DNA from: Gautieria morchelliformis | Taxonomy: Eukaryota > Basidiomycota > Agaricomycetes > Gomphales > Gomphaceae | Length of the DNA: 64,000 bases | Assembly (NCBI GenBank): GCA_015179125.1 | Contig: WHVA01000402.1 | Location: 1-64,000 of the forward strand | Reading direction: 5' to 3' | In this document: positions 1 to 64,000 of the stretch, piece after piece | Position numbering within the stretch: position 1 is the stretch's first letter | Layout: the number at the start of each line of letters is the position of its first letter | Program-made: the position numbers and the translations under genes | The notes under the pieces: model-generated | The model's input: only the letters and a program-made list of their open reading frames with translations | Told to the model about the DNA's origin: nothing | The model's database searches: none

Positions 1-232
1 TTTAAAACAAGGATGGGCTCCCGATCTTATCCTCTTTGTTCATCGCCTCGCATCTCCCTATCCCCTTCAGATAATCCAACGTGCATAGCCCAGCGTGCCC
101 CCTTGTCGCGTCAGTCCGCGATAAACCCGCTTTTACGGTTAGTCGGTTACCTTGAGTTGTGGTCTCGCCTGCTCCCTCATTCACCAACTAATCTCAGCTC
201 TTTCTACCCTCAGATAAATTCACGCTTGTGAA
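1..232 (+). promoter_or_regulatory. 5' flank of HMG-box gene copy A
   Basis: Upstream region of the first HMG-box gene. It matches 56411-56640 in front of copy C and, in reverse complement, about 24165-24540 next to copy B, so it belongs to the duplicated unit. The last 90 bases are pyrimidine-rich and end in a 3' splice-like stretch (CTAATC then CTACCCTCAG just before the ATG), so a 5'-UTR intron is possible. No clear TATA box is seen. The conserved unit starts at or before base 1, so part of it lies outside the window. Confidence 0.5.
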
Positions 233-1473
233 ATGGTTTCCAGTGCGTCCCCTGTCTCAACCTACTCCCACTTGACGCATCCAATGTCTTTCTATCCAGA
301 CTGTACCGCCCCCGCACCTGCACCGCCCAAAGGAAAATACCATGGTCCGGGAAGGGCCCCAGGACACGTGCCAAGGCCGCCCAATGCCTTTATATTATTT
401 CGCTCGCATTTTTGTGCGAACGACGTTATCCCTCAGCACCAGGGGGTCACCCAGCAGATGCGGTCCCGCGTCGCCGCCAAGTTGTGGGGGCGCATGTCCC
501 CCGAGGACAAAAAGCCCTGGCACGACGAGGCTAGGAAAGTCAAACAAGAGCATAAAATTAGATATCCGAACTTTCAATATCGCCCGACCCCGAGAGGGCC
601 CATCAAGCGCCGACGCCAATCGAGTACTATAGAGCAGCAGCAGCTAAAATGCGAGGAGTTGGTTCTCACGTGCAACCACCCCTATAAATTAGGCCCTAGT
701 TCCGAAACTAGAGCCAAACCCTGCCCTCCCCCACGCTCGCACCGTGATATAGCACTGACCCCGCACCACGAGGATATCCATCTCCGTTCCTTGGCCCAGG
801 AACCTGTCTTCATGGAGCCTTTGATTCGGGAGCCTTCTGTCCATTCGACATATGCTCCTTGGGATACTCAATGCTCTCAAGCAGTAGTAGATGACTCGTC
901 GTCAGTGCCTCTCAGTGCAGTCGCACACGTCGAAGGACGATGTAACCGGGAGCCCCAGGCAGATACCCGTCCAAAGGTGAATTTAACTCTGAATTCGGAA
1001 ATGAGTGTTGTTCACCGTAGAGTTAGGCAACTTCTGATCAGCTTGGGGCACATCAGCTCGGGGCAATGCATGGCTTTTCATGCCTTCCAGGAGTCGGCTC
1101 TAGTGATCCCGCCTTTCGGCAACTAGCCTACACCGCGCCCCAGCCCGCCCGCGGTAGTTTGCCTCCTGTTGTTTCCGAGCCCTTCCCAATGCCAGTCGAG
1201 GCGCATGCGCATTTCGAGGGACTTAGCCTCGGGATGCCTGCTTTCGATTCAGGGAATGCTCCCGCTTCATTCCCTGTTGATCTCGGGTTTTCGACGAATA
1301 TGATCGGTTTTTCCGGGCTCTTTGGAATCGACAGTGAACTCCATGAGGCCCTGGTGTTAGGTCTGGGCAACACTCATGCTGGTTCAGAGTGGTTAACAGC
1401 CCCGATAGCGGACCTTTTACAGGTCAGCGCCTCTCCTACCGAGAATCTGGGATTCTCTTCAACTGTCGGATGA
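233..1473 (+). CDS. HMG-box transcription factor, copy A (two exons)
   Basis: Predicted nuclear DNA-binding regulator of the fungal MATA_HMG/Ste11-like class. Two exons (233-976 and 1057-1473) are joined by an 80-nt GT-AG intron (977-1056) with a CTGAT branch-like site; unspliced, the frame closes at 1126. The product is 386 residues. The HMG box spans about residues 47-118 (RPPNAFILFRS, then LWGRMSPEDKKPWHDEARK), followed by a basic IKRRRQ stretch that may act in nuclear import. The middle is rich in Pro, Ser and His. The C-terminal exon is hydrophobic and acidic (FSGLFGIDSELHEAL), which could be an activation region. Relative to copy C it lacks 31 codons at the start of exon 2, in frame. 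The start at 233 is the first ATG and is kept in copy B. DNA target and biological role (mating, morphogenesis or other) cannot be told from sequence. Confidence 0.85.
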
Positions 1474-2036
1474 TCCTGCATGTCCACGTGCGTCCTGTCA
1501 GCCTTTGGATACATGTATGTCTGTTGTCGGTTTTCATCGTTTCGAAATACCCAGTTCCCCCTTTGTGCTTAGATCTCCTATTACTCTTTTGTACATACAA
1601 CTTCAAGCTTTCTGTTCATCACTATTCAGGATCAATATTGAAGTTACAGTGCGTCTATCGCAAGGGCTACAGAAGTGTCAGAGGAACCCAAGTAAAATTA
1701 CTTTGGTCATTGAATCTACGGCTGCCAGTGATCCCGGCTTGAGTCTGCTTGAGTGCCTTCTAATTTGTCCGATCTTTGATACATCAAGGTTAGAGTGAGC
1801 AGATAGTTCCGTTCATTCGTCTGGTTGAAGTGCATGCTTCAGCCAGTGTCGTGAGTATCTTGATATGGGATACCGGTACTAGAGTGTATTTGTTAGCTAA
1901 TAATTATCAAATCACTAATAAAATATTAGCAACCTATAATATAAGCGCCTGGGAAGATAAAAATACCGAATAGGGACAGCTAATTAAACCGAACAGGTGA
2001 CCAACGCGTGGTTAGAAACGTACGCTCCTGCCTGCC
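1474..2036. other. 3' flank of HMG copy A and spacer
   Basis: No gene is supported. Bases up to 1877 are the 3' flank shared with copy C, T-rich with TTTTGTACATACAACTT, a likely 3'-UTR. From 1878 the sequence is unique, with an AT-rich patch (1890-1985), and leads into the Harbinger remnant. Confidence 0.5.
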
Positions 2037-4282
2037 ATGCCAGTCAACCTGTCAAAGAAACGTGTCCTGGCGGCCACTCTTATACCTTACCTCCTCAACA
2101 CCCGACCGCACCTCCCCACTATCGCTCAGGAAGGCACCGGTTCCAGCATGAACGGACTGACTGCACAGGCCATACTCATGCAGAGAGTGAGGCCACAACC
2201 TAGTATAGGGGGTGAACGTGTCACAGTTGAGTACCTATGCCGCATCAGTGAGGCAGAATGGTTGTGGCATTTTCGGTAAGCCCTCTGCTGGTGTCATTCA
2301 GTTATGGAAACTTACAGGCTTTTCAGATTCACAGTAGAGGAGTGTCAAGATTGGTTTTCAGGCGTTAATATCGTGTATTAGTGAACACAGCGAATGCCCA
2401 AATAACTTGTGCGAATAAGTATGCCGTTCGGCAAATAGGTGAACCAATGAATGTTCACAAGGTAAGAGGGTTTGCCTAAATGGGGCTCACCCTATCTACA
2501 GTCGTAGTGAAATAGCCCGTGGCTCTTGACGATGTAACGTGCAAGGTCTCACGGAAGGGCTGTCTAATTCTTGACAATCCCTTTGCTGGCGAAGGTGCTC
2601 CTTCGGAGCCCTTCACCAACAGCACAGAAAATGGTTCGAAGGCTAAGGTAATGAAGGTGAAGTATGAAAACTCACCAGTGGCGCCTAAGTCCTCTGCTAG
2701 TCGAAGATGGAGATCTCCAAGAGAAGGCTTAAGACGATGGCCACAGCGAGGTCAAATTTGCACAAGATGAATGACGTATGATAATTGAACTGGGGAATAT
2801 ACATGAGAATGTAAACTACTTATATCGAATGCTCATAAGGTATCAGCGAATAGGAAAGAGGCCGTCACGAGTCAGGGTTGGATAGGGGTGCGCAGTCATG
2901 ATACTAAGTAGATGGAATAAACATACAATAGATTGAGGGGAGAATGTGAACATGAAACGACGGAGAGTAAAGGGGGTGAAGGCACTTATGGACAAAACCA
3001 TGTCTTGGGACCCGCATACACGCTACCCTGCACGGACTCTTCGTTTACTGGGTTGATCCCGCATGGCCTATGGAAGGGACGGGACGTCCTGCGACCACAC
3101 TTTGGCCATACGAACACCCAATGGGGTTGGATTAAGAAGATGATGGGGTTAATGATGAACCATCATTCCAGGTGAATGGTATCGATCATATTTGATGGCG
3201 AAATGCACAAGCAGCGAATAGCGGTTCGGAGAATGGGGCGAACAGCGGGTAGAGTGGATGTAGAGGAGGAGTGGTCGGTGGGTGCGGCGAACTCTGGCGA
3301 AGATCCTAGGGAGTGACGAGGGGGAACATAGAGGTAGCGCGGTAGGAGAAATAAACTGGTCATGACAAGGAGCTGCAGCACCTCAGCTCACTCTTAGAGC
3401 TCCCAGACCCCTTGATTACCAGTGGGGGCTACCGATCCCCCCCTCTCAAGTCATTCGCCCTCCTTTGTGCACGTCTCCGCAGCCCTGAGGACCAATGGTC
3501 CCTGGCCACGAAGTATGCCCGCACCCAGCCAGCGATCTCACAGATCGTGAACAAAACTACGACGTTCATCAATGCACGCTGGGGCCACTTGCTTGGGTGG
3601 GATTCCGAGGGTCTTCTCAGCCCTGAGAGACTGCAGATATATGCACGCGCTCTCCACAATTTTGGGGCTCCAACCCAGTCGGTCTTCAGGTTTATCGACT
3701 GCACAATATGCCAGACCTGCCACCCAGTGAGGAGGAAGGGTTGGCCTATACTGGGTACAAGAAATTTCATGGGATGAAATTTCAGGGAGTCGTGACCCCA
3801 GATGGACTGGACTGTTCGCTCACCTCAATGACCCATACAGAGCACCACAGAACGACAGCAGCATCTTGAATGCAAGCGGACTCCTGGGGCACATTGAGAG
3901 GAACGCAATCCAGCCAGGGTCAAATGAAAGTGATCCGCCATCTCACCGTTTTTTTCAGCTGTACGGAGACTCCGCTTATGGTGTAAGCCCGTACATCATG
4001 AGCCCTTATGCGGGGACTGATGCCCTGACCCCTCAACAGCGGCAATGGAATGCCACCATGGGTGGTGTGCATATCTCGGTCGAGCACGGCTTCGGCCTGG
4101 TTTTACAAGACTGGCTGTACCTCCACTGTTTTTGGAAGCACAAGATCCTTGGGAATGTGTGCGGGCTCATGTATCGGGTGGCCATGTTACTCACCAATGC
4201 ACGTGCATGTATCGAGCCGAATCAGACCTCCCAGCGTTATTCATGTCCTCCACCCTCCATCGATGATTATTTTCACTCTTGA
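2037..4282 (+). pseudogene. HARBI1-like DDE transposase, broken
   Basis: Remnant of a PIF/Harbinger transposase (DDE_Tnp_4). The N-terminal part (2037-2276) ends in EAEWLWHF, followed by a likely 42-nt intron (about 2275-2317). The frame then meets a solo LTR and resumes after it with SLLELPDPLITSGGY. Family hallmarks are the first catalytic Asp in FRFIDCT, the second in LYGDSAYGVSPY and the Glu in HISVEHGFG with a following W, so all three DDE residues survive. Two frameshifts lie downstream: one near 3740, where the KKFHGMKFQGVVTPDG block continues in another frame, and one near 3815, before the NDSSILNASGLL block. With the LTR this makes three lesions, so it cannot encode an active enzyme. 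The start at 2037 is the first ATG of the frame, but an upstream exon is possible. Confidence 0.8.
2343..3367 (+). mobile_element. Solo LTR, family D copy 1
   Basis: A 1025-bp non-coding segment starting TGTCAAGATTGG and ending CATGACA, flanked by an exact 5-bp duplication AGGAG (2338-2342 and 3368-3372). TG...CA ends plus a 5-bp duplication fit an LTR left after LTR-LTR recombination. It splits the Harbinger transposase. Two relatives lie at 10716-12273 (same orientation) and 5695-6693 (opposite). Confidence 0.75.
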
Positions 4283-4466
4283 TGTTGTAGCTGTGCTTGC
4301 GCCTCTTGTGAAATTACTTTGAAATGACTATGAAATTTTGTGTTTAACAAATTAAAATGAGATATTACTTTGAAACTCTGTATTTAACACATTAAATTGA
4401 GAAATTACCATGAAATTACTTTGAAACTGGAGGTTTAACAAGAAATTAAGTACTAGTAATTAAGTA

Positions 4467-5347
4467 CTAGTTATTGAGCAGACCCTGCCTCAAGATATCC
4501 AAGAGCGCTGTCGACATCCGCTCTTGGATATCGATAGCCCTGTCATGCCTCTCAAGAAGGCTTGCATGAAACTCCTCCATCTTCTGCTCCTTGCGATCCT
4601 CACATGCGTCGTTCTTCTCCATGAGCCAAGCGACCTTTGCCATATCACGATGTGAATGGACACGACTTACACTTGTGAGTCACGTCCTCTTTGACATTTC
4701 CCTGCCGGATTCCAGCAGGCTGTCCACCGGCGAGTTTTCTTTCATGCTCTCCCCATCGGATGAGGGAGTGGAGGGACGTGTGCGCTTCGTGGCCATGGGC
4801 TTGTGGCCATGCATCATGGATGTACGCAAGATCTCTCCAGCTGCCCGAAGCCAATTCTGGGCCTGTAGACACTTAGTATCTAAAAATATTAATAAAGAAA
4901 AAACTCACTTTTTTGGCATGGGCCTTCTGGCCCTCACACATATCCTTCGCCTGTATTTTGACGTGTTGGATGGCGTCTAGCTTCCCTGAGAGTGCAGCGA
5001 AGCCGGCCAGATCACTGTCAAGCTCCTTTCCAAGAGGTGACCAAGCCTTTTTCTTCTCCCCCCCCTGTAAATATAATTATCAGAATGTGGTGAATGAGAC
5101 AGGAAATGATCACATACCTGTCAGGGGAACCCCCTCCCGAGGATATTTCTAGCCTCGGCTTTGGCTCCGACCCAAGATCCGGGTGTAACCCGAACACAAC
5201 CCGAGGGCCCGGCCGAGTTTCTGAACCCTCAGCTTTGGGAATCGTCCCTGAATGGCACCAAGGTAGTGGGTTGAGACGTGCATAGTAGGCGAGGGCCGCA
5301 GGGGCGTGGATGTGTGTCAGGAGTGGAGTGGGCATCCCTGACTTCAA
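4467..5347 (-). pseudogene. Harbinger partner protein (Myb/SANT-type ORF2) remnant
   Basis: Minus-strand, intron-containing coding remnant beside the transposase. Readable blocks in order are SEPKPRLEISSGGGSPD (about 5130-5180), KKAWSPLGKELDSDLAGFAA (about 4990-5050), AQNWLRAAGEILRTSM (about 4820-4865) and, at the C-terminus, LMEKNDACEDRKEQKMEEF (about 4570-4630), ending at a stop at 4467-4469. Intron-like gaps separate them (5065-5117 with GTATGT and TTTACAG; about 4865-4911 with GTGAGT). The charged, helical C-terminus resembles the tail of Harbinger second-ORF proteins, which help the transposase bind DNA and enter the nucleus. A run of seven Gs at the first junction puts the next block out of phase, so the gene looks degenerate. 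The Myb/SANT domain itself was not recognised; assignment rests mainly on context. Confidence 0.45.
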
Positions 5348-5694
5348 TCAGGGGTGCGAGGTATATGGGTAGCGCACTGGTAGTGGAGGTCCTTAGCTTT
5401 TCCTCTTTGGATCCTCCTCTACCAGGTGAGTTGTATGTCATATAGGTAGCTTTTATTCATATCTTTGGATCCTCCTCTACCAGGCGGCGTGAGTCTGCTG
5501 TCTAGGGAGAGTTGCCCTCACAGCAGGCAAAGCTCTTCTCCAAGGACCGGTGGTCGGGCCACACAGTAAAGCCATAGACAATTTTGGCCTTAGTGATTCT
5601 GAGTCGGATTTCTGAACACCCTCGGAGCATACAGCACCTGACACCCCCTCCTTCAAAGTCATCCCTTCAACCCCGGCACCAACCCCGAGCGTTC
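5348..5694. other. Spacer with a 22-bp direct repeat
   Basis: No gene is supported. It holds an exact 22-bp direct repeat (CTTTGGATCCTCCTCTACCA plus GG) at 5405-5426 and 5463-5484, 58 bases apart. It may be the outer part of the Harbinger element, but no terminal repeat was found. Confidence 0.4.
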
Positions 5695-6693
5695 TGTCAT
5701 GACGCGTTTATTTCTCATACTCAGGTGCTCTGTCCTGCCATTTCTCACCCCATTTCCATGTTCGTTCCGATCGCCATTGTCATGTTCGGCAACCGATTCT
5801 CGCTGTTCGCGCCAATTACCATAGCCACGCCGTCAAACGCACGATCAACGCCTTTGGACTGACTTGGCAGTGATCGCTGGGTCTACCACCTCCTCTGCTC
5901 AACCCTCTTCCGATGGTGTTCTGGTAATTGGATTGTCATGACCTGTGTATTTCCTGCACCTTGTTATCCCCATTTCCCCTTTCGCTACTCCTCCCCAGTG
6001 TTCGCTCGGCTTCGCCCTCCACCTCAACCTCTCCTCCTCTATGTCACCTCTGTTTGCCCTTCCTCACATTTCACCAAATGACCATTCGCTGCTCGCATCA
6101 TTCGCCAGCAGGCACACCATCAAATCACGATCGACATCCCTATCTGGCATGATGGCTCGTCAGTAACTCCATCAGCTTCTCGATCCAACCCCCTTTTGGT
6201 GTTCATATGAGCAGGGTGCGTTCGCGGGACGTCCTACCCATTGCAGGGCAGTGTATATGTGGGCCTCAAGACATGATTTCGTACACAGGTGTCTTCGCCA
6301 CCTTCACTCTCCGTCGTTTCATGTTCTCCCTCTTCTCTCATTCTATTGTATGTTTATTTCATCTATGTTGTATCATGACTGCGCACCCCTATCCAACCCT
6401 GACTCGTGACGGCCTCTTTTCTATTTGCTGACACCTTACAAGCATTCGATATAAGTAGTTTACATTCGCATGTATATCCCCCAGTTCAATCATCATACGT
6501 CGTTCATCTTGTGCAAATTTGACCTCGCTGTGGTCATCGTCTTAAGCCTTCTCTTGGAGATTTCCATCTTCGACTAGCAGAGGACTTTGTTTTCCACCTA
6601 TTCACCGAACGGCATACTTATTCGCACAAGTCATTCAGGCATTCGCTGTGTTGACTAATACACGATATTAACACCTAAAAACCAATCTTGACA
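5695..6693 (-). mobile_element. Solo LTR, family D copy 3 (inverted)
   Basis: Reverse-complement relative of the LTRs at 2343 and 10716: on the plus strand it begins TGTCATGACGCG and ends CCAATCTTGACA. The flanks (CGTTC on the left, CACGT on the right) do not match, unlike copies 1 and 2. Its right end abuts the truncated gag of gypsy element A, so this border was probably made by recombination rather than simple insertion. Confidence 0.65.
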
Positions 6694-9348
6694 CACGTAT
6701 GATACAGCAGCCAGACGATTACACGTTCCGGAGACGGTTGGTGTTGGTGCTGCGCGAAACACTGCGCAACGAAGTCCTCAAAAAGGGCTACAATGCCAAG
6801 AGCAGCTCAATAGAGCAACTCTTCGAAATGGCCCAAATGATCGAGGAGGCATCCCGATACAACATGGGGATGCGCCGCGCAGAGAGTGCAGCGGCAACGG
6901 CAAGCGCTGCCCGGATCACAGGGAGCTAGCCGTTGACACAGACGGGCCTGACCAGGCCCAGCCTGTTCTCAAGAAGTGGAGCAGTGCAACGACCGCCGCC
7001 CCCATGCCCAGCGCAAGTCGGACGCCCACCTGAAGCTAAACAGCCTCAAGCGTCAGGGTCGTCCCCGCGACCTGCCCCGCCAGTGAAAGTGTCGGGCCGA
7101 CCGAACGATCGGCCCAGTGGCAACCAGAGCAGCACCACGTGCGTTGAATGCGGCCAACCTGGCCACAAGAGGGCAGAATGCCCCCGGCTTAAGTCCGGTA
7201 TCAGGACAGCGGCCGCAAGGCACGAAGAGCAGACCGAAGATCTGGAGACGGATCTCAGTCAAAATTCTCTCCATCAAATTGATGAAGAGGGGGAGGGTGA
7301 TCCCCGACCCAACGACACTCCGGACAGTGGAGACGCACCTGCTGAAGAGTGTGATCCCAAGCCGTCCCAATGTTATGAATGGGATGAAGAGGTGGAGGAC
7401 ACCACCTACAGGTCCAGCGCGATCAGATTTGCGCTGGAGGACGAAACCGCCACGAAAGTCATGGCAGCACGCACGTCGGTCACGCCAGACAAGGCAGCTG
7501 AACCGGTGTATCACCACCGAAGCAAACACAGGACCCCGCCAACGCACCCACGCAGCGAGAACCGTACCCTGTCGGGGTACTGGGAAATAAACAGCGTAAA
7601 AGCCCACTGCCTGCTAGATAGTGGCAGCAAAGGGGTATTGCTATCCCCTGAGTTCACGCGAGCTACAGGGATGAAAATATTCTCCCTGAAGCAGCCAATC
7701 GTGCTGCAGCTAGCCTGCATAGGCAGCCCTTCCACGATCAATTATGGAATGAACATGACCATCAAATTTGGTCGTGAAACATACGACAAATATTTCAACG
7801 TGGCGAACATCGAATATTACGATGCGATCTTAGGGACACCGTTCCTAAGGAGATTCGGCATAACCCTGGACTTCTCGAGCCCAGAGACAATCCGCAAGGG
7901 GAACGAAGTGATCCCCACGGGCAAGGTTTTGTTCGATGATGATAGATCGACAAACGAGGACAAGGGACCACGGGTGAGCAGGATCACCCGGGCACCAGAG
8001 CCAAACCTGGCTCATTGAAGCCAGGAGGACGAGTCACGGGACGACTCGTCCTTGAACTCACCCTACAACCGTAGGGAAAGGTGCTCTCACCTAACGGTGA
8101 AGGTGATGGGGAAGAGGAAAGCAGTTCCACGCGCCGCGGAACCTAATAGATGCACACCCGCCTAATGGCTTCTAAGCCAACCACCACCATCATCCTAATG
8201 GATGATAACCGCCCTCGCCTCCGCGAGGAATGGATGGAACGAATCACTTACCTAGTCAGTGGAATTCCATTAGAACTCCCACCACTATGGGAGATCAATC
8301 ATGAGATCAATCTCATCGATCCCAACAAGCACATGCAGTATCGACTACCGAAATGCCCCGAACACTTCCGAGAGGAACTGTCGGCTAAGATAGAAAGATA
8401 CACCACTGCAAAGTGGTGGATTCCGGCAGTTGTGCAGCAGGCCGTGCCCATGCTGTGTGTGCTGAAGAGGAACGGTACATTACAAACTGTCTTCGATCTG
8501 CGTGAGCAGAACAAGAACACGGTGAAGGACATCACACCTTCCCGGATCAAGATATCATCCACAGTGACATGGCTTGCTGTTGGTATTGAACAAAACTCAA
8601 TATGTCGGAAGCATACAAGCAGATCCGGATCCATCCGGATCACGTAGCAAAGACTGCCTTTGCCATGATCCTTGGCACCTTTAGGCGCCAGGTGATACAG
8701 GTGGGAGACTGTAACGCCCCACCGATGTTCCAACGGCTGATGACAGCCATGTTCCGCCACTGCATAGGTCGCTTTGTCCATGTATACATGGACGACATCT
8801 TCATATTTTCTCTCTCAATACAAGAGCATGAAGAGCAGCTCTACATCGTCTTTGACAGACTGAGGAAGAATCACCTTTTTCGGAGCAAGAAAAAGGTGGA
8901 CCTTTATTCCATCCGAATGGAGTGTCTCGGCCACATCATCGATGGCCAAGGTGTACATGCCAACGAGGATAAGATGCAACACATCCGCGAGTGTTGTTGG
9001 CCATGGACGTTTAATGGCGTCCAGCGTTTCCTTGGGCTGGTACAGTATCTGGCACATTACATACCAGATGTTAGCGCATATACCACCCCACTATCGGGCT
9101 GTGCGTGTAACAACCGTCCATTCGAATGGACCCCACTACTAGACAAATGCTGGCAAAGCATTAAGGGGTTGGCCTGTAAGGCCCCGATCCTGCGTCCAGT
9201 AGACGCATGGTGCCCAGAGCCAATCTGGGTGATCACCGATGGGTCAAAAGCCGGCATCGGTGTGGTCTACAGCCAAGGTCCCAACTGGAAAACCTGTCGG
9301 CCTGCTGGCTTCTTGTCAAAGAAGTTCAGCGTTGCTCAGCAACACTAC

Positions 9349-9746
9349 CACTGCAGGCATATAAAAGTTTTCTTGACTGAAAAACTGTAGAAAAAACTGT
9401 AAAGATTTTCCAAATATTTTTAGTGTTTTTTATATAAAAAAACTATAATAAAATTTTGTGTTTTTATTAGAATTTGTTGAGCAAGAAAATTGTAAAAAAA
9501 TTCAAAGTTTTTTTCAGGGTTTTTTATGGGTTTCTTTGTGTTTTCACAAAGAAACTTATAAAAAGACATAAAAAACCCTGCAAAAGACTTTAAACTTTTT
9601 TACAATTTTCTTGCTCAACAAATTCTAACAAAAACACAAAATTTTGTTAAAGTTTTTTTACATTAAAAATACTAAAAAAATTTGGAATATCTTTACATTT
9701 TTTTGAACAGTTTTTCAGACCAGAAATTTTTTATATGCCTCCAGTG
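9349..9746. mobile_element. CACTG foldback MITE, copy 1
   Basis: A 398-bp element with ends CACTGCAGGCATATAAAA and TTTTATATGCCTCCAGTG, flanked by an exact 3-bp duplication TAC (9346-9348 and 9747-9749). The two halves are near-complete reverse complements over about 190 bp each, so the whole unit folds into one hairpin. CACT-type termini with 3-bp target duplications are characteristic of the CACTA (En/Spm) superfamily; it has no coding capacity. It sits inside the RNase H region of gypsy element A. Relatives are at 31462-31858 and 50646-51045. Confidence 0.85.
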
Positions 9747-10715
9747 TACCGGACTCACGAGCACGAGACAATCGCGGTGCTCGAGGCTCTCATGAAATGG
9801 GAGGACAAACTGCTGGACGAAGGTTCACCCTCATCACAGACCACAAAGGGCTTGAGTACTTTGAGACCCAGAAGAGCCTGTCTGACTTCCAGGTCAGATG
9901 GTGGGAGTTTCTCTCCCGGTTCAACTTCAACACCGTACATGTTGACGGTGTAGAGAACAAGGTAGCAGACTGCCTGTTGCGCTACTACGAGAGTGACACC
10001 AGTGATGACAATCACCCGAACCACGTCTTCGTAAATGCAGATGCACGTTTAGACCTCGACGGTGGGTTATTGCCCACCGACCAGTATATCGAGCTGCGAG
10101 CAGTGGGGACGAGACGGTCTAAACGCCTCGCTGAGAAGACAGAGGCAAGAATAACGGAATCCGCCACGTTAAATGAGGGCTCACAAAAGCCCACGAGCAT
10201 CGCCGCATCACGCGACAACGACGACAATGACGTCAGAGTCATCGCAGCAGGAAATGATGGTGCACCCCTGTGCCGGATCGTCGAGCAAGGCGTAGACATG
10301 TCTAAGGTCCTATGAGACGCATACCATAGGGACGCCATGTTCACAAAGATCATGGCGCACCCGGACACGCACCCGAGATTCGGGATCCGGGATGGGCTGT
10401 CGGGAAAAAAAACCAGCTCCAAAGAGACATCATTGCCATCCCCCGCTCTGTTCTTCAGGGGGGAAGGAGGCTGATCAAAATCATCATCGCTCAGGCACAT
10501 CAGATAGTCGGTCACTATGGCCATCTGAAGACTTTGAACTACGTTCGAAGATCATATTGGTGGCCGGGCATGAGCCCAGACATAGAGTCGTTCTGCACAT
10601 CGTGCGCGAAGTGCCAGATGATGAAAACCGGGCCACAATGGCCCAAAGGCCTACTACACAGCCTACCCATTCCGGATAGGCCGTGGCAGTCGATTGGCCC
10701 AATCGACTTCATGGG

Positions 10716-12273
10716 TGTCAAGATTGGATTTTGGTCATTAATATCGCATGTTAGTGGCGAATGCCCGAATAGCGTGCGATCTAGCGAATCGCCCAGCAAA
10801 CAGTACCGAAGAGGTAAGGGTTAAGAAGTAAGAGGGTTACTCGAAAGGAATTCACCCTGATCTACACTCATAGCGAAATAGCCCATGGCACTTGACGATG
10901 TAACGTGCAAGGTGTCACGGAAAGGTTGTCTAAGTAGCAACAATCCTTTCACCGGCAAAGGCACTCCTTCAGAGCCCTTCGCTGACAGCACAGAAAATAA
11001 CTCGAAGGCTAAGGTAGCGAAGATGAAGTATGAGAACTGACCAGTGATGCCTAAGTCCTCTCCTGGTCAAAGATAGAAATCTACAGGAGAAGGATTGAGA
11101 CAATGATCACAGTGTGGTCAAGTTTGCACAAGATGGACATATGATAATTACACTGGAGAATATACATGTGAATGTAGACTACTTATACCGAATGCTCATA
11201 TGGTGCTAGCAAATAGGAAAGCGGCCGTCTGGAGTCAGGATTGGATAGGGGTGCGCAGTCAGGATACATAATAGATGAAATAGACATACAATAGAATGGA
11301 AGAGGGGTGCGAACATGAAATGACGGAGAGGAAAGAGGGTGAAGGCCCCTATGTACGAAAACATGCCTTGGGACCTGCATATACACCACCCTGCACGGAC
11401 TCCTAGTCTTCTGGGTTGGTCCCACATGAACTACGGGTAGGATGCCCCACGAATGCATTCTGGCCATAGGAACACCCAAAGGGGGTTGAGTTGAGAAGAT
11501 GATGGGACCAGTGATGAACCATCAACCCGGGTAAAGGATGTTGATCCTGTTTGATGGTGTGCGTGCTGGTGAATGATGCGAGTAGCGAATGGAGCGAGGA
11601 GTGAATGGAGCGAAGACGAGCGAACATGGAAGAGTGGTGAAAGGGACTACAGGGATAGCTGGGTACAAGAAATAAATGAGTCATGACAGCCTGCACCTCC
11701 TTGCAATTCATGATAGGACCAGTGATGAACCATCAATCCAGGTAAAGGATGTTGATCGTGTTTGATGGCATGGCTACTGGCGAATGATGCAAGTAGCGAA
11801 TGGCCATTTGGCGAATGTGGCAAATAGTGAATTGAGCAAGGGGTGGATGGAGCGAAGCTGAGCGAACATGGAAGAGTGGTGAAAGGGAAAACAGGGATAG
11901 CTTGATACAAGAAATGAATGGGTCATGACAACTGTGTAGTGAAAACTTCAGCAAAGCTAATTCGTCCTGCCCTGCAGTGGTACAAGTCCCATTGAGTCCA
12001 ACCTGCACGGAGGGTGCAACTGACACTATCCGAATGCATCCTGAGCATGTGGGTCTGTCATGGAGTGGGAGTTTAACAGATGATGGGTTCTATGATGGAT
12101 GAGGGCCCCAACACCTGGCATCCTGGCAGGAATGATGCGAATAGCGAATGTGAAAACAGTATGGCGACGAATATTTTGGCAAGATATTCGCTGGGTCGGG
12201 AAGCCGTTCGCTGGTTCAGGAGGTCATTCACTGTGTGTTGAGGGAAGATTCGCACAATAAACGAATAATGACA
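10716..12273 (+). mobile_element. Solo LTR, family D copy 2
   Basis: A 1558-bp non-coding segment from TGTCAAGATTGG to AATGACA with an exact 5-bp duplication ATGGG (10711-10715 and 12274-12278). It is longer than copy 1 because of internal repetition: two tandem units of about 200 bp (about 11500-11700 and 11710-11935, each with AGTGATGAACCATCAA and ending near GTCATGACA) plus a more diverged third part. GCGAAT/ATTCGC motifs recur. It sits inside the integrase region of gypsy element A. Confidence 0.75.
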
Positions 12274-13429
12274 ATGGGGCCCCTGCCCACAATGACTGTG
12301 ACTACCTGATGGTAGTCATCAACCAACTAAGGTCGCTCGTACACCTCATACCAACAACGACGAGCGTGTCAGCCAAGGGAGTAGCCTGGCTGTTTCTGAA
12401 GGAGATCGTTCGACTCCATGGGGTTCCCGAGTCCATCGTCTCGGATAGAGACTCGAAGTTCACGTCGATCTTTTGGCGTGAACTACAGCGACTCATGGGG
12501 ACTAAGCTCCTCATGTCAACCGCCTTCCATCCCCAAACGGATGGAGCCACCGAGCAGGCAAACCGCTCGATAGGACAGATATTGCGTGCGGTCATCAGAG
12601 ATGATCAGAAGGATTGGGCATTGAAATGCCCGATGGTTGAGGTCTCCCTCAACAGCAATGTCAGCGCGATCACAGGGTTCGTGCCCTTCGAGCTGAACCA
12701 CGGCTATATGCCGCGGATAGACCTCCCATAGCCGTGGACACCCCGTTCAAGGGGGTAGCCCGGTTCGCACATCAGGCAAAATGGAACCTGATGGTGGCAC
12801 ACGATGCAATCATAGAGCATCAAGTGACGCAAACGTTTCATGCAAACAAGGAATGTATGGCAAGCGATAGGTACGTGGCCAACGACCATGTCTACCTCTC
12901 ACCACAGAACCTAACTCTCCTGAAAGGAAGAGCCAGAAAACTAGTCCCGCGGTACATCGGACCATACCGCGTCACCGAGGCTCACAACGACGCCTCAATG
13001 GTGATCCTTGATCTTCCCAACGAGCTGAAACGCCGTCATATTTCACTGGTCTTCCATTCAAGCCTCGTACAACAAAACGAGGCTAACAACGACAAATTAT
13101 TCCCTCGTCGTGAGGTCAAGTCATTTTATGACTTTGGAGCGAATGATGAAAAGGAGTGGCTCGTCAACAAGATTATCGCACATCGATGGATAAACTCGAC
13201 GGACCTGGAGTTCCAGGTCCGCTGGACCCTAGGCGACGTGACATGGGAACCCATGTCGTCCTGCAAGGACCTTGAAGCCCTAGATAACTATCTAGAGCTT
13301 CAGGGGTGAGCAAGCCACGCGACCTCCCCAGATGCCGCTAGATGAGTCTGTCACATGCAGACCATGTGACGCGCCAGCCACGGCGCGGTTAAATTTTCAC
13401 CTCGGATCTTTCCGAGGGCGCATCGCTTC

Positions 13430-14790
13430 TTGGAAGCTAACCACCATCATCCCCATGAAGGTGATCCCCCCAAAGATGGGATGGACATTGATCCGTCAAC
13501 GTCCACAACGCGAACAACGGCCCCAAGACAGGGGGCCGCGGACATCCTACGTGCTCCAGTCGACCAGGAGCACTGGATTATTGTAGGATGGGAGGATGCC
13601 TTCGCAATCGTCCACCCCAACCATTGTGCAATGTGCACGGACTATGCCGCGCACCCAAGGGCCACGACAGGCACCCGCAAGGTCAAATCGTGGGATGAAG
13701 ACATCGGCGACACCGTCAATGCAGCTTGGGGATGGCTCCTGAGAGGCATCGCACGTGACACGCGAGAAGAGCTCCTCCAGGACATCCATGACCTCAAAAA
13801 AGAGGTCAAGGAGTTGGAACGCGCAGTCGAAGACCACGATGACGCGCTCGAAACCGAGCGCGCCAAAATAAAGGAACTGGAGCAGCAGCTCAGCGCAGCT
13901 CAGCTCCAGGTTACCCTCATCCACACAGCCTCAAAAAGGCTGCGACATGACCCGGCCATGGACCCAGTGGCCGGGCCATAATCACCTCGCGCCACGGCGC
14001 CCTTGCCGGCGCGCGCAACATCGGGACTAGCGTCCCAATTATCAGCGCCGACCCCAACGACAACAACAACGGAAGGGCAGAGTGCACCTTCAGACGCCGC
14101 GTACGGCGCCCTGGACGGATGGGAGTCCGACTCCTCCATCTGGAAGACGTACGACCCGGGGAGGGCACAGCAGCTGGCAGAGCAGCCGAAGAAAAAGCAC
14201 AAGAAATTGTGCGGCACCCCCAACACTGTCAATGGATTAGCCATTGCGAAGGAAAATGCGATCAGCGCATACCTAGCGGCGTCACCGTCGCACACGATCA
14301 ACGACCCGGCCCTTCAACGGCGGGTAGCACAGGTCAAGGCCCAGTACATCGGGCCTGGCATGGTCCTGCCTCCACCGGCGGGGACAGTTCAACCTCCCTA
14401 CCCGGGGGAGGGAATGATCATCCCACTCAGAGACCCACCGATCTCCAAGACGGGCCTCCTACCATGACCAGTAGGGAAGGCCCAACAGCGTCGTACTCAA
14501 TGCTACGACGTCTGCCCGCTCGACGACCCATGCTTCGTCGAGCTCCTACCACGGGCGAAAGAAACGCCACAACTCGCGCACACACGCGAGATGATTGGCA
14601 TGTTCAAACTCATCGAGTGCGAACAACGTGCTCGCAATCCCAAAAGGGATTGTCTCGTGATAGCGGGCGGTACCCCGCATGACATTGCGGCCATCCTAAG
14701 GGGCTGGATACACAACCCCAAAGGAATCCCGTCAGCCATCCGTGACAACGCGGATGGCACCTTCAACCTAGACGATATGGACGTCTGGAT
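13430..14790 (+). other. Accessory frames at the 3' side of gypsy element A
   Basis: Downstream of the chromodomain, element A carries further open frames that belong to no gag-pol module I recognise. One (about 13430-13980) encodes a charged protein with a coiled-coil-like heptad stretch (ELERAVEDHDDALETERAKI). The next region (14003-14790) encodes a Pro-rich linker and a compact domain-like part (LDDPCFVELLPRAKET and IAAILRGWIHNPKG). A further piece with RARLLDLFGSTDQWLSLVDA lies at 20286-20936, beyond element B. Extra 3' frames occur in some fungal and plant gypsy elements; the function here is unknown. Confidence 0.5.
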
Positions 14791-15135
14791 TGTTGTTAGA
14801 ATGCGAGGAGGGAGGCGGAGAGAGATGAAGGCTGGAACAGAACTCGGTGCGCTGAGCGTAGAAATGGACGAAACTCGAGTGTTAGCTAACTCTAGCTGTA
14901 ACACTAAATGGAGCTGCAGTGCAGCTGAAAGGGCTGAAACCGATAGATTCATTGTAGCTACTGAGCTAGCTACTTATGTGTACGGATGCATATGTGAGTG
15001 CTCGGTCAGGGGACAGTGGAGTGGGAACTAAATAGGAGTATCCTAATGTGGATAGGCCTGGGGACATGCCGGTTCGCAGCACAGGCAGTGCTGACATAGT
15101 AAAGAAATGAACTAAATGAACTAATATTTACAACA
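14791..15135. mobile_element. Solo LTR, family C
   Basis: A 345-bp segment beginning TGTTGTTAG and ending TTTACAACA, flanked by an exact 5-bp duplication TGGAT (14786-14790 and 15136-15140). The TGTTG...CAACA ends and 5-bp duplication mark a solo LTR of a family not otherwise seen in the window. It sits in the accessory region of gypsy element A, ten bases before the element B insertion. Confidence 0.75.
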
Positions 15136-15149
15136 TGGATGTGGTTGAA

Positions 15150-15638
15150 TGTAAGGGCAACCCTGGCTGGTTGTGGAGATCACACTACCACACAACTGAC
15201 AAGGGGAAATCCAAAGCATGTATAAATGAACAGAGTATACAAGAGAGGGGATTCTCACCTGACAAGGGGAAATCCAAAGAGAAAAGTCTAAGGACCCTCA
15301 ATGTCAGTGAGCCTGTATTATACTATGCTGCGCAGCCAGGGACAACACTTGGCACCCACCATCAACCCTGCATCCTCCTGACCTCCCTGACCCTTGATCG
15401 ACCCTTGATGCCACCTATTATGCGAGTCGCTTGATTTCCGACACTGTTCCGGGGCGGAAGTCGGAAATTGGAGTGGAACTGGCAAGGCGAACGGAACTGG
15501 TGGAAGTTCTCCCAGAAGCGGAATCGTTCCCGAAAGCGGATGCGGAGATGGAATCGGAACCGGAAGCGGAGTCGGAAATGGAGTCGGAACTGGGTGTGGT
15601 GTCGGAACTGGAAATGGAAAACAGGGTGTCCCCTGACA
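15150..15638 (-). repeat. 3' LTR of gypsy element B
   Basis: On the plus strand runs from TGTAAGGGCAACC to CCCTGACA. Matches 19789-20285 along its length. The inner part is rich in repeated CGGAA units. Confidence 0.85.
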
Positions 15639-18600
15639 CTGATGGTGTCCCAGCAGGATTCCAGAATCGGGAGCGGAACAAGTTCTCCGACAGGCGGATG
15701 TCGTTGCGCTTTGGTTCGGAGACAAAGGTCACATGTCTTCACCCACTGTCCAATGTAGCGGGACATCTGAGGCCACCAGTAATTCCGAGCCACTAACTCC
15801 AGCATCTTCCACCTGCCAGCACGCCCAGCGACCCGTGTGTCATGGTGCTGGGACACGATGTGGCGGCGGAGGTCTGCCCCACCTGGAACATAGACCTTGC
15901 CTCTGAAGTGGAGCAGTCCATCATGTTCCGACCATTCCGCTGCCCATACAGACCGTGAGTGCCCTTTCCGAAGTTCCTCCACTGCCTTCACCACCGACTC
16001 CTCCTTCTCTCCATTCCGGTACTGCCTCCAGATGTTCCGGAGCATTTCCGCTTCCGCCCCAACTGCAGTCACTCCCTCTAGGGCGCGGATTGCAAAGAGA
16101 CTAGGGCAGAGCAGTGTCATATCTGCATTGTCTCCACTTCCGCTTCCATGATCCGCACGGCGGGATAGGGCATCGGGCTTGCCCATGGTGCGGCCAGGGC
16201 GGTGGTGGAGCATGAAGTCGAACCGGGACAGGTGTAGGGACCACCGTGCTTGTCGTCGGTTCAACTTCTTAGACGTGCGGAAGTACTCGAGGTTCTTGTG
16301 GTCTGTCCAGATCTCAAATGGGCATAGAGCACCCTCCAGGAAGTGTCGCCACTCCGCCAGCGCTCAGATGATTGCCAGCATCTCCTTGTCGTGGATCTCA
16401 TAGTTCCGCTCGACCGGACTAAGGCTTTTAGAGAAAAAGGCAATCAGATGCCACCCCCACCATCTTCCGATGACTGTTGCGACAAGACCGCTCCGGTAGC
16501 TGCGTCGGAAGAATCCACCTCGACTCAATAAGGGCGAGAGTTGTCGGGAAAGATCAGGACCGGGGCAGAAGTGATCAGCTCCTTGAGTTTGTCAAAGGAG
16601 GCCTGTTCTGGCTCTCCCCACCGCCATCCAACCTCCTTCTTGGTGAGGTCGAAGAGGGCACAAGCGTGGCAGAAGAAGTCCTTGATGAACCGCCGGTAGA
16701 AATTGACAAACCCAATGAAGGACTGGACCTCTTTCTTGTTCTGCGGCACAGGCCAATCCGATACACCGGAAACTTTGACTGGGTCCATTTCCACCTTTCC
16801 TTCCAACACAATCACCCCAAGATACTCTATCGGTGTCCGCTCAAATTCGCACTTTTCCGGCTTGAGACACAGGTTGTATTCCCGGAGCCGTTCCAGCACT
16901 CTCCGCACGACTTCCCAATGTTCTGACATTGTTTTTGTGAAGATGAGGATGTCATTGAGGTAGACGCAGACGACCCCTTCTGCTATCATGTCACGGAAAT
17001 GTCATTCATCATTGTCTGGAATGTGGCGGGACTGTTGGTGAGGCCAAAGAACATGACCTGTGGCTCAAAGAGTCCTCGGTTGGTGCCAAATGCGGCCTTC
17101 CACTTGTCTCCCTCCCGGATACGAACATTATTGAAGCCCCAGCAGACATCCAGCTTAGTGAAGTACCTTGCCCCGCGGAGTTGTGTGATCAGTTCGGAAA
17201 TGAGTGGAATGGGGTACCGGTTCTTGATGGTGATCACATTCAAGGCCCGGTAATCCTGCACAAGTCTGAGTGAGCCGTCCTTCTTCTTGATGAAGAACAC
17301 CAGAGATGCCATGGGTGACTTGGAGGGGCGGATCCTCCCTGTATGGAGGTTTTCCGCAAGGAATGCATTTAGCTCTACCTGCCCCTTGGGTGACAGCAGG
17401 TAGACTTTGCAGTTGGTGGGCTTTGACCCAGGCTCCAACTCAATGGCATGGTCCCACAGCTTCCGTGGAGGCAGGGCATCAAACGACTCCTTGGCAAAGA
17501 CATCCTCGAACTCCTGCAGGTACCCCGGAATTTCCACCTCCGCTCTATCATGCTTCTTGGAGGCTTCAGCAAGGCGTTGCGAAATATTTCCGGTGGCGCG
17601 GATGTGTTCCGCTTCCGGTGGAAGGGTTACGTACAGCAAGCGCTCCCCTTCCACCAGAGTGTCTTCTGGGCCGAGTTGGATGACGTCGGAGTCGGAATCG
17701 GAATCGGAATCGGAAGTGGGACCCAGTTCAAATTCCGCTTCTGAGTCTTCTTCTGCAAGCAGTGGATGGGGGCCAGAACGACATGTCTGTATGAGCTGTT
17801 CGGTCTTCCGCTGCTCCTGGCGCTCCTTCCGCACTTCCGACCGGCACATGTGACACTTGGCTGGACATCGACTCATCAGTAACTTCCGAGTCTGCCAATT
17901 GATCTCCGGGTTGTGCTCCTGAAGCCAGGTAAATCCGAGGATGACGTCTTGCTTCCCCAGGCTGGTGACTGCAAAGGAAGTACGTTCTGAGTGTCCATCA
18001 TAGCAGAGAATTGTGTCTACTATCTCCGTGATGGACCCTGCCTCATTGGGGCTTCCATCCACATTGAACACCGGGATTGCACGTTGCAACTTCCGCATGG
18101 TCAGTCGGTTCCGCTCCACATAGTCCCGGTCTATAAACTGACCAGTGGCCCCGCAATCGACAAGGGCAGGTCTGGATTTGACTTCCGCTGTATCTGTCAT
18201 CTGGGTCTCCACCTTAATGACTAGTGACTTGGGGCCAGGGGTGGCAGCAACAACATAGCGCTTCGGGAGGTGTCTCTCCCAAGGGCGGATGTGGGATGGA
18301 TGGGGTGTCGGATTTGGATTTTGTGTGACTTTATCGGGTGGTACGAAGTGAGGGGTGTGGGGGCTTCTCATTCTCTACTTCAAGACAGGCAAACCGGTTA
18401 TGTACAGGCAGCAGGGACACACATCTCACCTGCTGCACGTCACAAAATCCGACGCATCTTCCACTTCCGATGCACCATGTTCCACATTTTCGGAAATTCC
18501 TTCCGCAGTGGGCGCTCCGCTTATGTCCGCGAGTGCGAGTAACTCTGGAAGGAGCTCAAGTTTCTCCTCTGTGGTCATAAGCCGGATGTCAAAGGCTTGG

Positions 18601-19788
18601 GGGCACTCGCGGGCATAGTGCCCTGGTTGTCGGCATCGGAAGCAGGTGATAGTTCCGTGGCCTTTTCCGCGCATGCGGTCAACATCCATCGGGGCAGGGC
18701 CACTCTTCGAGGGAGGAGGGCTATGGTTCCTAATAGGAGCAGGCGGAGCAACCGTCGGAAATATTTTCCGTGTGGGAATGAATGCACTTCCGGGTTTTGG
18801 CATAGGCGGAGTAGGACGAGTGGAACTGCGTGTCATGTTCTGGTTTGTCTCCACAAAGGCCTCATTTGCTTCTCTGTTCCGGGACACCCTCTGCGCAGCT
18901 TGGTACCACCCTTCCGGGTCATCGAAATCCGGAGCTCCATCCCCAAGCAGCGCAACTTGGTTCTGGAGTGTCGGATCAAGCCCTCGTCAGAATTTGATGA
19001 CGATCGTCTTGTCGTCGTCATACTCCGCAAGGTCGATGAGCTCCTGGAAGCGGTCAATGTAGTCATCGACCGGATCCTTGGCCTGGTACCAGCTGGTCCC
19101 CTCAAGCTTCATAAGGGTCATGAGCTGCTCATTTTTCAGGCAGAACTGGTCGGAAAATGTTTTCTCGAAGGCGTCCCAGTCCCGGAAGTAGTTCCCCTTG
19201 CCCTTTGCTTCATGTCGGATCACCTTGTTTGCAAAATGGGCTGCACGATCCGACTTGAAAAAGGACAGTGCCCAGTGAATCTAAGCCTGGTCGTTTGGAA
19301 AGAGGTCTCCGACAATTGCGAAGTAGATGCTGCATGTGTTGAAGAATGCATGTCCCTTCTCCCGATCTCCATCAAAGTCCACCGGAGTTGTGGGTTTGAC
19401 CTTTGCCAACTTCGCGGACATCCTCTCTTCCGCCAGTTCTGCTTTTCCGAAATCCGGCTCATCCAGCATTGCATTTCCACCACCTTGTGGAATATCTAAC
19501 TTAGCCAAAATCGTTTGTAAGGCTGTTTCAATCGCGTCGGTCTTCATCCGGTTCCGCGTCAATTCCTCCTCCATATTCCGAAGGCAATCATCCGGATCCA
19601 TGTCAGAAGGGGAAATATGGGACAGGATTTCCGGGGTTGGGAGCTCGACGTAAGAAGAGGGGCTGTCATGTACCGTGTGTGCGGAAGAGGTTGCGATCTC
19701 CGAGTTGCTGTCTCCGATTCCGAACGCACCTATGGCGAATGCAACGCGCAGTACGACCGCCGGTCCTCTAGGGGAGAGACTTTTCTGC

Positions 19789-20285
19789 TGTAAGGGCAAC
19801 CCTGGCTGGTTGTGGAGATCACACTACCACACAACTGACAAGGGGAAATCCAAAGTATGTATAAATGAATAGAGCATACAAGAGAGGGGATTCTCACCTG
19901 ACAAGGGGAAATCCAAAGAGAAAAGTCAAAGGACCCCCAATGTCAGTGAGCCCGTATTATACTAGGCTGCGCAGCCAGGGACAACACTTGGGCACCCGCC
20001 ATCAACCCTGCATCCTCCTGACCTCCCTGACCCTTGATCGACCCTTGATGCCACCTATTACGCAAGTCGCTTGATTTCTGACACTGTTCCGAGAGTGGAA
20101 GTCAGAAATTGGAGTGGAACTGGCAAGGCGAACAGAACTGGTGGAAGTTCTCCCAGAAGCAGAATCATTTCCGAAAGCGGAGGTGGAGATGGAATCGGAA
20201 CTGGAAGCGGAGTCGGAAATGGAGTCGGAAATGGAGTCGGAACTGGGTGTGCTGTCGGAACTGGAAATGGAAAACAGCCCTGACA
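19789..20285 (-). repeat. 5' LTR of gypsy element B
   Basis: Same ends as the 15150-15638 LTR (TGTAAGGGCAACC ... CCCTGACA), followed on the plus strand by the target duplication TTGAA (20286-20290), which fixes the border. Confidence 0.85.
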
Positions 20286-20969
20286 TTGAAGGCCCTTGCG
20301 CCCCGGGTCAAAGGGGTCGCATCACCTCTCAGGGCGAGGCTGCTCGACTTGTTCGGCTCAACCGACCAATGGTTGAGCCTTGTCGATGCCAGGGAATTCC
20401 TGACACCGCAGAGCACCAGCCTGCGGCTCTCCATCACAGGCCCATACCCCATAGGGGGCCGAGCTGGCCCCGACATCCTGCTCGCCGAGATCACGAGATG
20501 GTTGGCCCGCTACGCAGGGGTCACTCGCAAGCAAGTGGCACACATTGAATGTTATGTTCAACGCAGCATCACCGGCACGGCATTCAGTGCCGCTGCCCAC
20601 GAGGGCCAACAAAAGGTCCTCGAGACCAGCCACGTGAGGGCTGCGGTGACGCGACCTCTCACTCACGCTCAGCTCAACCAGGAGCTGGCACGCTTCCGGC
20701 CCCCTCCTCAGGCTGAGGATCCCGCCATTGAGGCCATGCTCCGTGAGGATGCTGGCCCCATCTCTCACGTGGAACCCACCGCTAGTGGTGAGGCAGAACA
20801 GCCTCACCCGATCACCAGCGTGGACACAGAGGTGCCCCCGGAGGAGTCACATGCTCCACCGGCCCCATATGATGACGACGTCATCATATCGGCAACTCTA
20901 GGGGATTCTGTCATGGATGACCTCTATGAGTCGTAGTTGGCCCCTATAGTTGTCTATAGAGGGGGAGGG

Positions 20970-21130
20970 TGTAAATAACCTAGATACCATACATGTACTC
21001 TAGTTATTACATAATCCCAGTGGGCCGCTTAGGGACCCACTGTATAGTTTATGCGTCGGAACCGGCCAGCGGTTCCCACGCATCTTACTCCTATACTGTC
21101 ACTACGTAGCATCAGAATACCACACATTGG
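20970..21130 (+). repeat. Start of the 3' LTR of gypsy element A
   Basis: Begins TGTAAATAACC directly after a purine tract (AGAGGGGGAGGG) following the last accessory frame, as expected for a polypurine primer site and LTR start. The far end is unclear; by about 21130 the sequence gives way to the next gypsy fragment. Confidence 0.5.
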
Positions 21131-22955
21131 TGAAGTTCAGTGTGCCCTTGTGACTCAAGGCATAAGATTGTCATCTTTGCAGAGACATCATTTCCAAGTA
21201 TGCCACAGGTGGGACCACCATCTCTCCTGGCCGGCACAGTTCCCCTCCTGGTAGTGCAGGTCAATGATGAGCTCAGGGGGATTGGGGTCCATGGGCAAGT
21301 GCAGCCCTCAGAACCTTGCTCGATGTAGTCACTTGTACAATCTTACAATGTTCTTCAATTGACTCTGTGGAGATGAGGATGTCGTCCATGAACACCACCA
21401 CAACCCCTTCATTGAGGAGGCCCTTGAAAATGTCATTCATCATTGTCTGAAAGGTGGCTGGGCTGTTTGTGAGTCCAAAGAACATGACTAGAGGTTCATA
21501 CAGGCCTCTGTTTGTTCGAAAGGCTGCCTTCCACTCATCTCCTTCCTTGATGCGCACATTGTTGTACCCCCAACGTACATCAAGCTTTGTGAAGTATTTA
21601 GCCTTCCCAGCAGTGATCTTGTTCATGATGTCTGGGATAAGGGGTAAAGGATAGGCATTCTTGATCATTATGTCATTGAGTTTGCGGTAGTCCTGCACAA
21701 ATCTGAGAGTGCCGTCTTTTCTTCACAAAGAAGACCGGGGATGCCATGGGCAACTTGGAAGGGCATATGCGATGGCTTGCCAAATTCTCCTCAAGGAAGT
21801 GATCCAATTCCTTTTGCGCATTTGGAGACATTGGGTAGACCTTGGTGCTAAAGGGTTGTGCACCCGGTGTCAGCTCAACCACATCATCCCAGGGCCTCTG
21901 AGGGGGCAGCTAGTCAAATGACTCTTTCGAGAACACATCCTTGAACTCCTGATATGGCTTAGGGGCAAGGTCCTCAAAGCATTTGACTGGAGTGGACTTG
22001 GAGGCTTGTTCAGCAAGCTGTTGGGAGACTGTGAAGCTTGTGCTAATTGTCTCAGGCCTCATGTTGACAAAAACAACAAAGGTTCTATCCCCCTCCTCAA
22101 GTAGGGTACTAGGGATGCACACCGTCCGTATTACGGCCACGGCCGTATAATGTACGGCGGGTTGACGGATATGGCAGACCGTATGCCGTCCATATGATCA
22201 AAACCTCTCCCCTCTGACGGTACCGTACGGCACCGTACCGGCCGTATTACGGTTGATGGCAATATTATACGGTGGGGCTATTGGAAGATCGGTTAGTGAC
22301 CGATCCGCGTAGACTATGACATTTCATTATATTAGTATGCTCGCCTATGCGGCCTACACAGGTAGCTGCGCTTTATGTCAGCCTATGCAGACTAATTAGG
22401 CATGCCCGATGTGTACGTGCCAGCAGTAGCGCCCGTCAGGCGCCCTGTGTTTTTGGCTCGGCTAACACGTTTTCGGCGTTTACCGATGCATGCCGTATAC
22501 ATACCGTACATACCGTACACGGCCGTATTTGTACGGTATATACGGTGTCAAACCGTACCGTATACTGTACCGTCGGCACAGCACACCGAGCCTTGACGGT
22601 ACGGGTGCCGTGGCCGTAATACGGCACCGTACAGCCGTGGATGTACGGCACGGTGTGCATCCCTATAGGGTACATGCATGCTGCATGGGGGTGTCTCTTA
22701 GGTCTGTACCCTCTTGAATAGTCTCGACATGGGGCCCTCTGCTGATAGGTTTGCCTCCACATGAGTCAGGACAGTGTGTCATCTTCACATCCCCTGTGCA
22801 CCAGTTAATTTCTTGGTTGTGCTCAACAAGCCAGGCGTGACCAAGGGTGATAGCAAGTCACCCTAGGCTTGTGACAGAGAATGTGATGTTCTGTATGATC
22901 CCCAAAGGTGCAAATGAGGTTGACTTCTTCCTTGATTGAGCCTGACAGAGTAGTA
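21131..22955 (-). mobile_element. Ty3/gypsy fragment (element E)
   Basis: Minus-strand remnant with a protease-like part (about 22680-22950), a spacer, and reverse transcriptase (about 21350-21880; [20 protein letters not shown] and [11 protein letters not shown]). It is related to element B but not identical. No LTRs were found, and a hAT-type MITE sits inside it. It is broken and covers only part of a pol region. The 21131-21260 edge is of uncertain origin. Confidence 0.7.
22110..22665. mobile_element. hAT-type MITE with CCGTA-rich ends
   Basis: A 556-bp element with terminal inverted repeats (TAGGGATGCACACCGT left, ACGGTGTGCATCCCTA right) and an exact 8-bp target duplication TAGGGTAC (22102-22109 and 22666-22673), the hallmark of the hAT superfamily. 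About two dozen CCGTA/TACGG motifs in both orientations crowd the two subterminal regions, as expected for transposase-binding repeats; the middle (about 22280-22440) lacks them. It has no transposase gene, so it is non-autonomous. The exact target duplication suggests a fairly recent insertion into gypsy fragment E. Confidence 0.85.
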
Positions 22956-23624
22956 AGTTTTCGAATAGAGCAAAGATGCGGCCTTTGACTCGAGGCCGAG
23001 TTCGGTGTAAAGTGTAAGAGAGGAAGGTAACTCGAAGTTTGACTTCTAACTCAAAGTCGAACAAGATGTCAAAAGGTTCGTGTTCGTGATTGATTTCAGT
23101 CATACATGGCGTACTACTTATAATAACTCGGCTAGGGGTCTCGATATGAAGGACGGACGACAGGACTGCTCAGGGATACGCGTGTGGTGGGTGTGTATAT
23201 ACTGGCGATACCGTATACCCGTGCCGCGACTCGCCTGCTCGGTAAGGCCTGGACATAAGGCAATATAGTTTGTGCCTGTTTGATGACTCGAAGGATGAGG
23301 CGGAATGGTAGGTGGAATTGAATGGGAATGATGTGCATGGCTCGAGGGTGATGGAGAATATATATTGTGCATCCTGATCGTGAGATGGAATCGACTCGGT
23401 CCATCCTGGTACTCGGCTCGTTGATTGTACTTGTGCCTCGACTCAACTCGTGGTATGTGTCTGTGGGTTTGGTAATAGTGTGATGGGCTCGACTCGGCTC
23501 GGTGGGTGCTAGTGATGCGCCTCGGGATACTCGGATAGACTTGAATGTAGGTAGTAAGAAAGTCGTTAAGATGATCGTATAGTCGATATGGAAGACGTTA
23601 CGGTTCATGTCTTTAGGATTACGA
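22956..23624. other. Unexplained spacer rich in CTCG/ACTCGG
   Basis: No gene or element is recognised. The words ACTCG and CTCGACTCGG recur (for example near 22990, 23130, 23390, 23450, 23490). It may be the body of an unknown non-coding repeat. It ends where the truncated HMG copy B begins. Confidence 0.4.
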
Positions 23625-24164
23625 CAGTTGCTGTATCACGCTGCAGGGTTTGGCCCGACTTTCGGAACTAGAGCCTGATTGATAGGGGTTGCAACTGCGA
23701 AGCATCTCTTCACATTTTCGCAGCTGCTGGCAGCAGCAGCAAAAATGTGAAGAGATGCCTGCTGCTCTAGAGTACTCGATTGGCGTCGGCGCTTGATGGG
23801 TCCTCTCGGGGTCGGGCGGTACTGAAAATGTGGATATTGAATTTTATGCTCGTGTTTACTTCCCTATCCCTGTCATGCCAGGGCCTTTTCTCCTCGGGGG
23901 ATATGCACCCCCACACCTTGGCGGCGACGCGGGAATGCATCTGTTGTGTAACTCCAGGTGCCGAGAGATAACTTTGGTTTCAAAAAAATGAGAGCGAAAT
24001 AATATAAAGGCATTCGGCGGCCGCGGGACGTGGTCTGGGGCCCTTCCAGGACCATGGTACTTTCCTTTCGGTCGTGCAGGTGCGGGGGCGGTACAGTCTG
24101 GATAGAAAGACATTGGATGCGTCAAATGGGAGTAGACTGACACAGGGGACGCACTGGAAACCAT
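23625..24164 (-). pseudogene. HMG-box gene copy B, truncated pseudogene
   Basis: Minus-strand third copy of the HMG gene, starting at 24164 with MVSSASPVSVYSHL and keeping RPPNAFILFRS of the HMG box. A one-base loss just after the first HMG helix shifts the frame, and a second small deletion lies further on. Matching sequence stops about 540 bases in, near the GCGTGATACAGC motif that copies A and C also hold, so the intron and C-terminal exon are absent. A foldback duplication (23702-23758) interrupts the region after the basic stretch. It is the left counterpart of copy C in a large inverted repeat. Confidence 0.85.
23702..23758. repeat. 17-bp hairpin inside HMG copy B
   Basis: GCATCTCTTCACATTTT (23702-23718) pairs exactly with AAAATGTGAAGAGATGC (23742-23758) around a 23-base CAG/CTG-rich loop. 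Copies A and C have only a single CAG-rich stretch here, so this is a local inverted duplication specific to copy B. Confidence 0.8.
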
Positions 24165-24778
24165 TTCACTAGCGTGAATTTATTTGAGGGTAGAAAGAGC
24201 TGAGATTAGTTGGTGGATGAGGGAGCAGGCGAGACCACAACTCAAGGTAACCGTAAGAGCGGGTTTATGGTGGAGGATTGACGTGTTGGAACTGCACTAC
24301 GATGAGCTGTAGTGCGAGTAATGACAATTAAGCGATGCATAACGATGGGAGAGAGTGGTAGCTAGCTCTTACCTCAGACGTTCGTACTGACAGGTATGTG
24401 GGTGCATGTGGTGCTGTGTGACATCTTAAACATGACGCGACAAGGCGCACGCTGGGCTATGCGCGCTGGATTATCTGAAGGGGATAAGGAGACGCGAGGC
24501 GAGGAACAAGAGGATAAGATCGGAAGCCCATCCTTGTTCTAAATTCCTAGCAGCTTCCAAGGTGCGCCCAGCGCCAGTCTGTTGGACAGGATACCTTCCA
24601 GATAAACTCACTGTTGCCCTCCTCTTCTGCTCCATGAATTTGGAAAAAAGCGGGCTTAATGTCTTAGTAATTTTTTTTGTGTGTACTATCTTGCAGTTTA
24701 ACTACGGAAAGCTTGCAATAAGGTGCGCTAGGAGGTTTGGATATACTTTTGTGAGTATCTGCGCCATGTGGTCGGGTC

Positions 24779-25165
24779 GTGAGCCGTCTCTTTGGGACAA
24801 ACCTGCCTATTTGGGAGGTCTACGCATACCCTGCTATGGGATTTTTTCAACTAAAAACTCTTCTTGCCGATCATAAACCACCAATTCTGGACAAGCACGA
24901 GGCGTGGAGCTCATCGATAACGCTTCCCAGTTGGCTTGTCCGGCTGTCAACGGTCGAATGGCCATTCGCTCGTCTTCACATGTTTGAACTTCTCTCCGAG
25001 GCGTTTGGAACTGAACACAGCATTCCCATGCTACATGGATACACATGGACAATCTATGTTCTCCTCCGCTCTGTTCTCCGCGGAGTCGGGCCATTATGGG
25101 TGTTCCCAGCGGCGCTCCCAACCGGTCAGTGGCCACAGCCTTTTCCGCGCAGCCTTATTTCCTAG
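24779..25165 (+). CDS. Conserved hypothetical exon in the left arm
   Basis: A 128-codon open frame, not starting with ATG, whose partner at 55786-56172 on the minus strand keeps the same length and almost the same protein (for example RLSTVEWPFARLHMFELLSE in both), with mostly conservative changes. This suggests a real exon that was under selection when duplicated, transcribed away from the HMG gene. A GTGAGT at 24751 may be an upstream donor site. No domain is recognised. The opposite strand is also partly open, so the assignment is tentative. Confidence 0.4.
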   Translation: MSRLFGTNLPIWEVYAYPAMGFFQLKTLLADHKPPILDKHEAWSSSITLPSWLVRLSTVEWPFARLHMFELLSEAFGTEHSIPMLHGYTWTIYVLLRSVLRGVGPLWVFPAALPTGQWPQPFPRSLIS

Positions 25166-25609
25166 ATCTCCTGATGCTCTGATACGTGGCGCACTGATGA
25201 ACGCAACTTACAAGATGGCATTGACCAGCAGCATTCCACCACCTCGCCGAAGTGTCACCAACTCTAGATCCACTTGCCGGACTTTGCCTACTCAGAGATT
25301 AGAATATGCATAGCTATATGAATAACTTCCCAGACTTCAGGAAAGCGCATGTATCATGGAAATAAACTGGTATGTACCATCCGGTACACTCATGGTACAC
25401 CAAACATAGACCAACTCGCCGATCTTATTCTTAGCAATCACAATCTTCAATGGACGCTACAGTAACGAACATGCGCTCCCGGAGTTCCACTCGCCATAAA
25501 TATAGTCACTGATGCTAAGCCATTTAGAGAGAACAAAAAGAATTTTGTACTATGTTCGTACTCCGGCCTCGTATGTTGGCCTGACAGCAATCACCGCCTC
25601 TTCGCCCGA

Positions 25610-25801
25610 TTGGCCACGCACCCGACTCCTTCTATAGCATTGACACCACCTCATCTCGACATTGGTCTGCATAGCTCATTTCTCAACCACGACCACAGCT
25701 CTATCCATAAAGGGAAATCTCTGATAGCTGACAATGATGCATCTCCCACTGATCCTTGGGATTTGAAAGTCCAATACCTTGCGCCAAAGTTGACCGTGTG
25801 A
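25610..25801 (+). CDS. Conserved hypothetical C-terminal exon in the left arm
   Basis: Short open frame ending in DPWDLKVQYLAPKLTV then stop; the other arm (55151-55438, minus strand) has the same ending with few changes. It could be the last exon of the gene that includes 24779-25165, but no splice model was fixed. No family recognised. Confidence 0.35.
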   Translation: MATHPTPSIALTPPHLDIGLHSSFLNHDHSSIHKGKSLIADNDASPTDPWDLKVQYLAPKLTV

Positions 25802-26027
25802 GGTTCTGAATTTCTAGATATGTCAATCACGCTAAAATTTTACCAAACAACCGCGTATTGATAGGCCAGCGGAGCCGAGCTGATTCGTGTTTAATTTCCC
25901 AGTCGTATAGACACCGGACTTCCCAATACCATAGAAAGGCCGCGGGCTACGACACAGTTTCCGTAAACTGCGCATCCCTGGACAAACAGGTGGATATCTA
26001 TCCCGCTCAATATGCTGCATCCCTTGT

Positions 26028-26231
26028 ATGTTTTCTCACACCACTGGCACACGTGCATCCACAAGACTACATGTTACCGTGAGGCAGCGATATCTAGACA
26101 AGCCTCACCCCTGGATTGAGGCGCATCGTCGTGACAATAAGATCGATGTGAATATCGGGCTGTATTCGACAAAATCGGGAGAATGCTCTTATTCAAGCTC
26201 AGGCATCTTTACAATGAAATCAGTGTCATAA
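26028..26231 (+). CDS. Conserved small frame in the left arm
   Basis: A 67-codon frame starting MFSHTTGTRASTRLHV and containing DKPHPWIEAHRRDNKIDV; the counterpart in the right arm (54708-54911, minus strand) has the same length and ends, with about a dozen changes. Function unknown; conservation between arms is the only evidence that it is coding. Confidence 0.35.
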   Translation: MFSHTTGTRASTRLHVTVRQRYLDKPHPWIEAHRRDNKIDVNIGLYSTKSGECSYSSSGIFTMKSVS

Positions 26232-26556
26232 AACATTTTCTTAAGCGTTACGAAGTGGACAGGGAACGATCTCCCAAGCGATCAAGACATATAACTGGAA
26301 ACCTGGAGGGAGAATTTAATTGACGCTGTTTGTTACTGTTGACATCATGCCTGCATATATGAAGCTTCTGAAGCACCGAACGATCTGAAATAAATATCTG
26401 CTCCCGACTGAGCGTCTTGTGTCGGGTATAGGGCCGATGCCAGGGCACCGAGGAGGTGTGGTTAAACCACGCGAGGACGTGCGCACCGGGACATCGGCAT
26501 TTGGTGACGAGGTGATTGAATTGGCAATACTGTAGACCAATCCATGCTGGAGATTA

Positions 26557-26720
26557 TGTTGTGAATCCGATTGACCAGTCGACGAGTCGGCACCACCTTC
26601 TCTTTATGGACAATATTACTAAGCAACTAGTATAGCTACCCAACTCGTGTAAGACGGCGCTTCAGACTTTCTTCTGACGCCGTCTAGGTTCTAAACTGCC
26701 TATAGAAGTTGCTCACAATA
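26557..26720 (+). repeat. 5' LTR of the copia element
   Basis: 164 bp, TGTTGTGAATCC to GCTCACAATA. Contains GACGCCGTCTAGG once. Confidence 0.9.
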
Positions 26721-29700
26721 GGTTATGGGCCCCGCTCCCAGAAAACTTATTTTTAACCTAACCGTCGACGCAAAACGCACGAGAGTCTCACTACCCTACA
26801 CCCATATCATGGCCGACACAACGACCTCGAAGCTCCTATCAACAATCGAAAAGTTCGACGGGACTAGCTGGGAAACATGGGCCTTTTCACTAAAAGCCGC
26901 CCTTATGTTCATCGACGCACTGCGCATCGCTGAAGGAACTGAAACAGCCCCTTCACAGAGCATGATTCCTACCGACGAAGAACGCAGACGACTGGGAGAA
27001 ACGTTCTCGCCAAGGTCTCTCGCTGCTACTCGTCTCGGTCAAACCCTCAGTCCACCAGTCCCTCGACATGGCGAAAACCCTAGAGCAGAATTGGGGCAAT
27101 CTCAAAACGACCTACGGGACGGGGACCGGTCTGAACTTATGGGTCGACTACCGAAAGTACACTACCATGACCTTCTCGCACGACGCCCAGCTCACTCAAC
27201 AGATCGACGAAATGTCTGAGTTAAAGAATCGAATTGTCGCCGCTGGACTAGCAATCAGCGATCCCCTACATACCCTCAACGTCCTCCAAGCCCTACCCGC
27301 ATCGTACGAGATCATACAACAGATGATCCTCGCTACCATCACGGACTTCTCCAAGATCGACTGGGTGAGCACTCGAAGTCGCATTCTATCCGAAGAACTG
27401 CGACAGGGCTCACAACCGAACGTAAATGCGATCCGTACGAAGTCGAAGTCCAGCAAGGACAAGTGCAATTACTGTGGGGGTACCGGGCATTGGGAAAAGG
27501 ACTGCAGGCGCAAGACGCGCGGCCTATCTCGTGAAGAGGCGCAGTCAGAGAGAAAAAGGGGGACAGGCGACAGGAAGGGAAAGGCGAAGGGAAAAGAGAG
27601 GAGTGACGCGAAAGAAACAACACCCACCGTGAGCGCCACCATCACGGGAGACTCTACAAACACGCCCGATAGCACTAACGATGTAACATCCGGCACCTCA
27701 ATTGATTCAATTTGCTTCTATATCGCGAGAACAAGTAAGTGGATGATCGACTCGGGATGCACCGACCACATAACGCACGACATCGCCAATTACTCCACGT
27801 ATCAATTGCTCAAAACCCCTCGCACCGTGTTCCTAGCCAACAAAAAGAAGGCAGTGTCTTACATTGGCATCGGTACAGTCGCAACGAAAACATGGGTAAA
27901 CCGAAGAGAGAAGAAAATAGAACTCCAAAACGTGCTCCACTCACCGGACATTGGAGGCCACTTCATCTCGATACTCAGAATCGGAGAAAAAGGGATTTCC
28001 GTCATTTTTGAAGGCCCTAGAGTGATATTCAGCAAAGATAGAGTGGAATACGCGGTAGGACAACTTGACGGACGACACTACTGGCTTGCACTAAGCTCAG
28101 CGTCGCCCTCCGTCCACTCAGCGCAAACAGAAATCCCCATCGACACCCTTCATGCTCGCCTCGGCCACCTATCTTGGTCATCCTTGAAACGGATTAACGA
28201 CCAAATCGATCCAAATTCGCGACGCGCACTATCGACGTGCGAAGGCTGTCTATTAGGGAAATCCACAAGGAGGAAATTCAAATCCTCAACTCACCGCCGC
28301 ACTCAACCGTTCGAGTTAGTCCACATGGACCTCGTGGGCCCCATGCGAACGCACTCCATCCAGGGCCATAGCTACCACTACGTACTGGTGGATGACTACA
28401 CGCGCTACAAATGGATACTCTTCTTGCAAACAAAGGCCGACACCTTTGATTGCTTCAAGAAGTACCATGTACTCGTCTCCACGCACTACAAAGGTACGCT
28501 CCGAGCCATACACTCGGATCGCGGGGGGAATTCCTATCGACGGAATTCATCCAGTACATCGCAGAAAACGGAATAAAACACGAACTTACCGCGCCACACA
28601 CACTGCAACAGAATGGCGTCGCTGAAAGAGCGAACCGAACGATCGCAGAAGCCGCGCATGCCATGCTACAGAGTGCCGGCATGTCCCACGGATTCTGGGA
28701 GAGTGCTGTTGCCACAGCTATACATGTAAGAAATCGCGCTCCCTCACGTGCAAGCAATTACCTCTCCCCACATGAATGCCTTTTTGGACGCGCACTCGAC
28801 CGCAGCTATCTCCGAACTTTTGGTTGCCTCGCCTATGCGCACACCACATCGCAGCGCACCAAATTCGACCCAACATCAAAGAAACTGATTTTCATAGGAT
28901 ATGATGGATCCACCAAGGGGTACAAGCTGTGGGATCCATCTACCACAAAATCCTAGTATCCACCGATGTTACATTTGAGGAAAACGCGTATCCTCTCCGC
29001 GCCCCAACCGTCCCGATCACGCAGCCAAACCCCAACCTTTCGCAACCCCCACAACCGACGCCTGAACTAGTCGAGTTGGCGATGCCAGAGAGCGATGACG
29101 AAGATCTCGAAGACCATGCACCAGCACACGGTCCACCGCCGCCTCCAGGGCCACCAGTCCCAGGCCACGTCCCACAACCGGCTCCACCACGCCTACCAGC
29201 ACCTCCGCGAAGATCCGCACGCATCGTCGGGAGGTCCCTGCGCCCCGATCCAACGAACGCTAGCCAAGACAGGGCTCAGCGCTGGGTACCCGCGGTATGG
29301 ACGAATGCGATTACGGCGTTCCTAGCTGCTGCGGACACGACACCCACGGGAGACCCAACATCGTACCAGGCCGCGATGTCCTCCGCAGAAGCCAAATTCT
29401 GGCATCGAGCCATGACAGAAGAGATAAAGTGCTTACTGGATAACGGGACTTGGGAGCTAACCGACCTACCAAAAGACAGACGCACGGTGAAATGCAGATG
29501 GGTGTACCTAATGAAGCGCGACACTCAAGGAAAAATCGCCAGGTACCGGGCTCGACTCGTCGCCAAAGGTTTTCTGCAAACCTTGGGCATTGATTATGAA
29601 GAGACCTTCGCGCCAGTCGCCAGGCTCGACTCCCTGAGGCTACTGCTAGCACTTGCAGCAAGGTTTGACCTAGAAGTACACCAAATCGACATAAAATCAG

Positions 29701-30920
29701 CCTACCTCAACGGCAACCTGGATGAAGAACTGTACATGGGCCAACCGGAAGGTTTTGCAGTCCCAGGGAAGGAAAACAAGGTGTGCAAACTGTCGAAGGC
29801 GATCTACGGGTTAAAACAAGCGGGACGGCAATGGCACGCGCACCTGCAAGAGACGCTCGACAACCTAGGATTCCAAAAAAACATCGCCAGCGACGTATCC
29901 ATTTTCATCAAACGTGACGATGGGGAAGACCACCCCACCATCGTGCTCGTATATGTGGATGATATAGCGATAATTGGAGCCCTTGCAGCTGTCAACGATC
30001 TTAAAGCGAAAATTGGGACACGCTACAAGATCACTGACCTAGGGGAGATAAACCACTTCTTAGGAATCCACATCACGTGCGATCGCCCAAAAAGAACGAT
30101 AAGCATAGATCAATCCCATTATGTCGAACGCATGCTGACCAGGTACGATATGCTGGAGTGTAGACCGGTGTACACGCCATTCGCACCAGGCACAAAGCTT
30201 GTACCCAACACCGAAAAGTTCTCCGACTCAGCCATCGCCTCACGCTACCAACAAATAGTGGGATCACTCATGTACGCCATGCTTGGCTCGAGACCGGACA
30301 TATGCTTCGCGGTCAACCGGCTCTTGCAATTTGGCGCAAACCCCACGGCAGACCACTTACTCGCCGCCCAACACGTCCTCCGTTACCTGTTCACAATGCA
30401 AACGCACGCCCTGACGTACGGAAGGAACGACTCCACTGAACTTGTCAGCTACAGCGACTTGGATTGGGCCGCTGGCACTGACGGCCAACGATCGACAACC
30501 GGCTACATGTTCATACTATCAGGAAGCTCCATAGCATGGGGCGCGCAAAAGCAGAGGACCGTCGCACTGTCATCGACGGAAGCAGAGTACATGGCGTTGA
30601 CGGAGTGCACAAAGCACGCGCAGTGGACCATCTCCCTGCTCCAACAACTTGACTTCGAAGTAGAACTCCCACTCGACGTATATTCAGACTCACTAGGTGC
30701 TCGCACTATCGCCGCAAACGCCGTGTTCCACAAACGAACGAAACACATCAATGTCAAATATCACTATATTCGAGAATGTATCAACAAGGGAACTATCGAA
30801 GTCTCACCTGTCTCCACGAAGGACAACGTCGCCGATCTCCTAACCAAATCCCTGCCCCGCTATCAGCACCAGAAGCTACGCTTGAAACTCGGACTCGACG
30901 ATGGTTCAATCGCAGGGGAG

Positions 30921-31135
30921 TGTTGTGAATCCGATTGACCAGTCGACGAGTCGGCACCACCTTCTCTTTATGGACAATATTACTAAGCAACTAGTATAGC
31001 TACCCAACTCGTGTAAGACGGCGCTTCAGACTTTCTTCTGACGCCGTCCAGGTATTTACAGTTGGACTCCTTAATAACAGACTTTCTTCTGACGCCGTCC
31101 AGGTTCTAAACTGCCTATAGAAGTTGCTCACAATA
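30921..31135 (+). repeat. 3' LTR of the copia element
   Basis: 215 bp, same ends as the 5' LTR. It carries a 51-bp extra segment made of a second CAGACTTTCTTCTGACGCCG copy plus a short unique stretch. Confidence 0.9.
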
Positions 31136-31140
31136 GATTA

Positions 31141-31461
31141 CCGGTGTCTTATCAGGGCTTCTGAAAGACAGCGTGTGTTCGTTGACATTCACGCAACTTG
31201 TGTGAATGTCAACGAACACATTGAGGGGAAAGTGAAATTGGCGGTAACTCCCATGAAGTAATGACGTCATTATAAGAAAGAGCTGGCAATGTGGCAACCG
31301 GAAAACTAGAACCATACCTTTTGAAGTCCATGTCCGTCTTTGGGATGCAGTCATGCAGATGGGAGAGGGGCAGCACCTAAGTATGAGGGATATATATGGA
31401 CTCAAGTGTCTCACGTGCTTCCACACCATCATTGAATACACCATTGGGGGAGAGAGAGAGA
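31141..31461. other. Spacer with a perfect hairpin
   Basis: No gene is supported. It holds the perfect hairpin at 31175-31219. It may belong to the 3' side of the minus-strand LINE, but no motif shows this. Confidence 0.35.
31175..31219. repeat. Perfect 18-bp hairpin, 9-base loop
   Basis: GTGTTCGTTGACATTCAC (31175-31192) is the exact reverse complement of 31202-31219, separated by nine bases. It is not followed by a T run, so it does not look like a simple terminator. Confidence 0.8.
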
Positions 31462-31858
31462 CACTGCAGGCATATAAAAGTTTTCTTGTCTGAAAAACTG
31501 TTCAAAAAACTCTAAAGATATTCCAAATATTTTTAGTGTTTTTTATGTAAAAAAAAACTCTAATAAAATTTTGTGTTTTTATTAGAATTTGTTGAGAAAA
31601 TTGTAAAAAAATTCCAAGTTTTTTTTTAGGGTTTTTTATGGGTTTCTTGGTGTTTTCACAAAGAAACTTATAAAAAGACAAAAAAAAACCTGCAAAAAAC
31701 TTGTAAACTTTTTTATAATTTTCTTGCTCAACAAATTCTAACAAAAACACAAAATTATGTTAAAGTTTTTTTACATTAAAAACACTGAAAAAATTGGCAT
31801 ATCTTTACAGTTTTTTGAACAGTTTTTCAGTCAAGAAAATTTTTATATGCCTCCAGTG
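31462..31858. mobile_element. CACTG foldback MITE, copy 2
   Basis: A 397-bp member of the same family as 9349-9746: same CACTGCAGGCATATAAAA end, same palindromic body. It is flanked by AGA on both sides (31459-31461 and 31859-31861) in a GA-rich target, so the 3-bp duplication is consistent but not unique. Confidence 0.8.
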
Positions 31859-32386
31859 AGAGAGAATCAATTAATGTGCTCGAAGCGCTGGGCGCTTATG
31901 GTGCACTTTAACTACATGACATGGCATCTACCCCAACACAGTTCAAAATATAATTAGAGCAGGCTGACAATGTGGGAGGGGGGGAGCATTGGCACTGCAG
32001 ATGCACCTGATCCCATATGGGGCGGGAGACATGGTTCTAAACCTGTTGCGCTTCTTGAAGATGGGTTGCATCTCTGGAGCTTTGTCTCTTGCCGCAGAGG
32101 GATCCTGCTACTGGTCCCCCAGTAGCGGTCAAAACTCCCCATATCTCCAGTGCATTTGGCCTGCGGTGCGACTAACTATGGGGGTGGTAGGGTTATTCAA
32201 CAGGAAAGAAGGGCGGTGATGGAAAGACTAGGGTGTATAGAAAATTGGCCAGGGAGGTGCAAGAGGGCCAATCCCTCATGATAGGAGTCCGGCACAAAAG
32301 AGGGCTGGACTAGAGGTGACGCAGCTCTGTGGGGGGACAGCGTCAGTCAGGTGCAGCAGAGCAAAGCAATTATAGGGGGATGGGGC
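31859..32386. other. Non-coding stretch, probably LINE 3' region
   Basis: No gene is seen. It lies directly downstream (minus strand) of the LINE reading frame that ends at 32387, so it is probably its 3' untranslated part. No poly(A) or simple-repeat tail was identified. Confidence 0.4.
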
Positions 32387-33659
32387 TTAGGGTAGAGGTG
32401 CTTTGCATGGCGCTACATCTGTATATATTTCAAAGTGTTCTGCGTCCTGAATGTAGTTCAGTTCTTTGGAGACAGTCTTCGGGTCTCCGAGCAGGTGCGG
32501 GATGGAGTGGCTGGCCTTGCCTGCTCCAAGACGTGGACTGCGTCTAAGGTGCTCACACTGGGCTGTGAAATGTCTACAGATCTTGAGATAGTGGGAAACT
32601 GTCTTGGGCTGCCTGCACCGCCTGCATAAGGCAGAGTCCACCGCTTTGATCTTCTTGAGAAAATGGTTGAGGGAGATGTGCCCTGTGCGTAGCTGCACAA
32701 TAATGCTAGAAGCGCGATGTGGTAGTGAATGGAGCATCTTGTACACCCTCCTATTTGGCATCTTGGAGTCGATTTTGGACATTTTTTGAAAGCGTGGAGA
32801 TGAGGTCCACACCTTGCGCCAGCGGCGCAGCAGAGTGCCCTTGTGACATGCTTCAAGGGCCATAATGCTGGTTGGAAGGCACTTGCTTAGCAGGTGCGGG
32901 AGGTCAGCAGCATTGGAGGTATCACCTTCTGCGGCCCTCTTTGCATGTGCATCAGCAAGCTCGTTACCTTCAATACCCATGTGGCCCGGAACCCACTCTA
33001 GATGGATTCGCAGATGGGGCCGTCTGCACTTAAGCTTGCGAGTAGCCACGTGGATTTCGACCAGGAGGTACTGGGCCAGCTGAGGGCGGTTGTTCTGAAG
33101 GGCTTGTATCACGGCTTGAATTTATTATTATTATTATCCAATTTATCGTCTTTTGGGGGCCGCACCCTATGTAAGACGGTGTGTACATGCTTCGTCACAT
33201 ATTGTTTCCTTCTTGCCTTAGGCCTCTATCTCAGCTTGTACCTCGCGGGCGTAGCCCTGGGTATGTCCGTGCCTGTATGGGCGGGGTGGGTGAGTTCTCA
33301 AGTCCGTGGTTCCTCTATCCGTCCCATCCCGTGCTCTGCTGCTCTCTCGAGTTCTTTGGGAGGCGTTGTGTTTCCATGTGTCCTCTCGAGCTGTGTCATC
33401 TCGTTGTGGTTCTGCTGTCTGTCCTGCCTCATTTTCTGTTTCCCTCCTTCACTCCTTCGGTGACATGGCTTGATTGTCCAGGGTAATCAGTGCAGTTCTG
33501 ACAGGGGGGTGCCTCTCCAGGAGCACTACTGCCAGCAGGACGCCTACCAGTTCTCCCTCGAAGACAGTGTGCTTCGAGTCCTTACTGAGCCTGAATCGCA
33601 GAGCCTCGCCCGTACTTGGAACGATCACAGCTGCTCTGACATCTAAGAGTTAAACGCGC
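32387..33659 (-). mobile_element. LINE (Tad-like), 3' half: RNase H and C-terminal part
   Basis: Minus-strand non-LTR retrotransposon piece; its 5' half is at 46020-47578 on the far side of two Helitrons. It encodes the middle and end of an RNase H domain: the Glu in HTVFEGELVGVLLA and Asp in LITLDNQA (33467-33640), then WVPGHMGIEGNELADAHAKR (32387-33112), followed by a C-terminal region with a CRRCRQPKTVSHYLKIC zinc-finger-like motif, stop at 32387. With the first Asp in YSDGSGF on the other side, all four RNase H active-site residues are kept. A 347-bp LINE tail is inserted at 33120-33466. Confidence 0.8.
33120..33466 (-). mobile_element. 5'-truncated LINE tail inserted in the LINE
   Basis: Minus-strand 3' end of a non-LTR element with a (TAA)n-type tail (TTTATTATTATTATTATCC on the plus strand) and a target duplication GGCTTGA (33113-33119 and 33467-33473), extendable to about 10 bp with a mismatch. 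Its end (CGTCTTACATAGGG, CCAAAAGAC, TAAATTGGATAA on the minus strand) matches the 3' end of the half-LINE at 53160-53332, so both belong to one family. It splits the RNase H frame at the LDNQA motif. Confidence 0.8.
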
Positions 33660-33953
33660 TCAGTGGGTTGTGGGCGCTGCTGACCAATGCTTGGTCATCA
33701 GTTTGTCAGCGGAGCGCGCGAGCGGCGCAGCCGCGAGCCCCTGGGCCCTACCGGCGGTTTGCGCCACTCTTCTGGCTCCAGCGCTGCGCAGCGTTGGCCG
33801 GTCTGCTGGCTCAGGCGCTCAAAGCAGCGTTGCGCTGGCAGATCGCTGCGCAGCCAGCCGCTTTGCACACTCCACCACCACCCTCCTCTCCTCTCCTCTC
33901 TGCCCACTACTAGATAGAATAAAAATTGCGTGAGAGTGAATTAATAGATAGCC

Positions 33954-33960
33954 TATATAG
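33954..33960 (+). promoter_or_regulatory. TATA-like box of Helitron 1
   Basis: TATATAG after a CT-rich stretch (33870-33905), about 540 bases before the split start codon. The same box is kept in Helitron 2 at 40302-40308. Confidence 0.45.
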
Positions 33961-34240
33961 TGTAGACTACAAAAGATCTCTTCCCAGGGAGGTCTCTGCA
34001 GTGAACTATTGGGGTTGACCCCTTCATTGGGGCAGCTTTTTCTCTGCTAAGGAGCCAGGTAGTCATCCCAGGCTCCCTTAGAGGGAGCCACAATTGCATT
34101 GCAGTTCTCTTAGTGTTGACTTGCACTACTGGTGGCTGAAGAAGACATCTCCCCAGGACAAGGACCAGGACCAGGACCTTTTACTGGAATTATTCCAGTT
34201 GGATAGCCGAAGAAGACTTGGATATTTTCATCAAAAAAAT

Positions 34241-34463
34241 TCCCCATCCCTTCCTTGGTACATATATTTCTCTGTGGTCTGGTGTGAGCCATCTGACAGT
34301 TTTTTTTTTTGTTTTAAATAGAAATTAATAAATTCCCTTGACTTTGCCTAACAAACAAACTCCCCATCCCTTCCTTGGTATGTATGTATTTCTCTGTGGT
34401 CTGGTGTGAGCCGTCTGACATTTATTTAATTAGAAATTAATAAATTCCCCTGACTTTGCCCAA
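34241..34463 (+). repeat. 120-bp tandem duplication in the Helitron 1 leader
   Basis: TCCCCATCCCTTCCTTGGTA begins at 34241 and again at 34361, period 120; both units continue through TTTCTCTGTGGTCTGGTGTG and AGAAATTAATAAATTCCC. Helitron 2 has the same pair (40601 and about 40722), so the duplication predates their split. Confidence 0.8.
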
Positions 34464-34495
34464 GAAAAATTAACAACAACAGCATCTGCTTGCAA

Positions 34496-37400
34496 ATGTA
34501 AGTTGAAGTGGGGTGCTTGATTGTTCCTCTAAGCTTATGCCTACATTTCTCAGGGATCCTTCTACTCCAGAGAGAAATCGTCAGCAGGAGCGTGAAAGGG
34601 CGAGGGAGGAGCAGGAGGGTCGTATGACGTCGCCTACTGATCGGAGAGCGCGTGCCCTTGCTGTGGCTGCTGCCAGAGCTTGGAACCAGCCACCCCCTCC
34701 ACCACCTCCTTTTGCCATCCCTCACCCTCCTCCTAGAAGCAATGCGGCTGATCCTTTTCATCAACCTGCTGCAGGGCCATTACGTCCTCCTGATCCCAGT
34801 CCTGGACAGCAGGTGGCAGCCCTTCGTGCTCAGTTAGCAGCAATCCCAGCAGCACAGCCCGTGAGAAGATACAGGCAGGCGCCTATACAGCCACCTCCCA
34901 ATCTTCCTGTGGTTGGTTCTGCAGGAATTGCACAGTTGCATGCTCAGGCTGCTGAGCAGTCTGCTATATTGCAGCAATTGGGAAGAGGTAGACAGGCAGC
35001 TAATCCTCCTGTAGTAGGTTCTGCAGGAGTGGCAGCATTGCGTGCTCAGGCCAATGCAATAAGACCAATGCCTCCGCTACTCCCTGCGCTTCTGCGGCCT
35101 CTTCAGCGACTCCCTGCACCTCCTCAGCCTCCTCAGCCACTCCCTGCACCTCCTCAGCCTCCTCAGCCACTCCCTCCACAGCCTCTTCTGCCACTCCCTG
35201 CACCTCCTCAGCCTCCTCAGCCACACCCTGTACCTTGGCAGCGTCCTCAGCGACTTCCTCCTTTTATTCCACTCGGTCGCTCTAGAATAATTGAGGCAGA
35301 TGTGCTGCGTCATGATATGGGTCCCATGGTTGTTGCCTGCCCTGACTGTGGAGCATTACACTGGATGGCAGAACACCTGCTGAGATCCTCAAATCGGCGG
35401 CCCAGATTTGGTGATTGCTGTTTAGAAGGAAAGGTGCAGCTTCCAGAGCTGCCAGTGCTCCCTCAGCCATTGAGACGGCTCTTAGAGGGCCAGGACCCTG
35501 AGGCCAAACAGTTTCGCAAGAACATCAGGCAGTACAATGCTGCATTTGCATTCACTTCCTTGGGAGCCGAGTTTGATCTAGATTTGCTTCGGGAGGGTCG
35601 TGGTCCATATGTCCTCAAGCTACAGGGCGAACTGTATCATATTCATGGCTCTCTCATCCCTAACCCTGGGAGGCGGATACAGTATGCCCAACTTTATATC
35701 TATGATCCAGCATTGGCTTTGGCACAGAGGAACACCCGTAACCCAGGTCTGTCTCCAACTATCATGGGAGACTTGCAGGAAATGCTCCTCCTATGTAATC
35801 CTCATGTTCCCATATATAGACAAGCGGCTGAGAGGCTCAGAGCTCAGGGACAGAATGGTGAGATCCGGGCTAGGCTCACATACAGGGAACACAGGGATCC
35901 TAGGAGGTATAATATCCCTACTGCGGATGAGATTGCAGTGGTTCTTCCTGGAGATGGCATCAACCCTGAACCTAGGGATGTTATTGTCCAGCTCAAAGGT
36001 GGACGCTTTCGAAGGGTATCCGATATGAATCCAAACTATGCCTCTCTTCACTATGTCTTGCTCTTTCCCAGGGGAGAGTTGGGGTGGCAACCGGGTATTC
36101 GCTATCGCCAATTACCAGACGGGCGTGAGCGAAGTGGGCATGTCACCCAAATTCAGTTCCATTCCTATCGTCTCTTCCAGAGAACAGAAGAACCTACAAC
36201 ACTCCTGCGTGCTGGCAAATTATTCCAGCAGTACATTGTAGACTCTTGGGCCGCTGCAGAGCAAAGCAGGCTGTGGTGGATCAGGACAAATCAACACACT
36301 CTCCGTGCTGAGATGTATAACCAGATGATGGATGCCTTTCATCGCAATGACAATGACAGAGATCCAAACAACTTGGGCATAAGATCCATTCTGCCTGCCA
36401 CATTTCAGGGGGGGACACGGGACATGCAGGAAAACCTGCAGAACTCTCTGGCCATTTCAAGGAAGTATGGTGTGGCAGATCTCTTTATTACCATGACTGC
36501 CAATCCCAACTGGCAGGAGGTATTGGATGCATTGTTGCCCGGACAAACTCCTCAGGACAGACCTGACCTGGTGTCGCGGGTGTTCCAGCTCAAAAAGAAA
36601 TACCTCATTGACTTGATCGTCAAGGAAAAGATTTTTGGGGAAACCGTCGCTCGCGTCCACACCATTGAATTCCAGAAAAGGGGACTCCCACACATGCATA
36701 TTCTTATCTGGTTTGAAAGAGATTCCAAGATCAGACATCCACATGAGGTGGATTCAATGATTTCGGCAGAGTTCCCTGATCCAGAGACTCATCCTGTCCT
36801 CTACTGGTTGGTCTGTGAGCTGATGACACATGGTCCCTGTGGACAAATGAAACCAAACGCACCCTGCATGGAAAATGGCAAGTGCAAGAAAAACTTCCCA
36901 AAGCCATTCTGTGAGGAAACCAGTCTGAATGAGGATGGATATCCAAAATATCGTCATCGCAATGATGGAAGGCTGCACAATGTCAGAGGTGACATGCTGG
37001 ACAACAGATGGGTTGTGCCATACTCTGCTCTGCTCTTGCTCAAATTCTGGTGTCACATCAACCCTGAACTCACCATCAATGTGAGGTGTATCAAGTATAT
37101 CCACAAGTATCTCTACAAGGGCCATGATTGGACCACCATGGAGTTTGGTCGCACCCAGGATGAAATTAAGCAGTACCTGGACGCTCGCTATGTCAGTGCT
37201 CATGAGGCCTGTTGGAGGTTGCTGGAGCAGGAAATCCACACCCAGGTGCCTGCAGTCATGGCACTGCCGGTCCATGAAAAGGACCATCACACAATCATCT
37301 TTGATCCCAACCAGGATGTGGACAACATCCTGGAAAGGGCTGAGGCGAAAAAGACACCGCTCATGGCTTACTTTGAGGCCAATGATATCTACCCTGAAGC

Positions 37401-39441
37401 ACGTGATCTGCTCTATGTGGAGTTTCCTGAGCATTTTACCTGGCAAGCACAGGAAAAGGTATGGACACCACGCCAAAGAAGTTTTAGCATCGGTCGCCTT
37501 CACTTTGCAAACCCTAAATCAGGAGAGAGATTTTTTGTGCGCACTCTCCTCACAGTGGTCAAGGGGGCTAGATCCTTTGAGGAGCTTAGGTCGGTGGATG
37601 GCATACAATATGCTACTTACAAGGAGGCCTGTCGTGCAAGGGGACTTCTGGATGATGATCAGGAGTTGAGGTTGTGTCTCCAGGAAGCCAGTGGCATGAA
37701 AACAGGTGCTCAGCTCAGACATCTCTTTGCCACCATCCTTGGCCATTGCAATCCATCGGGCCCTGGCAGATTATGGGATGGCTTCAGGGAGCACATATGT
37801 GATGATCTCAGACATCAGCTCCAAATCAGACATGGTATGCAGAATCCACAGGACGATCAGGTTTATGATTTTGGCCTCTTTCTCTTGGAAAAAATCCTCC
37901 AGCAGGGTGGAATGTCCTTGAGCAGCTTTGATGATATGCCTCGGGTGGCAGGCGAGTGGGAGGCCCTCATTGGAAACAGGTTCATAGCTGAGCAGAGGGA
38001 CTATGACCCTGTTGCAGAGAGGGACATAGCTGATGAGGAGGTTCCCAGGCTGAATGAGGGGCAAAGGTCTGCGCATGATCAGATATTACGGTCGGCACTG
38101 ACCAGAGATGCTCATGGGAAACCTGATGGACAAATGTTTTTTGTCACTGGCTCAGGTGGTGCTGGGAAATCATTCACATGGAACACTCTAATCCACTCCT
38201 GTAGAGCGGAGAGCCTCATTGTGATTGCAGTAGCCTCATCTGCAATGGCTGCACTTATCCTCACTAAGGGTACAACCTCTCATAGCATGCTTGGAATTCC
38301 CATTCCTGTCCATGAGCGCTCTTTCTCCTCCATCAAAAAGAACTCTGACAAGGCTGACATGCTGAGACAGGCCAGTCTCCTCATCTGGGATGAGGCTGCA
38401 ATGCAGCATCGCCATGCCATAGAGGCCATTGACAGGACACTGAGGCATTTCCTTGACCAGCCTGATAGACCCTTTGGTGGCATCACAGTCGCCTTTGGAG
38501 GTGACTTTCAGCAGACTCTGCCAATTGTCCCTAAAGGCTCCAAGGAGGATATCGTGGGAGCTACCCTTCAGAAGTCATATCTGTGGCCAAAGATCAAGGT
38601 CATCCATCTGACAGAGAACATGCGGGTGAGAAATGACCCTGACAGAGCCATGTTTGCAGAATGGCTGCAGAATGTGGGCCAGGGAAAGGATCTCCCACTA
38701 GATCATACGTTCTCACTGCCTCCTCACATGGTGTGTGGCCCTGGAATTGAAGATCTGATCCAGGAAATATACCCTGGCATTGGCAATCAAGTCCCTGCCC
38801 AGGATAATTACTTTCTGGAGTGTGCCATCCTCTGTGCCAGAAACACTGAGGTCAATGAGATCAATTCCATGGTGTTTAGGGAGTTTCCAGGTGATGCTCA
38901 GGCCTTGCACTGCGCAAATTCCATTGAAGAATCCGACGATATAGATCAGTATCCTGTGGAGTATCTGAATTCCATAGAGATGGGCTGTCTTCCTCCTGCT
39001 CGCTTGGAAGTCAAGCCTGGAGTGCCTCTGATGCTGTTGTGCAATTTGGATCAGAAGCAAGGACTATGCAATGGGACAAGGTTGCGGTTGGTGAGGATAA
39101 GCATTAGAGTGTTGGAGGTCAGGATCATCTCAGGTCCATGTGCAGGAAATATTGCTTTCATCCCCAGGATCATCATTAAGCCATCAGAGGGAGAGTTGCC
39201 ATTTGTGCTGAAAAGGAGGCAGTTTCCAGTGCGTTTGGCATTTGCAATGACCATCAACAAGTCTCAGGGACAGTCTTTGGGTACGGTTGGGCTGGACCTG
39301 AGATATCCAGTGTTTGGACATGGTCAGTTGTATGTTGGTGTATCAAGAGGGACCAACTGGAACAGAGTCAAGGTCTTGCTTGAGGAGGGTTTGGACACAA
39401 CCAACATTGTATATAAAGATGTATTACTTAGAGCTCCTTGA
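34496..39441 (+). CDS. Helitron Rep/PIF1-helicase, intact (1629 aa)
   Basis: Nicks and unwinds DNA for rolling-circle transposition. The start codon is split by an intron: AT at 34496-34497, GTAAGT...TTCTCAG intron 34498-34553, G at 34554, giving MDPSTPERNRQQERERARE. The same arrangement in Helitron 2 supports it. An unspliced ATG at 34537 in frame is an alternative. After a Pro/Gln-rich N-terminus comes a zinc-finger-like CPDCGALHW (35339-35365) and the Helitron N-terminal domain. The HUH motif lies in GLPHMHILIWF (about 36685-36717), the Tyr motif in CIKYIHKYLYKG (about 37087-37122). The PIF1 helicase has Walker A GSGGAGKS (about 38150-38173), Walker B LLIWDEAA, FGGDFQQTLPI and a C-terminal TINKSQGQSLGTVGLDL. 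No stops or frameshifts: an active-looking protein of usual family length. Confidence 0.9.
34498..34553 (+). other. Intron splitting the Helitron 1 start codon
   Basis: 56-nt intron: donor GTAAGT, branch-like CTAAG, acceptor TTTCTCAG. The exons join AT to G, making an ATG in frame with the long coding region. Position and phase are the same in Helitron 2 (40858-40914). Read from sequence only. Confidence 0.7.
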
Positions 39442-39468
39442 TTTTTTTATATCCACTTCTCTTGATAT

Positions 39469-39787
39469 GATTCATTATTTGTTAAAAATAATGATGGGCA
39501 AGTAATTAATATTAAAACGGGCGAAATAATTAGAGACACTTTTGTAGTTGAAGTAGTAAGAATGAATAATACAGTATCTATTTATCCCACAATCTCCGAT
39601 TGTGCCTCAGCTTTTGAGATCTCCCGAACAATCATTTATAATAGACTGGCAAATGGAAACTCTTTACCTGATAAAGGAATAAGCCAAATAAGAAAAATAA
39701 GAGTCTATGTTTAGTAGTCAAATTCTTAAATAGGTAAATAGATTATTCTAAATTAAAAGAATCTATTTTTTTTAGTTTATTTGACGT
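39469..39787 (+). other. AT-rich captured insert with NUMOD/HTH-like frame in Helitron 1
   Basis: About 310 bases absent from Helitron 2, where CTTGATATGG runs straight into TTTATGTGTTTGACTTC. It is far more AT-rich than its surroundings. A plus-strand frame open from 39466 to a stop at 39712-39714 (82 codons) reads NNDGQVINIKTGEI, then RMNNTVSIYPTISDCASAFE, then ISRTIIYNRLANGNSLPD. The pattern of a short strand pair followed by a helix-turn-helix (ISDCASAFEISRTIIYNRL) resembles NUMOD1-type modules of mitochondrial homing-endonuclease ORFs. It looks like the tail of a larger gene, as no ATG opens it before 39562. An organellar or mitochondrial-plasmid origin is inferred from composition and motif, not proven. 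Confidence 0.55.
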
Positions 39788-39910
39788 TATGTGTTTTACT
39801 TCATTGTACTTGATGCAAATTGATTACTTTGATTTTCCCCAATGTACTTGACCTTACTGATATGCTAGACTTACTGATGCATTTGACCCTACCGAGGCGC
39901 TTGACCTACA

Positions 39911-39938
39911 CCCGCGCGAAGCGCGGGTACCCACCTAG
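39911..39938 (+). other. 3' terminus of Helitron 1 (hairpin and CTAG)
   Basis: Stem CCCGCGC/GCGCGGG with GAA loop (39911-39927), 11-base spacer TACCCACCTAG ending in CTAG, followed by T. This is the Helitron termination signal; the identical signal is at 45992-46019. Confidence 0.85.
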
Positions 39939-40301
39939 TTACACTATATGAAAACAGCTCGGTGGGTTGTGGGTGTCGAGCTTATGTCAGGTTTTAGGTC
40001 AGCATTAGTCAGCTGGCCAATCAGATGCGAGCGGCGCAGCTGGCCCAAACCGGTTCATGCCGGGCTGCCGGTTTGCGCCAGTCTTCCAGCTCCAGCGCTC
40101 AATGCGGCTGCGCAGCGTTCTGGAGCACGCGAGCGGTGCAGCCGCGAGCTTATCAGCGGTTGACGCCGGTCTGCGCGCTCAAAGCAGCACTGCGCTGGCA
40201 GAACGCTGCACAGCCGCTTTCGCGCACTCCACCACCACCCTCCTCTCCTCTCTCCCCAGTAGATAGAATAAAATTGCGTGAGAGTGAATTAATAGATAGC
40301 C

Positions 40302-40308
40302 TATATAG
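40302..40308 (+). promoter_or_regulatory. TATA-like box of Helitron 2
   Basis: TATATAG in the same leader context as 33954-33960 of Helitron 1. Confidence 0.45.
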
Positions 40309-40502
40309 TGTAGACTACAAAAGATCTCTTCCCAGGGAGATCTCTGCTGTGAACTATTGGGGTTGACCTCTTCAGTGGGGCAGCTTTTTCTCTGCTAAGG
40401 AGCCAGGTAGTCATCCCAGGCTGCCTTAGAGGGAGCCACAATTGCATTGCAGTTCTCTTAGTGTTGACTTGCACTACTGGTGGCTGAAGAAGACATCTCC
40501 CA

Positions 40503-40538
40503 GGACCAGGACCAGGACCAGGACCAGGACCAGGACCA
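40503..40538 (+). repeat. GGACCA hexamer array in the Helitron 2 leader
   Basis: About six GGACCA units in tandem; the matching place in Helitron 1 (about 34155-34178) has only three to four, one imperfect. A variable-number repeat in the transcribed leader. Confidence 0.75.
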
Positions 40539-40855
40539 TTTACTGGAATTATTCCAGTTGGATAGCCGAAGAAGACTTGGATATTTTCATCAATCAATTT
40601 CCCTGTCCCTTCCTTGGTATGTATATATTTCTCTGTGGTCTGGTGTGAGCCATCTGACATTTATTTATTTTATTTTAAATAGAAATTAATAAATTCCCTT
40701 GACTTTGCTTAACAAACAATTACCTGTCCCTTCCTGGGTATGTATGTATTTCTCGGTGGTCTGGTGTGAGTTGTCTGACATTTATTTAATTAGAAATTAA
40801 TAAATTCCCCTGATTTTGCCCAAGAAAAATTAACAACAACAGCATCTGCTTGCAA

Positions 40856-43800
40856 ATGTAAGTTGAATTCTGGTAGCTTGATTGTTCATCTAAGCTTATA
40901 CCTGCATTTCTCAGGTATCCATCTACTCCAGAGAGAAATCGTCAGCAGGAGCGTGAAAGGGCAAGGGAGGAGCAGGAGGGTCATATGACATCGCCCACTG
41001 ATCGGAGAGCACGTGCGCTTGCTGCTGCTGCTGTCAGAGCTCAGGACCAGCCACCCCCTCCCCCACAGCCTTTTGCCATCACTCACCCTCCTCCTAGAAG
41101 CAATGTCGCTGATCCTTTTCAACAACCTGTGGCCAGGCCATCACGTCCTCCTATGCTTGCACCCTCTTCACGTCTGCCCATGCTGGCACCATCATCACGT
41201 CCTCCTAATCTCAGTCCTGGAGAGCAGGTGGCAGCCCTTCATGCTCAGTTAGCAGTTATCCCACCATTACAGCCTCTGAGAAGAAATAGGCCAGACCCTG
41301 TACAGCCAGCTCCTATAGTAGGTTCAGCAGCCATTGCAGACTTGCGTGCTCAGGTAGCTGCATTGCGGCCTTTGGGAAGGCACAGGCCTGCATCTGTACA
41401 ACCAGCGCCTCCTCCTGTAGTAGGTTCTTCAGGAGTGGCAGCATTGCGTGCTCAGGCCAATGCAATAAGACCAATGCCTCCGCTACTCCCTGCGCTTTTG
41501 CGGCCTTTTCAGCGACTCCCTCCACCTCCTCAGCCTCCTCAGCGACTCCCTGCACCTCCTCAGCCTCCCCAGCCATTCCCTGCACCTCCTCAGCCGCTCC
41601 CTGCACCTCCACAGCCTCTTCAGCCACTCTCTGCACCTCCTCAGCCTCCTCAGCCACTCCCTATACCTCGGCAGCATCCTCAGCGACCTCCTCCTTTTAT
41701 TCCACTCGGTCGCTCTAGAATAATCGAGGCAGATGTGCTGCATCATGATCTGGGTCCCATGGTTGTTCCCTGCCCTGACTGTGGAGCATTACACTGGATG
41801 GCAGAACGCCTGCAGAAATCCTCAAATGTGCGGCCCAGGTTTGGTGATTGCTGTATGGAAGGAAAGGTGCAGCTGGAAGACCTGCCACAGCCCCCTCAGC
41901 CATTGAAACAGCTCTTAGAAGGCCAGGACCCTGAGGCAAAAGGATTTCGCCAGAATATCAGGCAGTATAATGCTGCATTTGCATTCACTTCTGTGGGGGC
42001 CAACTTTGACCAAGATTTGCTTCGGGAGGGTCGTGGTCCATATGTGCTCAAGCTACAGGGTGAACTGTATCATCTCCATGGCTCTCTCCTCCCTGACAAT
42101 GAAGACGATCCAAAGTATGCCCAGCTTTACATATATGATCCTGCACTGGCTTTGGCAAGAGAAAGGATCGTAATGAGCATCTGTCTCCAACTATCATGGG
42201 AGACTTGCAGGAAATGCTCCTGCTATGCAATCCTCATGTGCGCACATATAAACAAGCAGCTGAGAGGCTCAGAGCTCAAGAACAGAATGGTGACATCCAG
42301 GCAAGGCTCACATACAGGGCACACAGGGATCCTAGGAGATATAATGTCCCAACTGCAGATGAGTTTGCAGTCGTTCTTCCTGGAGATGGCATCGACCCTG
42401 AACCTAGGGATATTATAGTCCAGCTCAGAGGTGGACCTTTCAGAAGGGTATTGGATACCAATGCAAACTATGCCTCTCTGCACTATGTCTTGCTCTTTCC
42501 CAAGGGAGAGTTGGGATGGGAACCAGGTATTCCTTATCATGAGCCAGAGCGTGCTCGGCAGGCCAATCCCAATCCAAACAGACGGACACAGGTCACCCAA
42601 ATACAGTACCATGCGTATCGTCTGTTCCAGAGAGCGAGAGAACCTACAACACTCCTGCGTGGTGGCAAATTGTTCCAGCAGTACATTGTAGACTCCTGGG
42701 CTGCTGCAGAGCAAAGCAGACTGAGGTGGATCAGGGCCAATCAACACACTCTGCGTGCTGAGCAGTATAACCAGATGGTAGATTCATATGGAGGCTTGGA
42801 CAATGACATTGGAGATGCAAACAGCTTGGGCATAAAAGTCATTCTGCCTGCGACATTTCAAGGAAGTACCATGACTGCCAATCCAAAGTGGGATGAGATA
42901 GTGGCTGAGTTGCTCCCTGGACAAACTCCTCAGGACAGACCTGACCTGGTGTCGCGGGTGTTTCACCTCAAAAAGAAATACCTCATTGACTTGATCATCA
43001 AGGACAAGATCTTTGGAGAAACCGTCGCTCGCGTTCACACTATTGAATTCCAGAAGAGGGGGCTCCCACACATGCACCTGCTTACCTGGTTCGATAGGGA
43101 GTCCAAGGTCAAACATCCACATGAGGTGGATTCTATGATTTCAGCAGAGTTCCCTGATCCAGAGACACATCCTGTCCTCTACCAGTTGGTCTGTGAGCTG
43201 ATGACACATGGTCCCTGTGGACAAATGAATCCAAATGCACCCTGCATGGAAAATGGCAAGTGCAAGAAAGGCTTCCCAAAGCCATTCTGTGAGGAGACCA
43301 TTGTGAATCTAGATGGATATCCAAAATATCGTCGTTGCAATGATGGAAGGCTGCACAATGTCAGAGGTGACATGCTGGACAACAGATGGGTTGTGCCATA
43401 CTCTGCTCTGCTCTTGCTCAAACTCCGGTGTCACATCAACCTTGAATTCACCTTCAGTGTGAGGTGCGTCAAGTATATCCACAAGTATCTATACAAGGGC
43501 CACGATTGGACCACGATGGAGTTTGGTGTCGACCATCATGAGATAAAGAAGTACCTGGACGCTCGCTATGTCAGTGCTCATGAGGCCTGTTGGAGGTTGC
43601 TGGAGCGGGAAATCCACACCCAGGTGCCTGCAGTCATGGCACTGCCAGTCCATGAAAAAGACCAGCAATCAGTCGTTTTCAATCCTGATGCTGATCCGCT
43701 CACCATCATGAACAGGGTCGAGGGGTCAAAGACAGCGCTCATGGCTTACTTTGAGGCCAATGCTGCCTACCCTCATGCACGCGATGTGCTCTATGTGGAT

Positions 43801-45819
43801 TTTCCTGAGCATTTTACCTGGAAAAAAGAGGAAAGGGTATGGACACCACGTCAAAGGGGATATAGCATTGGATGCCTTCACTTTGCAAGCCCAAAATCAG
43901 GAGAGAGATTTTATTTGCGCACTCTCCTCACGGTGGTCAAGGGGGCCAGATCCTTTGAGGAGCTTAGGACGGTGGATGGCATACAATGTGCTACTTACAA
44001 GGAGGCCTGTCTTGCCAGGGGACTTCTGGAGGATGATCAGGAGTGGAGGATGTGTCTCCAGGAACCCAGTGGCATGAAAACAGGCGCTCAGCTCAGACAT
44101 CTCTTTGCCACCATCCTTGGTCATTGCATTCCCTCACAACCTGACAGACTATGGGATGCCTTCAAGGAGCACATATGTGATGATCTCAGACATCGGCTCC
44201 AAATCAGGCACAATATCCAGGAGCCACGGGATGATCAGGTCTATGATTTTGGCCTCTTTCTCTTGGATAAACTCCTTCAGCGTAATGGCATGTCCTTGAG
44301 CAGCTTTAAAGATATGCCTCAGGTGGTAGGCGAGTGGGAGGTCCTGATTGGAAACAGGTTCATAGCTGAGCAGAGGGACTATGACCCTGTTCAAGAGAGG
44401 CAGATGGCTGATGAGGAGGTTCCCAAGCTGAATGAGGGGCAAAGGTCTGCGCATGATCAGATATTACGGTCGGCACTGGACATAGATGCTCAGGGGAAAC
44501 CTAATGGACAAATGTTTTTCGTCACTGGCTCAGGGGGCGCTGGGAAATCATTCACATGGAACACCCTAATCCACTCCTGTAGAGCGGAGAGTCTCATTGT
44601 GCTTGCAGTAGCCTCATCTGCAATGGCTGCACTTATCCTCACTAATGGGACAACCTCTCACAGCATGCTTGGAATTCCAATTCCTGTCCATGAGGGCTCT
44701 CTCTCCTCCATCAAAAAGAACTCTGACCAGGCTGATATGCTGAGACTGGCCAGGCTCATCATTTGGGATGAGGCTGCAATGCAGCATCGCCATGCCATAG
44801 AGGCCATTGACAGGACACTGAGGGATTTCCTTGACCAGCCTGACCGACCCTTTGGTGGCATCACGGTTGCCTTTGGAGGTGACTTTCAGCAGACTCTCCC
44901 AATTGTCCCCAAAGGCTCCAAGGAGGATATCATGGGAGCTACCCTTCAGAAGTCATATCTGTGGCCAAAGATCAAGGTCATCCATCTGACAGAGAACATG
45001 CGGGTGAGAAATGACCCTGACAGAGCCAGGTTTGCAGAATGGCTGCAGAATGTGGGTCAGGGAAAGGATCTCCCACTAGATCATACCTTCTCACTCCCTC
45101 AACACATGGTTTGTGGCCCTGGAATTGCAGAGCTGATCCAGGAAATATACCCTGGCATTGGCAATGCAATCCCTGCCCAGGACAATTATTTCTTGGAGCG
45201 GGCCATCCTCTGTCCCAGAAATATTGAGGTCAATGAGATCAATTCCATGGTGTTGAGGCAGTTTCCAGGTGATGCTCAGGTCTTCCACTGTGCAGATTCT
45301 GTCAAGGAAACCGACTTTGCAGAGCAGTATCCTGTGGAGTATCTGAATTCCATAGAGATGGGCAGTCTTCCTCCTGCTCACTTGGAAGTCAAGCCTGGAG
45401 TGCCTCTGATGATGTTGCGCAATTTGGATAAGAAGCAAGGACTATGCAATGGGACAAGGTTGCGGTTGGTGAGGATGAGGAATAGAGTGTTGGAGGTCAG
45501 GATCATCTCAGGTCCACGTGCAGGAAATACTGCTTTCATCCCCAGGATCACCATTTCACCATCAGAGGGGGAATTACCATTTGTGCTGCAGAGGAGACAG
45601 TTTCCAGTGCGTGTGGCATTTGCAATGACCATCAACAAGTCTCAGGGACAGTCTTTGGGTACGGTTGGGCTGGACCTGAGATATCCAGTGTTTGGACATG
45701 GTCAGTTGTATGTTGGTGTTTCAAGGGGAACAAGCTGGAAAAAAGTGAAGGTCTTGCTTGAAGAGGGTTTGAACACAACCAACATTGTATATAAAGATGT
45801 ATTACTTAGAGCTCCTTGA
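40856..45819 (+). pseudogene. Helitron Rep/PIF1-helicase, broken
   Basis: Homologue of the 1629-residue protein of Helitron 1. The frame is open from the split start codon to about 42165, where a one-base change after LALARER shifts it; the rest is open from 42196 to 45819. Near 42870 an in-frame deletion of 27 codons removes the block that in Helitron 1 reads AISRKYGVADLFIT, a conserved part of the Helitron N-terminal domain. The HUH motif (GLPHMHLLTWF), the Tyr motif (CVKYIHKYLYKG), Walker A (GSGGAGKS) and the other helicase motifs remain. It is probably unable to transpose alone but might be mobilised by Helitron 1, since the ends match. Confidence 0.85.
40858..40914 (+). other. Intron splitting the Helitron 2 start codon
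   Basis: 57-nt intron with GTAAGT donor and TTTCTCAG acceptor. AT (40856-40857) joins G (40915) and the frame continues YPSTPERNRQQERERARE. Helitron 2 has no ATG inside the intron, so here the spliced codon is the only upstream start; the next ATG in frame is 40985. Confidence 0.7.
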
Positions 45820-45991
45820 TTTTTAATATCCACTTCTCTTGATATGGTTTATGTGTTTGACTTCATTTTACTTGATGGAAATTGATTACTTTGATTTTCC
45901 CCAATGTGCTTGACCTTACTTATATGTTAGACTTACCGATGTGTTAGACTTACTGATGCATTTGACCTTACTGAGGCGTTTGACCTACACC

Positions 45992-46019
45992 CCCGCGCGA
46001 AGCGCGGGTACCCACCTAG
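45992..46019 (+). other. 3' terminus of Helitron 2 (hairpin and CTAG)
   Basis: Same stem-loop and TACCCACCTAG spacer as Helitron 1, followed by T and then LINE sequence. Confidence 0.85.
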
Positions 46020-47578
46020 TTACCTTTGAAACCCGATCCATCCGAGTAGATGCTTATGTTGTCTAGCCTGGTCCTGAGCCTGCGTGCAGCATCCGGTTTG
46101 CTACCAGCAACGTTGGTAGTAAAAGAGGGGCGCCAGCTGGGGTGATGTCGGCTGTGATGGATGGTCTCAATGGTGTGTGGCTTGATCTTGTAGCGCCAGA
46201 GGAGGTTGTGGATCGGGGAGGGATGGGTGCGCGGACATCTCTTCGCCCCGCTCTGAACTGCTCTGAAAAGGGGGTGAGTGTCAGGGAGGGTGGCAAGGCG
46301 AAGGGCCTCACGATGACAGGTGTCATCAAGGCGAAGCCAAACTGGAGGGATCATGGCATGAAGTTCCATAATGTCCGTAGCTGTTGACCTGTATGCCCCA
46401 GTGATCAGTATACAACCTAGACGCTGTACCTTCTCCAGGATCTTCAGGTGTCCGACCGACCCAGTTTGGTGACCCGTGCTGGCAGCTTGGTGTGGAGGGG
46501 TGAACCATACTGGGAGCGCATACTCGAGCTTGGGCAGCACCATGGAGGTGTAGAGTTGGCAGACATGACATTCAGGAAGACCAAAGGAAGGCCTGGTGAG
46601 CCTCTTCACAGCCAGAAGGAGGCTCTCAGCCTTCTGTACCGCTTGCTGCACGTGCTGGTGCCATCTGAGCTCCTGATCGATCAGGACCCCTAGCAGGCGC
46701 GCCTCAGGTACACACGTGATAACATGCTGGGTTTGTCTGTGGATGAAGTCAGCATGCTGTATGTTCTTGCACCACGTGAGCCTTAGGCACTGAAATTTGG
46801 AGAGTTCAGCATGGGAGTTGTGGGCTGCCGACCAGTCTGTCTGCTTGTTAAGCATGTCATTGAGAATCCCATCGCACTCTTTGAAGGAGTTGCCGGTTGC
46901 TACAAAGAAGTTATTGTCCACGTAAGCACCGCCATCTTCATTTGCACCTTGTGGAATGGCCATGAGGCCATAGCTATAGATGAGGTAAAGGATCATTGAG
47001 GCAGTTTCACCTTGCCTGATTCCATTGGCAATATCAATGGGCATCGAGGAGAAATGGTCAAAACTTAGCGTGGCTTTTCTATTTCTGAGCATGGCCTCAA
47101 AGAAGACTACAACCTCATTTGGATATCCTAGCCTGAACATGTTTTTGAGGAGGCGGTCAGTCACCACATTGGGGAAGGCATTTGCAATGTCAAGAAAGAC
47201 AATTGTGACTACCTTGTGATTGTGCCAGGCTGACTTGACATGATGAGTGAGAGGAAGGAGCGAGTCCACAGTAGTCCTCTGAAGTGATGTGAGGGGAGGA
47301 GGTTGTGGTGGACCGTGAGGTACACCATTATGTCAGTCATTACCCCGGAGATTACCTTACCCATCGTGTTGTATAGCGCGATAGGCCTGTAGGCCTTAGC
47401 GATGGTGTAGTCCGAACGGCCTGGCTGGTGTGGAACTATGGTCTTCCAGGTGCGCCAGTGAGCTGGAAAGTAGCCTAGCTGGAGGATAGCCCACAGGCAG
47501 ATGTGGAGAAGTGGCGCCAACGTGCTTGCACATTCCTTCAAGACTACATTTGGGATGCCATCCTCGCCAGGACCCTTG
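46020..47578 (-). mobile_element. LINE (Tad-like), reverse transcriptase half
   Basis: Minus-strand non-LTR reverse transcriptase. From the high-coordinate end: GPGEDGIPN (about 47550-47575), YRPIALYNTMGKVISGVM (about 47330-47390), motif A TIVFLDIANAFPNVV (about 47165-47210), motif B NGIRQGETAS (about 47000-47030), motif C YVDNNFFVA (about 46895-46925), then thumb and C-terminal regions, and the first RNase H Asp in IYSDGSGF at 46020-46060. Motif C has Asn in place of the second catalytic Asp (YVDN instead of Y-x-D-D), and a frameshift near 47240 separates two open parts, so it is inactive. The 5' side stops abruptly at 47578; ORF1 is not present. Confidence 0.85.
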
Positions 47579-48578
47579 TGTTAGGATTATCGCGCAGTAG
47601 CTGTGTAGTGAGAGCTCAGTGAATAGATACTTCACTGTGCATATATATTATTACTGTACCTGTGTAGTGAGAGCTACACAGGAGTGAGTGTCGGTACTTG
47701 ACGATATACATGGAATGATGCGTACCTCAACCCATCCTAGAGGCCCCAAGTAGCTGGCCGATCCAGGTGAGTGTTGATTGATGTCACGTCGTGTTCACTG
47801 ACTTAGGCAGCAGGTCACTGGTGACTGCCGTCTTTGCCTCCTTTCAGCTCCCGGTGCACTGTCGCTGTACTGAAGCAGCCTGGTATGTGGTTCATGGATC
47901 CGATCACAGTTTTTCAGTGATTTTTACCTTAGGTTTCATCACTATTCTGCCACTCCACTGAAGCACCCTGGTATGGGTTTCATGGATTGAAAAGCGGTAT
48001 TTCAGTGATTTTCACCTTATGTTTCATCTGTATTTTCCCTTGTATATATTGATTTATGACTTGAAATAATGGGGCATTCAGTTGCTGCATCTCTGAAATG
48101 TGGTGATAGAACCATAGGGTCGTAAGTGACTATTTCATGGGAACCCAGTGGTCGTCGAATCGAAATGCCTGGTTCAATCCATTGGTCTTCCGTTGTAGGA
48201 TCCCTGGATACACATGAGTCAACCCCTGAAACCAACTCATTGAAACGAAACTTTTTCCACTGAAACCGATTCATTGAATTTTCAACGGGTTCTATTGGTA
48301 TTTACACTAGCTATAATGGTTTATATACTGAATCCTCAGTGGGTCCACCCAATAGGATTCATTGGGTTGACTACCCACAGTGTGCAACAAAATGTGGCCA
48401 AAACACTGATCAGAGATGAGGATCTCTTTTCGTATTGTGATGCTGATGTGAAACAATTGTGTGGCGTGCTTGTTTGCCAGGATAGTACAAACGTGTAGCT
48501 ATAGAGAGACTGTTGTCAAGTGACGCAACATAGGCCCTAAGGCGGGGGGTCCCAATCTGGACTACCAGCCCAGAAAGA
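47579..48578. other. Non-coding stretch with LTR-like start and direct repeats
   Basis: Begins TGTTAGGATTATCGCGCAG immediately after the LINE, which looks like an LTR start, but no matching end or duplication was found. CTGTGTAGTGAGAGCT occurs twice (about 47603 and 47660). No coding frame has recognisable homology. Confidence 0.4.
47869..48030 (+). repeat. Two direct repeats of about 73 bp
   Basis: ACTGAAGCAGCCTGGTAT...GTTTCATC (47869-47940) is repeated as ACTGAAGCACCCTGGTAT...GTTTCATC (47957-48029) with about 80% identity. Confidence 0.7.
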
Positions 48579-49640
48579 TTAAGTGTGTAGGATAGTTGTT
48601 TTGGTTGCAAGAAGGGGCACGGGCATACCTTCTGCTTGTGTAAACCCTTGCGCAACAAGACGGGTCTTGTGGTTTATCACCTTACCGTCCGCATCATGTT
48701 TGTAATGGAATACAAGTCTGCTTCCCATGATGTTTACACCGTCCAGGGGTTCCACGAGGTCCCATGTCTTCAGCCTCGCGTGCTGATTCAACTCCCATCT
48801 GATGGGCGCATCCCAGTGTGGCCAATCGTTGTGGGAGCGTGTGTCATTGAGGCTCATGGGGCCGAGTCCCGTGTCATTCGCCGCTGCCGCCATCGAGTAT
48901 TCGAATGCGCGGCTCAAGGCGCATCCTGACTCCCCCTCGTCCTCAGGGCCCTCCTCTAGTTCGATGAGGGTGACCAGCGCTGACGCATTCGAGGGTATGG
49001 GTAGCCCTCACGGGTACGCGGGTGCGTTCACACGTCCCGTGCTGCTCCCAGTGCCGTCCATGATACCCCACACATACGCCGACAGTTTTCATGCGCATTG
49101 GCCTCTGCCTTGCAGTGGATCTGCTGGGGGGTCAGGGGCCTCGAGTCCCTCTAAGGGGTCGACTTTTTCTGGGTCCACGTGCTGCGGCTGTGGCTGTGGG
49201 GCCTGTGGGGCACCGCCGATGCCCTGGCTGCCGGTGGCAGACTCCCCCTCAGCCGGAGCATCAGTGGGAATGACTAGGACAGGGGTATTGAACGTGACGT
49301 TACGTTCGACGGTGACGCGGTGTTTCCCGGGCCAGTAAACCCTGTGCCCTTTACTTTTGTCGCTATATCCCACCCATCTCCCCTCCTCAGCTTTAGCCTC
49401 TAGCTTGCCACTGTCTTCTTTTAAGACAAAAAGCCTTGTGCCCCATTCAGGTAAGTCACTTAGATCTGGCTTGGTGCCATGAACAAGCTCATAGGGGGTC
49501 TTGCCATTGAGCGCACGCATCGACGAGTGATTCTTTAGCCACACCGTGTGCTGGACCGACTCGGTCCAGAGGAACTTCGGCAGGCCTACTGTCACTGAGC
49601 GCCAACATCCAAGCGCTGAGAAAGCTGACAAATCATGTCA
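48579..49640 (-). mobile_element. Ty1/copia fragment (minus strand)
   Basis: Minus-strand piece covering the end of integrase (WLKNHSSMRALNGKTPYELV, about 49500-49560), the linker, and the start of reverse transcriptase (WELNQHARLKTWDLVEPLDG, about 48735-48795). It is related to, but in the opposite orientation from, the copia fragment that follows. Broken; no LTRs assigned. Confidence 0.75.
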
Positions 49641-50645
49641 TGTGATGCACCAAATGTTGTGGTTGGAAAATACAAAATGTGTCCCAAACGGTTCCAAAAC
49701 ACAAAATAAAGTATTTGGAAAAAAATTCTTAGTCTGCACTTCAAGAGTATATAACTCAGCTACCCTGCATTATTTGGCTAAACCCTTTCCTACAAATTCA
49801 AACTAGGCATATTGAGAGAAACTCTTAGGACTCAAATAAGTCAGAACTTAATGTATGTGGGTGGAATTGAGGATGTCAGAAGGCGGCTGCTACTGGCCTG
49901 CTCACTTTCATAAAGGTCACTGGTTCCTGGTGTCCACTATCTTAGGAACATGAGGGTCGGTATTACTAATGGGAAAACAATGACAGATGTCACCTTGAGG
50001 GACGTGCTATATTGCCCGGACCTTGCTTTCACCCTGGTCACCCTGGTCTCCCTAGTGCGCTGTGATGCAGCCGGTTATTCAGTCCTGTTGAAGGACCGAA
50101 AGTGTTTGATTCGAGACGTGAAAGGGACACTGATTGGACAGGTCCTGCTCTCAAATGGTCTCTACAAAGTGGAGCACAGGTCAATGGCAGCAGCAGCAAA
50201 TGTAGCAAGGAAACCACTCATGATGGACGAATTGCACTGCCGGATGGGGCATATTTCCCCACAGGCCACTAGGAAATTGGTCCAGGACAGTACTATCACA
50301 GGGCTTGAGGTTTACATGGCTAGTCAGCCCGGATTTTGCATGGCATGTGTGCAAGCCAAGCCCACGCGGAAACCTGTCCCACAGAAGAGGGAGGGTCCGT
50401 GTGCCGGTAAATTTGGCAAGAAGGTCCATTCAGACATCTGGGGGCCAGCAAACCCTCAAAGCTATGATGGAAAGGGATACTTCATCAGCTTCACCAACGA
50501 TTACAATTGGTGGACATACCTGGTATCAATGGCCAAGAAGAGTGATGCTTTCAGCTGCTACAAGCAGTATGCAGCCTGGGTCAAAATGCAGCATGGTGCA
50601 AGGTTAAAGCGACTGCAGACTGACTGTGGGGGGGAGTACCTCTCC

Positions 50646-51045
50646 CACTGGAGGCACATAAAAAATTTCTGGTCTGAAAAACTGTTCAAAAGACTATAAA
50701 GATTTTCCCAATATTTTTAGTGTTTTTTATGTGAACAAACTATGATAAAATTTTGTGTTTTTATTAGAATTTATCAAGCAAGAAAACTGTAAAAAGATTG
50801 AAAGTTTTTTGCAGGGTTTTTTATGGGTTTCTTTGTGATTTCACAAAGAAACTTATAAAAAACACATAACAAACCCTGCAAAAAACTTTAAACTTTTTTA
50901 CAGTTTTCTTGCTCAACAAATTCTAACAAAAACACAAAATTTTGTTAAAGTTTTTTTTTACATAAAAACACTAAAAAAATTTGGAATATCTTTACAGTTT
51001 TTTGAACAGTTTTTCAGACCAGAAAATTTTTATATGCCTCCAGTG
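50646..51045. mobile_element. CACTG foldback MITE, copy 3
   Basis: A 400-bp member of the family at 9349-9746, ends CACTGGAGGCACATAAAA and TTTTATATGCCTCCAGTG, palindromic body. Flanking triplets are TCC (left) and TAC (right), two of three matching, so the target duplication has mutated or the border is off by a base. Inserted in a copia integrase region. Confidence 0.8.
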
Positions 51046-51878
51046 TACCAGGAGTTCAACTCCTGGCATCAAAAGGAACGGTCAGAAGCCTCACTGTACA
51101 TGACACACCTGAAGAAAATGGCATGTCAGAGCAGCTGAATCGCACACTGCTGGAGCATGCAGGTGTGATGCACTTGTCGACCAACTTGCCAAAGTTTCTG
51201 TGGAATGAGTCAGTCCAGAATGTGGTATGGTTAAAGAACTGCACCTCCACATGTGCACTCGATGGTAGGATGCCATACGAGCTGGTGCATGGCATGAATC
51301 CAGACCTCAGTGACCTGCCAGAATGGGGCACAAGGGTCCATGTCCTAAAGGAAAATAGTGGCAAGTTAGAATCAAAGGCGGAAGAAGGGAATTGGGTGGG
51401 ATATAGTGACAAAAGCAAAGGGCACAGGGTATACTAGCCGGGGAAACACTGTGTCACAGTGGAGCACAATGTTACATTTGAGGCTCCCATTCTTATCACC
51501 CCCACTGACACACTGACTGAGGGGGAGTCTTCTCCCAAGGCAGTCAGAATGCCAGTGGCACCCCTCATGGCCAACCGCCAGCTACCAACCCTATAGAACC
51601 TCTAAGAATTGACCCCCTTGAAGGATTCGAGGGTGCGGATCCCCCAGCGGACCTGCCACAAGGCAGGGGTCACTGCATGCAGAAGCCTTCCACATATGTG
51701 CGATGGATCGCAGAGGGCACAGGCAGCAGCACAGGTCGCTCAAATGCACCTGCCTATCTGCGAGGCCTGCCAATGCCCACCGGAGGTGCAGCCCTGGTCG
51801 CACTGACAGAGCTGGATGTTGATACCACCAGCACTGAGGGGGAGACACACCAGCCATTTGAATCTTCAATGGCGGTGG

Positions 51879-53332
51879 TGGGATGGTTCCCATGCTCCGA
51901 CCATCATCTGCCAGCGCAGAAAACAGAGAAACTACCCCCTCTGTACCTGCAGACACCATCCATAATACTCTCAGCACCCTATATGAGCTAATCCATAGCA
52001 TAGCCCTCCCTAAAACAAGGGCCGCAAAGACCTGCACTATCCCTATCGACACCTTACATAGCACTCACGATCTAATCTCCTCTGCGCGGTAAACAATTGA
52101 GACGACCTACTTCAGCTCGCATGTTTCAAACATCTGCCAAAAGCTAGAGGCAATTTCAACACACATAGGCCTTACAGCATCCCCTAGCAAGCCCTCTTAC
52201 GCATCAGCCCTGGCCAGCCCACCAACACGTGCAACATGTATCAAACCTCACCGCGACACCAAACACCATATCACGCTGTCACAGATCCACCGACAGAACC
52301 CAGCCCTTGCAGGCTTCCTGGACTCAGAGTTGAGGAAAGAAATCAACAAAGCCCTGGTCCCGCGATTCTGGGACCCAGACCCTGAAGGAGAGGAGGAAGA
52401 GGAGAGTTTACTTAGCATCCAAGCCGCAGGACGACACCAAAGCGGCAATATATGGATAGCTGCAGGCTCAGAGCATGAGCACGATGCGATAATCAGGAAA
52501 GCTCACCAATGGCTCCCGGTCCTATCGACGAACCTACGCATCATGCCAAAGACTTACCCGATGATTGTTCATACCATTCCCACTTCATTCAATCCTGATC
52601 AAGATAGTGACGACATCGCTACACTATTGGATGACAACGAGCACATCATTCCCCATCCTTCCATGCTGCAACGTGCTGAATTCATCTCCCGCTCTCACAG
52701 CAACACCAGAAGGCACACTCATCCCTTGTCCTATACCTAACTGACCATCACGCATCCAACAACTGCATCCAACAACATGTTGCATACCGAGGGTGTCTTC
52801 ACTCAACCGAACGGTTCATACAGCATCCCCCACAATGCTTCAACTGCCACCAGATAGGTCACTTTGCACGGTCATGCAGGAATGCCCCAAAGTGTGGAAC
52901 ATGTGCTGGTTTACACTTTACACATGACTGTAAGTGCCCAAACCAGAGCGCGTGCCAAGAGGCGGTCTGCCCGCATGTGACGCCGAAATGTGCACTGTGC
53001 GGAGGCCTCCATGCAGCGACCAACCACAAGTGATGCAACACCCACAAATCTATCATCAAGCAGCATGGCCACAACAACACGACAGAGGATGGACTGTACC
53101 ACACATAATGACAGAACCGAATGGTTGCGCAAGAGACGCAGCAAAACTAACACCCTCACCCACACAGGCATGGACATGCCCAGGGCTTCGTCCATGGTGC
53201 ACAAGCAGAGATAGAGAACTAAAGGCTAGATGGAACACATGTTGACCGGTGCACTGTAGCAATCGTCTTACATAGGGCCATGCCCCAAAAGACATTAAAT
53301 TGGATTATAAAATTTTTTAAAAAAATTTAAAA
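51879..53332 (+). mobile_element. Half-LINE: ORF1 plus 3' end, no ORF2
   Basis: A 1454-bp non-LTR element with an exact 11-bp target duplication AATGGCGGTGG (51868-51878 and 53333-53343) and an A/T-rich tail (53308-53332). It contains an ORF1 with CCHC knuckles (51883-53033) and then, with no reverse transcriptase, the 3' end of the LINE family also seen at 33120-33466. The full target duplication shows that it moved as this short form by target-primed reverse transcription, presumably using a relative's enzyme. Confidence 0.8.
51883..53033 (+). pseudogene. LINE ORF1 protein with three zinc knuckles, broken
   Basis: Nucleic-acid-binding ORF1 of a Tad-like LINE. It starts at 51883 (MVPMLRPSSASAENRE). 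It contains a central fold-like region (SGNIWIAAGSEHEHDAII, MIVHTIPTSFNPDQ) and C-terminal knuckles CFNCHQIGHFARSC, CGTCAGLHFTHDC and CALCGGLHAATNHK. Lesions: an in-frame stop at 52090-52092, a frameshift around 52690-52740 that moves the knuckle part to another frame, and a stop at 53031 just before the last expected Cys of the third knuckle. ORF1 proteins of this class coat the LINE RNA. Confidence 0.75.
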
Positions 53333-53799
53333 AATGGCGGTGGCAGTACATGACGCAGGAGGAGACTGAACAAGTCTCAGCGATGCGCACTGCCATGATG
53401 ACTGGCCACAATGGGATGTGTCCATCAAGTGGGAGCTAGACCAACATGCAACCCTGAGGACTTGGGATCTTGTTGAGCCCCCGGATGGCACAAATATTAT
53501 TGGCAGCAAGCTTGTGTTCCATTACAAGCGTGATGCGAGCGGTGAAGTGGTGGCACACAAAACCAGGCTCATCACACAAGGTTTCTCACAGGCAGAGGGG
53601 ATAGACTACAATGAAACCTTTTCTCCCACTGCCAAATTGTCTGCCATTTGAATCATCACTGCCCTTGCAGTCAGAAATGACTGGGAACTTGAGAAAACCA
53701 ACATAGATGGGGCATATCTCAACGCCCTGATAACCGAGACAGTCTACATGTGCCAAGCAAGAGGATATAAAGTTCCTGGGAAGGAACATTATGCACTGC

Positions 53800-54190
53800 T
53801 GCTGACTCAAATACTCCTGAAGATCCCATTTCAGTTGAGCAGCTCGTTCAAAGAGCTTTGGATGATTTGGAGTCAACTGGAGTCCTCCAGTGTTCAAACC
53901 GAATGAACATTGCAGAGCTTCTGAATCCAGCTGACAAGCTGCACATGTTTGAGGGAACTGATGAGGATATTTATCAGTCAGTGATGGATGTAAAGAAGGC
54001 ACAGGAAGAAAACAAGGACAATAGTGACAACATTGATAATGACATACCCATTGAACCTGCTCCTACGTATAATGAAGCTCTTCAGCCCATGTTACTTTTG
54101 AGGAGATATGTTCGAGACATTGACGATCCATCCACCCGTAAGTTGGAGATGATGATGGGTTCATTTGGACAGAGGACATGGGCTGCTGGG
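53800..54190 (+). pseudogene. C-terminal fragment of a pogo/Tigger-like DDE transposase
   Basis: A frame open from about 53800 to 54358 reads DPISVEQLVQRALDDLE, MNIAELLNPADKLHMFEGTD, EDIYQSVMDVKKAQEE and RYVRDIDDPSTRKLEMMMG. Acidic tails of this kind, ending in a DDPxARKLE-type motif, are common at the C-terminus of DDE_1 (pogo/Tigger, CENP-B-like) proteins of Agaricomycetes. The catalytic domain is not present. Assignment is from memory of the family and is moderate at best. Confidence 0.45.
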
Positions 54191-54486
54191 ATGAAGAATT
54201 TGAAAGACGGCATATTTCACCCGTACATAAGTAGCCTATGGCCTACTAGTACTCTTCGGCAGGTCCCGCACCTCCTAGCCCTAACCCTAAATCTCTCGAA
54301 TACCACATACTCCCTCATATCGCATACTCCAAGGCGTCCACCGAGAGGTATACTTTAGGCGGGAGTCTACTGTAATGTTCGTTATTACTAACACCTTCTG
54401 CACCAGCCTCCGGGAGTCGAGAACGCTCTCGAACGTCCGGCTATGTGCGCCGGTTCGTCGGCTGACTCATCCTCCTGATTACTAAC
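54191..54486. other. Spacer before the right inverted-repeat arm
   Basis: No gene is seen. Contains two CCCTAA units (54279-54290), too few to call telomeric. TTACTAACA occurs twice, near 54390 and 54478, the latter just before the arm. Confidence 0.4.
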
Positions 54487-54707
54487 ATTAACCACACCTC
54501 CTGGGTGCCCTGGTATCGGCCCTATACCCGACACGAGACGCTCAGTCGGGAGCAGATGTTTATCTCAGATCCAGAACCTTCATATATGCAGGCATGATGT
54601 CAACAGTAACAAACAGCGTCAATTAAATTCTCCTTCCACTGCAGGTATATGCCTTGATCGCTTGGGAGATCGTTCCTTGTCCACGTCGTAAGGCTTAAGA
54701 AAATGTT

Positions 54708-54911
54708 TTATAACACTGATTTCATTGCAAATACGCATGAGCTTGAATAGGAGCATTCTCCCGATTTTGCCGAATACAGTCGGATATGGACATCGATCTT
54801 ATCGTCACGATGATGCGCCTCAATCCAGGGGTGAGGCTTGTCAAGACATCGCTGCCTTACGGTAACATGTAGTCTTGTGGATGCACGTGTGCCAGTGGTG
54901 TGAGAAAACAT
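54708..54911 (-). CDS. Conserved small frame in the right arm
   Basis: Counterpart of 26028-26231: 67 codons beginning MFSHTTGTRASTRLHV, containing DKPHPWIEAHHRDDKIDV. Function unknown. Confidence 0.35.
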   Translation of the reverse strand: MFSHTTGTRASTRLHVTVRQRCLDKPHPWIEAHHRDDKIDVHIRLYSAKSGECSYSSSCVFAMKSVL

Positions 54912-55150
54912 ACAAGGGATGCAGCATATTGAGCGGGATAGATATCCACGGGAAAAAGCGAAATTTGTCCAGGGACGCGCAGTTTACGGAAAATATGTAC
55001 CGTAGCCCGCGGTCTTGCTATGGTATTGGGAAGTCCGGTGTCTATACGATTGGGAAATTAAACACGAATCAGCTCGGCTCCACTGGCCTATCAATACGCT
55101 GTCGTTTGGTACGTTTTTAGCGTGATTGACATATCTAGAAATTCAGAGCC

Positions 55151-55438
55151 TCACACAGTCAACTTTGGCTCAAGGTATTGGACTTTCAAATCCCAAGGAT
55201 CAGTGGGAGCTGCATCATTGTCAGCTATCAGAAATTTTCCTTTATGGATAGAGCTCTGGTCGTGGTTGAGGAATGAGCCAAGCAGACTCATGTCGAGATG
55301 AGGTGGTGTCAATCCTATAGGAGTCCAGTGTGTGGCCAATCGGGCGGAAGAGGCGGTGATTGCTGTCAGGACAACATAAGAGGCCGGAGTACGAACATAG
55401 TACAAAATTCTTTTTGTTCTCCATAAATGGCTTAGCAT
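55151..55438 (-). CDS. Conserved hypothetical C-terminal exon in the right arm
   Basis: Counterpart of 25610-25801, open for 95 codons here, ending DPWDLKVQYLEPKLTV. The longer frame includes YYVRTPASYVVLTAITA upstream. No family recognised. Confidence 0.35.
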   Translation of the reverse strand: MLSHLWRTKRILYYVRTPASYVVLTAITASSARLATHWTPIGLTPPHLDMSLLGSFLNHDQSSIHKGKFLIADNDAAPTDPWDLKVQYLEPKLTV

Positions 55439-55785
55439 CAGTGACTATATTTATGGCGAATGAATCTCCCGGAGCGCATGTTCGTTACTGTAGCGTCCAT
55501 TGAAGATTGTGATTGCTAAGAATCAAGATCGGCGAGTTGGTCTATGTTTGGTGTACCATGAGTGTACCGGATTGTACATACCAGGTTATTTCCGTGATAC
55601 ATGCGTTTTCCTGAAGTCTGGGAAGTTATTCATATTGCTGTGCATATTCTAATCTCTGAGTAGGCAAAGTCCGGCAAGTGGATCTGGAGTTGGCGACACT
55701 TCTGCGAGGTGGCGGAATGCTACTGGTCAATGCCATCTTGTGAGTTGCATTCATCAGTGCGCCACGTATCAGAGCATCAGGAGAT

Positions 55786-56172
55786 CTAGGAAATAAGGCT
55801 GCGCGCAAAAGGCTGTGGCCACTGACCAGGTGGGAGCGCCGCTGAGAACACCCTTAATGGCCTGACCCCGCGGAGAACAGATCGAAGGAGAACATAGACT
55901 GTCCATGTGTGTCCATGTAGCATGGGAATGCTGTGTTCAGTTCCAAACGCCTCGGAGAGAAGTTCAAACATGTGAAGACGAGCGAATGGCCATTCGACCG
56001 TTGACAGCCGGACAAGCCAACTGGGAAGCGTTATCGATGAGCTCCACGCCTCGTGCTTTTCCAGAATTGGTGGTTTATGATCGGCAAAAAGAGTTTTTAG
56101 TTGAAAAAATCCCATAGCAGGGTATGCGTAGACCTCCCAAATAGGCAGGTTTGTCCCAAAGAGACGGCTCAC
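55786..56172 (-). CDS. Conserved hypothetical exon in the right arm
   Basis: Counterpart of 24779-25165 with identical length (128 codons) and about a dozen amino-acid differences, many conservative. It reads away from HMG copy C. No ATG opens the frame, so it is taken as an internal exon of an unknown gene. Confidence 0.4.
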   Translation of the reverse strand: MSRLFGTNLPIWEVYAYPAMGFFQLKTLFADHKPPILEKHEAWSSSITLPSWLVRLSTVEWPFARLHMFELLSEAFGTEHSIPMLHGHTWTVYVLLRSVLRGVRPLRVFSAALPPGQWPQPFARSLIS

Positions 56173-56410
56173 GACCCGACCACATGGCGCAGATACTCAC
56201 AAAAGTATATCCAAACCTCCTAGCGCACCTTATTGAAAGCTATCAGTAGTTAAACTGCAGGATAGTATACAAACAACAATTACGAACACACTAAGGTAAT
56301 TTCTTTCCAAATTCATGGAGCAGAAGAGGAGGACAACAGTGAGTTTATCTGGAAGGTATCCTGTCCAACAGACTGGCGCTGGGCGCACCTTGGAAGCTAA
56401 GTGCTAGGAA

Positions 56411-58373
56411 TTTAAAACAAGGATGGGCTTCCGATCTTATCCTCTTTGTTCCTCGCCTCGCGTCTCCTTATCCCCTTCAGATAATCCAACATGCATAGCC
56501 CAGCGTGCCCCCTTGTCGCGTCAGTCAGCACCCCGCCATAAATCCGCTCTTACGGTTACCTTGAGTTGTGGTCTCGCCTGCTCCCTCATCCACCAACTAA
56601 TCTCAGCTCTTTCTACCCTCATATAACTTCACGCTAGTGGAATGGTCTCCAGTGCGTCCGCTGTGTCAGCCTAGTCCCATTTGACGCATCCAATGTCTTT
56701 CTATCCAGACTGTACCGCCCCCGCACCTGCAAGACCGAAAGGAAAGAAGTACCATGGTCGGGGAAGGGCCCTAGGACATGTCCCACGGCCGCCGAATGCC
56801 TTCATACTATTTCGATCTGATTTTCTCAGAAACAGCGATATCCCGCCAGATGAAGAATCAAAGCAACAGACACTATCGCGTCTCGCCGGCATTTGTTGGC
56901 GGGACATGTCCCCCGAGGAGCAAAAGCCCTGGCATGACAAGGCTAGGAAAGTCAAACACGACCATAAACTTCAATATCCACAATTTCAGTACCGCCCGAC
57001 CCCGAGAGGGCCCATCAAGCGCCGACGCCAATCGAGGACTACAGAGCAGCAGCTGCAAAAATGTAGTGAGCTCCGTTGCAAGTACATCCACGATAAATCA
57101 GGCTCTAGTTCCAAAACTAGAGCCAAACCTTGCCCTCCGCCACGCTCAGAGCGTGATACAGCCACACATCAAGGGGATATCCATCTCCGTTCCTTGCCCC
57201 AGGAACCTGTCTTCATGGAACCTTTGGTTCGGGATCCGTCTCCCCCCCATTCGACCTACGCTCCTTGGGATACTCAATGCTCTCAAGCAGTAGTAGGTGA
57301 CTCTTCGTTGCCTCTCAGTGCAATCGCACACATACAAGGACGATGTAACCGGCAGCCCCAGTCAGAGTTCCCTCAAAAGGTGAATTTAACTCTACATTCG
57401 GAAACGAGTGTTGTTCACCGTAGAGTTAGGCAACTTCTGATCAGCTTGGGGCACATCAGCTCGGGGCACAAGTTATATTCGAGCCCACGGGCCAAGATAT
57501 TGCTGCATACCCAAGTTCATCTGAGAACCAAGCGACGATGCAGCACCTCTCTCCTCCAGTAATACATGGTTTTTCATGCCTTCCAGGAGTCGGCTCTAGT
57601 GATCCCGCCTTTCGGCAACCAGCCTACACCGCGCCCCAGCCCGCCCGCGGTACTTTACCTCTTGTGGGTTCCGAGCCCTTCCCAATGCCAGTCGAGGCGC
57701 ATGCGCATTTTGAGGGACTTGGCCTCGGGTTGCCTGCTTTCGATTCAGGGAATGCTTCCGCCTCATTCCCTGTTGATCTCGGGTTTTCGACAAACATGAT
57801 CGATTTTTCCGGGCTCTTTGGAATCGACAGTGAATTCCATGAGGCCTTGGTGTTAGGTCTGGGCAATACTCATGCTGGTTCAGAGTGGTTAACAGCCCCA
57901 ATAGCCGACCTTTTACAGGTCAGGGCCTCTCCTACCGAGAATCTGGCATTCTCTTAAACGGTCGGATGATCCTGCATGGCTACATGCGTCCTGTCAGCCA
58001 TTTGATACGTGTATCTCTGTTGTCCGTTTTCACGGTTTCGAAATACCCTGTTCCCCTTTCATGCTTATATCTCCTATTACTATTTTGTACATACAACTTC
58101 AAGCTTTCTGTTCACCACTATTCAGGATCAATATTGAAATTACAGTGCGTCTATCGCAAGGGCTAGAGAAGTGTCAAGTAAAATTGCAAAATTGCATGCG
58201 TTATTGAATTTACGGCTGCCGGTGATCCCGGCCTTGAGTGCCTTCTTATTTTTCGATCTTTGATGAATCAGGGTTTGAGCGAATAGTTCCGTTTACGTAC
58301 TCGTCTGATTGAAGTGCTTCAGTCTCAACTGGGCCAGTGTCGTGAGTATCTTGATATGGCATACCGGTACTGC
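56411..58373 (+). repeat. Direct repeat unit C (HMG gene and flanks)
   Basis: Direct repeat of 1-1877, in the same orientation about 56 kb downstream; covers leader, gene and 3' flank. Confidence 0.85.
56693..57957 (+). CDS. HMG-box transcription factor, copy C (two exons)
   Basis: Paralogue of copy A. Exons 56693-57379 and 57460-57957 flank an 80-nt intron at the same place (57380-57459), giving 394 residues. The ATG of copy A is present at 56642 but its frame meets a TAG ten codons later, so translation most likely starts at 56693 (MSFYPDCTAPAP), removing about 17 N-terminal residues. The HMG box (RPPNAFILFRSDF to PWHDKARKVK) and the basic IKRRRQ stretch are intact. Exon 2 keeps a 31-codon segment (QVIFEPTGQDIAAYPSSSE and onward) missing from copy A, and the same hydrophobic-acidic tail. 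Box residues differ between copies (SDFLRNSDIPPDEESKQQ here), so DNA targets could differ. Probably functional. Confidence 0.8.
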
Positions 58374-58727
58374 CCACTTAGTACTTAGTTCTACCACTGT
58401 CGGGTAGCTCACAAGTGGGACACTGGGAAAACACCTCCGGATTCCAAAACGGTAAATTCAAAAGTGGCTTCGGCGATCGGCACAATATTGTCGGACGTGT
58501 CTAATTCACATTCCCCTGATCTTTTCTTTCTTTCTACCGCCAGCCTATCGTCCAATACTGTATACATCCTTATTTCCTGTCTCTTTTCTGTTTCACCGTC
58601 TTTCCCTTCTCGGTTGACTCCACGGTACCAAGGCGATCGGACTTCATGTTTGCATGTAATTTTTCTTGGAGGTCCTATTGAAAGTTATGTAACAGTATAA
58701 AAATCAGGTAAATATATAGGGCTCAGG
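57958..58727. other. 3' flank of HMG copy C and spacer
   Basis: No gene. Up to 58373 it matches the 3' flank of copy A, including TTTTGTACATACAACTT; from 58374 it is unique and no motif is recognised. Confidence 0.5.
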
Positions 58728-60602
58728 CCCAGTGAAAACAGACTCTGGCCAGATATGGTGTGATATGGCAGCCAAATGACACCCCGCACTCGCCAGACAT
58801 CGCCAGATAATTGAGACTATGCCATCGGCCAAAATCGCAGATTTGCTTCAAGGACTGGCCAGATCTGGCGCACCATATGTATTAGTATTTCCAATATATG
58901 GCCCTGTATGGCGGATTCTGGTCTCAATTTAATAGTTGATAATATAATATATTTGCATATAGATATAGATAGATAGATACATTGGACTAGAAAGGTCAAC
59001 TACAGTAGTAGCTCGCCAGTGACGCATCGACGTTGGCCACACTCTCCAGCCCCAGCCCCAGGCCCTTGCGCCACTTCGTGGGGGACTCGTCCCTGGGCCC
59101 CGCCGACATGAAACTTGCGCTCGGCCGCGCCGCTGAACTCCCCTGCAGGCGCTGTCTTGAAGAACTCCAGCCGTCTGGGGCACACGCCTGGCCCTGTCCC
59201 CGCCCCACAAAAACGCGTGCCCCTGCAGTCCATACCAACGTCCCGCGCCACACGCCGCGGCCGCGCTCGCGCCGTAGCTGCCTATTAAGTTCTCGAGGTC
59301 GCTCCCCGGACCCGCCTCACACGGGCAACGCGCGTCCTCCACGGGGAAGCCCCCCACGTCGCGGTGGGCGTGGGGATCGTGCGGGAAGGTGCCACCGCTC
59401 GGGGGACAAGTCGGGAAGAGCTTCATGAGCTCGTGCCCGGTGGGCTGCGGTGGGAAAGACCCGCCGTGAGGTGGGAGGGCGGTGCGGGATGTGGGATGTG
59501 AGGGGTGGGATGGTGGAGTCTAGGAAGCACCAAGTGGCGTTCTGTACGAGACACGAGGGACTGGGAAAGGGGAGGTACCATCGGTATAAGTTCATGTCCG
59601 TGCGCTGGAGGGCGGTGGGAGATATGAAGCCTGGGAGGGGAGGCTGTTAGTGTTATGTGAGGGGAACTACCTACCGCCTACCGCTTCCCATATCCGTACG
59701 TTGCCGAGTCCCGCCGCAACCCCAAATCCGAGCTGAAATGAATGCATGAAAAATCGAGGCAGGAATAAGTGAGAAAGGAGAAGGAAAGCGTCAGTATAAT
59801 ATGTATATATGCGCCATGTATATAACGTACGGCACGAATGTACCTCCCGAGATGCAACGCGGCTGACGATGAGGCTTGACTAGTGACTCGTTGCACGTGG
59901 TTTAGTACAGAGGCAGAGGACAGGGCAGTAGCCAGAAGCAAGAAAGCAAGGACTAACGGCTAGAATAGGGGGGTCATTGCGCGCGAGACAGAGAAGAGAG
60001 ACAGCGGAGCGGGAGCGCACAGCGGAGGCCTCCGAGCACTACAGCTGCTGACGGCACGATCTCGGGATAACGCAGGTGCATAGCGTGAGGTGAGTGACGT
60101 GACTGTGGAGCCGGAGAGCTACGCTATCGAGTGAGCACGCAGCAGCTGAGGAGATACATGGTCAGGAGTGCAGTGATACACGCCGGCGATCAGAGAGTGT
60201 CTAGACTCAACGACAATGACAACAGGGCGGCGACTTTGCGTGTAGTGAACTAGCGATGGCATGGTGGTGGGTGACGTGGAGAGAAAGGGGAAACGAAAAC
60301 AAACTTCGACGCGCGAACTATATACGCCGGCTGGGCTCGAAACTAGCTAGGCGTATTTCACTTTTCAACTTCGACGAAACCCCTAAGTAAGTATCTACCT
60401 AAGTCACATTCGCAGATTCACGGAAATTTTTCCTGGAGTTTCTTCGATGTTATCACAATTCTCGCTGGTTTGGAAAAAGTATTCTGAGTTTCAGGAATTG
60501 CACGCTTACTAAGATAATTTGGTATCTGCATTTCCCGATCCCACCAGATCTCACGCTCTGAGCCAGCTGGTGCCAGATATCACCAGAGGCACTTTTCACT
60601 GG
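58728..60602. mobile_element. Candidate non-autonomous hAT-type element
   Basis: Short inverted ends (CCCAGTGAAAA left, TTTTCACTGG right) are flanked by an 8-bp direct repeat GGCTCAGG (58720-58727 and 60603-60610). CCAGAT/ATCTGG motifs cluster within about 150 bases of both ends (for example TGGCCAGATATGG, GCCAGATCTGG, GGTGCCAGATATCACC), as expected of transposase-binding subterminal repeats. There is no transposase. The interior carries a GC-rich segment. Good but not certain: the inverted ends are short and offset by one base. Confidence 0.55.
59000..59650 (-). other. GC-rich coding-like island inside the hAT candidate
   Basis: Much richer in GC than the AT-rich sequence on both sides, with open minus-strand frames: one reads MKLFPTCPPSGGTFPHDPHA, another EFFKTAPAGEFSGAAERKFH. 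No family is recognised and no single convincing gene model was found. It could be a captured host gene fragment. Confidence 0.35.
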
Positions 60603-61214
60603 GGCTCAGGGAAGTTCTCTCAAAGTCGCTGCAATATTTTTCGAGCGTAAATTAATCCACTCGTTACGTAGTATTTGATTGGCCTCCGAGCGAGTACTCG
60701 TATGCCACGCACGTCGTTCGTTTCCATCCGACACTTAGGACGTTCAATGAGTGTGCAGCCAAATGGCATCACTAGTGCTCTTTTGTACAATTGCCCCATG
60801 CAAAGGTTGCTTATTTTACGTACACATTCTGTCCGCACGAATGATCCACATTTCCAATGTAATCAATCATTCAGGTTGGCTCATCCGAGCTAGCTATGGT
60901 GACCAGTATGTATATTAATATATACATAAATCAAACACCAACCTTGCAACTTTTCTTCGTCTACGAAGTAGTCACTAGAGGAAACCTGTCTACCTCTTTC
61001 GTCGATCAGGCATACAGCTAGAATTCGAAGCTCGTCGAGAGCATAGAAATTGCGGGGATGAAAACTCAGCAGGAGAACACCAAACATATCCGATGTCATG
61101 GGATAACTATAGGGTATAGCCAGTCATTTTTGGAGCGTTGTGCAAGAAGTTTGCCTTTCCCCCTGATGTCTTCAGCGAAGTCCAGCTCCATAAACCTGGC
61201 GACAAGTCGGACCA
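60603..61214. other. Spacer downstream of the polygalacturonase
   Basis: Contains the 3' flank of the minus-strand polygalacturonase. A 69-codon minus-strand frame (60890-61099, MTSDMFGVLLLSFHPRNFYA at its start) looks coding-like but has no recognised family and no supporting context. Confidence 0.35.
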
Positions 61215-62975
61215 TTAATTACGGAAGCTCACGATGAAGGATGCAGGCGACGTACTAGTGCATGCACCTGTGCCGCAGTTGATAGCTACAGGCGTCGCCG
61301 TGCTATCAACTTTGAGTGTGTTTGTATTACCAACAAAGTTGACTTTCTATTTACAGACAAAACACTTAGTAATGGGTTCGCAAGCGCTGTCGATTAGACC
61401 TACGCCGATTTTTACACCACTTTTCGGAGTACCTGTTCAATTTAACATATGTTTCAGCTGTCCTATAAGAGGTCCGTGAACGTACCGAGGACTTTCGGGT
61501 ATGACTGATCAATGAGAACGCCGAATCGTTTGAGGCCGGTACCTGTATTACCACTGTACGTGATGCCACTGACAGTTGAACCACTAGCAGCTGCATTCGT
61601 TTTTATGCGCAGTGCCTGATCGCTGTATGGTAGGGAAGAGTTGAAAGTCGTTTCAACACATCTCACCGAAAAGCTTACCTGTTGGTGATGGTGTTGCCAC
61701 TGATCACAATATTGGAAACTGATACGCCGCTCCCGATGGATCCCTATCCAGGACGTTAAATGAATGATATTTTTGACGTGAGGTGCACTCTTACAATTGA
61801 TATTCCATGCCCCCCACTGCATTTGTTCCCCTTGAAAGTGATATTTGTGCCATTGTTGATGGCTAGGCAATCATCCTAGTACCCCCCAGAAAATAACATA
61901 GAAAATCATCTCTGACTCACTAACGTGCGAGAGGACGAGTCATACCTGATTTCGGACGGAGCTGTTTTGAATGATCAAGTCCCCTACGCTAACGTCAAAG
62001 GCATCAGTGTTGTGTCCCGCTGGCTGGCCTTTACTTTTGGAGTTGGGCTGATCGCCTTGCGCTAGATATATCAAGCCGCACGAGAGAGCTCAGAATAAAA
62101 CAACGAAAATGCGGATTGATTTGTGCACGGACAGTTGTCAACTATTACGTCCGAAATCACCAGGTGTCCAGGATTGGTAATGGCAAAGGCCTGAGCGGGT
62201 GAATTTATGACTTTGGCGCCTTTAAATGTGCCAGATATTCTGATTCTGAGACATCAACAAGTCAGTGTGCTGCATTAACGTAGAAACTCGTAGAAAATAC
62301 ACTTCATCATGGGTGTTGGCTTTTGCGTACCGCCATTTGATCCTAGGCCGTCCCAGTAGAAAGGTCCTCCACCATCAAAACTGTGTCCATTACCATTGAC
62401 TGTGGATCGTGTGCATTAGATGAGATAACCATCTGCGAGGAAGACAGACAGGTAATAGAGTTTCCGCTGTATATCGGAGAGGTCGGTTCACATGAGAAGT
62501 TCAGGGGAATGGAACACACCTTATTTGGAACTGGGGTCCGGCCCAGCTCGCGTTACCAAATCGAATATCTCCATCTTGTCAGAAGTATATCAGCCATAGA
62601 CAAGTATTCGGCTGTGAGGACAGTACGCACTGAGATTGACTGTTGTGCCATCCAGCAAGGCTAAGTTGAGCTGTGAACCTGACGTTGAGCTTCGTAAGCT
62701 GAGTTAATAAAGACTAAGTCAAAGGGTAATCACGAGCTGGGACCTGCCAGAGAATGGCGTAAATTCATATATCCGTGGAGGCGACATGTATCAATACTCA
62801 CGGTGAAGGCATTGATGTTGATGGTGGTGCACCGGAGGGCATTAGCGACATCGCCAAGGTTTGCGATCGTCCCAGTGCATCTTTTGGCCAGCTGAGAAGG
62901 TGGCCTTGACGGGGCGGCGACAACAAGCAGAGAAGGCAGAAGTACAACGAGACAAAGTGGAAGTGGTGAGATCAT
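61215..62975 (-). CDS. Secreted endo-polygalacturonase (GH28), multi-exon
   Basis: Hydrolyses alpha-1,4-galacturonan in plant pectin. Starts at 62975 with signal peptide [20 protein letters not shown] and a short propeptide ending in a dibasic KR before [17 protein letters not shown]. Exon 1 is 62975-62802; about eight short introns follow, stop at 61215-61217. Recognisable blocks in order: [47 protein letters not shown] (about 62340-62400), [19 protein letters not shown], the NTD motif in GHNTDAFDV (about 61990-62020), DDC in [12 protein letters not shown] (about 61835-61870), GHG in GGHGIS (about 61795-61815), RIK in [25 protein letters not shown], and ending [20 protein letters not shown]. 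All catalytic motifs (NTD, DDC, GHG, RIK) are kept, so the enzyme looks active. Exon borders other than the first are approximate. Confidence 0.9.
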
Positions 62976-64000
62976 GGCCAGGAGGTGAAGAGAATACCAG
63001 AGTTAGTCTGACTCGGAGTCTGGTTACCGTTAATCACCCAGTGGTGGCTTTATACAGGCTTCTGCAGACTGCGGGAGATGATCGAGTAATTGGGTATGTA
63101 AACTGTAGTAACCATTTCACTACGAGAGAGCCATGCAGTAGCACTGATCCCATACGAAATAACATCGGGTGCAGGGGCAGCAAAATTAGACTCCACAAAG
63201 ATAAAAGAAAGTGTGGATGACACGTGCGAAAAGACTCACGCCCTTCACCTGGCGTCACCGGTCAGCCTGGATGTATAGGTGCATGACGCAAACACTATAC
63301 TTAACCCTACATGCAAGTGACATCCTTTATCCAACAGCTGCAAGCACTGAGGTTTCCAAGTATGTCAGAGAGGTAGCTGTTCTGCCAAATTACCCAAAAT
63401 TAGAGTTTCCAGCGCTATCGGCGATGGGTTTCGTTAGAGTTGGTCCTGATCCATATCATCCGGAGTCCGGTTGTCTTCCATATCCTGTACATGGCGTCCA
63501 CTGCGCGAGACAGTCTCTGGAGATCCGTGCCTGAACAAAGACTATCTCGATCGGACGGTCAGGTACTGGCTTTCTCGTCGATATTGTAACACGGTCAAAG
63601 GATGTTTAGTTTGGGTGGCAAGGTGACAGCTAACTGATTCCTCTGCGAGGGGTGCAGTTGGTATGATGAATGAGGGTTTATTTAAGAACTGTAAGTAGAG
63701 GTGTGATCACGAGAAAATTTGTTGTCTGTGGAGACAGGTAGTCACCGGCGAGGGCAAGTCACCGGAACGGGGTTGGGTTTAAGTTGTGGACGCGTTGAGG
63801 GTGTCAGTGGATCACTCTTTGGCTGCCAAGAGTCCGAGTCTCCGGGAGACTCGCGCATCGGACTCGATTCTCTGGCAGAAACTCACACCGCTGCTTTTTG
63901 ACGTGCACTGCAGGCTGCGAAAACGATTCCTTGACGTGTATATAGCGTGGCCATGAAGGACTGGGAGGACGCTCGATGTGGTCTACTCATCGAGTTGTAG
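62976..64000. other. Upstream region of the polygalacturonase, to window end
   Basis: Apart from the TATA box no feature is firm. A plus-strand frame at 63211-63534 (107 codons) has no recognisable family or context and is not called. Regulatory sites for pectin response may lie here but none was identified. Confidence 0.4.
63049..63054 (-). promoter_or_regulatory. TATA box of the polygalacturonase gene
   Basis: TATAAA on the minus strand about 75 bases upstream of the start codon at 62975, a normal spacing for a fungal gene with a short leader. Confidence 0.55.

Follow-up and report, generated by a model that had tools for sequence, protein, structure and literature searches.

One of the two Helitrons in the window (the whole 64,000-nt stretch of Gautieria morchelliformis DNA analyzed here) carries a short AT-rich segment that a sequence-only reading had placed at 39469-39787 and considered possibly mitochondrial, raising the question of what this segment is and how it came to lie within the element. 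The features that bear on this question are listed below.

34507..39441, plus strand: Helitron 1 Rep/helicase ORF, uninterrupted, 1644 aa from stop to stop (Helitron_like_N, E 8e-58; PIF1, E 3e-65)
39473..39787, plus strand: AT-rich insert of 315 bp, plausibly foreign; joined flanks exact in loci L034, L042 and L055
39478..39714, plus strand: truncated open frame, 78 codons plus TAG, open at the left junction
~39577-39669, plus strand: helix-turn-helix (HTH)-like segment of the frame, with weak HTH-type family matches (core E 0.004-0.25)
39736..39773, plus strand: possible AT-rich hairpin and T run after the frame stops, not significant
39787: T, a possible 1-bp duplication or microhomology
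39910..39939, plus strand: Helitron 1 3' terminus, with a hairpin (39910-39928) ACCCGCGC-GAA-GCGCGGGT followed by CTAG|T
42139..46020, plus strand: Helitron 2 3' part, with the empty site at 45849/45850

An AT-rich insert in one Helitron copy

The host element is a Helitron by its Rep and PIF1 helicase ORF, its 3' hairpin and its CTRR end. The insert starts 31 bp past the stop codon of the Rep/helicase ORF and, because it is placed between this transposase ORF and the downstream 3' hairpin and CTAG end, it disrupts nothing obvious. Helitron 2 lies downstream, is 81-91% identical to Helitron 1 over the four longest aligned blocks, and ends in the same 3' terminus; it is uninterrupted at the insert site.

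The limits of the insert were taken from BLAST and from direct reading against the closest empty copies, since a MAFFT alignment misplaced the gap. The closest genomic copies to Helitron 1 (L034, L042, and L055) read GATATG-ATT-TATGTG at the site, and Helitron 1 reads GATATG-ATT-(CATTATTTG...TTTGACGT)-TATGTG; the joined flanks (39401-39472 plus 39788-39860, 145 bp) are identical at 145 of 145 positions in all three. The AT-rich segment of about 310 bp described from the sequence is therefore real, with a length of 315 bp and a GC content of 0.279 (28%), versus 0.505 for the window. Its right limit stands as first given, and its left limit shifts from 39469 to 39473 against the closest empty copies. 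No target bases are lost at the site and any duplication is at most one ambiguous T, so that this 145-bp empty-site comparison with three copies reveals an end-joined insertion lacking a transposon-like target duplication, as in a NUMT. Because the joined flanks are exact in three other copies and the site is empty elsewhere, the insertion is derived and came without target loss, and both the reality of the insert and its derived state are confirmed. It is also younger than the split between Helitron 1 and L034, as L034 is 98.5% identical to Helitron 1 over 1873 bp upstream of the insert. The locus is thus a well-bounded, recent case of foreign AT-rich DNA in a high-copy transposon, and the letter-exact empty sites in sister copies make the joining reaction readable as clean and without loss.

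The Helitron is a high-copy repeat, with 1561 first-look candidates in a search with the Helitron 2 3' region, and the site was uninterrupted in 40 of 40 among the matches listed in that search. Joined flanks were spanned in all 30 loci fetched from this set, which is biased to uninterrupted copies. When copies were chosen by the left flank alone, the 19 others fetched (39 others were listed) were likewise all empty. Altogether, 52 of the 68 loci tested span the joined flanks; these correspond to 46 places, Helitron 2 included, as six places occur twice by their coordinates. The remaining 16 loci are uninformative on the site: each was retrieved with the downstream stretch, and the left flank is not visible in any of them. 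The 52 loci (46 places) are all empty; presence of the segment in most Helitrons of the family was what the earlier reading had said would refute its proposal.

The same reading had held the insert to be present only in Helitron 1, and this is borne out. In the assembly (122 Mb, 1113 contigs), a DNA search that skips very common words matches the insert at no place but its own, and a protein search with its frame likewise returns nothing else at E ≤ 10. Because both searches match at one place only, there is no sign that the insert has been mobilized or amplified, evidence that is strong but not absolute; cargo captured by Helitrons is recognized by its amplification in several element copies, and here one copy was found.

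The open frame and its family similarities

The frame within the insert is closed by tandem TAG stops and has 78 codons from 39478, or 82 from 39466, such that the 82-codon frame noted previously is present if read from the latter position. Among 20,000 sequences generated by a first-order Markov model of the insert's composition, 1.8% had an open run of at least 80 codons in any of the six frames under standard stops, and 6.1% did so when TGA was taken as Trp. The frame length is therefore only moderately above chance, and the insert probably derives from coding sequence, though this is not certain.

Searches of Pfam, NCBIfam, PHROGs (best E 0.15) and PDB sequences (none) with the 78-aa frame gave nothing significant, and its structure predicted without an alignment (mean pLDDT 54.5) is too low in confidence for a fold search. 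The weak matches of the frame agree on a helix-turn-helix in residues 28-63. The best of these is to the bacterial plasmid replication HTH rep_pAB02 (E 0.02, or E 0.004 with a 31-aa core, where it scores 17.5 bits against a cut-off of 85). Below their cut-offs are also the NCBIfam family TIGR01453 (group I intron endonuclease), matched at its C-terminal end (E 0.1 with the 78-aa query, and not listed for 49- or 31-aa pieces of the frame) and I-TevI_DNA-bd (PF20987; E 0.11, the best Pfam match of the 31-aa core, and not listed with the 78-, 82- or 49-aa queries); HTH_28 is matched by the 31-aa core only (E 0.25). Ten shuffles of the core gave one Pfam match (Rossmann-like, E 0.21), and the first eight gave none in NCBIfam, which puts the HTH signal somewhat above background. 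The NCBIfam scan of the frame also listed malate synthase (E 0.06), and we took the Pfam matches of the whole frame to GDH_2nd (E 0.09) and Scm3 (E 0.2) as chance.

These similarities make a helix-turn-helix in the frame probable, and it may be of the intron-endonuclease type. Like the I-TevI-type and NUMOD1 modules (PF20987, PF07453, TIGR01453), the truncated AT-rich frame has an HTH-like segment in its C-terminal half, but it differs from them in that the matches are at E ~0.1 and with some cuts of the frame only, NUMOD1 itself gives no match, and no nuclease domain was found in the insert fragment. NUMOD1 (PF07453) is absent from Pfam scans of the frame at E ≤ 10, where filters drop most matches above ~0.1, and a PF07453 search of the genome listed four places, the insert not among them. 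The proposed comparison with NUMOD and HTH families thus yields weak HTH matches, none of them significant, and the original description of the frame as NUMOD1-type is over-precise, there being a weak HTH similarity instead of a family match. Searching the genome for GIY-YIG gave a single place (C1103, E 1.3e-11).

Among 50,697 phage records, the sole tblastn match of the frame is to Ruegeria phage Tedan (E 0.9), and it covers residues 14-43 of a 113-aa protein whose best NUMOD1 stretch (E 1e-7) is at residues 63-85 and which matches I-TevI_DNA-bd at residues 2-35 (E 0.002). We note that this protein, P67b_00047 (L076 1162-1503), is annotated as a 'hypothetical protein' and has two NUMOD1 stretches over the limit plus other HTH matches; of its 16 Pfam matches at E ≤ 0.1, none is to a nuclease family beyond endonuclease DNA-binding domains. 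It has three relatives in the phage records, itself included, none confirmed among 17 pattern matches in viral contigs, and no useful match in PDB.

Past the stops, a terminator-like hairpin was considered and rejected. The 71 nt following the first stop fold at -10.8 kcal/mol, which 16 of 200 shuffles equal (z -1.36), and a 41-nt piece past the stops adopts a different fold when folded alone. An Rfam scan gave only RF03794 (E 2.5) and RF01158 (E 1), both far under their gathering scores.

Origin of the insert

The assembly has no COX1 match and so apparently lacks the mitochondrial genome of the species, but it does contain other NUMT-like fragments with which the insert can be compared. C178 has nad5 pieces that match Proton_antipo_N (E 2e-16) and Proton_antipo_M (E 2.5e-6 and 3e-8), and C175 has a LAGLIDADG_1 piece (E 1e-10) with a sub-threshold cox2 piece (E 0.006) nearby. 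The nad5 NUMT is in two pieces with other sequence between them (L074 400-1690), and the AT-rich patches with cox2 and LAGLIDADG_1 fragments are separated by a GC-richer stretch (L073 801-1710).

GC contents at the three codon positions are 0.37/0.35/0.22 in the insert frame, similar to those of the nad5 parts (0.32/0.37/0.22 and 0.42/0.44/0.20) and the LAGLIDADG NUMT (0.41/0.32/0.17), in small samples with no significance computed. They are far from those of both nuclear transposon ORFs measured, copia and Helitron (0.60/0.43/0.50 in the latter). Dinucleotide distances from the insert, from similarly small samples and without a computed significance, are 0.12 for the LAGLIDADG locus and 0.16 for nad5, versus 0.22 for the Helitron ORF and 0.32 for one AT-rich palindrome of the window. 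Third-position C counts against a mitochondrial origin, being 0.15 in the insert frame versus 0.06-0.10 in the three NUMT stretches, and low GC is not by itself proof of such an origin. In outline, the organelle-like, foreign origin proposed by the earlier reading is plausible.

The single-copy derived insertion, the clean joins, the foreign composition and the similar local NUMTs lead us to favor, as probable though well short of certain, a NUMT-type extranuclear fragment that was ligated into a double-strand break of one Helitron copy by nonhomologous end joining (NHEJ). The donor would be extranuclear and probably mitochondrial DNA, either mitochondrial chromosome or plasmid, and the piece may derive from the 3' end of an intron-endonuclease-like ORF; a double-strand break would have opened in one Helitron copy, and end joining would have sealed the fragment into it. 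Three elements of this account are inferred: that the donor was mitochondrial, that the frame is endonuclease-like, and that the fragment entered by break repair. Precedents for such a route are reported in the cited texts: numts enter double-strand breaks via NHEJ, as borne out in yeast (PMC2820518), and among 71 primate numts analyzable on both sides, 30 have blunt joins on both, with deletions in seven of the 30, these both-sides-blunt events deleting least (PMC2567098). Mitochondrial-nuclear shared fragments were found in two Paxillus species (11 and 62 fragments; PMC7333402), and such fragments therefore occur in basidiomycetes.

The insert is like NUMTs in being short, AT-rich, present in one copy and cleanly joined, with no target loss and a duplication of at most 1 bp, and in having other NUMT-like fragments in the same assembly. 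It differs in that the likeness is one of composition and joins and not of a matched mitochondrial source, and in that it sits inside a Helitron. The clean-join signature fits numt entry, and filler DNA of any origin could give the same. Speaking against a NUMT, no family of mitochondrial proteins or homing endonucleases is significantly matched by the frame, and its best HTH similarity is to bacterial plasmid replication. If the NUMT reading is right, the mechanism is an ordinary one and the location mildly unusual for a small NUMT.

That bacterial similarity of the HTH core speaks for a different donor of the filler DNA, namely a bacterium, a phage or a large DNA virus, in which case the frame, with the possible hairpin and T run, would represent a gene end. 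The sole phage match (E 0.9) is to a NUMOD1-carrying protein, and the sequence past the stops allows a hairpin, though not a significant one. We nonetheless regard such a donor as rather unlikely: no relative at E ≤ 1e-3 was found in 84,980 prokaryote species genomes (GTDB; 132 pattern matches, none confirmed) or in IMG/VR (six pattern matches, none confirmed), both scans of the frame reaching close relatives only, none of 72,556 plasmids gave a match at E ≤ 10, and the composition of the insert resembles that of the local NUMTs.

It is unlikely, in our estimate, that the Helitron picked up a piece of a mitochondrial plasmid or intron-borne mobile gene by filler-DNA repair, as cargo that could amplify later; were this so, cargo from a mitochondrial mobile element would now sit in a Helitron with an uninterrupted transposase, past the ORF and ahead of the 3' terminus. 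True gene capture during transposition, giving a mobile cargo-bearing lineage, we consider quite improbable. The filler-DNA model, as described in PMC6544945, predicts a segment internal to the element, as here, and a filler-DNA origin has been proposed in PMC4289320 for a cargo-bearing Helitron of Pleurotus ostreatus; the insert resembles such captures in being foreign DNA internal to Helitron 1, between the ORF and the 3' hairpin. It differs from them in showing no sign of propagation, and its join carries no timing relative to transposition. The model also predicts short homologies at the source flanks (PMC6544945 and PMC4289320). Filler-DNA capture is the same repair event as NUMT entry, viewed from the side of the transposon, and the earlier suggestion of capture by the Helitron may hold to this extent, as break-repair filler in one copy, and not as a segment that was mobilized. 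The stem 'mitochondri' is absent from the text of PMC4289320, and a narrow literature search of titles and abstract openings found no description of mitochondrial DNA inside a fungal Helitron, which does not imply that none is published. The locus is a tangible example of how organellar cargo could enter Helitrons; it establishes no new mechanism.

It is very improbable that the insert stems from AT-rich nuclear DNA of the host or from the remains of a transposon. The window does contain three other, longer AT-rich patches, but these differ from the insert in sequence and are by eye fold-back palindromes of ~400 bp ending in CACTG; moreover, no second copy of the insert was found in the assembly, and the codon-position GC of its frame is far from that of the two nuclear transposon ORFs measured. 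An assembly artifact, with mitochondrial or contaminant reads stitched into a high-copy repeat where assemblers can err, is scarcely credible for an insert that is base-exact in register with no base lost.

Other repeats in the window

The three AT-rich palindromes are at 9349-9746, 31462-31858 and 50646-51045, with ends (by eye) like CACTGCAGGCATATAAAA...TTTTTATATGCCTCCAGTG, and they resemble CACTA-type MITEs. Repeats of 3 bp flank the first (TAC) and the second (AGA), but not the third (TCC/TAC); by eye, this third palindrome ends a copia-like ORF at 49914-50699.

Directly past the CTAG end of Helitron 1, the sequence at 39939-40175 recurs immediately after other Helitron 3' ends. All 237 bp are present at 97% identity in L054, and the first 102 bp at 93-96% in L029, L038, L039, L066 and L069, a recurrence that suggests head-to-tail Helitron arrays.
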